Below are positions 1 to 64,000 of a stretch of DNA of 64,000 bases, piece by piece. Both the position numbers and the translations under genes were made by a program. The stretch is from the NCBI GenBank assembly GCA_018062085.1, contig JAGOSY010000005.1:62001-126000 (forward strand), read 5' to 3'. Each line of letters begins with the position of its first letter. Position 1 is the first letter of the stretch. The stretch comes from a bacterium (GTDB lineage Bacteria; Cyanobacteriota; Vampirovibrionia; Obscuribacterales; Obscuribacteraceae). The notes below the pieces were generated by a model. The model saw only the letters and a list, made by a program, of their open reading frames with translations. It was not told where the DNA came from and did no database searches.

Positions 1-2838
1 GGTAAAGGCGCCGATGAGAGCCAAGACACTCGCAACTGAGCTGGATGTTGACTTAGATTTGAATTGGGTTGTAAGTTGATTGCTGTTCGTTTGGTTGCCT
101 TGAGATTTCGATTGGCTGCCAGTTTCACTGTCCGTTTGGGCCAATGAATATTGTTCAGTAGAGAGGTTGTCAGCGTTTGATTGATCGTCTTCAGGAAGAG
201 CTAGCTGACCTTTGCTGACGAGATTGGCACTGTCTACAACTTTGAGGTTGATATTATCGGCGGCAGTTTCTTTGAGTTTGAATGGAGCCGCAGTGGAGTA
301 TGTGGCTTGAGTCGATCCTTTTAGAAGTTCTTTGAGAAGTTCTTCTGGAGCATCTTTGCCTTCAGTAGCAGGAGCTGGCGGCGGGCTTGGAATAGAAGTA
401 GCGTAACCATTCGAGCCATTGCCATTGCTAGTATTGTTGTCGTCTTTATCATCATCATTGTCGCCAGCTGGTGCATCTAAGTCTTCTATGATTTGGGCGC
501 AGTTAGCATAGCGATCTTTCAAGTTGATAGCTGTAGCTTTGGCGACAATTTTGTCCATTGTTCTAGAAACTTTTGAGTTTTCTTCTCTGGGGTGTGAAAC
601 GCTAATTGGTTCTGGTTCTTTACCTGTTAGGAGAAAGGAGAGAGTGGCTCCCATTCCATAAATGTCACTTTGACTAACTGGCTGGCCGCGAAACTGTTCC
701 GGTGGAAGGTAGGCTGGTTTACCAACTACAGACCCTGTGGCATTCGATTCAACCTGTCTTGCTACGTTAAAGTCAATGAGCTTGAGGATGCCGTCATTTC
801 GCAATATCAAGTTTTCAGGCGTGAAATCACGGTGCACTACCTGTGGTTCTTGACTGTGCAGATAGTTCAAGATTGTGCACATCTGCCGGGTTAATTCGCG
901 TACCCTCTCTTCTGAGAGCGGCCCTTCTTTGGCGACAATCTCACGCAAAGATTTGCCGTCAATATGTTCTAAGACTAGGTAGGCTCTGTGGTCTTCGACG
1001 AAAAAGTCGTTCAACTTAACTACTTGATCGTGATTGAGATGCTTCAGTATTCGCGCTTCGCTTTCAAAGCTTTCCAAGACATCTTTCCGAACACTTATGT
1101 CTACATAGATCGGTAAGAGAAACTCTTTTAGTACCACAGTGTCTCCACTGGCATGATCATATGCCGAGTAAGCTGCACCTTGACCGCCTACACCAAGAGA
1201 GCGCTTTACTCGGTAACGACCGTCATTGAGCACAATGTCTTCTGTGAGCGGTTGGAGACGATCTCTTTGTGGTGGCGCTGACAGCGCCTGTAGCCACATT
1301 TCTGTGTAGCTATGATCAACTGGCGGTTGCAGGGCTTGCACTAAGGCTGCTGAACGGCTTACTCCGGGTGCCCAGCGCTCGATGGCATCGAGAATTATCT
1401 CGCGGTCTTCGACAGATTCCACTGCTCCCATACTTAGTTTTACTGGGTCGCCGTTATCGCGATTAAATTGCAGTTCTGATGCGGTTGTTTGACCTTTGTT
1501 GTTTCTCGTATTTAGCTCAATGGAGGTGAGCGAGTTCCAGGGCACTAATTCACTTTCTACTTTCTTTGCACCGAGCCAGCGAAATGATTTGAAGCCGAGG
1601 GGCGTAAATTCGTAGTTAGTTGGTTGTTTGAGGACAAAATACGATACTGCTACGGCGAAGGATGCAGACAGAACTCCAATTAGAGCCAAGAAGGCCTGGT
1701 TGGAAATCATGAAGATGTTTCCGGCCACTGGGGACCCATTGCGGATCCCTTGGTTGGTAGGGTCTAGTAGTCGGCCTAGTGCTGCAGCTATATCTGGAAA
1801 GTAGGTGTAAAACAGCGCCAGTAAGGCCACGTTTATTGTAAGTGCGATAGCTGCATTGATATAGCGCTCTTTTTTTGTGGTGGTTTTGTGTCGGTGTTTA
1901 AACCAACGCTCAATAGCGATGAAGGGCCGGTAGCGAATAACCATTTTGTCGCGGTCAATTATTTTGGTTTGTAGCTTGAATGAGCCAGCTTCATTTGTTT
2001 GATTGACTGCTGTCAGTGCTTTTCGCCAATACCAAATGTACGGCACTGTCATGAAGCAGCTAAGAAAGACTGCTCTGAATTTATTTGGAAAAACTTTTTT
2101 TTGCGGTTCTGAGCAGAGTGTCTTTAGTTTGGCTGGCCAGTAGCTAAGAGCAGCAATGAAGTAAATTAGCGAAACTAGCAATAACCATGGCAGCACTTGT
2201 AGTACAGAGTAAGCGCTTAGGAACATCAATTGACTTAAGTAGTAGCCTGCCAAGGTTAGCCATGCCAACGGTAAGAGGGCGAGTAATGCTGCTCTGATGT
2301 TGGCACCACTGGCACATTGTGGTAGGAGCGGGACTGTGTGTCTGATTAGTTGCTTCTGACTGGTGAAAAACCAAACTAAGTGCAGTACAAAGAAGACTAT
2401 TCCAGTCATAAAACTGGCTAGTGTAGTTGGGTGGTAGGGGGCAATCCTGGTATTGAGTTCAGAAGGAATGAGCAGAAATGCAAGAATTGATATTGTTGCA
2501 GTGAGAATGCCAATGCCTAGATTTGGTAGAGGTGGGAGCTGTTCTGTTTTAGCTGTGACTTCGGGAGTTGTCGTGACCTCAGCTACTGTTAGCTCAGCTG
2601 CCACAAATGAGTCGCTGGCAGTTGCCTCTTTGTTTTCGAGATCGGCACTTAGTGCTTGCGCCGCAGTTGTCTCTGGCAGTGCTTTTTCTGGAGCGTCTTC
2701 AACAGTCAGGGCGACATCAACATTCGGAGCATCTTCAACAGTTAGTTCAATCTTTTGACGTTCGGGCGCATCTGCTAGTTTTACTTTTGGTTCTTTTCTA
2801 TTCTTTTTGCTTTGTACATTGTCTGATTTGCCACTCAT
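1..2838 (-). CDS. Membrane Ser/Thr protein kinase (3' end beyond window)
   Basis: Hanks-type protein kinase, expected to phosphorylate Ser/Thr on proteins at the inner face of the membrane. The reading frame is open from an ATG at 2838 to the left edge (about 946 residues visible). Order: acidic Ala/Thr-rich N-terminus with LTVEDAP twice; several hydrophobic segments between about residues 105 and 420; a small PH-like module ending near 495 (W-N-S-L motif); then the kinase domain from about 540. The glycine loop is GVGGQG, the beta-3 lysine is in VVLKEF, and the catalytic loop is HRDFTPEN. The metal-binding motif is DFN instead of DFG (near base 785). A Ser/Asn-rich tail follows. Its ATG overlaps the TGA of the upstream kinase (ATGA), so the two are probably translated together. 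The kinase assignment is secure; substrate unknown. Confidence 0.9.
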   Translation of the reverse strand, partial: MSGKSDNVQSKKNRKEPKVKLADAPERQKIELTVEDAPNVDVALTVEDAPEKALPETTAAQALSADLENKEATASDSFVAAELTVAEVTTTPEVTAKTEQLPPLPNLGIGILTATISILAFLLIPSELNTRIAPYHPTTLASFMTGIVFFVLHLVWFFTSQKQLIRHTVPLLPQCASGANIRAALLALLPLAWLTLAGYYLSQLMFLSAYSVLQVLPWLLLVSLIYFIAALSYWPAKLKTLCSEPQKKVFPNKFRAVFLSCFMTVPYIWYWRKALTAVNQTNEAGSFKLQTKIIDRDKMVIRYRPFIAIERWFKHRHKTTTKKERYINAAIALTINVALLALFYTYFPDIAAALGRLLDPTNQGIRNGSPVAGNIFMISNQAFLALIGVLSASFAVAVSYFVLKQPTNYEFTPLGFKSFRWLGAKKVESELVPWNSLTSIELNTRNNKGQTTASELQFNRDNGDPVKLSMGAVESVEDREIILDAIERWAPGVSRSAALVQALQPPVDHSYTEMWLQALSAPPQRDRLQPLTEDIVLNDGRYRVKRSLGVGGQGAAYSAYDHASGDTVVLKEFLLPIYVDISVRKDVLESFESEARILKHLNHDQVVKLNDFFVEDHRAYLVLEHIDGKSLREIVAKEGPLSEERVRELTRQMCTILNYLHSQEPQVVHRDFTPENLILRNDGILKLIDFNVARQVESNATGSVVGKPAYLPPEQFRGQPVSQSDIYGMGATLSFLLTGKEPEPISVSHPREENSKVSRTMDKIVAKATAINLKDRYANCAQIIEDLDAPAGDNDDDKDDNNTSNGNGSNGYATSIPSPPPAPATEGKDAPEELLKELLKGSTQATYSTAAPFKLKETAADNINLKVVDSANLVSKGQLALPEDDQSNADNLSTEQYSLAQTDSETGSQSKSQGNQTNSNQLTTQFKSKSTSSSVASVLALIGAFT

Positions 2839-4373
2839 GCGCCTGCCTCGTCACTAGTTGCTGTAGAGGTTGCCGCAGCCTCACTGGAGGAGGCCTTACT
2901 GGCTGCCGCAGCCAGTGCTGGAACATTGTGCTTCGCTTCTAGTGCGCGCAAATGCTCCAAAAGATGCTCAGCGCTAGCCAAGCGATCTTGTTTCTCAAAT
3001 GCTGTCAAAAGCATTACTAGATTTTCCATCTCTTCTGAAATATCAGGAAGGATTGTGCGAATATCTGCCTGAGAGAGGGGCACAGGGTCTCTGCCGGTTA
3101 ACAGATAATGCAATGTGCCACCAAGTGCGTAAAGATCGCTTTGGGGCACCGTTTTACCGCGCAGTTGTTCCGGGGCGATGTAAGCCTGTTTACCCACTAG
3201 TGTGCCAGTGGCCGTACCAACAAATTCGTTAGAGGCACCAAAATCAATGAGCACCACAGTGCCGTCATTTTTTAGGACTAAATTGTCAGGGGTGAGGTCG
3301 CGGTGCACTACCGGAGGGTTCTGACTATGGAGAAAGTGAAGAATTTCAGCAATTCTAATGGCCCAATTTAAGACTGGCTTTTCGGCACAGGCACCATTTT
3401 GTTTGACATATTGGCGCAGGTCTTGGCCGTGAATATATTCCATCAGTAAGTAGTGTCGGTCTTCTTCGACAAAATGATCGAGCACCCGGGCGATGTTTGG
3501 GTGGCGCAAACCAAACAGCATTTTGGCTTCTCTCACTAAGTGTTGTTCGGCCATTTGCCTTACTTCAGGCTCGGCACTAGGTGGTACCACTGCCTCTTTT
3601 AAGACAAACATTTCGGTTTCGTTCTTTTGCACCAGGTAGATAGCCGAGAGCCCACCAAACGCTAGTTGCCGCACAACTTTTAGTTTGCCGTTTTGCAAAG
3701 TTTTGCCCGGCTCAAGTGGTACAAATGTGGTGACAGTGAAGCGCCTTCCTAGCTCGTCTTGCCACATCTTTGTGTGGCCTAGGCTGAGCTGTTCGTTGCC
3801 ATTCTGAATGGTCCGCTGAAATGCAATCAGCTCGTCTGATCGTTGACAGTTAGTGCCCCAAAGTTCTAGCGCTAAGAGAAATTCTTCGAGATGGCCTTTG
3901 GGCAGGTCGGCAACGTTGAGGGGCAGCAATATGTTTGGTTGAAATCCGAGCACGAGCTGCTGACCGTTGACACCGTCAATTATTGAGGCCGTTCTCAGCT
4001 CGTTCCATTGCCAATTGCGCTTTAGGCCAAGTTTGGGTAGAAGAAAAGGCGGGAAACTCATGCCGTTTTTCGAAATATGTATTTTGTTGTCTTCACTTAG
4101 GGCCGAAGTCAAAAGTCCGACAATTATTATGCTTGCCAGGGTGAGAGATATAAGTATGTTGTAGAACAGGTTGGAGGCGTCTGGAAACTTGACGAGAAAG
4201 ACAATGAAGGCTGTTAGCGCCATCGGCGCGAACAATGACCAGATCGGCAGTATGGCGCAAACACCTACGAGCTGCACTTTGGTTTGCATAGGTTTGTAGG
4301 GAACAACAAGCTGAAACTCTGCCATCGTTTTCCCCGCTCTAAAAAAGGCCGAACGAATCGATATACCCGGCAC
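2835..4373 (-). CDS. Membrane Ser/Thr protein kinase
   Basis: Second Hanks-type kinase, 512 residues, with the same plan as the gene downstream of it. Two hydrophobic segments lie at about 36-60 and 70-92, followed by a PH-like module (about 95-180, W-N-E-L motif) and a kinase domain from about 230 to 470. The glycine loop is degenerate (AFGGLSAIYLV). The beta-3 Lys (VLKEA), HRDLTPDN catalytic loop, IDFG and APEQ motifs are present. A short Ala/Ser tail follows. It is probably the first gene of a two-kinase operon, because its TGA overlaps the next ATG. Two starts are possible: 4373 (AAGGG seven bases upstream) or the internal ATG at 4325 (GGGGA upstream), which begins just before the first membrane segment. 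Targets are not evident. Confidence 0.92.
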   Translation of the reverse strand: MPGISIRSAFFRAGKTMAEFQLVVPYKPMQTKVQLVGVCAILPIWSLFAPMALTAFIVFLVKFPDASNLFYNILISLTLASIIIVGLLTSALSEDNKIHISKNGMSFPPFLLPKLGLKRNWQWNELRTASIIDGVNGQQLVLGFQPNILLPLNVADLPKGHLEEFLLALELWGTNCQRSDELIAFQRTIQNGNEQLSLGHTKMWQDELGRRFTVTTFVPLEPGKTLQNGKLKVVRQLAFGGLSAIYLVQKNETEMFVLKEAVVPPSAEPEVRQMAEQHLVREAKMLFGLRHPNIARVLDHFVEEDRHYLLMEYIHGQDLRQYVKQNGACAEKPVLNWAIRIAEILHFLHSQNPPVVHRDLTPDNLVLKNDGTVVLIDFGASNEFVGTATGTLVGKQAYIAPEQLRGKTVPQSDLYALGGTLHYLLTGRDPVPLSQADIRTILPDISEEMENLVMLLTAFEKQDRLASAEHLLEHLRALEAKHNVPALAAAASKASSSEAAATSTATSDEAGA

Positions 4374-4406
4374 GCTATAGCCCTTAACTTTTTGCTCTGC
4401 TATTGC

Positions 4407-5039
4407 TTAACAATTGGCTCGTTTTTCTTTTGTGCTTGACTCGAGTTGGAGGCGCATAAAAGTTCTCTGCTCCACTGGTAGGCCGAGTTTTTGTTCGAGC
4501 ATCGAAATCTCTTCTAGTTCCTTTTCCCAGCGATTTTGGGGCAATTTTTCAAAGCCGATGGTGGAATAGAATGGGGCATTCCAGGCAATATCGACAAAGG
4601 TAGAAAGAGTTAAGTGAGGGAACCCCTTAGCGCGGGCCCAGTCGGCTACAGTCTCAACTAGTCTGCGGCCTAACCCTTGGCGACCGTGGTTGGGTAGTAC
4701 GTCTACTTCTTCTAGGTAGGCCAGAGGCCCTAGGACAGTGGCAATGGCGAAGCCCACGGTACTGTTTGGTACGGTCTTGCCGATTGCCTGCCCTTGCCTT
4801 TCAATTGCTATTTGTTCCGCCACCCAGACTTGACCATCGCCAATTAATTCTTTCAATAATTCTTGTTCAAAGTGATGATCGAGTAGCTCATCGATGAGGC
4901 CGGTTCCCTTGAAACGGGAGGCTGCTTTGAGCTCAATCTCTTTGACGGCTTTCATGTCGCCCTTGTGGGCTGGTCTTATGCAGTATTTGTTAGTCATGGT
5001 TGTGGTGAAATCTATAGTATGGCGGTAACTGTTTGTCAC
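4407..5039 (-). CDS. GNAT family N-acetyltransferase
   Basis: Predicted cytosolic acetyl-CoA-dependent N-acetyltransferase. The GNAT acetyl-CoA-binding motif appears as GRQGLGRRLVE, preceded by a beta-4 segment (AYLEEVDVLP). The C-terminal part (FYSTIGFEKL) is the usual alpha4-beta6 region. At about 196-210 residues it is a little longer than the minimal fold, with an N-terminal helical stretch. The GTG at 5039 and the in-frame ATG at 4997 are both possible starts, and neither has a convincing ribosome site. The gene is divergent from dodecin and lies 33 bases upstream of the first kinase gene on the same strand, so read-through into the kinases is possible. The substrate cannot be read from the sequence. 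Confidence 0.85.
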   Translation of the reverse strand: MTNSYRHTIDFTTTMTNKYCIRPAHKGDMKAVKEIELKAASRFKGTGLIDELLDHHFEQELLKELIGDGQVWVAEQIAIERQGQAIGKTVPNSTVGFAIATVLGPLAYLEEVDVLPNHGRQGLGRRLVETVADWARAKGFPHLTLSTFVDIAWNAPFYSTIGFEKLPQNRWEKELEEISMLEQKLGLPVEQRTFMRLQLESSTKEKRANC

Positions 5040-5110
5040 AGCTTATAGATTAACTGACTGAGGTTGGTTGCCAAAGGCATTAAATGGTGATCCATTTTTA
5101 AGGAGTTTTT

Positions 5111-5317
5111 ATGCCAGGCGTTTATAAGATGACCGAGATTGTTGGAACCTCAACTGAGAGTTTCGCTGATGCTGTCAAAGAAGGAGTTAAGCGTGCTTCT
5201 AAGAGCCTTCGCCACTTGAGCTGGTTCGAAGTTGTTGATCAGCGTGGTTCTATCAAAGATGGTCAAGTTGAAGAGTTTCAGGTGACAATCAAAGTCGGCT
5301 TCAAGCTCGAAGACTAG
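5111..5317 (+). CDS. Dodecin (flavin-binding dodecamer protein)
   Basis: 68-residue protein covering the whole dodecin family: Y-K-M-T-E-I-V-G-T-S near the start, ASKSLRHLSWFEV in the centre, and a Q-V-T-I-K-V-G-F-K-L C-terminal strand. Dodecins assemble into hollow dodecamers that store riboflavin, lumichrome, FMN or CoA and protect cells from free flavins. The conserved Trp that stacks on the flavin is in LSWFEV. A strong ribosome site, AAGGAG, lies six bases before the ATG. Monocistronic in appearance; glutathione peroxidase follows 95 bases later on the same strand, which suits a redox-protection context. Confidence 0.93.
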   Translation: MPGVYKMTEIVGTSTESFADAVKEGVKRASKSLRHLSWFEVVDQRGSIKDGQVEEFQVTIKVGFKLED

Positions 5318-5412
5318 AATTTGTTACTGTGCTGAGAAATTCTCGGGCAAAGACTACTTGTTTTGCACTACACTTTTGCCATGTTGGCTAACCCAAACTC
5401 AGGGAAGGAATC

Positions 5413-6066
5413 ATGGCGAAAGTGATGGCAAAGAATACTAAGTTGGTTTTGGCGTTATTGCTAAGCATATTAAGTGGGGCTGCCATTATTGCTAGCACTA
5501 CTGGTGGTGCAGTTGGTGACTCTGGCGACTCGACGCGTGAAAGCGAAGCTATGGTCTCAGAAGCTGATGACCTCAAGGCTGACGCCTCCGGTGATGTTCC
5601 AATTTACAAGTTTAAAGCTCATGCCTTAGATGGTCACGAAATTCAATTTGCTGATTACAAAGGCAAGGTTTTGTTGATCGTTAATACCGCCAGTCATTGT
5701 GGCTACACCCCCCAGTATGCTGGTCTACAGGCTCTGAGCAAGAAATATGAGGCCCAGGGTCTAAAAGTTCTAGGTTTCCCTTGCGACCAATTTGGCCACC
5801 AAGAGCCCGGTGATGCTGCTGCCATATCTTCTTTCTGTACAAAGAATTATGGTGTTGATTTCCAAATGTTTGACAAAATAGAGGTCAACGGTAAAGAGGC
5901 TAATCCGCTCTATGTCTATCTGAAAAAGAGCACTAAAGACCACGGTGATATTCGTTGGAACTTCACTAAATTTTTGGTAGACAAACAAGGCAAAGTGCTA
6001 AAGCGCTATGGCTCAATGGCAAGCCCTGCGAGTTTATCTACTGACATTGAAGCAGCTCTCAAATAG
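5413..6066 (+). CDS. Secreted glutathione peroxidase-family peroxidase
   Basis: Thiol peroxidase of the GPx family, 217 residues, reducing H2O2 or lipid hydroperoxides. A hydrophobic signal-like segment (residues 9-28) and a roughly 35-residue acidic linker precede the domain, so it is probably exported or membrane-tethered. The peroxidatic Cys is C96 in NTASHCGYT, and the conserved FPCDQFGHQEPG and RWNFTKFLVD motifs give the Gln/Trp/Asn partners. C142 (SFCTKNY) sits where thioredoxin-dependent GPx enzymes carry the resolving Cys, so thioredoxin rather than glutathione is the likely reductant. GGGAAGGA precedes the ATG. Convergent with the release-factor-like gene. Confidence 0.93.
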   Translation: MAKVMAKNTKLVLALLLSILSGAAIIASTTGGAVGDSGDSTRESEAMVSEADDLKADASGDVPIYKFKAHALDGHEIQFADYKGKVLLIVNTASHCGYTPQYAGLQALSKKYEAQGLKVLGFPCDQFGHQEPGDAAAISSFCTKNYGVDFQMFDKIEVNGKEANPLYVYLKKSTKDHGDIRWNFTKFLVDKQGKVLKRYGSMASPASLSTDIEAALK

Positions 6067-6118
6067 TTTGAGAATAACTCAATAGCCTGATTTAGCAGCG
6101 AGCCTGTTCATCGCTATC

Positions 6119-6541
6119 TCATTCATCTGCAGATGGTCGCCTGCGTTGCTGCTTTTTTATTGAATTTTGCGATTTGCTTTCGACCCGTCTTATTTTTGAG
6201 CCTAGAGTTGGTTTTGTTGCCTTCCTCGCCACTGGTCTATTGGCTACAGAGATTAGCATTTCAGTTACCTTGGCTAGGCAATCATCGATATTGCCAATTT
6301 GGTCTCGATATCGTTGTGAGGTGATGACCAAGTCGCCTTCAAGGGTTAGGCGACTGGCGTATTTACTCATGAAGCGACCCCTTACTTCATCGCTGATGCT
6401 AGGGCTTGTGCTAATTGCCCAGCGCATCACGGCTTTGCTGTTCACTTTGTTGACGTTCTGCCCGCCAGGGCCACCGCTGCGTGCAAAGGTGAACGAAAAC
6501 TCGCTTAGTGGAATTTGAATTTTATCTGTGACAGAAAGCAT
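6119..6541 (-). CDS. arfB: ArfB-type peptidyl-tRNA hydrolase (ribosome rescue factor)
   Basis: Short class-I release-factor-like protein (about 140 residues) with the catalytic GGQ motif in RSGGPGGQNVNKVNSKA and no codon-recognition domain. The C-terminal tail is basic (K-K-Q-Q-R-R-R) and matches the ArfB/YaeJ/ICT1 tail that enters the empty mRNA channel. It is expected to hydrolyse peptidyl-tRNA on stalled ribosomes. The ATG at 6541 gives the usual ArfB N-terminus. The frame is also open upstream to a TTG at 6580, but that codon lies inside a long inverted repeat and is unlikely to be used. No good Shine-Dalgarno is seen. Could be annotated PrfH-like, but length and tail favour ArfB. Confidence 0.88.
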   Translation of the reverse strand: MLSVTDKIQIPLSEFSFTFARSGGPGGQNVNKVNSKAVMRWAISTSPSISDEVRGRFMSKYASRLTLEGDLVITSQRYRDQIGNIDDCLAKVTEMLISVANRPVARKATKPTLGSKIRRVESKSQNSIKKQQRRRPSADE

Positions 6542-6570
6542 AGTTAGATTGGTATACCACAGCTTTGTCA

Positions 6571-6624
6571 CCACATGCAAAAGCGCAGAGAAGTTTGAGA
6601 TCTTCCCTGCGCTTTTGCATGTGG
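6571..6624. terminator. 18-bp perfect inverted repeat, probable terminator hairpin
   Basis: Positions 6571-6588 and 6607-6624 are exact reverse complements, and an inner GAAG/CTTC pair shortens the loop to eight bases. It lies eight bases after the stop of the His-rich gene, transcribed leftwards, and just before the ArfB gene. There is no U-run after the stem on either strand, so the termination mechanism is inferred from position only. Confidence 0.6.
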
Positions 6625-6632
6625 CATGACCC

Positions 6633-6977
6633 TTAGGCGGCGACTAGGGTGCCGTGGTTGTCGCAGTGAGTTCCACACGGGCTATGCAGGTGGCCATTGA
6701 CGAGATAATCGACATGATCACCGTGAGGAACAGCTGCGTGTCCGCAGTCAGCGCCGTGTTTGTGTGCGCTGTCGTGACCTTCACACTTGTGTTCTGGTGT
6801 GCAGGCAGCAGGGTTGGATGCACACTCAGACAGTTTGCACTCGTCTACGTGATCGCTGTGCACATGATGGAGGTGGCCATCGTGAACATAGTCAACGTGA
6901 TCTTCGTGCTTAACGGCTAAGTGGCCACAATTACTACCGTGCTGGTGGTCATGGCTATTGTGTGTTTCGCAAGACAT
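6633..6977 (-). CDS. His/Cys-rich metal-binding protein with two repeated domains
   Basis: Small (114 residues) soluble protein, about one quarter His, with no signal peptide. Two copies of the same motif are visible: C-G-H-x-A-V-x-H-x-D-H-V-D-Y-x-x-x-G-H-L-H at about residues 17-37 and 76-96. A Cys-rich linker (C47, C51, C59, C65) lies between them. Such GDHVDYLV-GHLH modules occur in widely distributed uncharacterised small proteins, and the residue pattern implies binding of Zn, Ni or Cu. GGAG lies about eight bases before the ATG. A metal-storage or chaperone role is inferred from composition; no transporter or metal regulator is adjacent. Confidence 0.8.
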   Translation of the reverse strand: MSCETHNSHDHQHGSNCGHLAVKHEDHVDYVHDGHLHHVHSDHVDECKLSECASNPAACTPEHKCEGHDSAHKHGADCGHAAVPHGDHVDYLVNGHLHSPCGTHCDNHGTLVAA

Positions 6978-7223
6978 ATATAAGCTCCAATTTTGAACTA
7001 GTAAAAGCGGTTCTTATCGTTTTAACGTCTTACTGCTGCTCTGTCAACCGTTGAAATGGTGGTGGCATTAGCGGTGCGCTCCTGGGTCGTGAAATAGTCT
7101 GGGTTCTGAGTGCCTAAGGGCTTTTCGAAGATTTTTGAAGGGTATGAAAATCGTTTCCATTGTCGCGAGTTTTTCTTTCGATTACGGAAATGGAAATGGT
7201 TTCAATTGTCGCAGGGCGCAGTC

Positions 7224-7592
7224 TTAGCAGCCTTGACCCCGTCTTTGGTGCCATTTTTTGTTCCAGCCATTGTGACGGCCATTGTTCCATTTTCTGCCGT
7301 TGTTGTTCCAGCCATTCTGTCGGCCATTATTCCAGTTATTGTTTCGGTTACTATTCCAGCTGTTGTTCCGACCATTGTTCCAGTTATTGCGACAGCTATT
7401 ATTGCGAGCGATATTGTTGACGTTGCCATAGTATTGATTGGTGTATCCACCTCTCTGATTCATGTAGTTTCGCATCGCTTGAAAATTGAGTTGTCTTTGA
7501 AAGTCGTTAGCGTGGGCCGGTGCAGCTGCAAAAGAGCAACCAATTAAAGCCACGACTAGAGCGGCCGTCGTTATTAGTTTTCGTGCATGCAT
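7224..7592 (-). CDS. Secreted Asn/Trp/Gly-rich low-complexity protein
   Basis: About 122 residues. A clear signal peptide (M-H-A-R-K-L, hydrophobic core, cleavage near A-H-A-N) is followed by a short helical region and then a long basic tract of N-N-W-N-N-G-R type repeats ending Q-R-R-G-Q-G-C. The ATG at 7592 is chosen because AGGAGGAAA sits six bases upstream; an earlier in-frame start at 7616 would add eight residues before it. Function unknown. The opposite strand carries a long hydrophobic open frame that simply mirrors the repeat. The next gene (7911-8132) looks like a related small secreted protein. Confidence 0.65.
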   Translation of the reverse strand: MHARKLITTAALVVALIGCSFAAAPAHANDFQRQLNFQAMRNYMNQRGGYTNQYYGNVNNIARNNSCRNNWNNGRNNSWNSNRNNNWNNGRQNGWNNNGRKWNNGRHNGWNKKWHQRRGQGC

Positions 7593-7787
7593 TTTAATTT
7601 CCTCCTGCGGTGACAATTTAGGTTGACGACCGGTTAGACCTCATGTTCCGAACCTAGCTTTCACCAAGCCTTCAGGGGCTTTTGTGAGACTTGTATTGCA
7701 GTCAGGGCGAGTGTTAGTGCTTCTGTTAAAATTCTCAAATGGTATTCGTTTGCAAGGTTGCCGCTCAATTGAATTGAAGTCAAAAAG

Positions 7788-7818
7788 AAGGTGGTGTCAA
7801 AATAAGTGACACCACTTT
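7788..7818 (-). terminator. Rho-independent terminator (leftward)
   Basis: A 12-bp stem (7788-7799 with 7807-7818, one G-U pair, seven-base loop) is followed on the minus strand by CTTTTTG. It lies about 90 bases beyond the stop at 7911, so it probably ends the transcript of the small secreted protein gene. The remaining 7617-7910 interval holds no recognisable gene. Confidence 0.6.
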
Positions 7819-7910
7819 CCGTTCAACGCGCAATAATTTTAGAGTTTCGGCTTGCACTTCTGCTTTAACCTCAACCTCAACTTCTACTTCGTAAGTAAGT
7901 AATTTCCTAC

Positions 7911-8132
7911 TTAGCGATGGCTGTAGTCGTGGTTGTTCCAGTCATTGTCTTGCCGTCCGCGATTTTTGTCTGGCACTCGCACATTGACTTGGCTTCCGTT
8001 CCGATTCGTGTAGTCAGATGTTCGATAATGCTTACTATCATAATCTCTGGCTTGGGCCGGATCTAAAATGGCGACAAAACCGACAAGGGCCATAGCGGTG
8101 GCCAGAGCAGCAGTTAGTTTGCGGACTTTCAT
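7911..8132 (-). CDS. Small secreted protein, unknown function
   Basis: 73 residues: a signal peptide (M-K-V-R-K-L-T-A-A-L with Ala-rich core, cleavage near A-Q-A-R), then a hydrophilic tail rich in Asp, Asn, Arg and Tyr ending D-Y-S-H-R. AAGGAGAGAA lies directly upstream of the ATG, so the start is well supported. Composition and arrangement resemble the Asn-rich protein at 7224, and the pair may derive from one ancestor. No domain recognised. Confidence 0.7.
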   Translation of the reverse strand: MKVRKLTAALATAMALVGFVAILDPAQARDYDSKHYRTSDYTNRNGSQVNVRVPDKNRGRQDNDWNNHDYSHR

Positions 8133-8198
8133 TAGTTCTCTCCTTGGTTTGTGGAGCGTCCGACGGGGTGGCTCACCCCTAGTTCCCGCAAGTTTCGG

Positions 8199-8978
8199 CT
8201 AGTGTCCTAATTTCTCACCAAGACCAAGTTCCATCAACGCCGAGTCGCCGTTGGCTTTTTGTGCTTTTGAAGTAGTGATTGTATAAGGGTCAGCCGCTGT
8301 TTTGTAGCCTACCGGTGCGGCAAAGTCTTTTGGGTTGTAGGGCAACTCTTTGAACGACTGAGTGGTGAGATATTCTACATAGCCGTTGCGCTGAAAACCA
8401 CCAAACCAGCTGTTTTCTTGTGTCTTTGGTTGATCGAAAACCAGCGCATATTTAGTGAGAACGCCTTTTTGTGGCCGTATGCCATAGTAGCCAGAGATTG
8501 TGGCATCAACTTCTGGAGCTGTGTTGAGGTGCTCGATAAACCAAAAAGTTTGAGAACCCATCTGGTAGGCGCTGCTCTTGGCTCCAGTAGCATCGGCTGC
8601 CTTCGATTTTTGCAGGCCGATATGGTTAGTGGGCATGCCTTTTACGTCAACTGGATAGGTTTTGTAGAATTGGTTGCGAGTGGTCTTCCATTCGATCTTG
8701 TCGTCATCGCGATAGGTGACAACAGACCAATCTGGCGCCTTTGAGAGAATGTAATAGCCCCAGGATTCGTTGAAAATCTTGATGGCGTTTTTAGAGAAAT
8801 AGATTTTTGTTCTACCCAGATCTTTGTGGTTTTGGCAAACTATCCATTCATGATCAACGTGCATAGAATTGGTTTTCTTTGCAGGTTCGGCAGCCTCTGC
8901 AATTTGCTGGTAAAAAAGGTTGCCGAGAAAGATTGTGCTCAGTGCTATTGCTACTTGCTTGGCAATACGGTGTTTCAT
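8199..8978 (-). CDS. Secreted protein of an undescribed family (copy 1)
   Basis: 259 residues with an N-terminal signal peptide (core near A-I-A-L-S-T-I-F-L, cleavage near A-E-A-A). No known domain recognised. The central part (I-Y-F-S-K-N-A-I-K-I, then Y-Y-I-L-S-K-A-P-D-W-S-V) closely matches the protein encoded at 52656-53429 (V-Y-I-S-N-D-A-L-R-I, then F-Y-L-F-S-K-A-P-K-W-E-V), so these two are paralogues. The S-K-A-P-x-W motif and beta-rich look suggest an extracytoplasmic beta-sheet protein. Lies upstream of, and divergent from, the thermonuclease gene. Confidence 0.75.
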   Translation of the reverse strand: MKHRIAKQVAIALSTIFLGNLFYQQIAEAAEPAKKTNSMHVDHEWIVCQNHKDLGRTKIYFSKNAIKIFNESWGYYILSKAPDWSVVTYRDDDKIEWKTTRNQFYKTYPVDVKGMPTNHIGLQKSKAADATGAKSSAYQMGSQTFWFIEHLNTAPEVDATISGYYGIRPQKGVLTKYALVFDQPKTQENSWFGGFQRNGYVEYLTTQSFKELPYNPKDFAAPVGYKTAADPYTITTSKAQKANGDSALMELGLGEKLGH

Positions 8979-9075
8979 TTGCTATCCAGTCTGCGGCTAA
9001 AATTTTAGATTCCCGCTGACGCGGCAAAGCATTTTATAAAATAGAGTAAGTCATAATAACCTAAACTACATATAG

Positions 9076-9606
9076 GTGAGGCAGTTGCAAGAGAAGAAGA
9101 TATGGTCAGTTTTAGCTCTTAGTGTGGTCTCTAGTTTATTAATTATGCAATCTGCCCAAGCTGAACGCTACAAAGTGCGCGTGGTGGCTGTTTTTGATGG
9201 CGACACCTTGTTAGTAGACCACGGCGGGAAGCGCGAAAAAATTATATTGTATGGTATCGACTGCCCAGAGAGTGCTCAAGAATTCGGCACCCAGGCTAAG
9301 CAGTTCACTGATGCCTGTTGCTCTCGTAAAGACGTGACCATTGACCTCAAGGGTCGTGACAAGTTTAATCGTCTGGTCGCCGAAATTTACTTAAGCGATG
9401 GTGCTGACCTTAATCATGAGCTGGTGAAACGTGGCCTGGCTTGGTGGAGTGATAAATTCGCCCCTAGTGACATGGCTTTGCAAGCTCTGCAAACTGAGGC
9501 TAAGGCTGGTAGCACCGGGCTTTGGGCTGCACCGCATCCGATACCGCCTTGGCTCTTTCGCAATGGTGATAAAGCCGTACAGGCTAAGATTGTGCCTTCT
9601 CCTTGA
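9076..9606 (+). CDS. Secreted thermonuclease (SNase family)
   Basis: 176-residue staphylococcal-nuclease-type protein with a signal peptide (cleavage near A-Q-A-E, about residue 30), expected to act outside the cytoplasm on DNA/RNA. Visible catalytic features: Asp in F-D-G-D-T (41/43), D62 and E65 in Y-G-I-D-C-P-E, and Arg99 in D-K-F-N-R. The position of the first catalytic Arg (Arg35 of the S. aureus enzyme) is Ile57 here, which may weaken hydrolysis. Two adjacent Cys (81-82) are unusual. Start is GTG 9076, or TTG 9085, which has GTGAGG just upstream; both keep the signal peptide. Confidence 0.88.
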   Translation: MRQLQEKKIWSVLALSVVSSLLIMQSAQAERYKVRVVAVFDGDTLLVDHGGKREKIILYGIDCPESAQEFGTQAKQFTDACCSRKDVTIDLKGRDKFNRLVAEIYLSDGADLNHELVKRGLAWWSDKFAPSDMALQALQTEAKAGSTGLWAAPHPIPPWLFRNGDKAVQAKIVPSP

Positions 9607-9714
9607 GGACGGCTAGAATTATTGATGTCCTGCTGTCAGAATGATGGCGGTATCCCTTATCAAGTCAAGATATTGATTTAATGTTCAGCGTAGTTAGTTG
9701 TTAGGAGGTACGGA

Positions 9715-11283
9715 ATGCAGTCCAAATCTAGCGCCATTAGTGCATTCAGCGCGAACAAAGATGTAACCATGAAAGGCAGACCACTTGTCAGCCTCGCTTC
9801 TTTCCTCATGGCAATCTCGATAGGATTTTGCTCCTTGCCTGTTCAAGCTGTTAGCTTCGGTGTCACACCTTTTCCGAAAGGTGGAGAAAACGCTACTCCT
9901 CGCGACCAGACTAATGCCATGAAGATGTGCGTTGATGCTGGGGTTAGCGGTATTTTTTATGGTGGAACATGGGCCGATTTAGAGCCTTCCAAAGGTACCT
10001 ATTCGCTTACTCAGCTCGGTAAGACACTTAAATATGCTCCTAAGCTAAAGCGTTTTTTGGGCGTGCAAGTGTTCGACATTACTACCAAGAACATGCCAAG
10101 CGACTTGACCAAGTCGAAACTCGATAGCCCAAAAGTTTTGAGCCGCTTTGCTCAGTTGATGGTGCGTTTGAAGAAAGCGACCGGTGGCAATATTGCTTAT
10201 TTCTCTATTGGCAACGAGGCCGATGTTTATTTAGCCAAGCATCCTAAAGAAGTTGATAGCTTCATGAAATTCTTTGCTTTGGCAAAGAAAGAAGTTGTGA
10301 AGACATTCCCTGGATGTAAGGTCGGTATTACCCTCCGTGCCGAGAATCTGCTCAATGGTAAAGAGCCTTCTGCGCTTGCTCAGAAGCTATTAGATGAGAG
10401 CGATGTAGTGATGTTTAACTACTATCCGATGGAGAGCTACAAGCCTAAGAAACCGCAGCAAATTGAAAAAGACATGGAAACTTTGACTAAAGTCGCTAAT
10501 GGCAAGTCGATTGTTTTTCAGGAAATTGGCTATCCAAGCTCACCAAAACTTGGTTCATCTGATAAGAATCAGGCTGAATTCATGGAGTTAGCATTCAAAG
10601 AAATACGCAAGAACCCACAAGTTGAATTTGCTAATTTCTTTGCCTTGCATGATTTGACTCCTGCCATTTGTGATTATTTAGCTGAGCACTACACCATTAA
10701 CAGCAAAAACTATCGCCAAGTGATGCAGTCTCTCGGTCTGCGTCGCAGCTCAGGTAAGGCTAGAAGCTCGTGGGATGTAGTGAAGAAAGCTCTGGCTGAA
10801 AAGCCAGTTGTTACACCAGTCGAAACCAAGCCTGATGCGACGAAGCCAGAAGACATGCCTACTGATGTAGCACCTGGTGAAAAGTTGCCAGCTACAACAC
10901 CTACTGAGACACCAGCTACGACACCTGCTGAGACACCGGCTACAACACCGGCTGAAACTCCAGCTACGACTCCTGCTGAGACTCCAGCTAAGACACCGGT
11001 TGAAACTACAACTCCAAGTACAACTCCGGCTGAGACTCCGGGGACGGCTCCGACCAAATCTGAGAAAGGCGGCGAACCTGAATTTAGACTTGATTGGGGC
11101 GAGGTAAAGTCAAAATCTAAGACAGAAGGTAAGTCTGAGACCGACACTAAGACTGAGACCAAGACAGAGATCAAGAGCGATGCTGCTTCTGAGTCTAAGT
11201 CTGAAGCTAAGCCGAAGTCTAAGGGCTGGTTTAAATTCAAGTCTAAGTCTAAGTCTGACTCTGAGACAAAGACTGAAAAATAG
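9715..11283 (+). CDS. Secreted glycoside-hydrolase-like TIM-barrel protein with repeat tail
   Basis: 522 residues. AGGAGGT seven bases before ATG 9715 fixes the start; the signal peptide core follows at residues 21-45. Residues 46-345 look like a clan-A (beta/alpha)8 glycosidase: S-I-G-N-E-A-D (E168, acid/base position) and F-Q-E-I-G-Y-P (E270, nucleophile position). The closest well-known folds are GH5/GH53-like, but I cannot assign a family. Residues 370-455 are T-P-A-E-T-P-A-T-type repeats, and the final 65 residues are a Lys/Ser/Glu/Thr tail (K-S-K-S type). The tail suggests a cell-surface or wall-spanning linker. A strong hairpin follows the stop. Confidence 0.78.
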   Translation: MQSKSSAISAFSANKDVTMKGRPLVSLASFLMAISIGFCSLPVQAVSFGVTPFPKGGENATPRDQTNAMKMCVDAGVSGIFYGGTWADLEPSKGTYSLTQLGKTLKYAPKLKRFLGVQVFDITTKNMPSDLTKSKLDSPKVLSRFAQLMVRLKKATGGNIAYFSIGNEADVYLAKHPKEVDSFMKFFALAKKEVVKTFPGCKVGITLRAENLLNGKEPSALAQKLLDESDVVMFNYYPMESYKPKKPQQIEKDMETLTKVANGKSIVFQEIGYPSSPKLGSSDKNQAEFMELAFKEIRKNPQVEFANFFALHDLTPAICDYLAEHYTINSKNYRQVMQSLGLRRSSGKARSSWDVVKKALAEKPVVTPVETKPDATKPEDMPTDVAPGEKLPATTPTETPATTPAETPATTPAETPATTPAETPAKTPVETTTPSTTPAETPGTAPTKSEKGGEPEFRLDWGEVKSKSKTEGKSETDTKTETKTEIKSDAASESKSEAKPKSKGWFKFKSKSKSDSETKTEK

Positions 11284-11322
11284 TAACCTAACTCGTACCC
11301 TGACTAGCACCCGTCCATCAAT

Positions 11323-11360
11323 TCAAGGGGAACTCGCTGCTATGAGCGAGTTCCCCTTGA
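11323..11360 (+). terminator. 16-bp perfect hairpin after the glycosidase-like gene
   Basis: 11323-11338 and 11345-11360 are exact reverse complements around a six-base loop, 39 bases after the stop at 11283. No U-run follows, so it may terminate or stabilise the transcript. Between it and the convergent thioredoxin-like gene (stop at 11521) nothing else is seen. Confidence 0.6.
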
Positions 11361-11520
11361 GCTAATTCTAGCCGACTGCAATGCAGTGATTACACTTAGC
11401 CTCAGAGCCTTGTGTGCATATCATCTGCGGGCCATCGTGTACCATGATTTGGCCCAAGATCAACTGGCTGAAAGTACTCTTACAGCGGAGGGAAAGTTGA
11501 AGGAAATCAACCAAGTTTTG

Positions 11521-12492
11521 CTAGTGCCGCCATTGCCCCTGCCTGTTGCGCATCTCTTGGTCGTGGCGCAGAGAGCCCGGGTCTGTAACTGGAATAGCCG
11601 ATGTCCATTTAATTCCCTCTTGCATGCCCAGGCGAATGTGCTCTCTGTACTCAGTATTTGAGGGGCGATATTGATCGATGGTTTGCTTTAAGGCCCGCTC
11701 AAGATCGGCCGCTGAGGCCTCGGCGTTGAGTTGTGCCAATACTTGGCCGCTGGTGCCGAATTCGTTCGGGGCAACGAAGACATAACCACGGGTAAGGCTG
11801 ACTCCGCGAAGGGCGCTCAGCTCGTTTCTTGTTGCTGAGGTATAGGTCACCCTGCCAATTAGATCGCTGCGCCAAGAAAGAGGAGCCAGCTTCTTTTCCA
11901 TTGCCTGCCGTTCGAGCGAGCGGTCGCTGACAACAATGGCCAGGGGCAATTTGTCGGCTGCGGCAACGTTGAGGCCGAGGCGCACAGTTGCCACCACTGG
12001 CAGATTTTGGTTTTCTCCGCGACCAGAATAACGCTTGGCGATATCATCTAGGCCTAGCGCCATCTCGTGTGCATCTCTATATTGCCAGCTGGGCTCGCGG
12101 CTTCCACGGGTGAGTGGTCGGCCGTAGGGGTCGAGCAGTACAAAAAGTGTATTCTCTAAGGCCGCGCCGGGCCGCCAGTATGATTTTAGAACTTCCGCTT
12201 CACTGGCGCTTTCGTAGGTCATTAAGCGCACGCATACAAATTTTCTAGAGGCGGCTATAATTTCAGGCGAAGACAGGTAACTCCCGTCAGCTCTCTGCTT
12301 GCCTGGTCACCAAACGCCCGGCACGCCGCTGCAATTGGGGGCGCCTGAGAAGAGCAAGATTGGCTTGCCTGTTTGCCTCGCTTCTTCAAGACCTTGTTGC
12401 CAGGTTGGTATCCAGCCAATTGTTGTTGCCGCCAGTGCTGCTTGGGGCAGCAAAAAAGCGAACAAAAGCAGCACACATGTTGATAATTTCAT
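11521..12492 (-). CDS. Secreted thioredoxin-fold protein split by an in-frame TGA
   Basis: One frame from ATG 12492 to 11521, interrupted by a single TGA at 12307-12309. The 61 residues before it comprise a signal peptide (M-K-L-S-T-C, cleavage near A-L-A-A) and the start of a thioredoxin fold (G-K-P-I-L-L-F-S-G-A-P-N-C, with Cys at the active-site position). After the TGA the same frame continues with helix and strand (S-S-P-E-I-I-A-A-S-R-K-F-V-C-V-R-L) and a further domain (T-L-F-V-L-L-D-P-Y-G-R-P). The downstream 236 codons are also open from a GTG at 12231, but that codon lies inside the fold. Possible explanations: nonsense mutation, sequencing error, read-through or selenocysteine. Confidence 0.6.
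12307..12309 (-). other. In-frame TGA codon inside a thioredoxin-fold gene
   Basis: The codon sits between ...G-V-P-G-V-W and P-G-K-Q-R, eight codons after the Cys of the A-P-N-C motif. Coding character continues on both sides in the same frame. A weak stem (C-A-G-G-C pairing with G-C-C-U-G about 40 bases on, with bulges) follows, but it lacks the apical loop typical of bacterial SECIS elements. Confidence 0.6.
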
Positions 12493-12574
12493 GGCAAAGT
12501 TTTCCTCGGCAGCATCCTAGTTTTCTATAAACTTCTCTAGTTTTTCATACAATATTGGAGAAATTATGGATTTT

Positions 12575-13768
12575 TTAAGGCCTCTGAATTGCCCACCAAA
12601 GAAAATAAAGTATAGAAATTACTAGAATTGTAAAAAGAGTAATTTTGATCCAGCTGTAGGGCCGCTCCCCTTGCACTTCTCCGGTGCGGGCGTTGACCAC
12701 TACTTGATAAAGTTTGTTTTGCAGGTGGTAGGCACCAACATAAACGGGCAGCAAAATGTGCTTGAAAGTAATGGCAGAGTGCTGCGTTTGTACAGAGAAT
12801 ATTCGCTGCTCATCGCCACCAATCTGATAGCGAATATCGTTTTCGATTATTCCAGACATGACAGCCTGAGCCCTTTCAAACCCCTCTGGTAAAGTTACTT
12901 GATAGCGCTCAGCTTTGTAGCCTGCCAGGAAGGCCGGGTCGTATGGCTTGAGTTCTGGTAAATCCCAGGGCTCCAGCTCAGCCAGTGCACGAGCCGGTAG
13001 TGACTTGGTTCCAGCAATTAAAACGTCATCGAACCAACGTGTTACTCGGCCGGCAACCGGATGCCAAGCCGTTCTGCGCACTTGTCGGCTGGCTTGCACT
13101 TGATTGCCATTCGAGTCAGTCTCTGTGTAATATTCGGTTTCATAGTAGTATTGGCCGCGTTCGCCGGTGTAGTGGCTGGTGGTGTAAGAATCATAAGTCC
13201 AAAATGGAATGTATACACCTGAGATGCCGCCAGGCACAGCGAAGCGTTTTAGGGCATCAGGAGCAAACCAGCGGCTGGCGATCCATTTTTTGATTGCATC
13301 AGTTGCTGCAGCTTTTTCTACGCGAAAAGGAAGAACTGCAGCCGGTGCCACTATTGGATCTGGTGATTTTGCTTGGGCCACAAGGGCTGTACCACAGAAG
13401 CTGCATTGGCTCGCCGTGACAGGTGGGGTGAAAGTCACTTTAGCGCCACAGCCCTTGCAGTCAACTTCAAGTGTGTCGGCAGCTAAATCTGTTAACTGCT
13501 CAGGCAGAAGTTTTAAGTAGCGCTCGTAATCACATTCGACAATTGCTTCTTTGCTCTCGGCAATTAACTCTTTGTGCTGGCAGAAGTTGCAGGTGAGGGC
13601 GCCGTCTTTGGGCTCGAATAGTAAATCGGCACCACATCCGGGGCATCTGTAGCGCCGTACTTTTTCTATTGAAGTCTTCACTTCTAACGGTTGCTTGTCA
13701 GAAGTGTGTTGAAGTGAAGTTATCTCTGGTGACTTGAGCTTGTGTGGCTCGTTCTCTGGTGATTTCAT
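12575..13768 (-). CDS. Double zinc-ribbon membrane-anchored protein
   Basis: 397 residues. Two zinc ribbons are visible: C42-x2-C45 with C60-x2-C63, and C104-x2-C107 with C122-x2-C125. A roughly 230-residue middle region follows (G-V-Y-I-P-F-W-T-Y-D near 205), and a single C-terminal membrane segment (about 375-392, I-T-L-F-T-I-L-V-I-S-I-L-Y-F-L-W-W) ends the protein. Proteins of this layout are common but uncharacterised and are sometimes mis-named PriA or TFIIB-like. The ATG overlaps the TGA of the upstream secreted gene (ATGA), so the two are translationally coupled. A role in protein or nucleic-acid contact at the membrane is only a guess. Confidence 0.78.
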   Translation of the reverse strand: MKSPENEPHKLKSPEITSLQHTSDKQPLEVKTSIEKVRRYRCPGCGADLLFEPKDGALTCNFCQHKELIAESKEAIVECDYERYLKLLPEQLTDLAADTLEVDCKGCGAKVTFTPPVTASQCSFCGTALVAQAKSPDPIVAPAAVLPFRVEKAAATDAIKKWIASRWFAPDALKRFAVPGGISGVYIPFWTYDSYTTSHYTGERGQYYYETEYYTETDSNGNQVQASRQVRRTAWHPVAGRVTRWFDDVLIAGTKSLPARALAELEPWDLPELKPYDPAFLAGYKAERYQVTLPEGFERAQAVMSGIIENDIRYQIGGDEQRIFSVQTQHSAITFKHILLPVYVGAYHLQNKLYQVVVNARTGEVQGERPYSWIKITLFTILVISILYFLWWAIQRP

Positions 13769-14556
13769 ATGCTTTTCACCTTCTTTAGTACTAACCAGTT
13801 GCTTTGTCTATGTGTCTTCGATCTGTCTAAGCCAATTGTAATAGTTTTGCCGGTGGTGGCATGGCGATACCAGCCTTCGTCCCAGGCGCCCATGTCGAAG
13901 TATAGTGCTTCTGTCACGCTAAGGGCCGCAAGGTCGGTGTTGAAGGTACTAAACGTAATTGCTTTATCGCTTTCAAAGATTTTGAAAGTACCTTGCTTTG
14001 TTAGGCCAATCGCCCGACGCTGAAATTTGCTCTGATCCCGAAATACAGCAGGGTTGCCATTGTGTACAATCAAAAATTGCTGAAACAGCGAACCTTTGAC
14101 CTTTTGCACCGATTCTAGAAATGTTTTTGAGAGCGTTGCACCTTTGTTGGTGGCGAGCAATCTGCCTTGGCCATTTTCAATTACCATGGCACCGCCTAGT
14201 TCATGGTTAATGGCATTGCCATTGCCGATTGCTCCATTGCAGATGAACACTCCATCAATTTTGTTGTCGTGCCCGGTAAAGGCTGCAGGGATGCAGAAGA
14301 CGATGTCGTTATCTGATGTTGAAGGCCTCACTGTGCGAAAATCGAGGGCAAATTTTTCTTGAGGGAAAAGCTGATAGACCACTCCGCTTGCCGCCTTGAC
14401 GCTGGTTGGAGCAATGCCTGTGATACTTTCTTTGCTTTTGTTGTTTGTGTTGCCTTTGCTGCTTATGTTGCTAGTGGCATCGACAGCGTGCGCAGGGCTT
14501 ATGCTTGCTAGGCACAATACAAGAATGATTGTTGTGTTAATTGCTCTAAACATCAA
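13765..14556 (-). CDS. Secreted protein, possibly NAGPA/DUF2233-like
   Basis: 263 residues with signal peptide (cleavage near A-H-A-V) and a Ser/Asn/Lys-rich linker. The globular part has a layout resembling phosphodiester glycosidase (NAGPA/DUF2233) proteins: a central G-G-A-M-V-I-E-N-G-Q-G segment, then R-R-A-I-G-L-T-K-Q-G, then A-L-Y-F-D-M-G-A-W-D. This is a tentative fold-level resemblance and catalytic residues cannot be confirmed. It is upstream of, and overlaps by four bases, the zinc-ribbon membrane protein, making a two-gene operon. Confidence 0.65.
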   Translation of the reverse strand: MMFRAINTTIILVLCLASISPAHAVDATSNISSKGNTNNKSKESITGIAPTSVKAASGVVYQLFPQEKFALDFRTVRPSTSDNDIVFCIPAAFTGHDNKIDGVFICNGAIGNGNAINHELGGAMVIENGQGRLLATNKGATLSKTFLESVQKVKGSLFQQFLIVHNGNPAVFRDQSKFQRRAIGLTKQGTFKIFESDKAITFSTFNTDLAALSVTEALYFDMGAWDEGWYRHATTGKTITIGLDRSKTHRQSNWLVLKKVKSI

Positions 14557-14708
14557 GAACTCTCATGGCAATAAGGTCGAACGGCCATTCAGAAAACCTG
14601 GCGAGATAATGGTACACAATTATAATGGTTGTAACCTAAAGTCTTGGTGCCGTGGCAGCTAAGCATATCTTTCTAAGCGTAAGCGGGTTCGACTTACCGG
14701 GCACATGG

Positions 14709-15293
14709 TTACATCTTGTCGTAAATTGCGTTTTTCTCTTGCTCTGTCAACTCTCTGCCTAGGTCACGGAGTTTATAGCGGTGGCCTTGTTCTCCCGATG
14801 GCAAACGACCACTTGTGTCCCAGTCGGCTCCGCGGATGCCCACGAAAACTTTGTAAGGCAGCTCGTGTTTGCAAGTTGACGTTATAATCGCGACAGCATT
14901 CTCAATGCCAAGTGTTTTGCTAGCGTCAAATGTATACCAGCTTGGAGTGTCAATTTGAGTTGGGTTTCTCACCGATTGGAAGCCAGCAATGGCAATTGGC
15001 CTTAATCGTTCGTGAAGTGCCTCACTAGACTCCCCGGCCTGCTGCTGAATCTCTTGCCTTCTACTAAAACTCAATTTCTCAAAAGTTTCGCTGGACTGAG
15101 CATCAGTCAAGGTTGGCGCTGCGCCGAACTGTAAATCTAATGTGCGCTGAGCAGAGTTGATTGCCCGGAGGTTGCCAGAATTTACGTCTGTTGCTAAAGG
15201 CGTGCGCATTTCGGTGAAACTTTCCGCCGCCGGATTGTAGAAACCGGTTGGTGTGGAGTCCACTTTTGTCGACGGCTTTTCTAGTTCTTTCAT
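14709..15293 (-). CDS. Hypothetical soluble protein
   Basis: 194 residues with no signal peptide or membrane segment. The N-terminal half is polar and helical with many Gln/Glu (F-S-R-R-Q-E-I-Q-Q-Q-A-G), and the C-terminal half is more globular (I-A-I-A-G-F-Q-S-V, P-Y-K-V-F-V-G-I-R-G-A-D-W-D). No family recognised. The stop is followed by a 150-base gap to the oppositely placed promoter region of the NAGPA-like gene. Directly upstream on the same strand is a start-less coding fragment (15325-15531). Confidence 0.55.
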   Translation of the reverse strand: MKELEKPSTKVDSTPTGFYNPAAESFTEMRTPLATDVNSGNLRAINSAQRTLDLQFGAAPTLTDAQSSETFEKLSFSRRQEIQQQAGESSEALHERLRPIAIAGFQSVRNPTQIDTPSWYTFDASKTLGIENAVAIITSTCKHELPYKVFVGIRGADWDTSGRLPSGEQGHRYKLRDLGRELTEQEKNAIYDKM

Positions 15294-15324
15294 AGGATCA
15301 CGGACCTTGAAGGTTCAAGCTCAA

Positions 15325-15531
15325 TCAATATACCCAGAAAGGGAAGCTTGGCTTATTCTCCTGTGACTTTATCCCTGCATTTTCAAGATTGAGCAGGGCT
15401 TTGTTGTACATATCATTCCAACCAGGGTCCGATTTACCATCAATGAGGATCTTGTATATAGACTGCAGTTTGTCGGTCGTTAGTGAATAGGCTTCAACAT
15501 ATTGATTGGTCCCATTTTTGCGGGAAAAACT
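15325..15531 (-). other. Start-less open frame directly after the methyltransferase stop
   Basis: 68 codons open in the same frame as the methyltransferase, running from its TGA (15532-15534) to a TGA at 15325-15327. The translation looks protein-like (K-L-Q-S-I-Y-K-I-L-I-D-G-K-S-D-P-G-W-N-D), with no ATG, GTG or TTG in its first half. It is either the 3' remnant of a lost gene or a read-through extension. Homology to known proteins not recognised. Confidence 0.4.
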
Positions 15532-16332
15532 TCACTGCTTCTCTGCCACCAAAATCAATTTCTCTGCGCCCAAAGTAAATGGCTCTGGCGCTTCCAAATC
15601 AGTCGAGGCCAGCATCTCTAATACAGAAAAACCGGCTGCTCCTAGCATGTCGCACAGCTCACCAGAGGTATAAATCCAATGCTTGGCTGCGCGCACTTCT
15701 TGCTTTCCGTTTTGGATGTAAGTATAAGTAGTCGCGACAGTACTGGTTTTGCAGTCGTATTGATTCTCGATGAGCATGTACATATCGCCTACTTGAAGCC
15801 ATTCTTTTTCGCCACCATTGACGAGAAAACACTCAGCAATCATGGCCGAGTCAATCACCAAGCGCGCTTTGCTTTTCAGGCTTTTGCCAATGGCTTGTAA
15901 AAATTCGGTGGTGCCTGAGCGATCGAAATAGCCAAAGCTATTGCCCATGCAAAACGCGCCGTCAAAATCTTGAGGCAAGGCCAGTTTGCGCATATCGTCC
16001 TGGATATAATCAATTTTGCTCTTGTGCGCCCGAGCCGATTCTTTGGCTTGCTGGATGAAAGTCTTCGAGAAATCGACTGCAGTGATTTTGTATTCCATAA
16101 GCGAAAGCGGCAGACTGAGCCTACCGTTGCCGCAGGGTGCGTCTAGTAATTTGCTGCCTTGTGGTGCTGAGAGAGTCTCTAGCAAAAAGGCCACTTCTTC
16201 TTCAGTCTGTTCAATGGGAATAGCACGGCGCCACAGCTCTAGCGACAGGCCTTGAAAGAACTCTTCGTACCATTCGCTGGCTTGAACTTTTCCCACGTTG
16301 GCTTCCTTTGCTGACACTTTAGCTCCCGACAC
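15532..16332 (-). CDS. Class I SAM-dependent methyltransferase
   Basis: 266 residues. Rossmann-fold methyltransferase with SAM motif I L-L-D-A-P-C-G-N-G-R (about 59-68), motif II acidic residue in I-T-A-V-D-F-S, and motif III-like D-Y-I-Q-D-D-M. A C-terminal beta-rich substrate lid follows (L-V-I-D-S-A-M-I-A-E). Proteins of this type methylate small molecules; the substrate cannot be deduced. Transcribed leftwards, ending at TGA 15532 with an unexplained open frame behind it. A Usp-like gene ends 51 bases upstream of its start. Confidence 0.85.
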   Translation of the reverse strand: MSGAKVSAKEANVGKVQASEWYEEFFQGLSLELWRRAIPIEQTEEEVAFLLETLSAPQGSKLLDAPCGNGRLSLPLSLMEYKITAVDFSKTFIQQAKESARAHKSKIDYIQDDMRKLALPQDFDGAFCMGNSFGYFDRSGTTEFLQAIGKSLKSKARLVIDSAMIAECFLVNGGEKEWLQVGDMYMLIENQYDCKTSTVATTYTYIQNGKQEVRAAKHWIYTSGELCDMLGAAGFSVLEMLASTDLEAPEPFTLGAEKLILVAEKQ

Positions 16333-16383
16333 ATAGACTTATCGACTCGCAAGTCTGTTCTGTCAGGTGTATCTATAGCACAT

Positions 16384-16923
16384 TTAGCGCAGCTTAAGGC
16401 CAAAAGACAGTCCGTCTCCTGCTGCTGGTCGAATGACATGAACGTGCAAGTCTAATGGTGCCTTTTTTAGCACGGTTTTTAGTACGCTCGTGCTAAACCA
16501 GCCTTCGTTCAGCGATGACGTGTCTGCTAGTAAAATTGCTAGATTGCAGTGCCAACGTTTTGCTTGTTCAATTATGCAATCAGATATGTCTTCGGCCACG
16601 ATGACTTCGCTACGCACTTCTGCCTGAACGAAGCTTTTTACTCTGGCTGCAATCTCTTCCAAAAAGGCTTGTGACTCTTCTTGCTTCCTATCTTGTTCTC
16701 TGAGTCGGCTGATGGCTTCTGTGTGGGTGTAGGCCGGGGTATCTAACACATCGTTTTCAATTACATGTAGAAAAGTAATGCTTTCGAAAGGCAAATCTTT
16801 GTTGGCAAAGAGAATGTCTTGAACCGTTTCTCCATAGTCAAAGCTTTTAATAGGAACCAATAAGCGGATAACACCTTCTTCTTTTTTCTCGGTTGAACTA
16901 TTTTTGCTGCTTTCTTTTTTCAT
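16384..16923 (-). CDS. Universal stress protein (Usp)-like
   Basis: 179 residues with the Usp/HUP alpha-beta layout: a first strand I-R-L-L-V-P-I-K-S-F-D, second strand I-T-F-L-H-V-I-E-N, a long helical hairpin, E-V-I-V-A-E-D-I (third strand) and N-L-A-I-L-L-A-D-T. The G-x2-G-x9-G-S/T ATP motif is not preserved, so it is probably a non-nucleotide-binding variant. It follows the SulP transporter gene by 58 bases on the same strand. SulP-Usp pairs are known in other bacteria, suggesting a regulatory partner of the transporter. Confidence 0.72.
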   Translation of the reverse strand: MKKESSKNSSTEKKEEGVIRLLVPIKSFDYGETVQDILFANKDLPFESITFLHVIENDVLDTPAYTHTEAISRLREQDRKQEESQAFLEEIAARVKSFVQAEVRSEVIVAEDISDCIIEQAKRWHCNLAILLADTSSLNEGWFSTSVLKTVLKKAPLDLHVHVIRPAAGDGLSFGLKLR

Positions 16924-16981
16924 CCATTTACCTCTTTGTTCTAACTTCTAATAATCCGTTTGCATGCCTGTTCATGCCTAA

Positions 16982-18529
16982 TTAGTTTTCGGCCTGTGGC
17001 TTTTTGCCGAAAAGGTATGGTAGCTCGAGGCTCCTTCTTAGTTTTCGCTTTTGTCCTGCCGCAGCGCCAACCGTGCTCCAATCGATCACGAGCTTGTCGC
17101 GGTGTTCCATTTCCCATTCCATGAACATTTGCAAAACAGCATGGTCTAAATATGTCACTTCTTCCAAATGAACATGCAGTTCCTCTTTGTCTTTCACTTC
17201 TTCCATTAGGCTGAGTAAATGAGGAATGTGAGCAAAAGTCGCAGCCCCAGATAGTTTTAGGGTAACCTTCCCTTGTGTATCACGTGGCAGCAAGGTGGCT
17301 TTGAGATGCATGAGCCTGTAGAGTTCTTTGGCGATGGCGGCAATTAGTCCGACTATCACTCCGGTAAAGAGATTGGTGGCGAGGATGGCAAATACTGTTA
17401 AAGCGAGAATTGCTTTCTCTTCTTCTGGATAGTCGACAATTGTTTTCTTGATCTCAGCTATCATGCGCAAGCCGATGAAAACTAGTATGGCAGCCAGGGC
17501 GCAGGTGGGAATATATTCTAGTAATTGGGGGAAGAGAACGGCGGCAAACAACATTAGCCAGCCATGTACCATGTTTGGAATTTTTGTTTTCGCCCCGCTT
17601 TGTCGATTGGCGGAACTGCGCAACAATACACCTGCTATTGGCAGGCCACATATGATTCCGCTGAGCATATTGCCTGTGCCTTGGGCAATTAGCTCACGGT
17701 CGTAGTTGAAGCGTTCTTGGCCTTCGCTTGCTGTTTCAAGCGCTTTGACTGTAATAGCAGTTTGAGCGCTAACGACGAAAGTTAGAGTCACTGCTGAGAT
17801 CCAGATTGCCGGGTCTAAGAACTGCTTTAGGTAGCCGGGTGTGCTGGTCAACCAAGTTATACCGAGGTCGGCTGGCAGTTGTACTTTTTGTACGCCGAGG
17901 TTCATCACTTCGGCGATTACTGCTGCTATTACTATCGCCACTAGAGCCGGTGGCAGTACTTTGGCGATGGGTAATTTAAGTTTGGACCAGCCGTAGGCAA
18001 TAGAAATGGAAGCAACTCCTAGCAGAGCGGCAGTGTGATTCATGCCGTCAATGCAAGCCTGGGGAATCATAAATAGGTTGGCGAAGCCACATTCTTTGGG
18101 CGAGTCATCGAGCATTATGTGAAACTGCGAGAAGATGATTAGAAAGCCCATGCCTAGCAGCATGCCGCTCACTACTGCTGGTGATACTGCTCGAAACCAT
18201 CGGGCCTGCTTGCTTAGGCCAATCGCTAGCTGCATCAGTCCAGCAATCAGCACAATTGGTCCGAGGGCAGCTATTCCATGCTTCTGTAGCATCTCGGCAA
18301 CCAGTGCGCCGATACCAGCGTCAGGACCTGAGACCAGGAGGGCGCAGCGCGACAGGGCTCCGGTGATTACCGCTCCGATAAAGCCAGAGAATAGTCCGGT
18401 TTCGGCTGGTACACCAGCGGCGATGGCAACACCGATATTTAGAGGCAGGGCTACTAAGAGCAGCAAAACTGCTGCAGACAATTCTTTTGAGAGTTTCGTT
18501 TGCGAATTTGAGGCTGTGTTTGATTCCAT
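16982..18529 (-). CDS. SulP/SLC26-family anion transporter with STAS domain
   Basis: 515 residues, inner-membrane transporter of the SulP family (sulfate, bicarbonate or other anions). Some ten to twelve hydrophobic segments span residues 15-410, including L-P-L-N-I-G-V-A-I-A-A-G-V near the start and the conserved region N-M-L-S-G-I-I-C-G-L-P. The C-terminal 90 residues form a STAS domain (V-T-L-K-L-S-G-A-A-T-F-A-H, then H-V-H-L-E-E-V-T-Y-L-D-H). The Glu/Asp/Ser pattern does not let me name the anion. It starts an operon with the Usp-like gene. Confidence 0.9.
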   Translation of the reverse strand: MESNTASNSQTKLSKELSAAVLLLLVALPLNIGVAIAAGVPAETGLFSGFIGAVITGALSRCALLVSGPDAGIGALVAEMLQKHGIAALGPIVLIAGLMQLAIGLSKQARWFRAVSPAVVSGMLLGMGFLIIFSQFHIMLDDSPKECGFANLFMIPQACIDGMNHTAALLGVASISIAYGWSKLKLPIAKVLPPALVAIVIAAVIAEVMNLGVQKVQLPADLGITWLTSTPGYLKQFLDPAIWISAVTLTFVVSAQTAITVKALETASEGQERFNYDRELIAQGTGNMLSGIICGLPIAGVLLRSSANRQSGAKTKIPNMVHGWLMLFAAVLFPQLLEYIPTCALAAILVFIGLRMIAEIKKTIVDYPEEEKAILALTVFAILATNLFTGVIVGLIAAIAKELYRLMHLKATLLPRDTQGKVTLKLSGAATFAHIPHLLSLMEEVKDKEELHVHLEEVTYLDHAVLQMFMEWEMEHRDKLVIDWSTVGAAAGQKRKLRRSLELPYLFGKKPQAEN

Positions 18530-18800
18530 GCAGTCGTTGTCTCCAATGGCAGCGGCTGTGCTTCTCCGACGCGGCAGTTAAGCGATAAAATCAGTTTTGA
18601 ATTTCCTGATAAACCCATTAAATACGACTAAGCTGTCATCTTTCTTTCAGTCTGCTCACTGTGGGTTTACAGATTTTTGCAAAAATGTTTTAGCAGAATC
18701 TTTTGGGGTTTGGACCATTTTTTTAGATTATTTTTTGACTTGATGAATCCAGTTGAGTGTTCCCTAACGCCGGCCCCGCTGGAAGAGAGTAATCTAGTAT

Positions 18801-20048
18801 TTAGGAATCTGTTGTCGTTAACTCGCGCGCTTTCTTGCTAACGTCTTCATACTCTTTGACGCGGCCTTGCTTGTAGAGCATACGGCCGTAGGTTTCAAGC
18901 AATTCTTTCAGCTCTTTGTCTTTGCTTTTTAGAATATTTTCTTTTATGTCTATCGCTTCTTTTATTAGTGGTTCGGCTTCTTGTGTATGGCCGAGATTGT
19001 ATTCCACTATTCCTAGCGCACATAGACTTTGGCTTAGTTCTTTTTCGTTGCCAGAGGGGTTCTTTCGAGCGATTACTAAAGCTTGTTTGAGTTTGGTTAG
19101 GGCGTCAGTGTGCTCCTCTATGAGCCGTTCTTGCCCGGCATACTGAACCAGTAGAGGCACTAACTTGATGCTGTCAGGGTTAGCTTTGCTCTCTTTGTCG
19201 ATTTGCTCATCAAGTTCAGCCATTTTGATTAAAGCTTCTTCTTTGCGCAAGTGGAAGGCTTTGTCTTTTTCGGTGGTGTTGTCTTTGTGTCCAACTTGGC
19301 TACCGCCAGCAGTTGTGTAAGATTCACCAGTGTTATAGCGTTGGCCATTAAAAATAGAGAAATCTTTGTCGTGATCGTTTTTGAAACCAAAGTTATATCC
19401 GAGCTTTAATGGTGCTTCAACGCCCTCGGGTAAGGGCTTGAATGGCCCTGCTCGTTTGACGCCTATCATGGCGAGCAGATCGGCATTTCTATCCCCTGAA
19501 GATTTCCCTATTGAAACTTTTCTGAGGCTGCCGTCTTTATTGATTTCAAAATTTAATTCTACTTGCATAAATAGAAGTCGCTTTGGCACCCACCAGCACT
19601 CGCGAATGCGCTTGTAAATCTCATTAGTATATGGATTAATGTCAACGCCATCGGCCGTAACACCGCGCTGGCATGGCAAAGTAAAAGTTATTTCTAGCGA
19701 TGTTTCGCCAGCCGGTAGCGGGGGAAATGGCGCAGATTTTTGAATGGTAGCAATGGCCAATTGATCCACTGCCGCGTCTCCTGTGGGTTCTTTTACTTTG
19801 ACACCACTAATCGCCCCAGTTTTGCCTACCGTGAAAGTAACTGAAACACTATTGACTGTTGTTTTCGCCGGGGGTGTCCATTTAATTTTGTTTTGCACCA
19901 ACTTCATATAAGGCCCGAAATCCTTTTTTACTGGTGCTGCTTGTGCGGGCGAAATGCCAATTGTTTTTGTGCAATTGAGGTAATAGCCTACTGTTACGCA
20001 CAGAGCTGTGACGATGATTGCCACTCGTTTAGATTGCGGTTTCTGCAC
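18801..20048 (-). CDS. Periplasmic TPR protein with two TonB-C-like domains
   Basis: 415 residues. A signal peptide (hydrophobic core residues 9-25, cleavage near A-Q-A-A) leads into two consecutive TonB C-terminal-like modules. The first is about residues 45-130 (Y-M-K-L-V-Q-N-K-I-K-W-T-P-P and G-A-I-S-G-V-K-V). The second is about 140-225 (I-R-E-C-W-W-V-P-K and S-L-R-K-V-S-I). A roughly 150-residue TPR segment follows (E-E-A-L-I-K-M-A-E-L-D-E, then L-G-I-V-E-Y-N-L-G-H-T-Q-E-A-E). The N-terminal anchor plus Pro-rich spanner of a true TonB are missing, so energy transduction is unlikely; cell-wall or protein binding is more plausible. The 271 bases upstream (18530-18800) show no gene. Confidence 0.8.
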   Translation of the reverse strand: MQKPQSKRVAIIVTALCVTVGYYLNCTKTIGISPAQAAPVKKDFGPYMKLVQNKIKWTPPAKTTVNSVSVTFTVGKTGAISGVKVKEPTGDAAVDQLAIATIQKSAPFPPLPAGETSLEITFTLPCQRGVTADGVDINPYTNEIYKRIRECWWVPKRLLFMQVELNFEINKDGSLRKVSIGKSSGDRNADLLAMIGVKRAGPFKPLPEGVEAPLKLGYNFGFKNDHDKDFSIFNGQRYNTGESYTTAGGSQVGHKDNTTEKDKAFHLRKEEALIKMAELDEQIDKESKANPDSIKLVPLLVQYAGQERLIEEHTDALTKLKQALVIARKNPSGNEKELSQSLCALGIVEYNLGHTQEAEPLIKEAIDIKENILKSKDKELKELLETYGRMLYKQGRVKEYEDVSKKARELTTTDS

Positions 20049-20093
20049 AGATTTTAACCTTATTAAAGTTGCGATTCTAATTGGGTGGGAATT

Positions 20094-21431
20094 TTATTTT
20101 GGTTGAGAAACGGTGAGAGTAATTGTAGTACCTTGATTTTTTTGTGACTCGATTGAAATTTGACAAGGATAGAAACAGCGAATTAGTTCTACTCTTTCGC
20201 GCATGCCTTCTAGGCCCATGCTGTGAGAGCCATCTGCCTCCAGGCGTACCTGGGCAGCGTCGAAGCCTGTGCCATTGTCCGTGACCTTAAAAGTGCTGAT
20301 GCCGTGTGAAGAGGCTCGGATATCAACTGTAACCGTTGAAGCCCCTGCGTGTTTCTCAATATTGTTGAGACTTTCTTGGATTATTCTAAATATGTGCAGG
20401 CTTACAAGGTCGGGATATTTAGGTAGCTCTCCGTTAAATTTGAAGTCGATTGTTAAACCGGTGCGCCTAGAAATGCGTTCTAGCAAGTCCTCAATTCCTA
20501 CTTGTAAGCCCCATTCTTGCAACTGCCTTGGGGAGTATTCGTTGACTATGTCACGCAACTGCACGACAACTTCGTCAACAATTTCAATGGTCTCCTCAGC
20601 TGAGAGCTTCTTGTCGCCTGCCAAGAAGCGCTTGAGCATCATCAAGTCAGCAATAACACTATCGTGTAAGTCTCGTGCTAACTGGTTTTTTAGTTCTTCT
20701 TGCTGATTGAGAAGTTTGAAAAGGAGATTGTTTTTTTCAATCTCTAGTTGCTTTTCTAGGCTGGGCAGAATTTTTTCAGGAAATGGTTTATTGCGCAGGC
20801 GTTCTTTGCCTACAGCTAATTCGTCAATTAGATGTTCAACAAAGCGACAGGTTTGTTCCGCGTTGAGTTTTGTGCCTTCGTGCTTCCATGTCATTCCACT
20901 GCCGCTTCCGCTAGCATTGCCACCGCGGGTTTCAACATATTGAAATTTGCCGCGATAGCGCGAGCCAAATTCGCTCATAGTAATGTGCGGCACTTCTTTG
21001 TCTGGCACAACAAAAAATTCGATTAGGCCTTTCGTTGCCCTCACTGACAGTACATTGCCGCCCCCCGATACTTTCCAGCGACTGTAAAATGAGGGGCTGT
21101 TTTTGTTTTGTAAGTTCCGTTGTTCCGCTCGCGGCAGCCAGTTTGTTGGTTCGGGAATGCGTTGGGGATCGCTAACTGTTAAATGCAAATTTGGCATTGA
21201 TTCAGTTAGCGTTTGTATATATTGACCGGCGTGGTTTCTCAGGGCTTTCGATAGTTCTTCAGCTTGCTTTTGTAAATAGTCGCTATTTACTTCATCGCTG
21301 ATTGCTTGTTGTTCTGCGAATCGTTTTTGATTTTCGGAATTTTGCCGAGCTTTTGCGCCCGGTAGAATACCTTCTTCAGGCAGCTCTTGGCCTGATTGTG
21401 CGCGAAAGAATTGTTTGAGAAAGTCATTCAT
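20094..21431 (-). CDS. Cytosolic sensor histidine kinase, NarX/DegS type
   Basis: 445 residues without membrane segments. The N-terminal 220 residues are an unrecognised sensor region. The HisKA_3 dimerisation domain has the phospho-acceptor His in A-R-D-L-H-D-S-V-I-A-D-L, and the ATPase domain has N-box Q-E-S-L-N-N-I-E-K-H-A, G1 V-T-D-N-G-T-G-F-D and G2 G-L-E-G-M-R-E-R. It transfers phosphate to the NarL-type regulator encoded 14 bases upstream in the same operon. Soluble sensing (redox, metabolite or a protein partner) is inferred from the lack of membrane segments. Confidence 0.92.
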   Translation of the reverse strand: MNDFLKQFFRAQSGQELPEEGILPGAKARQNSENQKRFAEQQAISDEVNSDYLQKQAEELSKALRNHAGQYIQTLTESMPNLHLTVSDPQRIPEPTNWLPRAEQRNLQNKNSPSFYSRWKVSGGGNVLSVRATKGLIEFFVVPDKEVPHITMSEFGSRYRGKFQYVETRGGNASGSGSGMTWKHEGTKLNAEQTCRFVEHLIDELAVGKERLRNKPFPEKILPSLEKQLEIEKNNLLFKLLNQQEELKNQLARDLHDSVIADLMMLKRFLAGDKKLSAEETIEIVDEVVVQLRDIVNEYSPRQLQEWGLQVGIEDLLERISRRTGLTIDFKFNGELPKYPDLVSLHIFRIIQESLNNIEKHAGASTVTVDIRASSHGISTFKVTDNGTGFDAAQVRLEADGSHSMGLEGMRERVELIRCFYPCQISIESQKNQGTTITLTVSQPK

Positions 21432-21445
21432 ATTGAATCAGGTGC

Positions 21446-22102
21446 TCAATTTTCCATTTCAACGCTGCCGAAGCCGTTTTGCACAGCCCAGGCAATTAAC
21501 TGCTCCCGGGTTTCTAGGCCCAGTTTGAGGAGGAGCGTTTCGCATTGTTTGCGGGCCGTGGCTACTGATGTGAAGCGATGGTCGGCAATGTCTTGATATT
21601 TCATGCCGCGCCCGAGCATGGTCAATACCTCCATTTCAGCTCGAGTGATTTTTTTGTAGGTCTTGGTTACTTCATCTGATATTAGACCAGTTTGTCCAGA
21701 GAGCACTGCTTGAATTGTTTCGGCTACTTTGGCCACGCGTTCAGATTTGAGTAGATAGGCGGAAACGCCCATAGCCAAGACCGATTGGATAAAAGCCATG
21801 CGGCTTTCAGCCGAAAAAATTATCAGTTTTGTTTGCTCGCCGGCGGCTTCTCTGAACGCCTCAATCGTTGCTTTAGGGCCCATCGAGCCTGGTAAGTGCA
21901 AATCTAACACTGTGACATCTGGCTGGTGTTCACGCATCAAGCGCAAGCCTTCATCACTAGTGCTGGCTGTTCCTACTACTGTCAAGCCAGGCACGTGGGA
22001 GAGACCGAGGAATAGACCGTCCATGGTAGCGTGATGGTCTTCTACTATAAGCACTTTGGCTAGCGCAGTTCGGGTTGGCTCTGGTTCGGACGAATTGGGC
22101 AT
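21446..22102 (-). CDS. NarL/LuxR-family response regulator
   Basis: About 218 residues. Receiver domain with acidic pocket V-E-D-H, phosphorylation Asp in V-L-D-L-H-L-P-G and Lys in Y-L-L-K-S-E. The C-terminal LuxR-type helix-turn-helix (I-T-R-A-E-M-E-V-L-T-M-L-G-R-G) has a divergent recognition helix (V-A-T-A-R-K-Q-C-E-T). ATG 22102 is chosen; the frame runs further to a TTG at 22192, which has no ribosome site and would overlap the divergent gene's leader. It is the first gene of the two-component operon, divergent from the GspE-N/TPR gene it may control. Confidence 0.9.
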   Translation of the reverse strand: MPNSSEPEPTRTALAKVLIVEDHHATMDGLFLGLSHVPGLTVVGTASTSDEGLRLMREHQPDVTVLDLHLPGSMGPKATIEAFREAAGEQTKLIIFSAESRMAFIQSVLAMGVSAYLLKSERVAKVAETIQAVLSGQTGLISDEVTKTYKKITRAEMEVLTMLGRGMKYQDIADHRFTSVATARKQCETLLLKLGLETREQLIAWAVQNGFGSVEMEN

Positions 22103-22298
22103 TGCTGATAAATGTTCGCTGAGGTAGTAACTTCTCTTATCTACCCTCTCTAATCGTTTAATATAGAGTAGGCTCTGCTCTTTCTTGTGCAAAACATTGC
22201 AACAGCTAGGGATGGTTAGGGTTAGAGAGGGCTCCTGTGGGGGAACGTATTGCTATAGTTCGTATATATCTGGAGCCAGGAGTAGACCGAGGGAAACC

Positions 22299-25200
22299 GT
22301 GCCGCCATTCGATTTTTTGAAGAAAAACGCTACAACAAGAAGCTATCCGACTGATATCTTAATCGGGGAACTCTTTGTCAAGGCCGGGGTGATTAGCCAG
22401 AAGCAACTGGATGATACTGCTCGTTCGGCTGGAACCAAGCATTTACATATCGGGCAGATGTTGACGATGTCAGGATTTATCAACCACCGTGATTTACAGT
22501 CGGCGGTTGATGCTCAGTCGATGTTGCGCGACAAAGTCATTGATATGAATTTGGCAGCTCGTTGTTTAAAGATTTCGGTTAAGAGCGGTGCTAATTTCCA
22601 GGACCTAGTCAAGGAAGAGTTGGCAATTGAGCAGCAGGCTTCTACCCAGACTAACCGTCTGGGCGAACTTTTGATGGATTCTGGCATCATCAACAAGGCT
22701 GTTTTCGGCGCAGCTATGCAGCGTTCCCTTGCTACTGGCCTACCTCTTGGTCGCATTCTTGTTCTCAATGGTTCGATGCCTGATTCACTTCTACGCGTTG
22801 CTCTTGAGCTACAGGTGCGAGTTCGCGACGACATGATGGCTCGACAGGAGGCTCTTGATGCCCTGCGAAATGAGGCGACAAAAGCTGGTGCTTCGCTATC
22901 AGGCAATCAGGGCTTATACGCTGATCTTTCACTGAGACCGACTTTGCAGAAGACTGTTCGCATCGGCGAACTGCTTGTTATGGCCAATTTTTTAAATGAA
23001 ACTGATGTGATGAGCTGCTTAGAGCTTGGTCTATTGAGTGAACGCCCGATTGGCGCAGTCATGGTAGAGCAGGGTTACGTCTCAGAACAGATGCTTCATG
23101 TTGCATTGACGGTGCAGCAGATGATTGAGGAAGGCTTGTATGACCGCGAGTCAGCTGGGGCTTCCCTCAAACAAATGCAGGAAACTGGCAGGATTTTGCC
23201 TGAGGTACAAAGCCGGATTAATAAGGCTAACCAACCTGCTGCTGACGATGTGGCTGAGAGCAGTGGTGAACTGGAGACTGAGTTTTCGCAGGCCGCTGCC
23301 ATTGCTAATGCTCCCGCTACTTCGGATGACGGACCTTCTCTTGAGTCTTTGATGGCTTCTGTGGTTGGTAATACCGAAAATAAGCCCACTGGTTTGGCTA
23401 ATCCAGGCAACACATTGTCGCGCTTGGCGGCCCTAGAAGCTCATTATTTGAAAGATGAGCCGCTTGCTGAAATTTCGGTTGTCCAACCGGCAACTGATTC
23501 TGGAAGATCTTCGAGTAAAGATTCCGAGAACAATTCTGGTCAAGATTCATCTAAAGAGTATGGCGGTGATGGGGCAGGTAGTAGTCAGCATAGCTTTGAA
23601 GATTTGCTGATTGCGGCTAAAGTGGTTTCTAGTGATGATATTGACCGGGCATTGCAGATGGCCCGCCAAAATCCGCTGGCTTTGGCGGATATCTTGAAAG
23701 TCACTGGCTTTCTTACGGATGTTGGTCGCCAGGCCGCCCTTGACAGCAATTTATTGATGGAGAAAGGCGATCTGGCTTTGGCTAATGCCGCCCAAGTCCT
23801 TGACCATTGTATAAATCAAGGACGTTTACGCAATCTTACTTTTGAACAGGCTTTGGTTGAACTGGGTTGGACCAGAGAAGTAGGCGCCGCAGAAGAACCT
23901 GTTGCGTCTAAATCAGAGTCTATGCCGGAAGTTGAAGTCGCTGTGCCATTTAGTTTGGAGTCTAAACTTTTCGCTGTAGAAGAATCTCTAGCTTCAGCGG
24001 TCGCTGACTCTAAAGAAACTGAAGCAAAAGCACTGGCTGCCGAATCGATTGTGGCGTCACAAGTGTCTGTTGAAACAGTATCTGTCCAACAGTCTGTGGT
24101 GACTCAATCTACTGATGCCCCTGGGCTTTCTGATTTGCTAAACAGTCTAGAGATTCCCCCAGATATTACCACCAACAAGGCTATTGAAGTTCCTGTACCC
24201 CTGGTTGAAGAGCAAGGTGCTGATCTGCTTAGCTTGTTTGGACTGACCGAAGATGGTTCTGAGATCGCAGAGTTTGATGATAAAACAGCCCTAGCTGCAT
24301 CTCAGGCTGAGGCTTTGATTGCTTCTTTGGCACAGGTTCCTGATGCAGCCATAGCCAGCGCTGAAGCTGAAGCTTCTGCCGATCGTCCCGATGCTTTCCA
24401 AACTACTGCAGTCTTTCGCTCGATAGCAGAAGCAGAAGTAGACAAAATTGCTGATGCGGCTGCTTCGGAAGATGCTTCACTGGATAGCCTTCTCAGTAAG
24501 TTGGAAGGAGTTGTAAACAACGGAGCTGCAACTAGTTCAAATTCGTCTTCGTCAAACGGAACGGCTGTTAGTGCTTCCGATATTAGTGATTCAGAGTTTG
24601 GTATTGCTGGCGATGCTCGGCTTCGCTCCGATTTTCTTGCGCCTGATAGCTTGATGGGCGGTGCCGAATCTAACCTCAGTCCAAAGTCAGAACCAAAGCC
24701 AGAGCAGCTTTTAGAGCCAGAACCAAAGCCAAGCGTGCCGGCAAAAGAGATTGCGCCTGCAGTAGAAGATGAAGTTGATATGCGTTCGCTGTTTTCAAGT
24801 CTCAAGTCTGAGCCCGCTAGACCGGGTGACTCGACCAGAGCAGCTACTAGTGCTGCGGATCCGGTGACACTGCCGGCTCCGGCTTCTTCTTCTTCTTCTT
24901 CTTCTTCTTCGCTTGTAATTCCGCAGTTGACTCCTCAAGTTTCGGCCACCGCCGAGATACCACTTCCAGCTCCAGCACCAGCCCCCACTCCAGTTGCAGC
25001 TGCTCCGGCGCCAGCCCCCACTCCAGTTGCAGCTGCTCCGGCGCCAGCCCCCACTCCAGTTGCAGCTGCTCCGGCACCAGCCCCCACTCCAGTTGCAGCA
25101 ACAACTGCCCCGACCCCAGCGCCAACTCCAGCACCGGTTGCCGCTGCTCCAGTTCCTGCCGCGCCGAGCGCCTCAAGCTCGCGTCTGGCTAAGATGAATG

Positions 25201-25727
25201 AGGCTGAAGTTGCTGCCGCTAAAGCTGCTCAAATTGCCACTATGTCGTCGGCCTTAACTAAGATGGCCGAGATGCATTACGAGCAAGAAAACTATCCAGA
25301 AGCTCAGCGAGCCTACGAGCGCATTCTGTCGTGGCGGCAGGGTGAGCTAGGTGCTTCTCATCCAGAAGTAGTCGATGATCTCAACAACCTAGCTGGTGTG
25401 ATGTGTGTTCAAGGGCTATTTTCAGAGGCCGAGCCGCTGATACTGAGAGCTGTTACTATTCTCGAACATGCTGAAGTGCCTGAGCCGTTGAAGTTGGCTG
25501 AGAACCTCACTAGTTTGGCTGGTTTACAGTTCCAGCAAGGCATCTTTGATAAGGCTGAGCCGCTACTGGCCAAAGCACTTGTGCTGCGCGAAAAAGAACT
25601 GGGCGCTGATAACCCTGAATTGGCTGACAGCTTGCGCGACTTTGCTAAGCTTCTGAAGAAGTTAGGCAAGCCCGAAGAAGCAGAGAAGCACTATAACAGG
25701 GCTAAGGTTCTTCTGGGTCGGGCTTGA
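22299..25727 (+). CDS. Large protein with GspE-N-like repeats, disordered linker and C-terminal TPRs
   Basis: 1142 residues. GTG 22299 is chosen because GAGGGA lies six bases upstream. Residues 20-310 contain repeated roughly 70-residue modules like the N-terminal domain of type II secretion/pilus ATPases (I-G-E-L-L-x-x-x-x-x-I, then L-G-x-I-L). Copies begin near I-L-I-G-E-L-F-V, N-R-L-G-E-L-L-M and V-R-I-G-E-L-L-V, and one more lies near 460. No ATPase domain is present. A long acidic Ala/Ser-rich stretch, poly-Ser and P-A-P-A-P-T-P-V repeats lead to three or four TPRs (about 1000-1140). Likely a cytosolic scaffold, possibly binding c-di-GMP-type ligands as MshEN domains do (inference). Seven bases before the protease gene. 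Confidence 0.75.
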   Translation: MPPFDFLKKNATTRSYPTDILIGELFVKAGVISQKQLDDTARSAGTKHLHIGQMLTMSGFINHRDLQSAVDAQSMLRDKVIDMNLAARCLKISVKSGANFQDLVKEELAIEQQASTQTNRLGELLMDSGIINKAVFGAAMQRSLATGLPLGRILVLNGSMPDSLLRVALELQVRVRDDMMARQEALDALRNEATKAGASLSGNQGLYADLSLRPTLQKTVRIGELLVMANFLNETDVMSCLELGLLSERPIGAVMVEQGYVSEQMLHVALTVQQMIEEGLYDRESAGASLKQMQETGRILPEVQSRINKANQPAADDVAESSGELETEFSQAAAIANAPATSDDGPSLESLMASVVGNTENKPTGLANPGNTLSRLAALEAHYLKDEPLAEISVVQPATDSGRSSSKDSENNSGQDSSKEYGGDGAGSSQHSFEDLLIAAKVVSSDDIDRALQMARQNPLALADILKVTGFLTDVGRQAALDSNLLMEKGDLALANAAQVLDHCINQGRLRNLTFEQALVELGWTREVGAAEEPVASKSESMPEVEVAVPFSLESKLFAVEESLASAVADSKETEAKALAAESIVASQVSVETVSVQQSVVTQSTDAPGLSDLLNSLEIPPDITTNKAIEVPVPLVEEQGADLLSLFGLTEDGSEIAEFDDKTALAASQAEALIASLAQVPDAAIASAEAEASADRPDAFQTTAVFRSIAEAEVDKIADAAASEDASLDSLLSKLEGVVNNGAATSSNSSSSNGTAVSASDISDSEFGIAGDARLRSDFLAPDSLMGGAESNLSPKSEPKPEQLLEPEPKPSVPAKEIAPAVEDEVDMRSLFSSLKSEPARPGDSTRAATSAADPVTLPAPASSSSSSSSSLVIPQLTPQVSATAEIPLPAPAPAPTPVAAAPAPAPTPVAAAPAPAPTPVAAAPAPAPTPVAATTAPTPAPTPAPVAAAPVPAAPSASSSRLAKMNEAEVAAAKAAQIATMSSALTKMAEMHYEQENYPEAQRAYERILSWRQGELGASHPEVVDDLNNLAGVMCVQGLFSEAEPLILRAVTILEHAEVPEPLKLAENLTSLAGLQFQQGIFDKAEPLLAKALVLREKELGADNPELADSLRDFAKLLKKLGKPEEAEKHYNRAKVLLGRA
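24978..25100 (+). repeat. 33-bp tandem repeat coding P-A-P-T-P-V-A-A-A-P-A
   Basis: Nearly identical 33-base units start at 24978, 25011, 25044 and 25077 (last copy incomplete), differing at one or two bases. They encode an 11-residue Pro/Ala linker between the acidic region and the TPRs. Near-identity at DNA level implies recent expansion and probable length variation between strains. Confidence 0.9.
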
Positions 25728-25733
25728 TCTCTC

Positions 25734-27329
25734 GTGAGTGCGCGAATTTTGCCTTCTAAATTTCGCCCGGTTCTTTATGTCAGCCTAGCTGTTATGGCAT
25801 CGTTTTGTTCTCCTTTCGCTGCCTGGGCGGCTTCAGCTAAGCCCGTTGGGCCAATTGTGCCAACGGATCCAGCTGCCTTAGTTTGCCGCCAGGGTGAGCA
25901 GTTACTTCTGCAAGGGCAGGCTAAAGCGGCCGAAGAGGCATACAGAGAGGCTGTAAAAGCTTATCCCCAATCGTTGCTTGCTTTATCTGGCCTAGCCAGT
26001 AGTCTATTGGCTCAAAACAAGCCTTATGCTGCTCTAAGTCAAGTAAATCGGATGCTTTTTTTGGCTAATTCAACTGCTTCAGAATCTGCCGCGAAACCTA
26101 GTTTAACTGCTATGCCAATGCTGTCATGGCTGGTTTGCGCTAAGGTTTATCATCGTACTGGTCACTTAGACAAGTGTCTGTATTGCTACGATGCTTATTT
26201 GAATGTTGCTCCTAAAAGTGATGAGCGTGAACAGTATGAGGCTTTAGCTGGGGTTATACGCTCGCAGGTCAATGCTGCTAAAGCTAAACCTAACCAATAT
26301 GTAGTCACCGTTGGTGGTGCTGAGAATTACTTTAAAGATGCGGTTTCTGAAGGGCTCTTTCGCTGGCCGCTCAAGCGCTTTCCTTTACGTGTCTATATCA
26401 TCAGCGGCGAAGCTCTGAAGTCATATCGCCCTGAGTATGAAGAGGCTGTTCGTCAATCGATAGATGACTGGGATAAAGCTACCCTTGGTCAGATCGGTTT
26501 GACGATTGTTGACTCAGCCGATCAAGCTGACATCACCATCAATTTCGTTGATGATTTGCATGCGCCGGCCTTGCGGGCTGAGGCTGGCAAGGCACAACTG
26601 CATAGCAATATGGAGGGTGTCGACAACGCCAGCATACTGCTTCTAACTATATCGCCATTTCCCGATCAGCTCATGACTAAAGACTTTATGCGTATGATTG
26701 CTGTGCATGAAATTGGTCATGCGCTTGGTCTGACTGGTCATAGCCCCTACGACGAAGATGTCATGTTTCCTGCTCTTTCTAATCAGCGCGGTATCACGTC
26801 GCGTGATGTGGCTACTTTGTACAAACTCTATGAAATTGGCGGTGCCACGGCATTTGATCTTGACTCCGCTGATTTAACTGACAAAGGAAAAATTCAATTG
26901 CTCTTCGCCGAGGCGAGCAAAGCGAAAGCTAACAACGACACTGCTAAGGCCTTGGAGTGTTTTGAGAAAGTATTGAAAATTGATGGTGCCAATAAAAATG
27001 GCAGAATGCTACTGGCTTGCGAACTCAATAATTTGGGTTTGAGCAAAGTTACTGAGCCTGCGCAAGCTCTGAAATATTTTCGCTGGGCCAGTTATTTTGA
27101 TTCGGAGCAAACCGTTTACGAGAAAAATATTTCTAGCTGTCTCTTTAACCTCCAAATAGATGAAAGTGCGGCCAGTCGTCTTAATCAGGCCCAGCTTTGT
27201 CTATCATCTAAAGACTATCGCGGAGCTGTGGTTGAGTATCGCGCCGCCAAAAAGCTGAGTAAAGACGCTGGCATAGAGGCAAAAATTGCTGCGGCGGAAA
27301 AGCTGGCAAATACTCAGGCTTTTGATTAG
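25734..27329 (+). CDS. Secreted matrixin-like zinc metalloprotease with TPRs
   Basis: 531 residues. GTG start seven bases after the preceding stop, so transcription is shared. The signal peptide core lies at residues 13-30 (cleavage near A-W-A-A). TPR-like helices flank a central metallopeptidase domain. The zinc motif is H-E-I-G-H-A-L-G-L-T-G-H-S (near residue 325) and is followed by D-V-M-F-P as a Met-turn, the metzincin/matrixin signature. Preceding text (Y-R-P-E-Y-E-E-A-V-R-Q-S-I-D-D-W) matches the usual matrixin N-terminal helix. Acts outside the cytoplasm; substrate unknown. Co-transcription with the GspE-N/TPR scaffold suggests an export or surface-remodelling role, which is inference. 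Confidence 0.85.
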   Translation: MSARILPSKFRPVLYVSLAVMASFCSPFAAWAASAKPVGPIVPTDPAALVCRQGEQLLLQGQAKAAEEAYREAVKAYPQSLLALSGLASSLLAQNKPYAALSQVNRMLFLANSTASESAAKPSLTAMPMLSWLVCAKVYHRTGHLDKCLYCYDAYLNVAPKSDEREQYEALAGVIRSQVNAAKAKPNQYVVTVGGAENYFKDAVSEGLFRWPLKRFPLRVYIISGEALKSYRPEYEEAVRQSIDDWDKATLGQIGLTIVDSADQADITINFVDDLHAPALRAEAGKAQLHSNMEGVDNASILLLTISPFPDQLMTKDFMRMIAVHEIGHALGLTGHSPYDEDVMFPALSNQRGITSRDVATLYKLYEIGGATAFDLDSADLTDKGKIQLLFAEASKAKANNDTAKALECFEKVLKIDGANKNGRMLLACELNNLGLSKVTEPAQALKYFRWASYFDSEQTVYEKNISSCLFNLQIDESAASRLNQAQLCLSSKDYRGAVVEYRAAKKLSKDAGIEAKIAAAEKLANTQAFD

Positions 27330-27353
27330 ACTTAGATGCGAAGTAGCCAGTAT

Positions 27354-28128
27354 CTATCTCACCAGTGCCTCTAACAGTTCTGCGGCGCTTTCGTTAGTCG
27401 ACGCCTTGGTGATACTGTCTGTGTGCTGGTTTGCGTACTGCTTGGCCCCGCTACCGTAGGCTTTGGTTAGGGCATTGGTAGCTGCTTTATCCTCATCTGC
27501 GGTGCTTGAGATGGCCCGTGTGACATAGGTATTTTGTGGTGGTTGAAATGATTGCGTGCGTAAGATTCTAAATCTGGGGCATTCTTGGCCAGTTCTGTTG
27601 CCTTAGCTCGTATTGCGGCATCATCGCTTTGCACACAAGTTGTGCTGCGGAGCCATTGAGCTGTATAGCATCTTTGGGTGCGACAAAGTCAGCGCCAAAT
27701 GACTTCCAGCTCTTGCTCGGTGGTTTAAATTCGTTTGTCCATTGCGTTACAAGTTTGCCGGCTTTGTTGTAGGCGAACGTGTTGAGATTCAGTTTTTGTC
27801 CATCAAACTCACTCTGCATCAGATATTTGAAATGCAGCTTGTGATTTACAGGAATGTTATCGACGCGAGTGCCACCGTAAGAATGAGAGTCTTCTTTTGC
27901 CGTGGCTGGTGCCAGCTCAATCATCTTGCCGACTAGTGCAGGAGCTGAATCTACTACGGTGACGCCCTTTCGGAACCACAGAGATTTATTCTTAAAGGCA
28001 GTATCACTGATAAGTTCTTTTGCGGTAGGCGATTTATTCTCAGCGCTTGCGCTGCTCAACAGTAGTGTGACGCTCAAAATTGGAATGAGAGCAAGTATTT
28101 TGACTGAGAAGATTGTCCTACTGCCCAT
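27354..28128 (-). pseudogene. Secreted protein gene broken by two frameshifts
   Basis: The main frame (from ATG 28128, signal peptide with cleavage near A-S-A-E) encodes a beta-sandwich-like domain (L-H-F-K-Y-L-M-Q-S-E-F-D-G) up to about 27645 and then terminates at 27568. The adjacent frame instead continues sensibly (Q-S-D-D-A-A-I-R-A-K-A-T-E-L-A-K-N-A-P). A third frame from about 27555 continues (S-F-Q-P-P-Q-N-T-Y-V-T-R-A-I-S-S-T-A) to a TAG at 27354. Two indels, real or from sequencing, therefore split one gene of about 258 codons. An upstream in-frame start at 28191 would overlap the esterase gene by 31 bases and is less likely. Confidence 0.65.
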
Positions 28129-28160
28129 TCTTTCTATATCTGTTTTGTTTTGTTCTTTTC

Positions 28161-29393
28161 TCAACGGCTGTGGCTTTTGAAGAATTCCCACATTTCGCTG
28201 CTGGCATCTATGTCTTGACTTATTTTGCCGGTGAGTCCAGAAATAGCGCTTAGGTTCGGACAGCCTGGCCAGGTATGACCTCCGCCTTCAATGGTGTAGA
28301 GCACCACTTGATTGGAGGATGAGCCATAGCTTTCTCGTCTGACAGTGGTGCCATCTCGCGGGTCGCGGTCGGCTTCTTGTCTAGTTTGCGGGTTTCCCGA
28401 ACAGTTGTTGTGGCCTGTCCAGAAACCAATTGTTTCTGGCACAGTCATCAGCCCGCCATAGCGAGCCAGGCCATTGTCAATTGAGCCTAGTGAACTCAAG
28501 CCTAGAGCTTCGCCTAGTTTGCCGATGTCTTTGGTGCGTCCATCTGCCCAGGGAAGCAGGGGGTCATCGGTGCCAAGAAAGAATACAATTGGTACTGCTT
28601 TGCTGCCCTGCATCATCCCTTGGGTGCGATCCATCATAGTTGAGGCGACCACACCAGCTGCAGCGATTTTGTCGGGGAGATTGCAGGCCAAAACCTGAGC
28701 AAAGAAGCCACCATTGGAGATACCACAAGCATAGATTCGTCTGCGGTCAATATTCACTTCTTTGGCCAGTTTGTCTAGCAGGCTCGTGACATAAGTAATG
28801 TCATCAACTCCTGAACCGGTGCGGCCGTCGCTCCAGCGGTTGTTGACACCTTCTCCATATACAGCGATAAAATTATTATGATCTGATACGGGGTTGAATC
28901 CGGTCATTCCCATCATCATCGTACTGTTCATGTGCAGGCCGTGAAAAATTAGCACCACTGGCATTGGCTTACTGCGGTCGTAGCCAGGTGGTACATGCAC
29001 CTGAAATTGACGTTGTAGACCGTCTACCATTACCGAATCGACAAAGTGGTATGACTTGCCTTTTTGTTGGCTCTGTTGACTTTGGCCCGGTGTGGAGACC
29101 GCAGAAGTCGGACTAGCTTGATAGGTTTGAGTGGTCTGTCGCCGGTATTGCGGTTGTGGCTGTTGTTGTTGTTGAAATTGAGACTGCTGTTGATAGCGTT
29201 GCTGCTGGGGAAATTGTTGTCGACTTTGGCCGCTGGGCACAACGCGCGCTTGGCGAGAGCCGGGGACCCACTCGTACTGAGTCTGTGCTGAGGCTGGTCG
29301 CGGCGTCGCTGTGGGCAACGCTAGCGCCGTCATGACCGCAATGAGCTGCACGAAAGAAAGAGCAATCAGCTGTTCATTAACCTTTTTCGGCAT
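28161..29393 (-). CDS. Secreted PHB-depolymerase/feruloyl-esterase-type hydrolase
   Basis: 410 residues, exported serine esterase of the LpqC/PHB depolymerase family. A signal peptide (cleavage near A-S-A-Q) is followed by a Gln-rich disordered stretch (residues 40-115) and then the alpha/beta-hydrolase domain. Oxyanion region L-I-F-H-G-L-H, nucleophile in C-G-I-S-N-G-G (GxSxG), Asp in L-G-T-D-D-P-L-L-P-W and His in G-G-G-H-T-W-P-G are all visible. Expected to cleave polyester or aryl-ester substrates outside the cell. The frameshifted secreted gene follows closely on the same strand. Confidence 0.88.
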   Translation of the reverse strand: MPKKVNEQLIALSFVQLIAVMTALALPTATPRPASAQTQYEWVPGSRQARVVPSGQSRQQFPQQQRYQQQSQFQQQQQPQPQYRRQTTQTYQASPTSAVSTPGQSQQSQQKGKSYHFVDSVMVDGLQRQFQVHVPPGYDRSKPMPVVLIFHGLHMNSTMMMGMTGFNPVSDHNNFIAVYGEGVNNRWSDGRTGSGVDDITYVTSLLDKLAKEVNIDRRRIYACGISNGGFFAQVLACNLPDKIAAAGVVASTMMDRTQGMMQGSKAVPIVFFLGTDDPLLPWADGRTKDIGKLGEALGLSSLGSIDNGLARYGGLMTVPETIGFWTGHNNCSGNPQTRQEADRDPRDGTTVRRESYGSSSNQVVLYTIEGGGHTWPGCPNLSAISGLTGKISQDIDASSEMWEFFKSHSR

Positions 29394-29543
29394 TCACGAC
29401 CTTCACTGCCTAAGTGGAGCTTCTTCTTTTGACTAGTCTAGCACTGCCATTTCCGCTGGAATTAATGGCGATCAGTGCACATGGCATTAGCATGTTCAAC
29501 AGGTTGGGTAGTAGGATAATAAGAGCTGATGAGGACTATTTAA

Positions 29544-30332
29544 ATGACAACAGTAAGGGCGGCAGCTGATAATAAGAGATGCCAGTTGGCTAAGCAGCTA
29601 GGATGTTTGCTGGCAGTTCAGTTTGGATTAGGGCTAGTGGCCCAGTCAGCCTTTGCAGAAGATGTGGCGGCTACAAGTTCTCCATCGACCCAGGCTTCGA
29701 GTTCTAATGCGACCTCAACGGCAGTTCCGGCTTCGCAGGCAGCTCCGGCTGCGCCTGCAACCCCAGTGTCAGCTGCAACTATTGCTCCGGCTTCATCTGC
29801 GGCTGTCCCCGTCGCTGCACCTGCACCGGCTGCAGCCGCTAATGACGGTCCTTTGGTTGAGCCTGGCCCGGCTGAAGCGAAGCGCACAGCATTAGTTCTG
29901 CGCATATTCAACGCCAAAGCCCAAGGAATTGGTATTGACGCTTACTTAAATGCCTTTGCCATGCTCGAAAATTCGGTCAAGACTGGTGAGACGGAGGCTA
30001 ATTTGAACAAGCGTATCGATTCGCTTAATAGCAGTCTAGACGACCAATTGAAGCGCAGTGCCGTTTTGAAAACACAAAGACCAGCACCACCAGTTGCTGC
30101 ATCGGGCTTTCCCGCCGGTGGCTTAGGGGGCGGTGGCTCTTCTGGGGGAGGTACAAGTGACCTCATTCGCAAGTTACAAGAAAAATATGGTGACCAGATT
30201 CCCTCTAACCTGAAGGATAAACTTGGAGCTGGCGGTCAGATTCCGGATAACTTAAAAGACAAGATTCCGGCTGGGCTTGGCGGTCTTGACCCAAGTCAGA
30301 TAGAAGATTTGATCAAAAAATATAAGAAGTAG
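29544..30332 (+). CDS. Secreted Ala/Pro-rich protein with C-terminal I-P-x-N-L-K-D-K repeats
   Basis: 262 residues. Signal peptide (core L-G-C-L-L-A-V-Q-F-G-L-G-L, cleavage near A-F-A-E), then a roughly 75-residue Ala/Pro/Ser/Thr-rich segment and a helical section. After a Gly-rich hinge comes a C-terminal region with repeated Q-I-P-S-N-L-K-D-K and Q-I-P-D-N-L-K-D-K units, ending in lysines. No enzyme motif. GAGG lies nine bases before the ATG. The next gene begins 11 bases after its stop, so the two are likely one operon of envelope proteins. Function unknown. Confidence 0.7.
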   Translation: MTTVRAAADNKRCQLAKQLGCLLAVQFGLGLVAQSAFAEDVAATSSPSTQASSSNATSTAVPASQAAPAAPATPVSAATIAPASSAAVPVAAPAPAAAANDGPLVEPGPAEAKRTALVLRIFNAKAQGIGIDAYLNAFAMLENSVKTGETEANLNKRIDSLNSSLDDQLKRSAVLKTQRPAPPVAASGFPAGGLGGGGSSGGGTSDLIRKLQEKYGDQIPSNLKDKLGAGGQIPDNLKDKIPAGLGGLDPSQIEDLIKKYKK

Positions 30333-30343
30333 CGCCTAGCCTT

Positions 30344-31099
30344 ATGTCTTCAAGCTCACGTTTTGGCCCGCTAATAGCAACAATGCTAGTCACCTTGGGT
30401 TGTGCTCTATTTGCATCTTTGTTTTTGGCGATTTGCTGGAATGAGCTTGAAAGCCGCCTAGATGCCCTTTGCGCTTCAAAGAACTGGGCTGAATGTGCTG
30501 CCGCTGTGGCGGGAGATTTTACTTTGCGCTGGCCTTTTGTGGCTACTGCCCGGGCATTGCCGGGTGTTGCTCAGGGAGCTGCACAAAGGGCCGAAGAGGA
30601 GGCGCCAGCTGTCGTGCTTCAAAACTACTTTCTGGAGTTGGCTGGGAGGCGCGCAGAGGCGTCTCAACTTGCGTCGCCCGCGGCGGTGGCTCTAATAGTT
30701 GACAGAGCAAAGTTTTACGAATATCAATGGCATTTCGCACACCTCTCTGAGGCTTATGTACGCTGTGCTGTGAGTCTTTATAGAAAACGGGCGAAGGCAG
30801 CTCTTGCATCAGTTAAATTAGATAAGCAGGCAGCGGCAGAAAGCCTCGAAGCTTTGGCTAAAGGCTTGCGTCACCTCGCTGAACTTTACCAACGTCATGG
30901 TAAGTACTTAATTGCTGAAAAAGCTCTAAAAGAGTGCACTGATGTGGCAACTCAAGGCTTCGCTTTGGCTGATCGGGGTTCTTCTGAACGCTTTCGAGCC
31001 GAGCTATTGGTCGATTACGGCGCTCACATCAAGATTCTCAATGACCTGGGTCGCACTCCTGAAGCTGAGCATGAGAGCAAGCTACTGCTTGATCAGTGA
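30344..31099 (+). CDS. Membrane-anchored TPR-like protein
   Basis: 251 residues: one N-terminal membrane segment (about 8-31, L-I-A-T-M-L-V-T-L-G-C-A-L-F), then a wholly helical Ala-rich domain with TPR-like pairs (L-R-H-L-A-E-L-Y-Q-R-H-G-K-Y-L-I-A-E-K-A near residue 180). Probably a periplasm-facing protein-interaction module. Eleven bases after the Ala/Pro-rich secreted protein gene. Convergent with rpsD. Confidence 0.7.
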   Translation: MSSSSRFGPLIATMLVTLGCALFASLFLAICWNELESRLDALCASKNWAECAAAVAGDFTLRWPFVATARALPGVAQGAAQRAEEEAPAVVLQNYFLELAGRRAEASQLASPAAVALIVDRAKFYEYQWHFAHLSEAYVRCAVSLYRKRAKAALASVKLDKQAAAESLEALAKGLRHLAELYQRHGKYLIAEKALKECTDVATQGFALADRGSSERFRAELLVDYGAHIKILNDLGRTPEAEHESKLLLDQ

Positions 31100-31134
31100 A
31101 TTCACTGTGCCAGGGAGTTATCTGCGAAATTAAA

Positions 31135-31159
31135 AAAGAGGCCAGAAAAACTAGCCTCT
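31135..31159 (-). terminator. Rho-independent terminator of rpsD
   Basis: On the minus strand an AGAGGC/GCCTCT stem with a short inner extension is followed by TTTTTTAATTT. It sits about 80 bases beyond the rpsD stop (31238) and is the clearest intrinsic terminator in the window. It may also help the convergent plus-strand gene ending at 31099. Confidence 0.75.
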
Positions 31160-31237
31160 CTTCTAAATGCTGCTTACACAGTGCCTACATGGTTTTATCG
31201 TATAACCGAAAACCCTGCCAGGGCTGTGATTCGCTAC

Positions 31238-31834
31238 TTATCTCGAATAGTATTCAATAACCAAGTTCTCTTTGAAAGTTTGGTCTAGTGATTCGCGATC
31301 TGGAACCAATACATATTCAACTTTTAGCTGCTCAGCATCTGTCTTGAGCCAGGTTGGAGTTACGCTTGTCAAGCCGATGTTCATTGGTTTGACGGAAGCA
31401 GCGCTCTTTGGATCGACAGTTATTACGTCGCCTGGACGCATTCTGGCTGAAGCGATGTTCAAGCGCTTGCCGTTGACTTGTACGTGGCCATGGGTGATTA
31501 CTTGTCTGGCTTGTCTTCTTGTGCCGACTAGGCCTGAACGATAGAGAATATTGTCTAGGCGAGATTCAAGAATCTGAAGCATGACAGTACCGGTAACGTC
31601 TTTGGCGCGAGTAGCTTCTTCGTAGACAGAATAGAACTGGGATTCGCTGACATCATACGTCCAGCGAATTTGCTGCTTGGCTTTGAGTTGCAAAGAGTAT
31701 TCTGAAGTTTTCTTTCTGTCCTGGCCATGTTGGCCTGGGCCGAAGGGTTTGCGAATGAAAGCGCATTTTGGCTTTCCGCAAAGACTTGCTCCTACTGACC
31801 TGCAGCGCTTACAAATTGATTTCGTGTACCGCAC
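31238..31834 (-). CDS. rpsD: 30S ribosomal protein S4 (zinc-containing form)
   Basis: 198 residues, primary 16S rRNA-binding protein of the small subunit. N-terminal C8, C11, C19, C24 make the zinc-binding C+ version. K-P-F-G-P-G-Q-H-G is the diagnostic segment, and an S4 RNA-binding domain follows (S-R-L-D-N-I-L-Y-R and R-Q-A-R-Q-V-I-T-H-G-H-V-Q-V-N-G). The start is GTG 31834 with AAGGAG eight bases before it. It stands alone with its own terminator, unlike the alpha-operon arrangement of many proteobacteria; separate rpsD genes are typical of cyanobacteria and Firmicutes. Confidence 0.98.
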   Translation of the reverse strand: MRYTKSICKRCRSVGASLCGKPKCAFIRKPFGPGQHGQDRKKTSEYSLQLKAKQQIRWTYDVSESQFYSVYEEATRAKDVTGTVMLQILESRLDNILYRSGLVGTRRQARQVITHGHVQVNGKRLNIASARMRPGDVITVDPKSAASVKPMNIGLTSVTPTWLKTDAEQLKVEYVLVPDRESLDQTFKENLVIEYYSR

Positions 31835-31986
31835 GATTACTCCTTAAATATGGTGGATATGGATGATGTATAGAGATTTAATATAGTTCGATCACAGTTC
31901 TGGTCACTTGATTGATCTCTTGGCAATTTTCTGGAAAAGGCAGAAAATCGCCAAAACACTTATCAGGTGTGCCTTTTGGGCGTCTG

Positions 31987-32586
31987 CTAGACTGAAGCGC
32001 CGCGGCAGTCATTGCAGTACCCTTTTAAAATAAGCTCTGAGTGCGAAAAATCAAAGCCATTTCGCTCTGCTATTAACGAACCTAAATCAGAAAATATCGA
32101 TTCTGCCTCTAAAGTTTTCCCGCATTTGAAGCAAATTAGGTGATCATGGGCCCTTTTATTAGTTGAAGTTTCAAAAGCTTGGGCCTTGGGTTGCTTAACA
32201 GAGTTGACAAATCCTTCTGCTTTTAACTTGTCTATTGCCCGATATATGGTCGATAGAGAGGCCTTGACCCCATCGCTCTTGGCAAGGCGGTGTAGCTCTA
32301 TTGCTGTCAAGTGGGCACCGTCGTCACGAGCTTCTATTAATTTTTTCAACTTTGCGGCCACGCCGCTTGGTGGAAGGTCACCTTCTTTACGAAATCTGGC
32401 CAACAAACGATAAATTGAACGTTCGCTCACCGCCAGTCCTTTCTGTTTGGCTAAAGCCATCAGTTCTATTGGGCTGATATCTTGACCGCGTGGGCTGGTG
32501 GTGATCAGCTCTCGCAATCTAATTCGTAGGTTTCTGTCGTCTACAGTCATTACGTCTTCAATCAATCTCTTCTGCTGCATTGACAT
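31987..32586 (-). CDS. Fur-family metalloregulator with duplicated winged helix
   Basis: 199 residues against about 140-150 in normal Fur/Zur/PerR. The C-terminal 120 residues are a standard Fur protein: helix-turn-helix [21 protein letters not shown] with CxxC, and a second C-x2-C in G-Y-C-N-D-C. Before it lies a second copy of the DNA-binding unit: [24 protein letters not shown] (about 37-60) parallels [24 protein letters not shown]. It should sense iron, zinc or peroxide. Starts at 32586, 32580 or 32550 are possible; the first two overlap the upstream small gene. Confidence 0.85.
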
Positions 32587-32909
32587 CTTTTGTTTAGGCA
32601 GTCGATATGGTCTTTCAGGCTCTGGTGACCACCAATTAGATACACTGACCGCAAAAGCTTATCTTTGCTGTGCATGGTGACTAGGCCGGTGTCCCAGCGC
32701 ACGATCATGTCGTTATCTTGGTCATGAAAGGCAATTGTTCCACCGACATTGGCTGCCGTGGTCGAGTTGGAAAACTTAGACCAGACGCGGCGCCCTCGAA
32801 GGTTTTGAGAGCTTGCGGGAGCTAGGGAGTCAGTACTAATTTTCTTCTCTGTTGAAGAGATTGGAAACTTTGTATGTAACCACTGGTGGTGGCTGATTGT
32901 TGCGCTCAT
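32562..32909 (-). CDS. Small hypothetical protein upstream of the Fur-type gene
   Basis: 115 residues. The convincing part is residues 38-95 ([24 protein letters not shown]), which looks like a small beta-barrel (SH3/KOW-like) domain. The basic Cys-containing end (C-L-N-K-R-C-Q-C) could bind metal. AAGGTC lies nine bases before the ATG. Its 5' end overlaps the next upstream small gene by 74 bases in another frame, and its 3' end overlaps the Fur start, so the true N-terminus is uncertain. Confidence 0.5.
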
Positions 32910-33045
32910 TTGCGGTTGACCTTAAGAGAAGATACTGGCCGGGGACGAAAAAACCAAGAAAGACATTGCCCTGCACTTTGTGCGATTGATTCTCAATTGG
33001 TTTGCGAAGTTTGAGTTCGCTGCTGTCATTGATTTCAAGATTCAA
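32836..33045 (-). CDS. Small hypothetical protein, first gene of the Fur cluster
   Basis: 69 residues from TTG 33045, supported by AAAGGAG six bases upstream. Sequence includes V-F-L-G-F-F-V-P-G-Q-Y-L-L-L-R and no recognised domain. It overlaps the following gene by 74 bases. The three genes probably form one transcript ending with the Fur-type regulator. A frameshift joining this and the next gene into one protein is possible and cannot be decided here. Confidence 0.45.
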   Translation of the reverse strand: MNLEINDSSELKLRKPIENQSHKVQGNVFLGFFVPGQYLLLRSTANERNNQPPPVVTYKVSNLFNREEN

Positions 33046-33749
33046 TGTTGCTCCTTTGAGTCAGTTGGCGTGCTCGATGTGCTTAGAACTACTGTGTATT
33101 ACTAGGTCTGGCGATTCTCGGAGACTTAGAGCTTGGCCGATAACGCTTAGGAATTATTCTCAATATGGCCTCATTATCATAACTTAGATGCGAATAGTAT
33201 CAATTCTTGACAGCGTCCATTTAACCTTAAGTTAGCAACCGGGGCCTGTTTGTGGTTTCTAAGTAGTCAATTACGTAATTGAACCTCATTCGCATTAAGC
33301 TGGCAAATTTGGCAAAACTGACAAGCCGCTGAATATCCTTGATGTCAAGCTGTGCTACGTGCGCGATGTGTTGGCGCTCCCGATTGCGAGTAGTTGCAAT
33401 AAGCTAATTGACAGCAAATGCGATTGAATTGAGAATGGCCCAAATATTCAATGTTTCGAGCTGTAATCGGCGCTAGTTTATCGTTGAATTTCCTTCGTTC
33501 AAATGAATAAGGTGTAGTTCTACTTTTCTATCCTCGCAAAATTTCAGGAAACCCAGCCAAACAAGAAAGCAACTCGTCCACTGCAAGAACCATCTTCATT
33601 GGACTAAGCCGACTTAAGACAAAAGAAAGTGAAAATCGTTTTCGTGATTGTTCGCTGTTTTTTTGTCTTGTTGTTTGCCGCTTTTTGTGTGCGGCGTTTT
33701 GTCTTGTCTGGCTGCTGGAGCTTGTGAGAACCAACTAAGGAGAACAATA
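33046..33749. other. 704-base intergenic region between Fur cluster and ATPase operon
   Basis: No convincing gene. Contains the divergent promoters of both flanking units. Visible elements: a perfect 16-bp palindrome at 33267-33282 (TCAATTACGTAATTGA), AT-rich half-sites of GATAAT type near 33151-33182, and a GCCGC/GCGGC hairpin followed by GTTTTG near 33676-33705, inside what would be the ATPase leader. The last could be an attenuator or leader hairpin. No tRNA-like cloverleaf found. Confidence 0.5.
33267..33282. promoter_or_regulatory. 16-bp perfect palindrome, candidate operator
   Basis: TCAATTACGTAATTGA is an exact palindrome lying 222 bases upstream of the Fur-cluster start and about 470 upstream of the ATPase. 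Symmetry of this length is typical of dimeric regulator sites; the regulator is unknown. Confidence 0.35.
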
Positions 33750-34727
33750 ATGAGAATCGCATTTCTTGGCAAAGGTGGATCAGGTAAGACCACAACTGCC
33801 GCAAGTTTCATTCGCCATGCTGCTCGCAAGAATCCATTCGTCTTGGCTTTCGACGCTGATGTCAATGCTCACCTTGGCGCAGCTCTCGCTATCGATGGCG
33901 AGCAGCCCCACCTCGGTAAACTCTTTACGCCGGTTACCGAGCATCTCAAAGGCAAGCGAACTGACTTGGGTGACAAGCCCATGATCATGACCACGCCGCC
34001 GTCGCTCTTGTCGAACTTCATCCGTTGCCAGTTCGATGACCCTCTTATCACCAAGTACGGTCGCCGACAGGATGCCATTGCCCTGCTCACCGTCGGTAAG
34101 TACGAACAAGCTGACGTAGGCTCTGCCTGCTACCACTCGAAGCTCTCTGGTGCCATCAGCATCTTGCACCACTTGCTCGACGGCCCCGCCGATATAGTTG
34201 TTGCCGACAATACTGCCGGTACAGACGCTGTCGCCACTTCGCTCTGGTTTGCATACGACATGCATGTCTTTGTGGTGGAGCCAACGCAGAAGTCGGTGCA
34301 AGTCTACAAAGACTTCATCAAGCTTCTGCCGGCGCTCGCTGACAAGACTTTCGTACTCGGCAACAAGGTTGAAGGCGCTGAAGACGAGCAGTTTATTGCT
34401 GGTCTTGTCGCTGCCGACAAGCTGCTGGGCTTTGTTCCTCTCTCTAAGCACCTCAAGCGTTTCGAGCAAGGTAACGCGGAAGCCCTGGAACTTTTCCAGC
34501 AAGAGCAGGCTCTGGTGTTCGACAAAGTGCTCGCCACTTTGCTCGGCCAGACCCGTGACTGGAACCTCTACCTGCAGAGACTGCGTGAGACCCATGAGCG
34601 CCTTTGCCACGAGTGGTACAACGACTTCCACGGCCTCAAGCTCGACAAAGGGCTTGATTCGAACTTTTCTTACCAGGCGGTTCTACAGCCGCCGGTTCTC
34701 ACCGAAGACCCAAAGAAAGCCGACTGA
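33750..34727 (+). CDS. ParA/MinD/CooC-type P-loop ATPase
   Basis: 325 residues from ATG 33750, with AAGGAG six bases upstream; the frame is open further upstream but without a ribosome site. Deviant Walker A G-K-G-G-S-G-K-T-T at residues 7-15, A' segment F-D-A-D-V-N-A-H-L near 35, and Walker B region I-V-V-A-D-N-T-A-G-T-D. A characteristic Cys is in V-G-S-A-C-Y-H. The Asp-Ala-Asp-x-Asn motif matches CooC-type nickel-insertion and related maturation ATPases. Translationally close (two bases) to a [2Fe-2S] ferredoxin gene, so a role in metal or Fe-S cofactor handling is plausible. Codon use is strongly C-ending compared with neighbouring genes, implying high expression or recent transfer. Confidence 0.85.
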   Translation: MRIAFLGKGGSGKTTTAASFIRHAARKNPFVLAFDADVNAHLGAALAIDGEQPHLGKLFTPVTEHLKGKRTDLGDKPMIMTTPPSLLSNFIRCQFDDPLITKYGRRQDAIALLTVGKYEQADVGSACYHSKLSGAISILHHLLDGPADIVVADNTAGTDAVATSLWFAYDMHVFVVEPTQKSVQVYKDFIKLLPALADKTFVLGNKVEGAEDEQFIAGLVAADKLLGFVPLSKHLKRFEQGNAEALELFQQEQALVFDKVLATLLGQTRDWNLYLQRLRETHERLCHEWYNDFHGLKLDKGLDSNFSYQAVLQPPVLTEDPKKAD

Positions 34728-34729
34728 AT

Positions 34730-35026
34730 ATGTCTGACAAAATCAAAATTTACGTCTGCACCAAGGGTAAGAAATGTCCGAACAAAGGAAGCGATGCCGT
34801 CTGCACCGCTTTTGAATCGGCTGTTTCTGAGCTTGGTTGCGACGCTGCTGTCTCAATCAAGGGCAGTAAGTGCCTGGACCTTTGCAAGAAGGGACCAGCA
34901 GTCGTCACCATGCCCGACAAAGTTTCGTACGGGCGCGTTACTGAGGCCGACGCCAAAGAAATAGTCGCGAACCTCGTCGCTGGCGGCAAGCCCATCGAGC
35001 GCTTGCGCCTCAAGAAAAAAGACTAG
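34730..35026 (+). CDS. Thioredoxin-like [2Fe-2S] ferredoxin
   Basis: 98 residues, the length of the thioredoxin-like ferredoxin family (as in the NuoE/HoxE cluster domain and stand-alone ferredoxins). Cluster ligands: C10 and C17 in V-C-T-K-G-K-K-C-P, then C-L-D-L-C with the following K-K-G-P-A-V-V-T-M-P-D, a classical C-x3-C-x-x-G-P loop. It starts two bases after the ATPase stop and has no good ribosome site of its own, so it depends on translation of the ATPase gene. Likely carries one electron to or from a partner served by the operon. Same C-rich codon use. Confidence 0.88.
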   Translation: MSDKIKIYVCTKGKKCPNKGSDAVCTAFESAVSELGCDAAVSIKGSKCLDLCKKGPAVVTMPDKVSYGRVTEADAKEIVANLVAGGKPIERLRLKKKD

Positions 35027-35037
35027 GGATATTGTCT

Positions 35038-35595
35038 ATGAAACTTCATTCGCCTAAAGCTAGGATTGGCCTGGCTTTGATTGATGCAGCCTTGAGTGTG
35101 AAAGCGGCAGCTCAAGGTGCCTTTGGTCAGAAGCAGAAGGCTCAGAAGACGCTGCGCCGCTTGCTTGAGCATCGCCAGAGCTGGTTACCTGCTGATCATG
35201 TCTCGCGGGCCGACGCCCAGTATACCTTGGCTCAGAGCTATTATGAGGGCAACGCGGTTGACTGCATGCAGGCGGAAGCCCTGCTGAGCGATTGTCAGTT
35301 CTGCTTCGTCAAAAAACTTGGTCCATATGCGCTACGTGTAGCTAAGGCTCTGCATCTTCGCGGTCTGGTTCAAAGTCGCCTTGGTGACAACAAGCGTGCT
35401 CACGCATTCCACCAGGCTGCTGATATTGTCTACGCCAAGGTGCGTCCGCTTTCATACGAGCGCATTGCCAATCTTCATCAGCTTGGCTTCAAGCAAGACT
35501 GGTTGGGTATGCGTGTTGAAGCAGAAGCAACCCGTGAGTTGGCCAATCAGCTCAATAAGCTGTTGGCGATGCAGAGCGTGCGCCGGCGTTTTTGA
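35038..35595 (+). CDS. Helical TPR-like protein, third gene of the ATPase operon
   Basis: 185 residues from ATG 35038 (TTG 35032 also possible; AGGGAT upstream). All-helical with TPR-like repeats (A-D-A-Q-Y-T-L-A-Q-S-Y-Y-E-G near 60, then A-L-H-L-R-G-L-V-Q-S-R-L-G-D-N-K-R-A-H-A), and basic overall. No signal peptide. Begins 11 bases after the ferredoxin stop and is followed by a strong hairpin, so it closes the three-gene operon. Probably a protein-binding partner; function unknown. Confidence 0.7.
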   Translation: MKLHSPKARIGLALIDAALSVKAAAQGAFGQKQKAQKTLRRLLEHRQSWLPADHVSRADAQYTLAQSYYEGNAVDCMQAEALLSDCQFCFVKKLGPYALRVAKALHLRGLVQSRLGDNKRAHAFHQAADIVYAKVRPLSYERIANLHQLGFKQDWLGMRVEAEATRELANQLNKLLAMQSVRRRF

Positions 35596-35643
35596 TTTAC
35601 TGTGCTCCCTTTCTCGGCGCATATAAGTAGATCAGCCGTCTAA

Positions 35644-35687
35644 GACGAAACAGGAGAGTAAGAGTCTCTTACTCTCCTGTTTCTGTC
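35644..35687 (+). terminator. Long hairpin closing the ATPase-ferredoxin operon
   Basis: 35647-35664 and 35666-35683 are exact reverse complements (about 16 usable pairs after opening the loop), with GAC/GTC extending the base. It begins about 50 bases after the last gene. No U-run follows, as with other hairpins here. Confidence 0.6.
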
Positions 35688-35873
35688 TATTGCGTATCTG
35701 TCGGCTTAAAAAAAAGACTTTCCTTATACTATATGGCGTAATTAATAGTCGGCAGGCTGCGCGAAGCCAGGGAGAAGCCAAAGAGAAGCCAGAGAGGCTT
35801 GTGGGAACAGCCGAGAAGAAATTTGAAACCAAATGGAGGTTATTACGTCGTTGGTGATCCAAGGAGAAAAAAG

Positions 35874-36182
35874 ATGGAAGACAAAAAAACTACTCACAAA
35901 CTTCTATATAAGTCTCTTGCCGAGGTTGTTAGCTCGAAACGAAAGAGCTTGAAAATGACTCAGCAGCAGCTTGCTAGTGCCTCAGGAATTGACCGTGTTT
36001 TTATTAGCAATGTCGAACAGGGCAAGCGCAAGCCAAGTTTTGGTTCGGTGGCGAGCATCGCCCGGGGCTTGAATTTGACTTATGCGAAACTTGTCAGTGA
36101 TTGCGAGAAGTGCATGATTCGTGATCTTGCAAGCCTATCAGGCGAAGCCCCGGTGGCAGATTTGAATTTAGAGTCGGCCTAG
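35874..36182 (+). CDS. XRE-family transcriptional regulator
   Basis: 102 residues from ATG 35874, chosen for the strong AAGGAG upstream; the frame extends 25 codons further without a ribosome site. Helix-turn-helix: M-T-Q-Q-Q-L-A-S-A-S-G-I-D-R-V-F-I-S-N-V-E, then G-K-R-K-P-S-F-G-S-V-A-S-I-A-R-G-L, the normal Cro/C1/XRE fold. A short tail with two Cys (C-E-K-C) might respond to redox or metal. It stands between the ATPase operon and a lipoprotein gene; targets unknown. Confidence 0.88.
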   Translation: MEDKKTTHKLLYKSLAEVVSSKRKSLKMTQQQLASASGIDRVFISNVEQGKRKPSFGSVASIARGLNLTYAKLVSDCEKCMIRDLASLSGEAPVADLNLESA

Positions 36183-36254
36183 ATAGCTTCTTTTGCTCTT
36201 GGTAGCATTGTTATTGGCTTCGAGCTAAGATTCAGAAAAGCAACGGGAGCGATT

Positions 36255-37277
36255 ATGAATAGCAAAACGTCAGAACCATTGCCGCCGCTGCTGGTTGGGG
36301 AAATTCGACGTTCTAAATTTATGTCGCGGGCATTTTTACCTTTGCCCGTACGTTTGGTGGTGCCTACAACTTTTGGCCTTAGTGTGTCTGTACTGACCGG
36401 TTTTGTGCTGACTGGTTTCGTCCTGACTGGTTGCAGCGCTTCGCCGGGTCACTCTGCTCGCGCTGAAACTGCAGACAAGCAGTCTCGGCCGATTGCATCT
36501 CGCGGAGAGGAAGGCTCTATTGGGAGTTCAGGGGGAAGCGTTGACGGCAATCCAGGCGGCAGTGCTGGTGCGAACGTTGATTCAGATGCCGGTGTCAGTT
36601 CGGACGACCCTGGTGGGATTCCGGGGGTGAGCTCTGGTTCTAGCTCTGGCTCTAGCGACAGCTCTGGTCCTAGCCCCGGTGGTGGTGCTTCTGCACCATA
36701 TGCTGGTTCTGGTTTGGTTAATGGCTCTCCTGGTGCGGTTGGCGCTTCTGATCCCGATACCGCAGTTAGCAGTGGCCCTTTAGACGATCATCATGAGTGG
36801 ACTCAAGAAGAAATGCTTCTTGCCAAACCAATGCCAGAAACCCAAGAAGAGCGTGATTTTGTTTTCAAGCACAAGGCCGCAGAATCTATTCGCACTTGGA
36901 CACTGGGTGAGTTTCAGGACTACACTAACTCGCCTATGGGTCGTAGTCAGATGTTGCAAGAGGGTCGCCGGTGGGTTTCTATTAAGGCTACTTTGAAAGA
37001 GCAATTGGCTCTGGGGCAAGACTTTCTAGCGGGCGCTGGCAAGGCAAAGCCGAAGAAAGCTAAACCTGTTGAAGATTCGCAGTCACCAGAAGTTATTCCT
37101 GAATTTTTGATTGACGATGGCGTTTTTGTCGGTGCTGAGTGTGCCACCACTTTTGATCGGCTGAAAGAATGTCGTCAAGACATAACTGATCTGTGTCGTT
37201 CGATAGATGGCGTTAAGAAAACGGCCAGTAAGCGTGGACGTTTAGAGGCTCTTGAACGGTACATGAACTCTCAGTAG
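36255..37277 (+). CDS. Lipoprotein with Ser/Gly-rich spacer
   Basis: 340 residues. GGGAG six bases before ATG. The signal sequence holds a triplicated segment (L-T-G-F-V L-T-G-F-V L-T-G-C-S) ending in a lipobox, so Cys near residue 60 is probably lipidated and the protein attached to a membrane face. A Ser/Gly/Pro spacer (about 85-175) leads to a C-terminal helical domain (H-E-W-T-Q-E-E-M-L-L, W-T-L-G-E-F-Q-D-Y). No family recognised. Followed by a typical terminator. The repeated signal DNA (three 15-base units) suggests slippage. Confidence 0.7.
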   Translation: MNSKTSEPLPPLLVGEIRRSKFMSRAFLPLPVRLVVPTTFGLSVSVLTGFVLTGFVLTGCSASPGHSARAETADKQSRPIASRGEEGSIGSSGGSVDGNPGGSAGANVDSDAGVSSDDPGGIPGVSSGSSSGSSDSSGPSPGGGASAPYAGSGLVNGSPGAVGASDPDTAVSSGPLDDHHEWTQEEMLLAKPMPETQEERDFVFKHKAAESIRTWTLGEFQDYTNSPMGRSQMLQEGRRWVSIKATLKEQLALGQDFLAGAGKAKPKKAKPVEDSQSPEVIPEFLIDDGVFVGAECATTFDRLKECRQDITDLCRSIDGVKKTASKRGRLEALERYMNSQ

Positions 37278-37346
37278 CGCTTTAATTGGCTCGTTTGATA
37301 GCGCGCGCAGTTGCGAAAAAACAGAATTTGGCAAAATTGCAATTAC

Positions 37347-37382
37347 AAAAAAGCCACCCAGATAAATCTGCGGCGGCTTTTT
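37347..37382 (+). terminator. Rho-independent terminator
   Basis: AAAAAGCC pairs with GGCTTTTT around an inner CC/GG and CAGA/TCTG stem with a TAAA loop. The U-run is part of the right arm. Lies 70 bases after the lipoprotein gene. Usable in both directions, but the only nearby upstream gene is on the plus strand. Confidence 0.8.
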
Positions 37383-37691
37383 CACTATCGTCTGACTGCC
37401 TATTGCGTAGGCTCGATATTTCTTGCTGCTTCAAGTCAGAATCCACAGCTAGCGGGTTATCGCTACAATTTCCGGTCTGCGCAGACCTGACGTTTCCACT
37501 TAACCCCTCGGCTCAAAGCACTCAACTTGGTGTGTGCTCACCGGTTATGTAATTAGTATAGCTGAAGAAAAGATACTTGGAAGTCCCCCGATGAAACTAT
37601 TTTGCATATCTGCTGACAATTAATGAAGTGGCATGAATAGCCGTTCCGTATATCCTTCTTGCTAGTCAAGCGCGTGAACCACTCCGCTATC

Positions 37692-37731
37692 AACAATAGA
37701 TTCAATCGTATATACGATCGGATCTATTGTT
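37692..37731. promoter_or_regulatory. 40-bp palindrome in a 525-base gap
   Basis: AACAATAGAT (37692-37701) is mirrored by ATCTATTGTT (37722-37731), and between them ATCGTATATACGAT (37705-37718) is itself a perfect palindrome; only two 3-base spacers break the symmetry. It lies 72 bases past the stop of the alpha-glucosidase gene. The rest of 37278-37802 apart from the terminator shows no gene. Two nested symmetric sites suggest protein binding, not just a terminator, because no U-run follows. Confidence 0.5.
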
Positions 37732-37802
37732 ATGCACAGCTTGAAATTATTCGCTGCTTACTGAGGGGCCGCGAGCGGGGCGGCAGATATTCACCGAGAT
37801 AG

Positions 37803-39482
37803 TTAGGCCAGCAGCATGGCGAGGCCTTCATTCGCTCTCACTGTAGCCTGGCACGTGCTTAGGTACTCGTGGTCCATATAAGTAGAAGCAAGGCAGCGGC
37901 CTTGTAAATTGTGATTTTTGACAGAGTTGGTGAAATTAAGGATCACGGCGATTTTTTCACTTTCAAATTGACGTATAAAAATAAAAAGACCGTCGTCTTC
38001 TTCTGGCTCTGTTTCGCGATCCGGTTTTTCTAGAGCAGATGTTGGTGTATCTAGTCGGCTAGACTCTACAGAGCAATAAGAACCCTGACTAAGGGCTTTG
38101 TGTTGCTTACGCAGCCTAAGCAAATGCTTTACTAGATTGAGCATTGATTGCGGCTGCTGTTCTTGCTCAACTACGTTTACCTCGGTGTAGTTAGCACTGA
38201 CTGGTAGCCACGGCTCAGTATTGCTGAAGCCACTGTATGCGGTGCTATCCCATTGCATCGGTGTGCGCTCAGGGTCGCGTTGCTCGCTGGGCACGTCTGG
38301 TTGTCTGATGCCTCTAGGGTCAACAATTTTGTCAGGTGGTATTTCGCCATTGAGCATGCCAATCTCGTCACCATAATACCAAGTTGGTGAACCGCGCAGA
38401 GTAAGCAAAAGCATTGTGGCTACCCTGGCTTGCTCGCTGCCGATGCGGCTGGCAAAACGAAATTTATCATGGTTGCCTAATACCCAGTTTGGGCTGCAAT
38501 CTTCCGGCAGTGCCTGTTCGTATTCGTCGACGATTTTGCGAACTGCAGAAGCTTGCCAATTTTCTAGGCCTTCTGTAATTAGATGAAAGTTGAAGGGCAT
38601 ATGGCATTCTGGTTTTTCTTTTGTGCCATAGTAAGTAATTAGCTGATCGTACGGTAGATACGCTTCTCCAATCATCATTTTTTCATGACCAGGCCTGCTA
38701 AATTGGTCTAGCAACTGACGCATCATTTGAATGATTATGTGTGTTTCTGGTTGATCTTCAATCTTTGTATGAATCGTTCGATCGCGCTCAATGAGATTTT
38801 TGTTCCAGTTAACATTGACCGGCTCGTCGGCAAAATCGTCCGCTTCTACAAGCAGCCAGATTACATCAACTCTGAAACCATCAACATTGCGCTTGAGCCA
38901 GAAGCGCATGACGTTAAGCATTGCCTCTACTACTAATGGGTTGCGAAAATTTAAATCAGGTTGTTCGCTGAGAAACTGATGGAGAAAATATTGTCCTGAC
39001 TCTTTGTCTAGCGTCCAGGCTGGTCCGCCAAAATAGCTGGGCCAGTTGTTTGGTAAGCCGCCACCAGGGGCGGGGTCGCGCCAGACGTACCAGTCGCGCT
39101 TAAAGCTTTCTTTTCCCTCTAGCGCCTCTTGAAACCAGGCATGTTGATCTGATGTGTGATTGGGCACCAAATCAATAATAACTTTTAGATTGCGCTTGTG
39201 TGCTTCGTTGACTAAATGATCGAAGTCTGACAGGTCACCGAAAAGCGGGTCTACGTTGCAGTAGTCTGATATGTCATAGCCAAAATCTTTGTTTGGCGAT
39301 GGATAGAATGGGCTGAGCCAGATGCAGTCAATGCCAAGATTTGCGAGGTAGTCGAGGCGACTGATTATGCCCTTGATATCGCCAGTGCCGTCATTATTGC
39401 TATCTTGAAAAGAGCGGGGATAAATCTGATAGACAACGGCATTGCGCCACCATTCCATTGCTTCTGCCGGCTCATTGCCCAT
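37803..39482 (-). CDS. GH13 alpha-glucosidase / oligo-1,6-glucosidase
   Basis: 559 residues, cytosolic (no signal peptide), glycoside hydrolase family 13. Conserved regions: I-D-L-V-P-N-H-T-S (region I), G-F-R-V-D-V (II, nucleophile Asp), M-I-G-E-A-Y (III, acid/base Glu) and L-G-N-H-D-K (IV, third Asp). G-D-I-K-G-I-I and Y-P-R-S-F-Q-D-S match the alpha-glucosidase/dextran-glucosidase subgroup. It would release glucose from short alpha-glucans, maltose, isomaltose or sucrose; exact specificity not readable. AGAGGAAA about nine bases before ATG. Gene order (TetR, membrane protein, this gene) is collinear. Confidence 0.93.
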   Translation of the reverse strand: MGNEPAEAMEWWRNAVVYQIYPRSFQDSNNDGTGDIKGIISRLDYLANLGIDCIWLSPFYPSPNKDFGYDISDYCNVDPLFGDLSDFDHLVNEAHKRNLKVIIDLVPNHTSDQHAWFQEALEGKESFKRDWYVWRDPAPGGGLPNNWPSYFGGPAWTLDKESGQYFLHQFLSEQPDLNFRNPLVVEAMLNVMRFWLKRNVDGFRVDVIWLLVEADDFADEPVNVNWNKNLIERDRTIHTKIEDQPETHIIIQMMRQLLDQFSRPGHEKMMIGEAYLPYDQLITYYGTKEKPECHMPFNFHLITEGLENWQASAVRKIVDEYEQALPEDCSPNWVLGNHDKFRFASRIGSEQARVATMLLLTLRGSPTWYYGDEIGMLNGEIPPDKIVDPRGIRQPDVPSEQRDPERTPMQWDSTAYSGFSNTEPWLPVSANYTEVNVVEQEQQPQSMLNLVKHLLRLRKQHKALSQGSYCSVESSRLDTPTSALEKPDRETEPEEDDGLFIFIRQFESEKIAVILNFTNSVKNHNLQGRCLASTYMDHEYLSTCQATVRANEGLAMLLA

Positions 39483-39517
39483 CTAGAAATTTCCTCTTTA
39501 AGCGTTCAGCAAATTGG

Positions 39518-40048
39518 TTAAAACGTCAGTTTATCCAGCCCGCTCGCATAGCGAAAACACTCAGTAGCTAAGCAAAGGGCTACGACAAAAACTGATATCA
39601 GAGATGTTTTGTCACTGCTTCTTTTGTAGCGGCGGAAATTGCTGATACCGAGCAACAGCATGCCGACAATAGCGAGGGGAAAGTAAATATGTCTGGAGAC
39701 ATGTAGCATGCTTTGTGATTCGGAGAAAGAGAAACCAATCAGCAGAATTACCCATCCAGTCCATTCTGTCACTAGGCTTGAAATTCTTTGAATGTCTTCC
39801 GGTTTTGTTGACTGGCTCAATTTTTTCATGGCAAGAACAATGAAGATGGCTAAAATAACGGCTAGCCCTGCATAGCTAACCATGGCTGTTTGGGCCATGT
39901 CCCAGAGTAGTACAGTTGAAGAATAATAGAGCCACCACTGCGCCAAAATCACGGTGGGAAAAATGATTATTGTCAGTACTATCAATGTGATGATGACGTT
40001 TACTGGTGGCGGTAGGTTGTTGCGACTAGGTTCTTCAGGGTTGTTCAT
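39518..40048 (-). CDS. Small multi-pass membrane protein, unknown
   Basis: 176 residues with about five hydrophobic segments (V-I-I-T-L-I-V-L-T-I-I-I-F-P near 18, A-V-I-L-A-I-F-I-V-L-A, W-V-I-L-L-I-G-F-S-F, I-V-G-M-L-L-L-G-I, V-F-V-V-A-L-C-L-A). No recognisable family. It begins 29 bases after the TetR gene, so it may be co-transcribed and controlled by it. Confidence 0.7.
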   Translation of the reverse strand: MNNPEEPSRNNLPPPVNVIITLIVLTIIIFPTVILAQWWLYYSSTVLLWDMAQTAMVSYAGLAVILAIFIVLAMKKLSQSTKPEDIQRISSLVTEWTGWVILLIGFSFSESQSMLHVSRHIYFPLAIVGMLLLGISNFRRYKRSSDKTSLISVFVVALCLATECFRYASGLDKLTF

Positions 40049-40077
40049 TGTTAGACTTGGTAGCTTGGTAGATAGTG

Positions 40078-40653
40078 TCAGTTTTTCGATTCGAATAGAG
40101 CATATTCAAGCATTTGGATTGCCGTGGTTTTATGCGAGGACAGGTCGAAAGTCTCTTCTACGATGCAAGACATAGTCATTTTGTGAAGCATGCCACCTAT
40201 CATCTCGGCCAAGGCAATGGCATCGTACTGCCGTATTGCTTTGTCGTTCATTAATTGCTGCAGGTGGTTGGCGGTGCGAAGAGAAAGTTCTTTGCGCACT
40301 TCTTTGCCTTTTCCTGCCTTTTCAAAAGTTTCAATGCGGGCAAAAGACAGCACCGGCATTTCATCCCGGGCAATTTGAATAACCGAATCAATATACTGAA
40401 CTAGTCCGTTTGTTTCGGCAATGTGTGGCACATACTGATCAATCATTTGGGCGCATCTATTGAAGAAGTCTTCCGAGAGCGCGTTAGAGAGTGCTTCTTT
40501 AGAGTTGAAATAGAGATACAGTGTGCCGGCGGCTACCCCGGCTTCTGCCGCAATGTCGGTCATCTTGGCTGAGCGGTAGCCGTCGCGTATGAAAATCATG
40601 CGCGCCGCAGTTAAGATTGCTTCCTTTTTGTGCGGGTCTAGGGCTCTAGCCAT
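40078..40653 (-). CDS. TetR/AcrR-family repressor
   Basis: 191 residues. N-terminal TetR helix-turn-helix (A-I-L-T-A-A-R-M-I-F-I-R-D-G-Y, then M-T-D-I-A-A-E-A-G-V-A-A-G-T-L-Y-L-Y-F), with a ligand-binding C-terminal domain of the AcrR/FadR type. Divergent from an RND efflux operon, the usual arrangement for a drug- or lipid-responsive repressor. Two symmetric DNA sites occur in the shared 241-base intergenic region (40712-40733 and 40831-40846), which are its likely operators. Confidence 0.93.
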   Translation of the reverse strand: MARALDPHKKEAILTAARMIFIRDGYRSAKMTDIAAEAGVAAGTLYLYFNSKEALSNALSEDFFNRCAQMIDQYVPHIAETNGLVQYIDSVIQIARDEMPVLSFARIETFEKAGKGKEVRKELSLRTANHLQQLMNDKAIRQYDAIALAEMIGGMLHKMTMSCIVEETFDLSSHKTTAIQMLEYALFESKN

Positions 40654-40711
40654 TTAATTTTCCGTCTGTCTTGTCTCTGTAAGGATAACCCGGCGACCAT
40701 GGCTTTTTATA

Positions 40712-40733
40712 ACTTGGCCGATATCGGTCAAGT
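40712..40733. promoter_or_regulatory. CCGATATCGG-centred palindrome near the TetR promoter
   Basis: ACTTGGCCGATATCGGTCAAGT is a 22-bp inverted repeat with one mismatch pair, 59 bases upstream of the TetR start codon. The core TTGRCCGATATCGGYCAA recurs twice near 60520-60560, so this is a real recurring site. Confidence 0.7.
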
Positions 40734-40830
40734 TTCGGCAGCCGATTTCCTTTTCTGTGAATGCTGCAAACGCGCTATTTAATTGGTATTTGGGCAATCG
40801 CCTCAAATTAATTTGGGAAGGCTTAATTAA

Positions 40831-40846
40831 TGAATGAATTCATTCA
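40831..40846. promoter_or_regulatory. Perfect 16-bp palindrome upstream of the RND operon
   Basis: TGAATGAATTCATTCA is exactly symmetric and lies 48 bases before the membrane-fusion gene, next to a -10-like TAGGAT. Symmetric TGAATGA-type sites are common targets of TetR/AcrR proteins that repress RND pumps, so this is a likely operator for the adjacent TetR. Confidence 0.65.
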
Positions 40847-40894
40847 GTTAAGTGCTAGGATAGAAACTGAACCGCAGTAAAGTTTAGGTATCAT

Positions 40895-42346
40895 ATGTTT
40901 ACAACAAGTCGGAAAGAGACAAGCCAAACTGAAATTGTTCGCGAAAGCTTGGGTATCGCCTCATGGCAACGAGTACGTGCGGGCGTAGGTCAGAGCCATA
41001 AGAAGTGGTTTTTGGCTGGAGCCCTATCTCTGGTAGCAATTGGTGGCTTATCGGCCTTCACTTATACGCACTCTCTTTCTGGCTCCGATACTGGCACTGG
41101 CTCTGCTGCCTCAACGGCTAGCGCCAAAGCTGCACCTCCTGTTGTTACTGTCACCACTGAAGCGGCCAAGATTGGCCAAGTGGCATCGAACCTTACGGTT
41201 ACAGGTTCAGTCTCGGCGATTGACCCCTTAACAATAGCCTCTCAGGCTGCTGGTTTGAGTATTGTTCAAGTGCTCGCTGAAGAGGGCGACTATGTGCGCA
41301 AGGGCCAAGTTCTCTGCATTCTTGATTCTTCCATTTTGCAAGCTCAGCTAAAAGGTATGGAAGCTCACATGGTGGGCTCGCGCGCTTCAGCTCAAAAGGC
41401 TGTGCAGCCTAATCGACAAGAAGATATTGCTGGGCTTGCTGCCGCTTATCAGCAAGCCATGGCCGATGTGCAACAGCGTCAAGCAATGGTTACTCAAATG
41501 GAAGCCAGTCTAGTGAATGCGCGCAGCAACGCTCGGCGCTACAAAGACTTGCTCAAAGAAGGGGCTGTTAGTCAGCAAGAAGCAGACAACCATTCTACCG
41601 ATGAAGTAACAGCCTTCACAAATTTGCAAGGAGCAAAAGAGCAGTTTTCGGCTGCCAAATTCTTTGCCGAACAATCGCACAATAAGTTAGAAATGGCGCA
41701 AAGAGGCGGTCGTAGAGAAGACATCATTGTCTCAGAAGCCAACGCCGATGAAACTGCGGCTAGTGTGCAACAACTGCGAGCGCAAATTGAGCCAACGATT
41801 GTTCGCGCTCCTGATGAGGGTTTGATCACCAAGCGCCTTGCTCATATCGGAGACGTTGCCTCTAATGGCGAAGCATTGTTCGAGATCATACGGAAAGGAC
41901 AGCTAGAGTTGCGCGCGCAGGTGACTCAGAGTGATTTATCTAGGCTGCGGCCGGGCATATCCGCAGCCCTCTCTGATTCTGTGCGCTCAGTAAAGGGTAC
42001 GATCTTTCAGATTTCGCCAACTGTAGATAGTGCCACCAGATTAGGTACTGTTCGCATTGCTATACCAAATAATTCTGGTTTCAAGCCTGGTATGTTTGTT
42101 CAAGGTAGCGTACAAATTGGTCAGGCTGACGCTTTGCTCGTGCCCAATAGTTCAGTTCTGGCCGACGGCGATAGCAATTATGTCTTTGTCTATCAAAATG
42201 GCAAAGCAAAAAAACAGCTTGTTACTGTTGGTTCGCGCACAAGCGAATCAGCCGAAATTAAAAATGGAGTTGCCCCTGGCGATAACGTTATTGTTGCAGG
42301 CGCTGGATTCTTAGAAGACAACGACATCGTTGCGTTAAGTAAGTAG
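40895..42346 (+). CDS. RND efflux periplasmic adaptor (membrane fusion protein)
   Basis: 483 residues. One N-terminal membrane segment (about 42-58), then the HlyD-like plan: beta-barrel strand, lipoyl half (I-V-Q-V-L-A-E-E-G-D-Y-V-R-K-G-Q-V-L), a long coiled-coil hairpin (about 165-300, rich in Gln/Ala), second lipoyl half (T-I-V-R-A-P-D-E-G-L-I-T-K-R) and membrane-proximal domains. Links the inner-membrane pump encoded 112 bases downstream to an outer-membrane channel, which is not encoded here. Divergent from, and probably repressed by, the TetR gene. Confidence 0.93.
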   Translation: MFTTSRKETSQTEIVRESLGIASWQRVRAGVGQSHKKWFLAGALSLVAIGGLSAFTYTHSLSGSDTGTGSAASTASAKAAPPVVTVTTEAAKIGQVASNLTVTGSVSAIDPLTIASQAAGLSIVQVLAEEGDYVRKGQVLCILDSSILQAQLKGMEAHMVGSRASAQKAVQPNRQEDIAGLAAAYQQAMADVQQRQAMVTQMEASLVNARSNARRYKDLLKEGAVSQQEADNHSTDEVTAFTNLQGAKEQFSAAKFFAEQSHNKLEMAQRGGRREDIIVSEANADETAASVQQLRAQIEPTIVRAPDEGLITKRLAHIGDVASNGEALFEIIRKGQLELRAQVTQSDLSRLRPGISAALSDSVRSVKGTIFQISPTVDSATRLGTVRIAIPNNSGFKPGMFVQGSVQIGQADALLVPNSSVLADGDSNYVFVYQNGKAKKQLVTVGSRTSESAEIKNGVAPGDNVIVAGAGFLEDNDIVALSK

Positions 42347-42458
42347 AAAGAAGAGTAAGTCAGCGAACGAGTTCGTCAGCGGCAGATTAAGTCAGTGGCA
42401 AATTAAGTAAATAAAAGAGTAAATAGTCTTTCTCCGAGACTAAACAATAGGCAAGACA

Positions 42459-45400
42459 ATGAACTGGAATATCTCAGCCTGGTCAATTAAACAACCGATT
42501 CCATCGATTCTGATGTTTCTTATTTTCAGTATCGTTGGCGTCATGTCTTACTTGAGCCTGGGGATTGATGAGAATCCAAACATAGACATGCCAACGGTAA
42601 CAGTCTCAATCACCGAAGCTGGTGCCGCCCCTTCTGAGCTTGAGACTCAGGTGACGAGACGAGTTGAAGACGCCATCGCCGGAATCGGCAACATCAAGCA
42701 TATTTCTTCGACTGTCAATGAAGGTAGCTCATCCACTACCATCGAGTTTGAACTGGGCACCGATGTGGACAGGGCTGTCAACGATGTGCGCGATGCTGTC
42801 ACGCGCATTCGCAACCAGTTACCCCTGACGATTGATGAGCCGCAAATTAAGCGCCTTGATTTTTCTGGTGCTCCTTTTGCTACTTACACCGTTTCTTCAG
42901 ATAAGCACTCACTCAATGATTTGAGTTGGTTGATTGATGATCAGATTTCACGGGTGCTACTTGCCGTTCCTGGTGTAGGCCAAGTGCAGCGCTCAGGCGG
43001 TAACGACCGTCAGGTGCGTATTGATTTAGATCCAACCAAGCTAGAAGCTCTAGGCGTTACAGCCGATACAGTCAACTCGCAAATTAGATTGATGAATACT
43101 AATTTGCCTGGAGGTCGCGGTTACATTGGCGCTCAAGAGCAGTCGATTCGCACCATCGGTAGCATGAAGAGCATTGATGATTTGCGCAATATGCGCATTT
43201 ATTTGCTCAATGGTAATTGGTCAACTCTTGGCAATCTGGGCACCGTTAGCGATGGCATTGCCGAAACCAGACAATCAGCCATGCTTAATGGTAAGCCTGT
43301 TGTTGCCTTCCAAGTCGTGCGCTCAACCGGTAGCAGTCTGGCTACTGCTGGTAAGGGTGTAGACAAGGCCATTGCTGATCTGCAAAAGACTCTTCCTGCC
43401 GATATTCACATTACTAAAATCCGCTCCACCTTGGGCTATGTGATGGACTCTTATCACGCCACTGTTGATTCGCTGGTGATCGGCGCTACTTTAGCTGTTA
43501 TTGTCATTTGGGCTTTCCTCAAAGATTGGCGCGCTGCAGCCATTTCTGCCGTGGCTATGCCGCTTTCGATGCTGCCGACTTTTGCTGTGATGAAGCTGCT
43601 GGGCTTCAGTCTAAACAATATGTCGTTACTTGGTTTAGCACTTGTAATCGGTATTTTGGTAGATGATGCCATCGTTGAAATTGAAAATATTGTGCGCCAC
43701 ATTCGTATGGGTAAGTCACCCTACCAGGCGGCTCTAGAGGCCGCTGATGAAATTGGTTTGGCGGTTATGGCTACGACCATGAGCATTATCGTTGTCTTCT
43801 TGCCTGTGGCTTTTATGGGCGGAATACCGGGGCAATTCTTCAAGCAGTTTGGTGTCACTGTTGCCGTGGCTGTTTTCTTCTCCCTTGTTGTTGCTCGTTT
43901 GATTACGCCGATGATGTCTGCCTTTTGGCTTAACAAACCAAGCGAAGAAGAGGATGATAGCAAGTCGATAACAGTCAGCACCTATCGCCACATGTTGCTC
44001 TGGGCCCTCAATAATCGCGGCAAGACCGTGCTCGGTGCATTGGCGTTTTTTGTTGTTAGTATGGCCTTGATGGCCTCTCTACCTACTTCGCTAGTGCCTT
44101 CTGCTGACCGGGGCGAGACTTTGCTCAGTATCACTCTGCCGCCTGGTGCGCAGCTATCGGGTACCGATGCCGTCGCTAAGGTAATGACAGATATTCTGCT
44201 GAAGCACCCAGAAGTTTCTCAGGTCTTTGGCTCAATTGGCACCCCTTCTAGTGGTCGAGCTGGGCAAGTTGGAGCGGCTGGTGAAGTCAATAAAGCGAGC
44301 TTGTATGTGATGCTCAAGCCAAAAGCCGAACGCAAACTTTCGCAGCAACAGTTTGAAGATCTAGTCCGTCCAGAGCTTGTAAAAGTACCAGGTGTGCGCG
44401 CTACGTTTTCAGCCACTATGGGTCTAGGCGGCAAAGTACAAATTACTTTGGTGGGCAACGATGAAAATGATTTGCGCCAGACTTCTGAGCGCCTCACTAC
44501 CGAGATGCGCACTGTGCCTGGCCTATTTGATGTTTCTTCTTCAGCAGCTCTGCGGCGGCCAGAGATTCAAGTTACTCCGAATACGGCGGCTGCTGCCGAT
44601 CAAGGAGTATCTGTTCAGCAGATTGCACGCACTGCCACTATGGCAACTGTTGGTGATAATAGCGCTAGCTTGGCCAAGTTTGATCTTCCCGATCGTCAGA
44701 TTGGCATTCTCGTTCAGATTAATCCTAGCTACCGCCAAGATTTAGAATCGATTGGTAACTTGCGCGTTATGGCAATGAACAAGTCTATTCCCTTGCACCA
44801 GGTTGCTACTGTGAAATTTGGCAGTGGTGCAGCTGAGATTAGCCGCTACGACCGTAGCCGTAAAGTTACAATTACAGCTAGCCTTGCTGGTGGTGGCACC
44901 CTTGGTCAGGCTCTTGCCCTTGTGCATAAACTGCCGAGTTTCAAGACCATGCCAGCTTCTGTGCACGAAATGGCCAGCGGTGACGTTGAGATTCAACGTG
45001 ATATTTTTAGCGGCTTTGCGATGGCCATAGCTGTTGCAGTTATGCTTATTTATGCAGTGCTGGTGCTGCTATTCAATGATTTCTTGCAGCCTTTGACTAT
45101 CATGGTTTCGCTGCCTATGGCCGTAGGTGGGGCCGCACTTGGTTTGGTGGCATCTCACGCGCCCATAGGTTTGTATGCTCTCATTGGTATCGTCATGTTG
45201 ATGGGTCTGGTGACTAAGAATGCCATTTTGTTGGTTGAATATTGTTTGGTCAGCATCAAACTCGGAGTGCCCCGAGACAAAGCCTTGGTAAAGGCCGGAG
45301 AGGCCAGGTTGCGGCCAATTCTGATGACAACCGTGGCCATGGTAGCAGGTATGGTGCCAATCGCTCTTGGTATTGGCGCTGGTTCAGAGGTCAGAGCTTC

Positions 45401-45605
45401 GATGGCTGCCGCCGTCATTGGTGGCTTGATTACTTCGACTTTGCTCACTCTTGTGGTTGTGCCGGTGGTGTTTACCTACATCGATGACTTTGAGCATCGC
45501 TTTTTGAAAAGCAAGAATCCAAGCCGCCGCGACCTCTATGAGGCTCAGGCCGATTCTGCTTCAAGTTCTGAGACAGTTGGGCAAGAAGTGGGAAATCGTT
45601 CGTAG
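42459..45605 (+). CDS. RND multidrug/solute efflux pump (AcrB-like)
   Basis: 1048 residues, the usual HAE-1 RND length. Twelve membrane segments in the 1+5+1+5 pattern with two large periplasmic loops. The proton-relay pair is in TM4 (G-I-L-V-D-D-A-I-V-E-I-E-N), and conserved TM motifs V-V-F-L-P-V-A-F-M-G-G and L-M-G-L-V-T-K-N-A-I-L-L-V-E are visible. Drives proton-coupled export with the adaptor encoded upstream. No TolC gene is in the window, so the outer-membrane partner is elsewhere. Substrates not readable. Confidence 0.95.
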   Translation: MNWNISAWSIKQPIPSILMFLIFSIVGVMSYLSLGIDENPNIDMPTVTVSITEAGAAPSELETQVTRRVEDAIAGIGNIKHISSTVNEGSSSTTIEFELGTDVDRAVNDVRDAVTRIRNQLPLTIDEPQIKRLDFSGAPFATYTVSSDKHSLNDLSWLIDDQISRVLLAVPGVGQVQRSGGNDRQVRIDLDPTKLEALGVTADTVNSQIRLMNTNLPGGRGYIGAQEQSIRTIGSMKSIDDLRNMRIYLLNGNWSTLGNLGTVSDGIAETRQSAMLNGKPVVAFQVVRSTGSSLATAGKGVDKAIADLQKTLPADIHITKIRSTLGYVMDSYHATVDSLVIGATLAVIVIWAFLKDWRAAAISAVAMPLSMLPTFAVMKLLGFSLNNMSLLGLALVIGILVDDAIVEIENIVRHIRMGKSPYQAALEAADEIGLAVMATTMSIIVVFLPVAFMGGIPGQFFKQFGVTVAVAVFFSLVVARLITPMMSAFWLNKPSEEEDDSKSITVSTYRHMLLWALNNRGKTVLGALAFFVVSMALMASLPTSLVPSADRGETLLSITLPPGAQLSGTDAVAKVMTDILLKHPEVSQVFGSIGTPSSGRAGQVGAAGEVNKASLYVMLKPKAERKLSQQQFEDLVRPELVKVPGVRATFSATMGLGGKVQITLVGNDENDLRQTSERLTTEMRTVPGLFDVSSSAALRRPEIQVTPNTAAAADQGVSVQQIARTATMATVGDNSASLAKFDLPDRQIGILVQINPSYRQDLESIGNLRVMAMNKSIPLHQVATVKFGSGAAEISRYDRSRKVTITASLAGGGTLGQALALVHKLPSFKTMPASVHEMASGDVEIQRDIFSGFAMAIAVAVMLIYAVLVLLFNDFLQPLTIMVSLPMAVGGAALGLVASHAPIGLYALIGIVMLMGLVTKNAILLVEYCLVSIKLGVPRDKALVKAGEARLRPILMTTVAMVAGMVPIALGIGAGSEVRASMAAAVIGGLITSTLLTLVVVPVVFTYIDDFEHRFLKSKNPSRRDLYEAQADSASSSETVGQEVGNRS

Positions 45606-45606
45606 A

Positions 45607-45635
45607 ACTACGTATTCACGAAAATTTTACGTAGT
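45607..45635 (+). terminator. 8-bp hairpin after the RND gene
   Basis: ACTACGTA (45607-45614) pairs with TACGTAGT (45628-45635) across a 13-base loop, starting one base after the stop codon. No U-run; weak candidate. Confidence 0.35.
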
Positions 45636-45680
45636 CAGCTGTACTCTAACCTAGTATCATCTAGTCACTAGGAGTTCATT

Positions 45681-46175
45681 ATGGCAATCCCAAACAGCTT
45701 AGCTTCAAGAATGCCTGTATCGACAGAAGGCCAGACTAGAAGCGTTGACCCCAAAGTAGCCTACACACGTAAGACTGTGGGCGGGGTTGCTGCCGAGATT
45801 GATCGCCGCGTTAATCCTGTTGTGCTGTTGATACGCCCGCGCGACATTGCTGCCATTCGCAAGATCCAAATTGCTTTTTTAAACCGCAAGAAAGAGGCGT
45901 CTACCTATGTGTGGTCTTCTGTAGCCATGGTTTTGGCGGTTCGTTTACTATTTCCGATTGCTGTTTTACCAATGGTTGGAATTATTGCAGTTGCTGCATA
46001 TCTTGCTTGGATTAAATATCGCTCTTTGTGTCAGTGTCCGGTTTGCTCTGTTTCGTTGGTTCCTGGCAACAACACCTGGCGCACTCCAGTGCTCGGATTT
46101 TCCACGGATGTCTGCCCCCGCTGCTCGGCACAGCTCGCTATTCCTGAAAGCGAAAAGAAAATGCGTATTCAGTAG
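45681..46175 (+). CDS. Membrane protein with C-terminal zinc ribbon
   Basis: 164 residues. Two closely spaced hydrophobic segments (about 78-113, V-A-M-V-L-A-V-R-L-L-F-P and I-I-A-V-A-A-Y-L-A-W) are followed by C-Q-C-P-V-C and C-P-R-C, a four-Cys zinc-ribbon pattern. The N-terminal 75 residues are cytosolic and basic. Family unknown. AGGAG lies eight bases before ATG. It is convergent with the TonB-C lipoprotein gene, with only three bases between stop codons. Confidence 0.65.
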   Translation: MAIPNSLASRMPVSTEGQTRSVDPKVAYTRKTVGGVAAEIDRRVNPVVLLIRPRDIAAIRKIQIAFLNRKKEASTYVWSSVAMVLAVRLLFPIAVLPMVGIIAVAAYLAWIKYRSLCQCPVCSVSLVPGNNTWRTPVLGFSTDVCPRCSAQLAIPESEKKMRIQ

Positions 46176-46178
46176 AGA

Positions 46179-47267
46179 TTAGTGAATGCCCCATTTAATA
46201 GACGGTTCGTCTTGGTGAGACGAGTGGGAGAAGTCATAGTCAATCTGCTTCGGTGCATTGCAGCCCTGCGGTAACCGGGCAAAAGGGGCGGCGCGAAGAA
46301 TAGCTTGGCGAGCCGCTTCGTCGGCTGTTGGTGAACCGTGTTTGGTGATTCTCAAATTGCCAATAGCACCATCGGGCATAAGAATAAAATTGATGCTTAC
46401 TTGCGTTTTGTCTTGCCGAGCTGGTGGAGACCAGTTCTGTTTGATTTTTTTGCTCAGTTCGGCCATGTAGGGCTTGAAGTTAATTGTTGGGGAATTGCTA
46501 TCTGAGAGTGGATTTTTCGATGGCCGAGCATAGGGCACTGGATGCGAATTCGTTGAGTTTTCACTGTGCATGCGTTTGGAGACAAATTGATCTGTGCCAG
46601 CAGGTGGCGGCGAGGCGGGTTTCTCACTTTCAAGCTTGATATCGGTGCGCAGCTCGACTTGATTGCCGCTGGCGTCATTGCCAGTGGCTCGTTTGCCTGA
46701 CTGGTGGCTGCCTGTTGGAGTTACAAGTGTCGGATTATTGCGCAACGGGTTAAAGTTGGATTGATCCGTCCCTCGCAGAGGCTTTTTGTAAAGCTCTAAC
46801 TCTGGCGAATATTCTTCCGGTGTGGGCGCATGGTCATTTTTGCCGGTTTCGATAATGCGTTTGCGATGGGCGCGCATCAGGGCTTTGTGCCGCAATGCTG
46901 CTTCTTCAGCATTTAGCTTTGCTCGTTCGTTCGTGCTTGTCGTTGTTGTTGTTGTTGTCCCAGGCCCATTCTCTTGCTCTTGGTTGGCCGGAGTCGGAAC
47001 TTTGACTGGTTCTGCGTTGGCCTGCTGTGAGTTTGCTGGTTGTGAATTTGCTTGTTGTGAATTTGCTTTCAGTGAAGAATCACGCCTGCTCAAGTCGTAT
47101 CCGCAGTTCAAAATTAGCAAGCAGATTGGCAATATTAGACGAGGTGACAATGTACTGAAGCTCCAAAATCTACTTGTTGGTCCCGTTGCAAATCCTGATA
47201 TTGATTCAGCTGCTAAATCAGGTACTAATTGGTTTGTTACTTTGCTTGTTAATCCACAAACTACCAC
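46179..47267 (-). CDS. Lipoprotein with C-terminal TonB-C-like domain
   Basis: 362 residues from GTG 47267. A hydrophobic segment ending L-L-I-L-N-C-G (about residues 47-56) looks like a type II signal with lipidated Cys. A Gln/Asn/Ala tract follows (S-Q-Q-A-N-S-Q-P-A-N), then a polar disordered region. The last 95 residues are a TonB C-terminal module (M-A-E-L-S-K-K-I-K-Q-N-W-S-P-P and D-G-A-I-G-N-L-R-I-T-K-H-G). An inner-membrane anchored energy transducer would need a membrane helix, so this one probably acts as a binding module on a lipid anchor. Relative of the TonB-C/TPR protein at 18801. Confidence 0.72.
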   Translation of the reverse strand: MVVCGLTSKVTNQLVPDLAAESISGFATGPTSRFWSFSTLSPRLILPICLLILNCGYDLSRRDSSLKANSQQANSQPANSQQANAEPVKVPTPANQEQENGPGTTTTTTTSTNERAKLNAEEAALRHKALMRAHRKRIIETGKNDHAPTPEEYSPELELYKKPLRGTDQSNFNPLRNNPTLVTPTGSHQSGKRATGNDASGNQVELRTDIKLESEKPASPPPAGTDQFVSKRMHSENSTNSHPVPYARPSKNPLSDSNSPTINFKPYMAELSKKIKQNWSPPARQDKTQVSINFILMPDGAIGNLRITKHGSPTADEAARQAILRAAPFARLPQGCNAPKQIDYDFSHSSHQDEPSIKWGIH

Positions 47268-47370
47268 TCTTGCCCCAATTTTTCATCTTCGGCGCGCCAT
47301 TGTCGATAAATATGAAAGTCCTTGCCGTCAATCTTGTGGCATTTCCGGCCATGGCCTATGATTTTCTCTT

Positions 47371-47847
47371 ATGAAAACCAATGCAGTAAGAATTCTCGAC
47401 AATCTAGGCATTAGCTACGAACTGCGCGACTATCAAGTTGACCCAGATGACCTCACCGCCGAGACCGTGGCGGCCAAAATTGGCTTCCCTCTAGAGCAAG
47501 TGTTCAAAACTCTGGTGGTTCGCGGTGATAGAAACGGCGTATGCCTTGCTGTTGTGGCCGGTAACGCCCAGCTAGACTTGAAGGCTTTGGCCAAATTGAG
47601 CGGCGATCGCAAGTCTGAGGTGGTTTCGCTTAAGGAAGTGCAGCCCCTTACAGGCTACATCCGCGGGGGCGTCACCGCTCTGGCCTGTAAGAAAGATTAT
47701 CCGGTCTATGTTGACGAGAATATTTATCTCTTTGAACAAGTATCAGTGTCTGCCGGTGTGCGCGGTACTCAGATAATAATTGCCCCAGAGGATTATTTGA
47801 AAGCCACCCATGCCACAGCTGGTGAAATCGCTAAAGACGCCGTGTGA
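47371..47847 (+). CDS. ybaK: Cys-tRNA(Pro)/Cys-tRNA(Cys) deacylase, YbaK type
   Basis: 158 residues, YbaK/EbsC trans-editing enzyme that hydrolyses mischarged Cys-tRNA(Pro). Typical features: N-terminal A-V-R-I-L-D, the catalytic-site Lys in V-F-K-T-L-V-V, G-Y-I-R-G-G-V-T-A-L near residue 91, and Y-V-D-E-N at 111. Full family length. Lone gene with its own start shortly after the divergent lipoprotein promoter. Confidence 0.93.
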   Translation: MKTNAVRILDNLGISYELRDYQVDPDDLTAETVAAKIGFPLEQVFKTLVVRGDRNGVCLAVVAGNAQLDLKALAKLSGDRKSEVVSLKEVQPLTGYIRGGVTALACKKDYPVYVDENIYLFEQVSVSAGVRGTQIIIAPEDYLKATHATAGEIAKDAV

Positions 47848-47959
47848 TGGGCCTTTAGCTGTAAGTATTCGGGTGTGAGCGTTGGCCAAGGCTGGCGCCC
47901 ATAAAAATCCACGAAAGTTGGGTATGCTTTAATTATGTGAACCGCTTGAGGATTTGATT

Positions 47960-48778
47960 GTGGCTGACAAAGCAGATGTGAAAGCAGAAACAAGGCAAGA
48001 GTCGAAACTGGCCGACCATATAGATTTTAGTCGTATCGAAGTGGACGCGCAGATGCGCGAACTTGGTAAGCGAGCCATTCCGCTTGATACATCATTGCCA
48101 AAGGCATTTACAGCTGGTGGCGCCGATCTTACTATTGTTGATAAGCAAATTGATGGTCATGTTGCCGCAGCAAAAGCGAAAATGACCCCTGAGCAGCTTG
48201 CTCGAGCCGAGAAAGCCGCCGACCTCCCGCACCGCGTGGTTGATGCTGCCTCTAATAATGGTGTCATCCCGGAGGTATCGACTTATCGCCGGAACCTAGA
48301 TGCTGCTTCTGATAAAGCCCAAGCCGCTAAAGTTGACCGAGAAATTAGCGGTCATATCGCCGACGCTAGAGCGAAGATGACTCCAGAACAGCTTGCTCGA
48401 GCTGAGAAGGCCGCTGATCTGCCGTATCGAGTGATTGAAGCTGCCGGTAACCGCGGACCAATTCCTGAAGTATCTGCCCATCGCCGCAGCCAGGAGGCTG
48501 TATCAGGTGATGTGTCACGCCAAGCCGATGTTAATCGCTGGATTATCGCTGCGGGCAGAATTGGTGAGAAGTCGGAAGTGACCGCCCGGCCCGGTGAAAC
48601 CTATTCGTCAATCGCGAGCAACTTGATTGCCGAGCGCGAAGGTCGCAGAGCGACGAAGACCGAGGTGCATGTAATGGCCACTGCCATTGCCGAATATAAC
48701 GGCAAAACCGGCGATCAAGCCAATTCACTGAAAGTAAATGAGGTGGTGAAGTTGCCTCCGATGCGTAAGGCTGTTTAG
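47960..48778 (+). CDS. Protein with 65-residue duplication and LysM-like C-terminus
   Basis: About 272 residues from GTG 47960 (TTG 47954 also in frame; GAGG eight bases before the GTG). No signal peptide. Two 65-residue repeats (48137-48331 and 48332-48526) share M-T-P-E-Q-L-A-R-A-E-K-A-A-D-L-P exactly. The C-terminal 75 residues read like a LysM module (A-R-P-G-E-T-Y-S-S-I-A-S-N-L, then N-S-L-K-V-N-E-V-V-K-L-P). Similar LysM tails occur in the protein at 53457. Peptidoglycan binding would need export by an unusual route. Function unknown. Confidence 0.7.
   Translation: MADKADVKAETRQESKLADHIDFSRIEVDAQMRELGKRAIPLDTSLPKAFTAGGADLTIVDKQIDGHVAAAKAKMTPEQLARAEKAADLPHRVVDAASNNGVIPEVSTYRRNLDAASDKAQAAKVDREISGHIADARAKMTPEQLARAEKAADLPYRVIEAAGNRGPIPEVSAHRRSQEAVSGDVSRQADVNRWIIAAGRIGEKSEVTARPGETYSSIASNLIAEREGRRATKTEVHVMATAIAEYNGKTGDQANSLKVNEVVKLPPMRKAV
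48137..48526 (+). repeat. Two tandem 195-bp coding repeats
   Basis: Units 48137-48331 and 48332-48526 encode related 65-residue segments; amino-acid identity is high in the centre and lower at the edges, so the duplication is old enough to have diverged at silent sites. Confidence 0.85.
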
Positions 48779-48792
48779 GCTGAGCCTCAAAA

Positions 48793-49365
48793 ATGGCAGT
48801 TAACTGCGTTAGTCTCTATGCTTTGCGCGCCATTGCTTTTGTCGCCACTATTTTTGTTTCTAGCGTTCTTGTTACAAGCATTTTTGTTACGAGCATGCCA
48901 GGCGCTAGTGCCGAGGAGAGCAATTCACTTCCTCGGTGTACAAAGAAGCGGGTTGGTGAGAGAGAAGTTTATGCTATGCCAAGCTCAAGTGATGCAGAGT
49001 ACAGTCAAAAACTCGCCATTCTGCGCAACGCCAAGCAGCTTTGCGATAGCGTTGTTGGTGAGTCTGCGATACCAAGTCAAGAATATCAAGCCTTTCTTCA
49101 CTGCGCCCCTCAAGTGGTTCAGCATAAGAAAGAGGTTTTGGACTCTATGGGCAAGAGCACAGCAGCGGGCAAAGTTTATCTTGTCACTTTGCTGTATGCA
49201 ATTGACAATAAGAGTGCTTTGGACGAGCTGAAGAGTTTGCAAACGTCCAAAGAAACTGTCGTATACAAGAGTGGCTGTGAAGTATTCCATACCAGTCTTG
49301 GCGCAATTGCAGCAGATCTATTGAAGAGCGGCAGATACCTCGGCTGGACCCTCGGTTCTAAGTAG
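48793..49365 (+). CDS. Secreted hypothetical protein
   Basis: 190 residues. Signal peptide with a long hydrophobic core (A-I-A-F-V-A-T-I-F-V-S-S-V-L-V) and cleavage near A-S-A-E. The mature part is helical with four Cys (C49, C74, C104, C162), which could form disulfides, and motif Q-K-L-A-I-L-R-N-A-K-Q-L-C. No family recognised. Starts 14 bases after the LysM-like gene, so probably co-transcribed. Confidence 0.65.
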   Translation: MAVNCVSLYALRAIAFVATIFVSSVLVTSIFVTSMPGASAEESNSLPRCTKKRVGEREVYAMPSSSDAEYSQKLAILRNAKQLCDSVVGESAIPSQEYQAFLHCAPQVVQHKKEVLDSMGKSTAAGKVYLVTLLYAIDNKSALDELKSLQTSKETVVYKSGCEVFHTSLGAIAADLLKSGRYLGWTLGSK

Positions 49366-49386
49366 CTGATTGGCAATACTAAATTT

Positions 49387-49497
49387 GCAATTACTAGTTT
49401 AATGTGTTGTGCAATTACTAGTTTAATGTGTTGTGCAATTACTAGTTTAATGTGTTGTGCAATTACTAGTTTAATATGTTGTGCAATTACTAGTTTA
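49387..49497. repeat. 24-bp tandem repeat, four full copies plus one partial
   Basis: Unit GCAATTACTAGTTTAATGTGTTGT begins at 49387, 49411, 49435, 49459 and 49483 (last copy 15 bases); copies differ at one base. It lies between convergent genes, 14 bases past the stop of the beta-helix gene. Two diverged units of the same length lie on the other side of that gene (51022-51069). Confidence 0.95.
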
Positions 49498-49510
49498 TTC
49501 TGCGAGAGCG

Positions 49511-50881
49511 TTACTGGTGTTCGCTTCCGCTGAGTTCGAAAATTGGTAATCCAGCTTTGAAGCAGCGCAAAAGTAGACCAGCGTCTGGACAATCGTCAGC
49601 GTCATCGCTGAAGACATGTTCGCTTAAATGATCACGCCAGATGCAATCGTCGCTGTGAAAATAGGGTGCTTTTGTTTCGCCGGCAACATAACAATCGTGG
49701 TCAAGCGAGAGTAATGCTGCCGCTTTTAAGTCACCGGCGACTCGCAGCAAACCGTCATTGTATTCACCAATCACTAGCTCACTTGCAAGTAGATCACCAA
49801 GCACAATTACTGTCGATCCGGCTTTGTGTAGCGAGTTTACAGTCAGAGAGCCTTTGACGAAAAGCATGGGGCCATGCTCAAGAGTTTTGTTTAGTATGTC
49901 GCCTGCCACTTCTAAGTCTCCCAGGCAGACGATGGCGGAGACTTTGCTTTGCCCCGCCCATGGTGCAAAATTTTCGAGTATTAGGTCTCCATCCAGCTTT
50001 GTTCCACCTGGCAATACAATGGCATTTTCTTGTCCATGAGTTTCTAGCTCGTGGTTAACAAATTCAGAAAAGCAGTCAACTGGATTGTTTGATTTGCTTG
50101 CTTGTAACGCTGCGGTAATCGCTGATAGAAGTTCTTCCTTTAGCTTTGTGAGCGGGCCAATGGTGCCTAAGTTAGTTGGATCTGCTGGCCTTTCGACTAA
50201 GGGCGGTAATGTCAGTTTCGTTTCTGACTCAGGGTGGTTTCGCTCTTTCCAAATTGATTTGCCAGCCTTGGCAAAGTTGATGATCTCGTCTATGTTGACA
50301 GCGGACCAGCCTCCGGCAATAACTTCTGGAACAAAATACTTCTTGAGTTGATGGTCTGAGCAATCAACTATGCTGAAACTTTTGGCTTTGACACCACCAG
50401 CGATGTATTCTTCTGTCGGCAGTTTGTCGCGTAAGCGAGGCACGAAGCCGGCACCATTGAATGCCCCTGAGACTCTTAAATAGCCTTCGTTGTTGTCGCC
50501 AACGTAGTATCCGGTCAGGTTAATGTCGCCGCGGACCACAAGAAACATGCCCCCCTTGACGATATTGTTGCAAGTGAGGGTTCCGTCTATGAATAGCATG
50601 GGCTGCCAATCGTCGTGATAGCGGCTAAAGAAATCGCCGTCTATTTTTAGGTCGCCAAAGCAGGCAAGAATTGGCGCATCTTCTTTGATTTGCCCTAGGT
50701 CGAGGGTGCTAGAAAGGTGCTGGTTACCTTCCCAAGCTAGGGCAAATTTGCACTTGTTGAATTCAAGGGCCATGTCTACAATTTGCGCCACATCGGATAA
50801 CCCCGGCTTGTTCTTGCAGCATTTCAGTATGCGATCTTTTACTTTCTTCACGTCAAGCTTCTGGGCGCCTAAGTCGTGCAT
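49511..50881 (-). CDS. Duplicated beta-helix (polymer-forming-like) protein
   Basis: 456 residues, no signal peptide. Two copies of a roughly 130-residue module rich in short strands. The first (about 75-200) has C-F-G-D-L-K-I-D-G-D, F-I-D-G-T-L-T-C-N-N, V-V-R-G-D-I-N-L-T-G and Y-L-R-V-S-G. The second (about 300-430) has C-L-G-D-L-E-V-A-G-D, F-V-K-G-S-L-T-V-N-S, V-L-G-D-L-L-A-S-E and L-L-R-V-A-G-D-L-K-A. The G-D-L/V-x-G-x-L pattern is that of right-handed beta-helices such as bactofilin-like polymer-forming proteins. Function unknown. Bracketed on both sides by 24-bp repeats. Confidence 0.72.
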   Translation of the reverse strand: MHDLGAQKLDVKKVKDRILKCCKNKPGLSDVAQIVDMALEFNKCKFALAWEGNQHLSSTLDLGQIKEDAPILACFGDLKIDGDFFSRYHDDWQPMLFIDGTLTCNNIVKGGMFLVVRGDINLTGYYVGDNNEGYLRVSGAFNGAGFVPRLRDKLPTEEYIAGGVKAKSFSIVDCSDHQLKKYFVPEVIAGGWSAVNIDEIINFAKAGKSIWKERNHPESETKLTLPPLVERPADPTNLGTIGPLTKLKEELLSAITAALQASKSNNPVDCFSEFVNHELETHGQENAIVLPGGTKLDGDLILENFAPWAGQSKVSAIVCLGDLEVAGDILNKTLEHGPMLFVKGSLTVNSLHKAGSTVIVLGDLLASELVIGEYNDGLLRVAGDLKAAALLSLDHDCYVAGETKAPYFHSDDCIWRDHLSEHVFSDDADDCPDAGLLLRCFKAGLPIFELSGSEHQ

Positions 50882-51021
50882 GGTTTCCTTCTTTTTCAGT
50901 GGTAAGCGGATGGTAGACGGCTGTGACTGGTCTGGTTGTCACTGTGGGTCTACGTAGTTCATGGAAAAATTAGAAGGTAATATGAGCTATTTTGTTGGTT
51001 GGCAAGGTACTTGTTCGCTGG

Positions 51022-51069
51022 GTGATTACTAGTTTATCTTGTTGTGCGGTTGCTAGTTTAAAGAGTTGC
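51022..51069. repeat. Two diverged copies of the 24-bp repeat
   Basis: 51022-51045 and 51046-51069 match the repeat of 49387-49497 in length, order and core (TTACTAGTTTA and TTGCTAGTTTA, each followed by a GTTG end). They sit about 140 bases upstream of the beta-helix gene, in the 388-base gap 50882-51269, which otherwise holds only the promoters of the two divergent genes. Confidence 0.8.
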
Positions 51070-51269
51070 GGAGCTGCTGACTGTCCTAAAGGCAAACAGT
51101 ATCCGACACCAGGCATTGAGTCAGGCATCTTCTGCTTCCTTCGAAGGGGCGAAGCTATTAAATGGCGGTAATGGCCATTTTGACCTTTGGCGCTCCCACG
51201 TTTGCTAAACTAGAGCCCACTAGAAACGCTTTAGCCTTATGAGCGTCATTTCCGCTGAAGGAGTTCACT

Positions 51270-51713
51270 ATGAATCGCTACGCAGTCATTTCCCTCGCAG
51301 CAGTCTTTTCGCTGGTGGCTACAGGTTTCTCGATGGCTCCGTGCCAAGCTCAATTCCTCAAGACCCTTCAAGACAGCTTGCTCGGTGGTCAAAATGGCCA
51401 GCAGCAAGGTACTGCCCTTAGTCAGCAGCCGCCGGCTCTGGTTGGCACGGTCAATTTGCCTCCGGCTCAGTATCTGATGACCAATGTGCAAAGCGGTCAG
51501 GCATTTTACGTAACAGTGCAGAATGGCCAGATGTTCCTCGGTGGCCAGCAAGTCGCTCCCCAGAATTTCCAGTCTAATCAAGCTCCGTTGACTCAACAGC
51601 AAACTCAGCAAGGCAGTGGCGGATTTGGTGGAATGGTGAAAAACGGCTTGGGTAACTTCTTGCAGAACCAGATTGCGCCACAGCAAGGGCAGCAGCTAAC
51701 GCCTAATCCGTAG
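51270..51713 (+). CDS. Secreted Gln-rich protein
   Basis: 147 residues. AAGGAG before the ATG. Signal peptide (cleavage near C-Q-A-Q); the mature chain is Gln/Gly/Asn-rich with a central ordered piece (Y-L-M-T-N-V-Q-S-G-Q-A-F-Y-V-T-V-Q-N-G-Q) that looks like a small beta unit. No enzyme motif. Probably an extracellular or matrix protein. Confidence 0.68.
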   Translation: MNRYAVISLAAVFSLVATGFSMAPCQAQFLKTLQDSLLGGQNGQQQGTALSQQPPALVGTVNLPPAQYLMTNVQSGQAFYVTVQNGQMFLGGQQVAPQNFQSNQAPLTQQQTQQGSGGFGGMVKNGLGNFLQNQIAPQQGQQLTPNP

Positions 51714-51773
51714 TTAGTTCTCGGTCGTAGCTTCGCTGTCAGCTAATAGCTGGGTAAATTGCAGTATGGGCGC

Positions 51774-52508
51774 TCAAGAAGCCTGATGTGCTTTCTCTTC
51801 TTTTTTCTTGCGGGTTGCCGCCAGATTGAGAAATTCAACGAAGACAGAAAAGGCCATGGCTCCGTATATGTAGCCTTTGGCGATGTGGTGACCAAGCGCG
51901 TCTCCAACGAGCACGACACCAATGAGCAGTAGAAAACTCAGGGCTAGCATTTTTACTGTCGGATGTTTGGAAATGAAATTGCTGACTGATGTTGAGAATA
52001 TCATCATGGTAATGACCGAGATTACGACAGCTGTAACCATGATCCACAACTCGTCTACCATGCCCACTGCGGTGATTACTGAATCTAGTGAGAACACTAT
52101 ATCTAGTATCATGATTTGAATTAGAGTGCCGATGAATGTAGAATTCTTCTTCGACGAAAGTTCGTCACCTTCTCCTTCTATGCGCTCGTGAATCTCTCTA
52201 GTGGCCTTGGCGACGAGAAATAGACCACCACCAAGTAGTAGCAGATCGCGTCCTGAAAATGGATGGTGGAATACTTCGAAGAGCGGAGCCTTGAGGCTCA
52301 TTACCCAGGAAAGAGAGAACAACAGCATGATGCGAGTCAGCATAGCCAAAGCCAGCCCGAGCATTCTTGCCTTGCGCCGTTGATGTTCAGGCAATCTCGA
52401 AGCCAAAATCGAGATAAAGATGATGTTGTCGATGCCAAGTACTATTTCCATTGCAGTGAGCGACATTAATGCGGCTGCAATCTCGGTATCGATTAGTAAG
52501 AAGTCCAT
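51774..52508 (-). CDS. TerC-family integral membrane protein
   Basis: 244 residues from ATG 52508, chosen because GGGAAT lies before it and the family begins with a short acidic stretch; an earlier start at 52544 is possible. Seven to eight membrane segments. TerC signatures: E-I-V-L-G-I-D-N-I-I-F-I near the start and D-I-V-F-S-L-D-S-V-I-T-A-V-G in the middle, each with the conserved acidic residues. TerC/Alx proteins export Mn2+ or Ca2+ and assist metalation of exported proteins. Monocistronic. Confidence 0.92.
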   Translation of the reverse strand: MDFLLIDTEIAAALMSLTAMEIVLGIDNIIFISILASRLPEHQRRKARMLGLALAMLTRIMLLFSLSWVMSLKAPLFEVFHHPFSGRDLLLLGGGLFLVAKATREIHERIEGEGDELSSKKNSTFIGTLIQIMILDIVFSLDSVITAVGMVDELWIMVTAVVISVITMMIFSTSVSNFISKHPTVKMLALSFLLLIGVVLVGDALGHHIAKGYIYGAMAFSVFVEFLNLAATRKKKEEKAHQAS

Positions 52509-52655
52509 ATTATTCCCATTCGTGGCTCGTACCTTTCGCCGCAAGCATGCGCGAAAATTTCAGTGCCGTCGACAGCTTAGCATTCAGGCTGTATCGATTT
52601 GTCTTGCGATTGCGCGCATTGTGAAAGATTTCGATATGGCAGTGGTTTTGTGCGT

Positions 52656-53429
52656 TTAATAAAATCCAGCATCTTTGAGCATATCGTCGGTAGTCTCTGC
52701 TGTAGGAGGCAAAATGATTGCTTCCGCTTTTTCTGCCTTTGGATAGTTTTTAGCCGAAAAAATTGAAGTATCAACTTTTACTTGAGCAATAGCTTTTGTC
52801 TTTAAGCGAAACGCCCTTTCTTTGTCTTCTAGGTGCAGCAGGCTGACTGGCACTTGCTGGCATCCACGTGGGACATCGTAGAATTTTGTTAGAATCGCGA
52901 TTGCATTATTTGAGACATTTTTGCATTGAACAGCAGTGTAACGGACATCCGTTGAGTAGCTCTTTTGCTGGGCTTTTTCAAATTTATTGAAGTTGAAAAG
53001 GTCATCTATCCTATTCTTGCTATTTGAGAAATATAAGGTGGCCGGTAGTGCCATAAAGGCAACAGGCCTTTTTTTATATTCATTGATGTTGCCAAAGTTG
53101 CATCCGAATCTCTGCACTGGGAAACCTTCCCAGTTGGTGCCACTTGCATAGCGTAATTTTTTTCTGTCACTAATTAGTTGCACTTCCCATTTTGGTGCTT
53201 TACTAAATAGATAGAAGTCTCGATCTAGTGAGTCAATCCTCAGTGCATCGTTTGAAATGTAGACAGTGCACTGCCCCCACGCAGAAGATACTTGTGATAA
53301 TTTCCAGGCTAGTACTTGAGGATTTGCTTCGGTTCTTTGAACTAAAAATAGAGCGCAAAATATGCAGGCTAAAAGTAGAAGTGAAAGTCTTTTGTAGCTC
53401 AAGTTTGTAAGGAGCGATGTTGGGCGCAA
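52656..53429 (-). CDS. Secreted protein of an undescribed family (copy 2)
   Basis: 257 residues with a signal peptide (core L-S-L-L-L-L-A-C-I-F-C-A-L-F, cleavage near T-E-A-N). Paralogue of the protein at 8199-8978 by the shared Y-I-S-N-D-A-L-R-I and F-Y-L-F-S-K-A-P-K-W-E-V segments. Contains additional Cys pairs (C-N-F-G-N, C-K-N-V, G-C-Q-Q-V) absent from copy 1. No enzyme motif. The C-terminal part is basic then acidic (A-E-T-T-D-D-M-L-K-D). Confidence 0.72.
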   Translation of the reverse strand: MRPTSLLTNLSYKRLSLLLLACIFCALFLVQRTEANPQVLAWKLSQVSSAWGQCTVYISNDALRIDSLDRDFYLFSKAPKWEVQLISDRKKLRYASGTNWEGFPVQRFGCNFGNINEYKKRPVAFMALPATLYFSNSKNRIDDLFNFNKFEKAQQKSYSTDVRYTAVQCKNVSNNAIAILTKFYDVPRGCQQVPVSLLHLEDKERAFRLKTKAIAQVKVDTSIFSAKNYPKAEKAEAIILPPTAETTDDMLKDAGFY

Positions 53430-53456
53430 ATTAATTTCTCGATTTATATTGGCGAA

Positions 53457-55241
53457 TTATGTTCCCAGATCTGTTGTACTTGCGCTTGTGCCAGTGCCGT
53501 CTTGGTACATTTCAATGCCCGGAAGCGACTTCGCTACGGCTTTGAGTTCTACAGGTGTTGAGCTAATCTTTGCACCATCGATTCCACTGGCCGCGTGGGA
53601 GAGCGCAGGCTTAGTTGGGTTGGCAGAGATTACTTTGTCGCCATGGCCAGCGTCGGCAGCGTGACTGCTAGTGTGACTGCCGGAGGCATGACTGATGTTC
53701 TGATTGCCAGCATGGCTTATATCGTGGCCACTTGCGTGCCCTCCAGTATGGTTGATACCGTGGGCGGTGCTGTGGCTGGCGCCTGCGTGACTGCCGGTGT
53801 GATTACTCGAGATCTGATTGCTGTGGCCATTGGCTAAATGATTTCCCGCGGCGTGATTTCCGGCGACATGACCGCCAGCGTGTCCAGCCGCTGTATGCGA
53901 GGCTCCGTGTTCAGCGCCATTCATATGTAGCTGCTGACCAGGGTGAATCAAATTAGGATTGCTGCCAACCACATCAGTGTTATTGCTGTAGAGGTCTTTC
54001 CAGTGTTCGCCGCCGCCCAGGTTGTCTTTAGAGATATCCCAGAGGTTGTCACCAGCTTTAACTGTGTAGTCTTGAGCTAGGTGCTGGCCGTCTAGGCCTC
54101 CGGCTCCTGGTAATTGCAGTTCAGTGCCAGGCATGATTAGGCGCGGGTTGTTGCCGATTATGCCTTCGTTGAGTTTGTAGATTTCGCCCCAGCGGGTGCT
54201 GTCGCCCATGTGTTTACCGGCGAGGTCCCACAAGTTGTCGCCTTCTTTTACTGTATAAGAAGTATTTTCTGGAGCGTCTGATGCGGCTTGTCCGTCGCCT
54301 TGTCCATCTACCCCTTGTCCGCCAGCGCCGTTTTGTGCCGCGTTGGCATCATTTACTGGATTGCCGTTAGCATCTAGTCCTGCGCCACTGTTTTGTCCGT
54401 CGGCTCCGCTTGCGCTACGCTCGAGGCCGGCTCCCGGCTGAGCGCCTTGCATTTGATAATTTTGATTTGCTGGTAATTGATTCTGTAAGCTTTGAGGGTC
54501 AACAGCCTGCCCGGTATTGGGGCCGAGGGTTGAGCCGAATCCACCGCCAGGGTCCATGGCTAAAAGGTTGTTCTCACCAGCTGGAGCGAAATTGAGAGCT
54601 GTTTCTTGCCCGGCTTGCTCAAAGAGTGGTTTACCAAATGGAGCGCCACCATTAACGTTGAGGTCAGGAGCGTTGGCAAAGCTGTGGTCTAGCGATACTC
54701 CTGGGCCGTCTAGTGGCTCTGAAGAGTTGAAGGAGAGTAGATTCTTGTTGTTGAGCGGCTCAAGGCTCGTAGCGTCGCCCAGGGTTGTTAAGCCGGGGGC
54801 GTCGTCTGGGAGTAAATTGAGGTCTATGCCCAAATGCTCGGTGAGGCCGCCGATGCCGTCCATGATTTGGCCGGTGATGGGGTCGAGCATCGAGAGCATG
54901 TCGTTGCCGCCGAAGAATGAGCCGAGAAACTCGAAGAATGAAGAAGCCAGGCCGAGGTGTCCAGGCATCTTCATAATCATGTTGATGAGCGGGGACATTT
55001 GCTCAGCGCCAGGAATGGGCATACCGGCTGGAGTCAGGGCGGCCGCTTCCATTCCTGATGGAGTGGGCATCGATGGTAAGAACGATTCGGCGCCCTGGGG
55101 CTTAAAGAAGTTCGTGGCGGCAGAAATGTCTTTCGGGCTGCTCAGTTGGGTCTGCACATCAGCCCTGACGGCCGTGAATGACTCCGTGGGATGCGGAGCC
55201 TCAGGGATACCGTCTAACGGTAGGGCTTTTTCTGCTTGCAT
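53457..55241 (-). CDS. LysM protein with His/Gly-rich tail
   Basis: 594 residues without a normal signal peptide. The N-terminal 330 residues are disordered, Pro/Gly/Asn/Gln-rich. Two LysM domains (about 330-380 and 390-440) read Y-T-V-K-E-G-D-N-L-W-D-L-A-G and Y-T-V-K-A-G-D-N-L-W-D-I-S-K and end in N-P-R-L-I-M-P-G and N-P-N-L-I-H-P-G. The last 130 residues are His/Gly/Ser/Ala-rich (G-H-A-S-G-H-D-I-S-H-A-G type). LysM implies peptidoglycan contact; the tail may bind metal. Secretion route unknown. Confidence 0.75.
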   Translation of the reverse strand: MQAEKALPLDGIPEAPHPTESFTAVRADVQTQLSSPKDISAATNFFKPQGAESFLPSMPTPSGMEAAALTPAGMPIPGAEQMSPLINMIMKMPGHLGLASSFFEFLGSFFGGNDMLSMLDPITGQIMDGIGGLTEHLGIDLNLLPDDAPGLTTLGDATSLEPLNNKNLLSFNSSEPLDGPGVSLDHSFANAPDLNVNGGAPFGKPLFEQAGQETALNFAPAGENNLLAMDPGGGFGSTLGPNTGQAVDPQSLQNQLPANQNYQMQGAQPGAGLERSASGADGQNSGAGLDANGNPVNDANAAQNGAGGQGVDGQGDGQAASDAPENTSYTVKEGDNLWDLAGKHMGDSTRWGEIYKLNEGIIGNNPRLIMPGTELQLPGAGGLDGQHLAQDYTVKAGDNLWDISKDNLGGGEHWKDLYSNNTDVVGSNPNLIHPGQQLHMNGAEHGASHTAAGHAGGHVAGNHAAGNHLANGHSNQISSNHTGSHAGASHSTAHGINHTGGHASGHDISHAGNQNISHASGSHTSSHAADAGHGDKVISANPTKPALSHAASGIDGAKISSTPVELKAVAKSLPGIEMYQDGTGTSASTTDLGT

Positions 55242-55979
55242 TAATTAGTAAGTCGGCGGAGGAATTTGCCATTATTGAGGCAAGAGTGAGCGCTTGTCAA
55301 GCAGAAATGTTGGCTGCCTTACAAAATCAATGAAACTAGCTTTCTATCTCTGTTTCGCGTGGGGAATTTACGACATATTGGCTCTTGCCAAGATATGCCT
55401 TATGATCAGATACTATATCTCGTTAAGTACAACAAAGAAGTTCTCTTGGCGGAGGACTAGTTGATCGAAAACAAGGTGGAGGTTTGCAGTCGATCTAAGT
55501 GGCAATGGCGACAATTGTTTTGACCAACAGTTGTTTTGACCAACAATTGGCAAAGGCGGGAATTGAATGCGAGGCAGAAGACTGTCTATCACCGTTGGGT
55601 CCTCTTATAGAGATCACTCAGCAGGTACTGGAAAAAGAACCGACCTACTTTCGAGCTATTCGGAAAGAGTGCTAACAGATGGCTACCGTGCTTACCTGCG
55701 AGGGGATAAGCTCAATGGCCGCGCCGAGCACTTTATGGAGCAAACGAAGTGCAAGAATGAAGGTCAAACTAGACACAGTAGACCGACGGAGGTCTCACGC
55801 CTCCGCCACCTAGAAGGGCGTTTTGAGTGGGTTTTAACCCTGCGAGAAAAGGTCACTCTATTTCTGTTGAACGCATGTCGAATCCAACATCACAACCGAC
55901 TACAGAGGAGGCCAGTGCGCAGATCGAAACGTTTAACTTGATCTGGCTCTAGAGCTTAACTAAATCCTGATTGTTGAGC
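55242..55979. other. 738-base gap between secreted-protein genes
   Basis: Apart from one doubtful open frame (55567-55941), no gene is seen. It contains a tandem-like stretch (GTTTTGACCAACA and AGTTGTTTTGACCAACA near 55515-55550). It may be the remains of a mobile element. Confidence 0.4.
55567..55941 (+). CDS. Doubtful ORF, possible transposase remnant
   Basis: 124 codons, Arg-rich. A short segment (V-L-T-D-G-Y-R-A-Y-L-R) resembles the second catalytic-Asp region of IS66-type transposases, and the end (L-N-A-C-R-I-Q-H-H-N-R-L-Q-R-R-P) looks like a transposase C-terminus. No inverted repeats, no N-terminal domain, weak ribosome site. If real it is a decayed fragment; it could equally be a spurious frame. 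Confidence 0.3.
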   Translation: MRGRRLSITVGSSYRDHSAGTGKRTDLLSSYSERVLTDGYRAYLRGDKLNGRAEHFMEQTKCKNEGQTRHSRPTEVSRLRHLEGRFEWVLTLREKVTLFLLNACRIQHHNRLQRRPVRRSKRLT

Positions 55980-57053
55980 TTAAAACGCTAGATTGAAGGC
56001 GCGCCACATACTCGATTGAGAGTAATTTGTGGTACTGGGAAAAAATACTGAATTCGCTGCATTTGGATAAATTCCAGGGCCCGACGAACCAATCGCGCCC
56101 TGGAATTTTCCTATGTTGAAAGAAGCTAAAGGCGCACCAACCGCGGGATAGCCGTAGGGGCCGCCACCATAGGGATAGCCATAGGGGTAGCCGTAACCAG
56201 CATTGCCGTATCCAGAATTACCATAGCCATAATAGGGATTGCCACCACCGGCGAAGCTATTGAAAGTGTTCCAGGGGGTATAGCCACCACCATAATAGCC
56301 ATTGTTGTAACCGTTGTTTAATCCGTTGTAATAGTTCGGGCCGCCAAGGCTTATGCCACCACGGCCGCCACCAAAGCTGATTGAGATTCCGGGCCGGTAG
56401 TTAGGGTTCCCATAGGGGTTTCCGTAGCCGGGATAACCATAGCCTGGGTAGCCAAAGCCATATCCTGGATTTCCGTACTGGGGATAACCATAGCCATTGC
56501 CATAACCTGGATAGCCGAAGCCGTATCCGGGATTGCCCAAGGCCCGATAGTTCAAGTTAGGGTTTACGTAGCCCGGCATGTTGTAACCAGGCACGCCGTA
56601 TCCAAATGGAGTCGGTCCGGCAAAGCCATAGAACGGCAGTGGTTGGAAGGTATTTTCAATCTGGTTGACGAATGGTTTTACACCACTGCCTGCCCAGGGG
56701 TCATCGGCTGAATCTTTGAGCGGTACTATGTTTCCCTTGGGGTCCACTGACACGCCTACGCGGCTTAAATCAATGGGAATCATTGGTTTTGGCTTGGGCT
56801 TGGTCTTAGGATCTGTCACCTCTTCCATGAACATATCGCCATTTTCGCCAAGAAATGCTTCGCCATCATCTTTGGCGGCAGGCTGACCTGCTATGGCGGG
56901 AGCTGCGGTCGCCAGGCTAAAGACGCCCAAAACGCCTGAAGTGCAGAGCAAAGACAATGCCAATAACTTAGAAGCCATCAGCCTAGCAGTTGATATTTTG
57001 GAAGACGAAAATCTAGAAGTAAGAGGTTGCCTATTTTTCGCTGTCATTGCCAT
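55980..57053 (-). CDS. Secreted Gly/Tyr/Pro-rich repeat protein
   Basis: 357 residues. A signal peptide (core L-L-A-L-S-L-L-C-T-S-G-V-L-G-V-F) follows about 25 basic residues (a start at ATG 56978 would give a normal-length signal). An acidic region leads into 150 residues of G-Y-G-F-G-Y-P-G-Y-G-N type repeats, then a short hydrophobic end. The repeat resembles structural or adhesive surface proteins; no enzyme motif. The start overlaps the end of the upstream gene by 23 bases if 57053 is used. Function unknown. Confidence 0.65.
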   Translation of the reverse strand: MAMTAKNRQPLTSRFSSSKISTARLMASKLLALSLLCTSGVLGVFSLATAAPAIAGQPAAKDDGEAFLGENGDMFMEEVTDPKTKPKPKPMIPIDLSRVGVSVDPKGNIVPLKDSADDPWAGSGVKPFVNQIENTFQPLPFYGFAGPTPFGYGVPGYNMPGYVNPNLNYRALGNPGYGFGYPGYGNGYGYPQYGNPGYGFGYPGYGYPGYGNPYGNPNYRPGISISFGGGRGGISLGGPNYYNGLNNGYNNGYYGGGYTPWNTFNSFAGGGNPYYGYGNSGYGNAGYGYPYGYPYGGGPYGYPAVGAPLASFNIGKFQGAIGSSGPGIYPNAANSVFFPSTTNYSQSSMWRAFNLAF

Positions 57054-58131
57054 TGCTATCCATCGGTTGATCGTTCACAAGCGGCATGATTGATCCACCA
57101 TTACCAGTATTGCTAGCGGGAATGACACTGCCTGGTTGGGCACCATTGTTGATACCATTAGAGAACATGCTGCCGGAGTTGCTGCCGGAACCACTAGCTG
57201 ATGGAGTTCCGCTGCCTGCTACCATGTTGGCTCCTGTGCTAGTCCCCGCGTTAGTTCCTGCGTTAGTCCCGCTGCCAGTGGCGATGTCTTGGGTGGCGCT
57301 CTCGCCGAAGACATTGCGTACTTTGTTCACGAGCGCCAATATCGGTTGATAGATTTGATCAGGAAGTTTGCTTGAAACTGATTGCGAGATTCCCATTTTC
57401 TCTCCAGTTACTTCGGCTACTGGCTCTTGGGCCTCATTTTTGCGTAACTTAGAGGCAATGACATTAACCCAGAATTGAGCGTGAACTTTGAGCCCGGTAA
57501 TGCGGTCAATTCTAATTTCGCCTTCGGTTTTCTCACTTAAATCAAACGAAATAGTCTTGTCAAAACCTACTTCGGAAACCCCTTTTTGATCTATCGGTTT
57601 GACTACTTTCTCGTTCAGCACAATCTCGATATGATGGCCATCATCGGTTTTGGCAATAGATATTTTTTCTGCTCCAACGTCTTTGAAGGCTTTCGCTACT
57701 TCAGTACCAAAGCTGCTTGGTTCGACTAAGCGATAGAGTGATGAAAGCTGGCTTACGTCTTTATCTAAGTCTGGGTCAGCGCTGCCTGCTGGAAGTGCTG
57801 CTTTGGCTTGGTCAAAGAAGTCTGATGCTGAGCTGAAGTTCTTCATTTGTAGCGAACATTCACCCATGCGCCTCAAGGTTTTTTCAATCGTGGCCTGTTG
57901 CTCTTGCTTCTCCGCTCCGGCCAAACCTTCGTTGCTTTTCTCCAATTCGAGGCGCAGTTTGTCCCACTGACTTTGGGCACGTTTATAGTCACTTTGTTCA
58001 AAAGATCTTTGAGCCGAAGTGTCGTAGCGTTCAAGCTTGGGGCTTAATGCCAAAGCATCGCTTACGCTGAAAGAAAGAGCTAGCAATGCGGTGATTGGCA
58101 AAAGGCTTTTGATTTTCATGGAGCTTGGCAT
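57031..58131 (-). CDS. Secreted protein, helical N-terminus and Gly/Ser/Thr tail
   Basis: 366 residues with signal peptide (cleavage near A-L-A-L). Residues 30-120 are helical and TPR-like (F-E-Q-S-D-Y-K-R-A-Q-S-Q-W-D and M-G-E-C-S-L-Q-M-K-N-F). Residues 130-240 form a mixed alpha/beta domain (I-S-I-A-K-T-D-D-G-H-H-I-E-I-V-L). The tail is a Gly/Ser/Ala/Asn/Thr-rich disordered stretch. First gene of a likely pair with the Gly/Tyr-rich protein gene it overlaps. No known family. Confidence 0.65.
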   Translation of the reverse strand: MPSSMKIKSLLPITALLALSFSVSDALALSPKLERYDTSAQRSFEQSDYKRAQSQWDKLRLELEKSNEGLAGAEKQEQQATIEKTLRRMGECSLQMKNFSSASDFFDQAKAALPAGSADPDLDKDVSQLSSLYRLVEPSSFGTEVAKAFKDVGAEKISIAKTDDGHHIEIVLNEKVVKPIDQKGVSEVGFDKTISFDLSEKTEGEIRIDRITGLKVHAQFWVNVIASKLRKNEAQEPVAEVTGEKMGISQSVSSKLPDQIYQPILALVNKVRNVFGESATQDIATGSGTNAGTNAGTSTGANMVAGSGTPSASGSGSNSGSMFSNGINNGAQPGSVIPASNTGNGGSIMPLVNDQPMDSNGNDSEK

Positions 58132-58239
58132 CCTCTCGGTAAATAGCGACTACACTAGCGAAACTGTGGGCTTATCAACTTAGGTTCCCTCTGCTGTGTA
58201 AGAATGCCCATATTCCGTAGACAATTTTAGGAACCAATT

Positions 58240-59574
58240 TTGACTTCTAATGGTGACACAAAGATTAGTGAAATTAGGGAAAAGCCTGAAAATTTGGCTC
58301 CGGCTGGTTCGCTTGAAATCTGGTCATGGGCCATGTTTGATTTCGCTAACTCTAGCTATACCACAGTGGTCACCACGGCAATCTTCAATGCCTACTTCGT
58401 CAAGACCGTGGCTAGCGGCGTTGAGCTTTCCACTGCCACTCTTTATCTGACATGTTCGCTAGGTCTAGCCAACCTCTTGGTGGTTCTGACGGCCCCAGTG
58501 GTGGGTGCCATCGCTGATGCTTTTGCCGTTAAGAAGCGTTTTCTCTTTGTTTCAAGTCTTGCTTGTGTCGTGTGCACCGCTTGTTTGTCTTTGATCCATC
58601 AAGGTGATGTGGCGCTGGCCATGACTCTTTTGGTGCTTTCCAATTTCGCTTTTGGCACTTCTGAGAATTTAATCGCGGCGTTTCTGCCTGAGATCGCCAC
58701 TCCAGAGAGAATGGGGCGCATTTCAGCATTTGGCTGGACTCTCGGATACATCGGCGGCATAGCCGTTTTAGGCGCCTGTCTAGCATATGTTTCTTGGGCA
58801 CAGAAAGCAGGGCAGACCCCGGCTCAGTTTGTGCCGGTAACAATGCTATTTGTTGCAGTCATCTTCACTAGTGCTGCTGCACCGACTTTTATTTGGCTGA
58901 AAGAGCGAGCTAAGCGCGCTGTCGTGAATAACAAGTTGAGTGAAATTGCCAGTGGCGCGTTTAAACAGGTGTTCGACACAATTGCCGATGCTAAAAAACA
59001 TCGCGACCTTTTCACATTTTTGCTGTCGCTTCTCTGCTATAGCTGCGGCAGTACAACCGTTGTTGCTCTTGCCGCAGTTTATGCTGAGCAGGTGATGGGC
59101 TTTAAGACCAGCGAGTCAATCATCTTGATTATGGTTGTAAACGTGACAGCGGCAGTCGGTGCCTTTATTTTTGGATTCATTCAGGACAAAGTTGGTTCTG
59201 TGCGCACTATTGCCGTTACCCTGGCGCTCTGGTCTCTGGCCATTTTCATTGCCTTTGCTACGACAAACAAGGAAGGTTTTTGGTTGGCTGCCAATATTAT
59301 GGGAATTGCCATGGGGGCTAGTGCTTCAGCCGGAAGAGCCTTGGTTGGCCGGCTTTCTCCTGCTGGTCGCTCGGCAGAATTCTTTGGCTTGTGGGGTTTG
59401 TCTGTGAAACTATCGGCCATAATTGGGCCGATGACTTATGGTCTAGTAACTTACCTAAGTGTATCTAACTATCGATTGGCATTGCTCTCCACTTTGATGT
59501 TTTTCATTTTGGGACTTGTGATTGTTTTCTTCGTTGATGAAAAGCGAGGCCGTCAGCAGGCACTTTTAGGCTAG
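58240..59574 (+). CDS. UMF1-type MFS transporter
   Basis: 444 residues from TTG 58240 (AGGA seven bases before). Twelve membrane segments; W-A-M-F-D-F-A-N-S-S-Y-T-T-V-V-T near the start, V-V-G-A-I-A-D and L-G-Y-I-G-G-I match the UMF1 (Atg22-like) branch of the major facilitator family, whose members move amino acids, peptides or nucleotides between compartments. Substrate not readable. Followed by the hydrolase gene 53 bases later. Confidence 0.88.
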   Translation: MTSNGDTKISEIREKPENLAPAGSLEIWSWAMFDFANSSYTTVVTTAIFNAYFVKTVASGVELSTATLYLTCSLGLANLLVVLTAPVVGAIADAFAVKKRFLFVSSLACVVCTACLSLIHQGDVALAMTLLVLSNFAFGTSENLIAAFLPEIATPERMGRISAFGWTLGYIGGIAVLGACLAYVSWAQKAGQTPAQFVPVTMLFVAVIFTSAAAPTFIWLKERAKRAVVNNKLSEIASGAFKQVFDTIADAKKHRDLFTFLLSLLCYSCGSTTVVALAAVYAEQVMGFKTSESIILIMVVNVTAAVGAFIFGFIQDKVGSVRTIAVTLALWSLAIFIAFATTNKEGFWLAANIMGIAMGASASAGRALVGRLSPAGRSAEFFGLWGLSVKLSAIIGPMTYGLVTYLSVSNYRLALLSTLMFFILGLVIVFFVDEKRGRQQALLG

Positions 59575-59627
59575 TCGCCAGTCAGTTAATTGCAGGCACA
59601 GTTTTCGCAGTCTTAAGGAGTTTTGTT

Positions 59628-60467
59628 TTGAGCTTTATCACCGCACAAGATGGCACAAAGATTTTTTATAAAGATTGAGGCAATGGAAGCAATGGGAGTC
59701 ATGGACAGCCGCTGGTACTTAGTCACGGCTGGCCGCTCACAGCTGACGCTTGGGACGAGCAAATGTTTTTCTTGGCATCAAGCGGATACCGAGTTATTGC
59801 TCACGATCGTCGTGGCCACGGTCGCTCTGACCAGCCTTGGGAAGGCAACGACATGGACACTTACGCCGATGATTTGGCTGCTTTGACTGAAGCTCTTGAT
59901 TTAAGTAATGCTGTGCATGTGGGTCATTCTACCGGTGGTGGTGAGGTTGCCCGCTACATTGGCCGCCATGGCACTAAGCGTGTGGCCAAGGCTGTCTTAG
60001 TTGGCGCCGTCACGCCAATTATGCTCAAAAGCGCTAGCAACCCACATGGCACGCCCATGAAAGCCTTTGACGATATTCGCGAGGGCGTGGCTAACAATCG
60101 GTCACAGTTTTACAAAGACTTGAGTGGGCCATTTTACGGAGCTAACCGGGCTGATTCTAAGGTGACCGTTGGTCAGCGCGAACAGTTTTGGCTGCAAGGA
60201 ATGTCAGTTGGCTTGAAGGCTGCATACGATTGTGTCAAGGCATTTTCAGAAAGTGATTTTACCGAAGACTTGAAGAAAATCGATGTGCCGACATTGTTTA
60301 TACATGGCGACGATGATCAAATTGTGCCAATTGCGGCTTCAGCGATTCTTGCTTCTAAGCTTGTGAAAGGTTCAATTTTGAGTGTCTATGAAGGGGCACC
60401 CCATGGTTTGACTGCTACTCATCGTGAGCGGTTTCATAAAGAGCTATTGGCTTTCATAAAAGGTTAA
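59628..60467 (+). CDS. Alpha/beta hydrolase with in-frame TGA at codon 17
   Basis: 280 codons from TTG 59628 (AAGGAG seven bases upstream) to 60467. Frame-correct N-terminus ([15 protein letters not shown]), then TGA at 59676-59678, then G-N-G and a normal hydrolase ([12 protein letters not shown]). In haloperoxidase/arylesterase relatives the TGA position is a Trp (K-D-W-G), so TGG to TGA is the simplest reading. Catalytic Ser in G-H-S-T-G-G-G, Asp in H-G-D-D-D-Q-I-V-P and His in A-P-H-G-L-T are intact. Without read-through only an internal ATG (59763 or similar) could start a product lacking the oxyanion strand. Confidence 0.7.
59676..59678 (+). other. In-frame TGA at a normally Trp position
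   Basis: Codon 17 of the hydrolase frame reads GAT TGA GGC between Y-K-D and G-N-G. The family consensus here is K-D-W-G. Coding continues without further breaks for 263 codons. Confidence 0.7.
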
Positions 60468-60519
60468 AAACTTGCGCCAATTTAGTTCAATAAATAGTCG
60501 ATAGCGAGTTCAATTTGAA

Positions 60520-60560
60520 GTTTGACCGATATCGGTAAACACTTGACCGATATCGGCCAA
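60520..60560. promoter_or_regulatory. Two CCGATATCGG-centred palindromes, 21 bp apart
   Basis: Core CCGATATCGG occurs at 60526-60535 and 60547-60556 with arms TTTGA/TAAAC and TTGA/CCAA. The spacing of 21 bases is two helix turns. The same site is at 40712-40733 in the TetR/RND promoter. Here they lie between the convergent hydrolase and dps genes, with no promoter for either expected, which is unusual. Confidence 0.7.
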
Positions 60561-60568
60561 ATGTCAAA

Positions 60569-60600
60569 AGCAGCGAAATTCCATTCGAAATTTCGCTGCT
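60569..60600. terminator. Bidirectional terminator between hydrolase and dps
   Basis: AGCAGCGAAATT (60569-60580) pairs with AATTTCGCTGCT (60589-60600), eight-base loop. On the minus strand it is followed by TTTTGACATTT. Placed about 85 bases past the dps stop. Confidence 0.65.
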
Positions 60601-60683
60601 CTTCTACTTTCGGTTTAGGTTAAATTCGAGCGTACCGCCTTAACTTTGAGAGCTAAGCTTGAACTTAAGCTACACGCTCAAAA

Positions 60684-61199
60684 TTAAACGTGCTTTTGCA
60701 AGTGAGCTTCAACAAACCACAGTTTCTTGTCTACTTCACGTGAAATAGCGATGAGCAAATCGTTGGTGTCTTGCTCTTCCCATTCATTGGTTTTAGCAAT
60801 GGCTTGGCGCAGGTGTTTGCCGTAAGCAGCCAAACGATCAGCGATTGCCATTAGGTGTCCTTCTTCAGTCAATTTCTCGGTGTTTGGGTATTCGGGCAAA
60901 ATTGAGTTTTTAGCGCTGTCTTTGACTGTGCCGTGAGCTACTCCGCCTAGAGACGTGATTCGCTCAGCAATTTCGTCAATGTGTGGGTAGATTACCTCAG
61001 CAATATCGTCAAAAAGTAGATGTACTTGGTAGAAATTTTTGCCTTTAACGTTCCAGTGAGCTTGTTTGGTCTGAGACCACATATCAAGTGATGCGGCCAG
61101 TGTATCGTTCAAAAGTTCGATGGTCTTGATGCGCAGGCTCTCTGGAATATCTATTCTGGTTGTGTACATATGAGTACGCTGTTCTTTGGTGGTTGTCAT
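60684..61199 (-). CDS. dps: Dps ferritin-like DNA-protection protein
   Basis: 171 residues from ATG 61199 (GGAG seven bases before; an earlier TTG at 61211 overlaps that site). Forms a dodecameric shell that oxidises and stores iron and shields DNA. Ferroxidase-site motif H-W-N-V-K-G and D-D-I-A-E-V-I-Y-P-H-I-D-E-I-A-E-R are conserved, as is the early W-S-Q-T-K-Q-A segment. Lies next to two recurring palindromes. Likely stress or iron regulated, but no Fur box was recognised upstream. Confidence 0.95.
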   Translation of the reverse strand: MTTTKEQRTHMYTTRIDIPESLRIKTIELLNDTLAASLDMWSQTKQAHWNVKGKNFYQVHLLFDDIAEVIYPHIDEIAERITSLGGVAHGTVKDSAKNSILPEYPNTEKLTEEGHLMAIADRLAAYGKHLRQAIAKTNEWEEQDTNDLLIAISREVDKKLWFVEAHLQKHV

Positions 61200-61288
61200 A
61201 ATTTGCTCCAAATTGGCAATCTGTCTTCCGCTGCATTGAATTCTATGGCAAGGCTAAAATTTCCCGGCATAGCGACATGAAAAATTAG

Positions 61289-61578
61289 CTATGTTTGCCC
61301 TTGGCATTTGAATTTGACAGCTGGAAATTCTAAGTGCAGCTGTTTGACTTCGTTTGCTTCTGTGATGGGGTAATTTATCAACATGGCCGGCATCTGAAAG
61401 GTCTGTGCCGCTGGCGTTTATCTCTTGCAGCTGCTTAGGTGGCAAGGCTTGGTATGGCAGCATTCTGATGCATTAGCATAGTGTTGAAAGCGTTGGGACC
61501 CAAATATGGAGGTTTGCCAGTAAGTGTTTGAAACAAGGCGCAGCCACATGAATAAATGCTTGTTTGCTCGTCGGCTTG
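61289..61578 (-). pseudogene. Decayed Ser/Thr kinase-LRR gene remnant
   Basis: Minus-strand fragment with three frames in series. S-I-Y-S-C-G-C-A-L-F-Q-T-L-T-G-K-P-P matches the end of a kinase domain. After a stop in that frame, Q-L-Q-E-I-N-A-S-G-T-D-L-S-D-A-G in the next frame matches the leucine-rich part of the intact kinase at 62327-64000. Then I-T-E-A-N-E-V-K-Q-L-H-L-E-F-P in the third frame matches its C-terminus (I-T-S-E-E-I-A-K-L-R-Q-E-F-P). The intervening region is deleted, so this is a relic of a paralogue. The remaining 61212-61640 bases hold nothing else. Confidence 0.8.
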
Positions 61579-61715
61579 TCAGTTTGTCTGTACTTTTATT
61601 CAGCCAAGTATAGACCTAAGAAAATCATTGGGTTAAGCACTTGCAGGCGGGGAGTCAAGGCGTCATGATATGTGGGTTATTGAATGATGTTATTGCTCCG
61701 GTTCTAGTGGAATTC

Positions 61716-62300
61716 ATGCAAATATTCAACCGTATATTTAGACAGCAAATTTGTTTTGGCGGGACTCTCAAGATAGTAGTGCTGGCCAGCATGGTATTTG
61801 TCACCGCTGGTTGCGACTACATTGAAGGGCTGACAAAACCCGCTGTTGAGGAAGCGCCAGAAGTTTCGCAGCCACACTTAAAGGTGGTCAAAATTGCTGA
61901 TGACTTTAAGGCAGTGCAGCAAGCCAGTATTTATGTGCCGATTTATTCTGCAATTTATTATGAAGACCGCAGACGCACCATAGATTTGGCTGCTACTCTC
62001 AGCGTGCGTAACACCGATTTGAAAAATTCGATTATTTTGCGCAGCGTTGACTATTATTCTACTGATGGCAAACTCGTGAAGAAGTATTTGACGAGCCCTG
62101 TAGAATTGGGGCCAATGTCGACTGCTGATTTTATTGTGGCGCGCACCGATGTTAGTGGCGGTGCTGGTGCTAATTTTATTGTTGATTGGCTGGCAAGCAA
62201 GGCTGTCTCCGCCCCAATTGCCGAGGCTGTAATGGTCAGCACGGGCTCTTCGCAGAGTATTTCGTTTGTTAGTCGCGGTGAGACCGTCACGCAACCTTAG
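61716..62300 (+). CDS. DUF3124-family lipoprotein
   Basis: 194 residues from ATG 61716, chosen because it gives a normal n-region before the lipobox (L-A-S-M-V-F-V-T-A-G-C); earlier in-frame starts (61641 and 61665) lengthen it. The mature part matches DUF3124: Y-V-P-I-Y-S-A-I-Y-Y, A-A-T-L-S-V-R-N-T-D, V-E-L-G-P-M-S-T-A-D-F, G-G-A-G-A-N-F-I-V-D-W and E-A-V-M-V-S-T-G. A periplasmic, beta-sandwich-like lipoprotein of unknown role. Confidence 0.88.
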   Translation: MQIFNRIFRQQICFGGTLKIVVLASMVFVTAGCDYIEGLTKPAVEEAPEVSQPHLKVVKIADDFKAVQQASIYVPIYSAIYYEDRRRTIDLAATLSVRNTDLKNSIILRSVDYYSTDGKLVKKYLTSPVELGPMSTADFIVARTDVSGGAGANFIVDWLASKAVSAPIAEAVMVSTGSSQSISFVSRGETVTQP

Positions 62301-62326
62301 GAAGGCTAATAGCGGAACGTCCAGCG

Positions 62327-64000
62327 CTAATGAGCGTTTATGTCGGTTATAAAATTGACTTGGGGAAACTCTTGGCGCAATTTGGCGATCTCTTCTGATG
62401 TTATGTTGCGGCAGTCTATTAGGTAGATAGTTGTGCAGTTTTTATTTTTCTTGCACAGGTATCTAATGCCGTCAGCTTTGACTATAGTTTTGCTGAGGCG
62501 CAGGATTTTTAGACCCGTGATAGAAGATAGGTCCTTTAGTCCAGCGCTGGTGATGTCCGTTGATTGCGCTTTAATTTCTTGCAGAGTCTGGCAGCGCGAT
62601 AGTGATTTAGCGCCTTGGTCGTTGAACTTGGTATGCTCAAGATTGATTCTCATCAAGTTCAATTTTTTCAGTCTGCCTAGGCTTTGATTATTGAATTCGC
62701 AACGGCTGATCGTTAAATTGCGAATCCAACTTGTGTTGGCTATGAGCTCGATAGTTTTGTCAGATAGCTTGGCGAACTGTGAGACGACCAGGCGCTTATC
62801 GTAAGTGGGCGACGCCAACCTCTTTTCGAGCTTGTCCATTTGTATGTCGGGAAAATCCGTCTCATCAGGAAATTTTTCTGGCACCTGAGATGGTGCATGT
62901 CTAGGTCTAGGTATTGGTTCTGCGTTAATTGGCGTGGTTTTCGACTCTAGCGATGCTTTTTTGGTGTTGCTGTTAAAGTAGAGGTAAGTAATCAAAACTA
63001 TGCTCAGGGCACTTACGAGAGCGGTGCCTAGAGCGGCTATGGCAAATTTTGTCCGAGAGGAGTGGTCACCGCTTTCGTCTTGATCGTCCTCGTTGTAGCC
63101 TTCTTCTTCTTCTTCTTCAGCTTCGCCCTCAGCTTTTTTCCACTTTTCTACTGCGTCCTTGTCGTGCACTTCCTGAAAGTCTTCAAGACCCAGCTCATCC
63201 ATCTTCTCAATGTGCAGCAAGAAATCTAGAACTTCGTCGACGTTTTGATAGCGATCTTCTGGTGATTTAGCCAGCATTGTTGTTACCAATTCTTCAAGCG
63301 CGTGCGGGCATGCTCGACCGTTCATCGAAGAGTTAAGCCTCGGTATGGGAGCGCTTTGATGCATGAGCAAAGTTGTGAGTGCGTTGCTGCCGACAAACGG
63401 AGCCTTACCAGTGAGGGCCTGGAACAATGCGCAGCCGCAGGAATAGATGTCACTGCTTTCGCCTACTAACTGCCCCATAGATTGCTCTGGACTCATGTAA
63501 AGGGGGCTGCCGAAGATAGTGCCTAGCGCTGTTAATTTCTGGGTTTCAGCGGGTGCTACTGCCAGAGCGGCGATGCCAAAATCTACTATCTTGACTGTTA
63601 AAGCATTTGACTGGATCCCATTGGACCCAGTCGTCCTCGACTGCAAAGACTGCAAGGGCTGCACGGATTGCAAAGACTGCAAGGGCTGCACCGATTGCAA
63701 AAAGATATTGTCGGGCTTTAGATCTCGATGAATAATGCCCTTTTTGTGGGCTGCCGATAGTCCGCGGCATACTTGAATAAATACTGATACAGCTTCTGAT
63801 ACCGACAGAAACCCGCAATTGTCCAGCTTCTCTCTAAGTGATTGGCCGACCAGCCGTTCCATTGTGTAATAGGGTATTTCGCCATTGACATAGCCAAAGT
63901 CGAAAACCTCAATGATATTGGCATTGCTGAGCTTGGCTATTGCTTGCGCTTCGCGCTGAAAACGCAGCCTTTCTTCATCGGTCAGGCTTGCAGACTTAAA
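62327..64000 (-). CDS. Ser/Thr kinase with membrane segment and LRR-like C-terminus (5' end beyond window)
   Basis: Open to the right edge; about 557 residues visible. The kinase C-lobe has H-R-D-L-K-P-D-N, V-D-F-G, S-P-L-Y-M-S-P-E-Q and D-I-Y-S-C-G; the glycine loop and beta-3 Lys lie beyond the window. A roughly 30-residue insert (L-Q-S-V-Q-P type repeats, from 63642-63704) sits between the catalytic loop and DFG. A Glu-rich stretch, one membrane segment (about A-L-G-T-A-L-V-S-A-L-S-I-V-L-I) and an extracytoplasmic region with about six leucine-rich units (L-K-K-L-N-L-M-R-I-N-L-E-H-T type) follow. A damaged relative lies at 61289-61578. Confidence 0.92.
   Translation of the reverse strand, partial: FKSASLTDEERLRFQREAQAIAKLSNANIIEVFDFGYVNGEIPYYTMERLVGQSLREKLDNCGFLSVSEAVSVFIQVCRGLSAAHKKGIIHRDLKPDNIFLQSVQPLQSLQSVQPLQSLQSRTTGSNGIQSNALTVKIVDFGIAALAVAPAETQKLTALGTIFGSPLYMSPEQSMGQLVGESSDIYSCGCALFQALTGKAPFVGSNALTTLLMHQSAPIPRLNSSMNGRACPHALEELVTTMLAKSPEDRYQNVDEVLDFLLHIEKMDELGLEDFQEVHDKDAVEKWKKAEGEAEEEEEEGYNEDDQDESGDHSSRTKFAIAALGTALVSALSIVLITYLYFNSNTKKASLESKTTPINAEPIPRPRHAPSQVPEKFPDETDFPDIQMDKLEKRLASPTYDKRLVVSQFAKLSDKTIELIANTSWIRNLTISRCEFNNQSLGRLKKLNLMRINLEHTKFNDQGAKSLSRCQTLQEIKAQSTDITSAGLKDLSSITGLKILRLSKTIVKADGIRYLCKKNKNCTTIYLIDCRNITSEEIAKLRQEFPQVNFITDINAH
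63642..63704. repeat. Seven 9-bp units (TGCAARGRC type) inside a kinase gene
   Basis: Units TGCAAAGAC, TGCAAGGGC, TGCACGGAT, TGCAAAGAC, TGCAAGGGC, TGCACCGAT and TGCAAAAAG follow in register on the plus strand. On the coding strand this gives L-Q-S / V-Q-P triplets within the kinase domain. Confidence 0.9.

Follow-up and report, generated by a model that had tools for sequence, protein, structure and literature searches.

Solo arrays of 24-bp direct repeats in an Obscuribacterales genome as probable operator remnants of an AbiEi-like/Fic fusion gene

The window, by which we mean the whole stretch of 64,000 nucleotides that was analysed, belongs to a Candidatus Obscuribacter-like genome (G000) and contains two arrays of related 24-bp direct repeats on either side of a single gene. 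Array A (49387..49506, plus strand) comprises five units starting at 49387, 49411, 49435, 49459 and 49483; the first three are identical copies of GCAATTACTAGTTTAATGTGTTGT, the fourth carries a single change and the fifth is kept over its first two thirds, up to 49497. Array B (51022..51069, plus strand) consists of two diverged units of the same family, starting at 51022 and 51046, and one orientation is common to all seven units. Direct reading as well as TRF, which reports 49386-49497 for array A with a period of 24, 4.7 copies and 98% matches, bear out the five near-identical and two diverged units described at these positions in the initial annotation. The gene between the arrays (49511..50881, minus strand) encodes a 456-aa beta-rich protein of no known family; array A begins 13-14 bp beyond its stop codon and array B lies 141 bp upstream of its start. 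Comparison with relatives places a gene for a 274-aa protein (47954..48778, plus strand) as the conserved left flank of the region, and the genes for a 147-aa protein (plus strand) and a TerC-family membrane protein (minus strand) as its conserved right flank (51270..52544). Between the left flank and array A lies a gene for a predicted secreted protein of 190 aa (48793..49365, plus strand).

Pattern and protein searches underlie all statements on the occurrence of the repeat across the genome. The 19-mer TTACTAGTTTAATGTGTTG, with at most three mismatches tolerated, has six matches in the window compared to 0.00 expected, and these are the only ones across the 5.83-Mb assembly; degenerate two-unit patterns likewise returned no further such array in this genome. 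A dispersed genomic repeat was rejected, as the pattern searches found no copies elsewhere. Scoring with the family matrix gives seven units of at least 20 in the window, all of them within arrays A and B, versus 0.07 in shuffles, and on the matrix built from Obscuribacterales arrays the units of the two arrays reach 21-31. A lone weak unit-like sequence at 41674-41697 (minus strand, matrix score 16.1) is probably due to chance, with shuffles yielding about 0.6 hits per window at scores of at least 14.

The degenerate two-unit patterns were run over up to 146 relatives and recovered this architecture in further genera of the family, where the core TTnCTAGTTTA and two downstream G are kept and the remainder of the unit is variable. 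When the neighbour genes of the arrays were compared all against all, 8 of the 13 arrays found by pattern proved to lie directly before the same gene of about 512 aa (one copy being truncated), which is in every case encoded on the strand opposite that of the CTAGTTTA reading. The products of this gene are 57-83% identical between genera and carry a C-terminal Fic domain (PF02661). A protein search among the relatives identified 11 close Fic homologues, every one of them with units before its start, including four whose arrays had escaped the pattern search. Fic remnants were detected beside an array in G004 (29 aa) and G019 (45 aa). No Fic remains could be detected beside the two window arrays or beside those of G005, G013, G060 and "Deltaproteobacteria bacterium tcs-42", the last being a pair of units recovered along with the Obscuribacterales arrays in a scan of GTDB species genomes. 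Further pattern matches in Bacteroidaceae, Campylobacteraceae, Spartobacteria, Bifidobacteriaceae and three viral contigs were discarded on inspection as chance or low complexity.

The window arrays have the period and the core motif of this family, 24/23-bp direct repeats with the core of their lineage. At neither array did tblastn detect a Fic gene, fragment or pseudogene, and a Fic pseudogene in the window was rejected on this basis. The protein search of the G000 assembly, which is 88% complete and from which a homologue could be missing, returned no full-length homologue of the Fic fusion, and elsewhere in this genome only short matches to the Fic core occur. Because no Fic gene or fragment lies beside either of them, we term the window arrays orphan rather than intact members.

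In the congener G002, a Fic gene does stand beside the array, and in the same slot. Window positions 46395-48787 are collinear with contig C32 of G002; beyond the collinear part, G002 continues with the Fic gene and then an array about 10 bp upstream of its start codon, where the window genome has the 190-aa gene, which fills the slot of the Fic gene, and then array A. By gene order, array A is the positional counterpart of the array before the G002 Fic gene. In the interval from the 274-aa gene to the 147-aa/TerC genes, G002 carries the Fic gene, its array and a cluster of MbnB-like type; in G005 the 190-aa gene is joined by several ORFs, an array, the beta-rich gene and further ORFs; G004 has a single long ORF without an array; and in G001 the interval holds the beta-rich gene plus an ORF of 445 aa. 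This slot is a hotspot of gain and loss, and array B sits in a stretch of it that is missing from G001 and G005. The hotspot corresponds to window 48787-51155 (L216-L219), with different genes in each of four congeners; the cluster in G002 is MbnB/TglH-like (RiPP-modification). The initial annotation had named two observations that would speak against its reading, a repeat occurring singly in many unrelated intergenic places and a locus without variation. Neither was made: the genome-wide search returned the window arrays only, and the locus does vary between relatives.

The beta-rich protein between the arrays is built of two similar halves of about 170 aa that are 30% identical, and has no match in Pfam, NCBIfam or PADLOC; the label "beta-helix" given to it initially is plausible. 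Such two-halved beta-rich proteins form a family without a Pfam model that is patchily distributed in Obscuribacterales, and a 40%-identical paralogue is encoded at G000:C56:155443-156777. The orthologue in G005 (74% identity) has an array on its 3' side only, that of G001 lacks one on the 5' side, and no repeat units accompany the paralogue or the distant homologues. The arrays do not track the gene in relatives; on our reading it lies between them by position, not by function.

These comparisons bear on two explanations centred on the beta-rich gene. The arrays might regulate it, as a co-opted operator or through looping between A and B, perhaps by means of an unrelated regulator, for which the linkage of array A to the gene in both G000 and G005 and the place of array B upstream of its start could be adduced. 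However, array A lies at the 3' end of the gene, array B is missing in G005 and falls outside the conserved upstream sequence of G001, and the assembly holds no full-length cognate protein; we regard such regulation as unlikely. Of the protein-bound loop proposed in the initial annotation, protein binding stands as the most likely purpose of the repeats, but the repeat belongs to another gene family. A mobile cassette bounded by the repeats, with the beta-rich gene gained or lost through recombination between A and B, is more doubtful still. The equal orientation on both sides and the variability of the locus between congeners would fit such a cassette, and genes have indeed come and gone at the locus, but the repeats mark no cassette around the beta-rich gene: the bracket is specific to the window genome and absent from the orthologues, paralogue and homologues just described, no other gene in the genome is bracketed by the repeat, no recombinase lies nearby, and the array family accompanies Fic genes instead.

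The Fic proteins were analysed with respect to their domain structure. PF02661 is present in 26 of 26 members. The motifs that define class II Fic/FIDO AMP-transferases, HPFx(D/E)GNGRxxR with an inhibitory (S/T)xxxE(G/N) N-terminal to it, appear in alignment A1 as a motif of the HPYxDGNGRxGRF type, with GRxxRF in all sequences, and an inhibitory motif of the SLSIEG type, both of them conserved. An AlphaFold2 model computed from seven homologues (mean pLDDT 84.8) places helices at residues 4-20 and 33-41 and strands at 45-49 and 52-55, a predicted winged-helix layout of the N-terminus; a single-sequence model of the N-terminal half alone was rejected at a pLDDT of 41. Foldseek searches with the model returned many Fic structures and, below them, Rv2827c (1zel), an AbiEi-family antitoxin, to which the N-terminal half matches with a probability of 1.00 over 254 columns (E 0.015, TM 0.46 by target). 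By sequence, the N-terminal half has no Pfam AbiEi match, and a PDB sequence search found nothing; the likeness to AbiEi, which is that of a predicted fold, is structural and not one of sequence.

Further homologues were retrieved by protein similarity alone. They lie, at 36-54% identity, on alpha-, beta- and gammaproteobacterial plasmids and on plasmids of Bacteroidota; another, 63% identical, comes from a contig of a viral collection. Over 35 loci, Obscuribacterales included, the strongest autocorrelation lag in the 220 bp upstream of the start was 24 in 32 cases and 23 in the other three (Saccharobesus, Deefgea and Vibrio), some of the 35 being closely related (e.g. Shinella, Agrobacterium), which makes the effective number smaller. 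At most 1 of 100 shuffles reached the observed score in 34 of the 35 loci, the exception being B. thetaiotaomicron p5482 (p 0.13). In the five homologues of 25-30% identity, the best lag was 23. Among 36 control upstream regions of neighbouring genes, three scored high, all belonging to divergent genes that share the Fic array, and 41 upstream regions of other Fic families showed no preferred lag.

The repeats are direct in every array displayed. Their coding-strand cores differ by lineage (AAACTAG, AAACCTA, AAAGCTAA, AAGCGAAA, ACGTG and TTAGTG), and units of different lineages follow a common, loosely bipartite pattern, gCAy..aWaaaC(T/G). The divergence of the units correlates with that of the protein (r = 0.75): the unit sequence drifts with the protein while the period stays. 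This covariation could not be assigned to the winged helix; residues 1-60 and 201-270 gave no more than small partial correlations. A search of open PMC text found no description of the direct-repeat rule, which does not prove it unpublished.

Taken together, we consider it probable that the window repeats are solo remnants of an autoregulatory operator array, situated at a variable hotspot from which the Fic gene has been lost. At intact loci, the direct repeats that lie just upstream of the start codon of the Fic fusion, several in number and with a period of 24 bp or, in some lineages, 23, would form an operator; the N-terminal winged helix would bind each repeat and repress the gene of its own Fic AMP-transferase, the same protein carrying an internal inhibitory motif of class II type. 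In the window genome, the Fic gene would have been lost from between the 274-aa and 147-aa/TerC genes, rather than never gained, with array A left in the slot; loss of the gene with the operator left behind is the simplest account of the window locus. Against this reading we count that no Fic remains are detectable beside arrays A and B, that the repeats of AbiEi are inverted and those of the arrays direct, that the covariation does not point to the winged helix, that the family motif does not match the S. agalactiae abiE operator beyond chance, that a homologue could be missing from the 88% complete assembly, and that a second event has to be assumed for the presence of two arrays in one genome.

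By analogy, autoregulation through the array is the best-supported mechanism, because AbiEi and Rv2827c repress themselves via repeats and CccR, too, represses itself. AbiEi and Rv2827c act on their own promoters via 23-bp inverted repeats (PMC3985639, PMC7319586), four of which lie within -1 to -131 in the case of Rv2827c (PMC7319586), and CccR of Yersinia pseudotuberculosis, a Fic-HTH protein, represses its own promoter (PMC9755527). The fusion proteins resemble these type IV AbiE and MenAT autorepressors in their Rv2827c-like predicted N-terminal fold and in having repeats of 23-24 bp near the start codon. In contrast, the arrays do not show the inverted 23-bp promoter repeats of the AbiEi type, their repeats being of similar length and direct, and the partner is a Fic domain in the same chain instead of a separate nucleotidyltransferase toxin gene. 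The likeness between the family motif and the S. agalactiae abiE operator was not above chance. With CccR and SoFic-type Fic-HTH proteins the fusions share the combination of Fic and (predicted) DNA-binding domain and the class II inhibitory motif; the match to the SoFic model is weak and covers the Fic part. CccR, however, has a C-terminal HTH and a 10-bp inverted repeat with a 26-bp spacer, unlike the N-terminal predicted winged helix and the 23/24-bp direct repeats found here. Tandem direct repeats of about 20-24 bp that are bound by an adjacently encoded protein are also typical of plasmid-replication iterons and other direct-repeat operators. Unlike with iterons, the adjacent gene here encodes a Fic enzyme and not a replication initiator, and the arrays are chromosomal as well as plasmid-borne.

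On the same reading, array B is another decayed array of this kind, which may go back to a further Fic locus that was lost or be a piece of array A that was rearranged. Beside it, the triplets TTG CCA ACC on the minus strand (50997..51005, M-P-T) occupy the position expected for a Fic start and possibly constitute a relic of one, although the evidence is thin: a 10-mer is shared with the G015 leader (shuffle p 0.008, picked after the fact), and no broader Fic similarity was detected at the site.

Other roles of the array itself were weighed against the operator. It could act in RNA, as part of the Fic mRNA's 5' leader, where it might for instance control translation, and in several loci the arrays indeed abut or overlap the ribosome-binding region; however, four arrays gave no stable structure (z about 0 to +1.9) and the predicted winged-helix domain favours DNA, which makes this quite improbable. 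Equally little weight is given to the idea that solo arrays are selected decoys: when a plasmid or island arrives, they would bind the AbiEi-like/Fic protein that it encodes and so change the dose or expression of that protein. If it held true, a solo array would be a DNA-only anti-addiction element, array A would have been kept and amplified in G000 and G005 for that reason, and G013, G060 and tcs-42, with their orphan arrays, would each count as an independent case. A neutral, slippage-expanded tandem repeat with no link to binding is the least credible explanation. The near-identity of the array A units is what recent slippage would leave, but across phyla Fic genes are preceded by this motif and period, the core being constant and the remainder of the unit variable. 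As regards just the solo arrays, the operator-remnant explanation itself includes neutral decay.

The association of array and Fic fusion reaches beyond the window. A widespread family of AbiEi-like/Fic fusions, chromosomal as well as on conjugative plasmids and found in no fewer than three phyla, is accompanied by arrays of 23/24-bp direct repeats upstream of the start codon, so that what began as a local curiosity becomes a general rule. Both DNA recognition by these potentially harmful enzymes and their self-control can thereby be tested directly, and the array can serve annotators as a signature for intact, broken and lost copies of the fusion.

Several array neighbourhoods deserve mention in their own right. 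In tcs-42, the orphan pair of 24-bp units adjoins a type V-like CRISPR locus (L030 252-6680) with a 1177-aa effector-like protein, Cas4/Cas1-like and Cas2-like proteins and a repeat array. Two further orphan arrays (L074 4206-5949 and L079 2708-4190) adjoin nucleotidyltransferase genes (DUF2204/DUF6036, one with a weak AbiEii match), and a CopG/PIN toxin-antitoxin pair also lies near the former. In Aminobacter, a second, different Fic gene is found immediately upstream of the fusion gene (L121 1-725). On rhizobial and agrobacterial plasmids (L131, L132), the Fic fusion gene lies between transfer genes of the traB/traH type and traM, that is, inside the conjugation-control region, and its array has the core TTAGTG, unlike other lineages.
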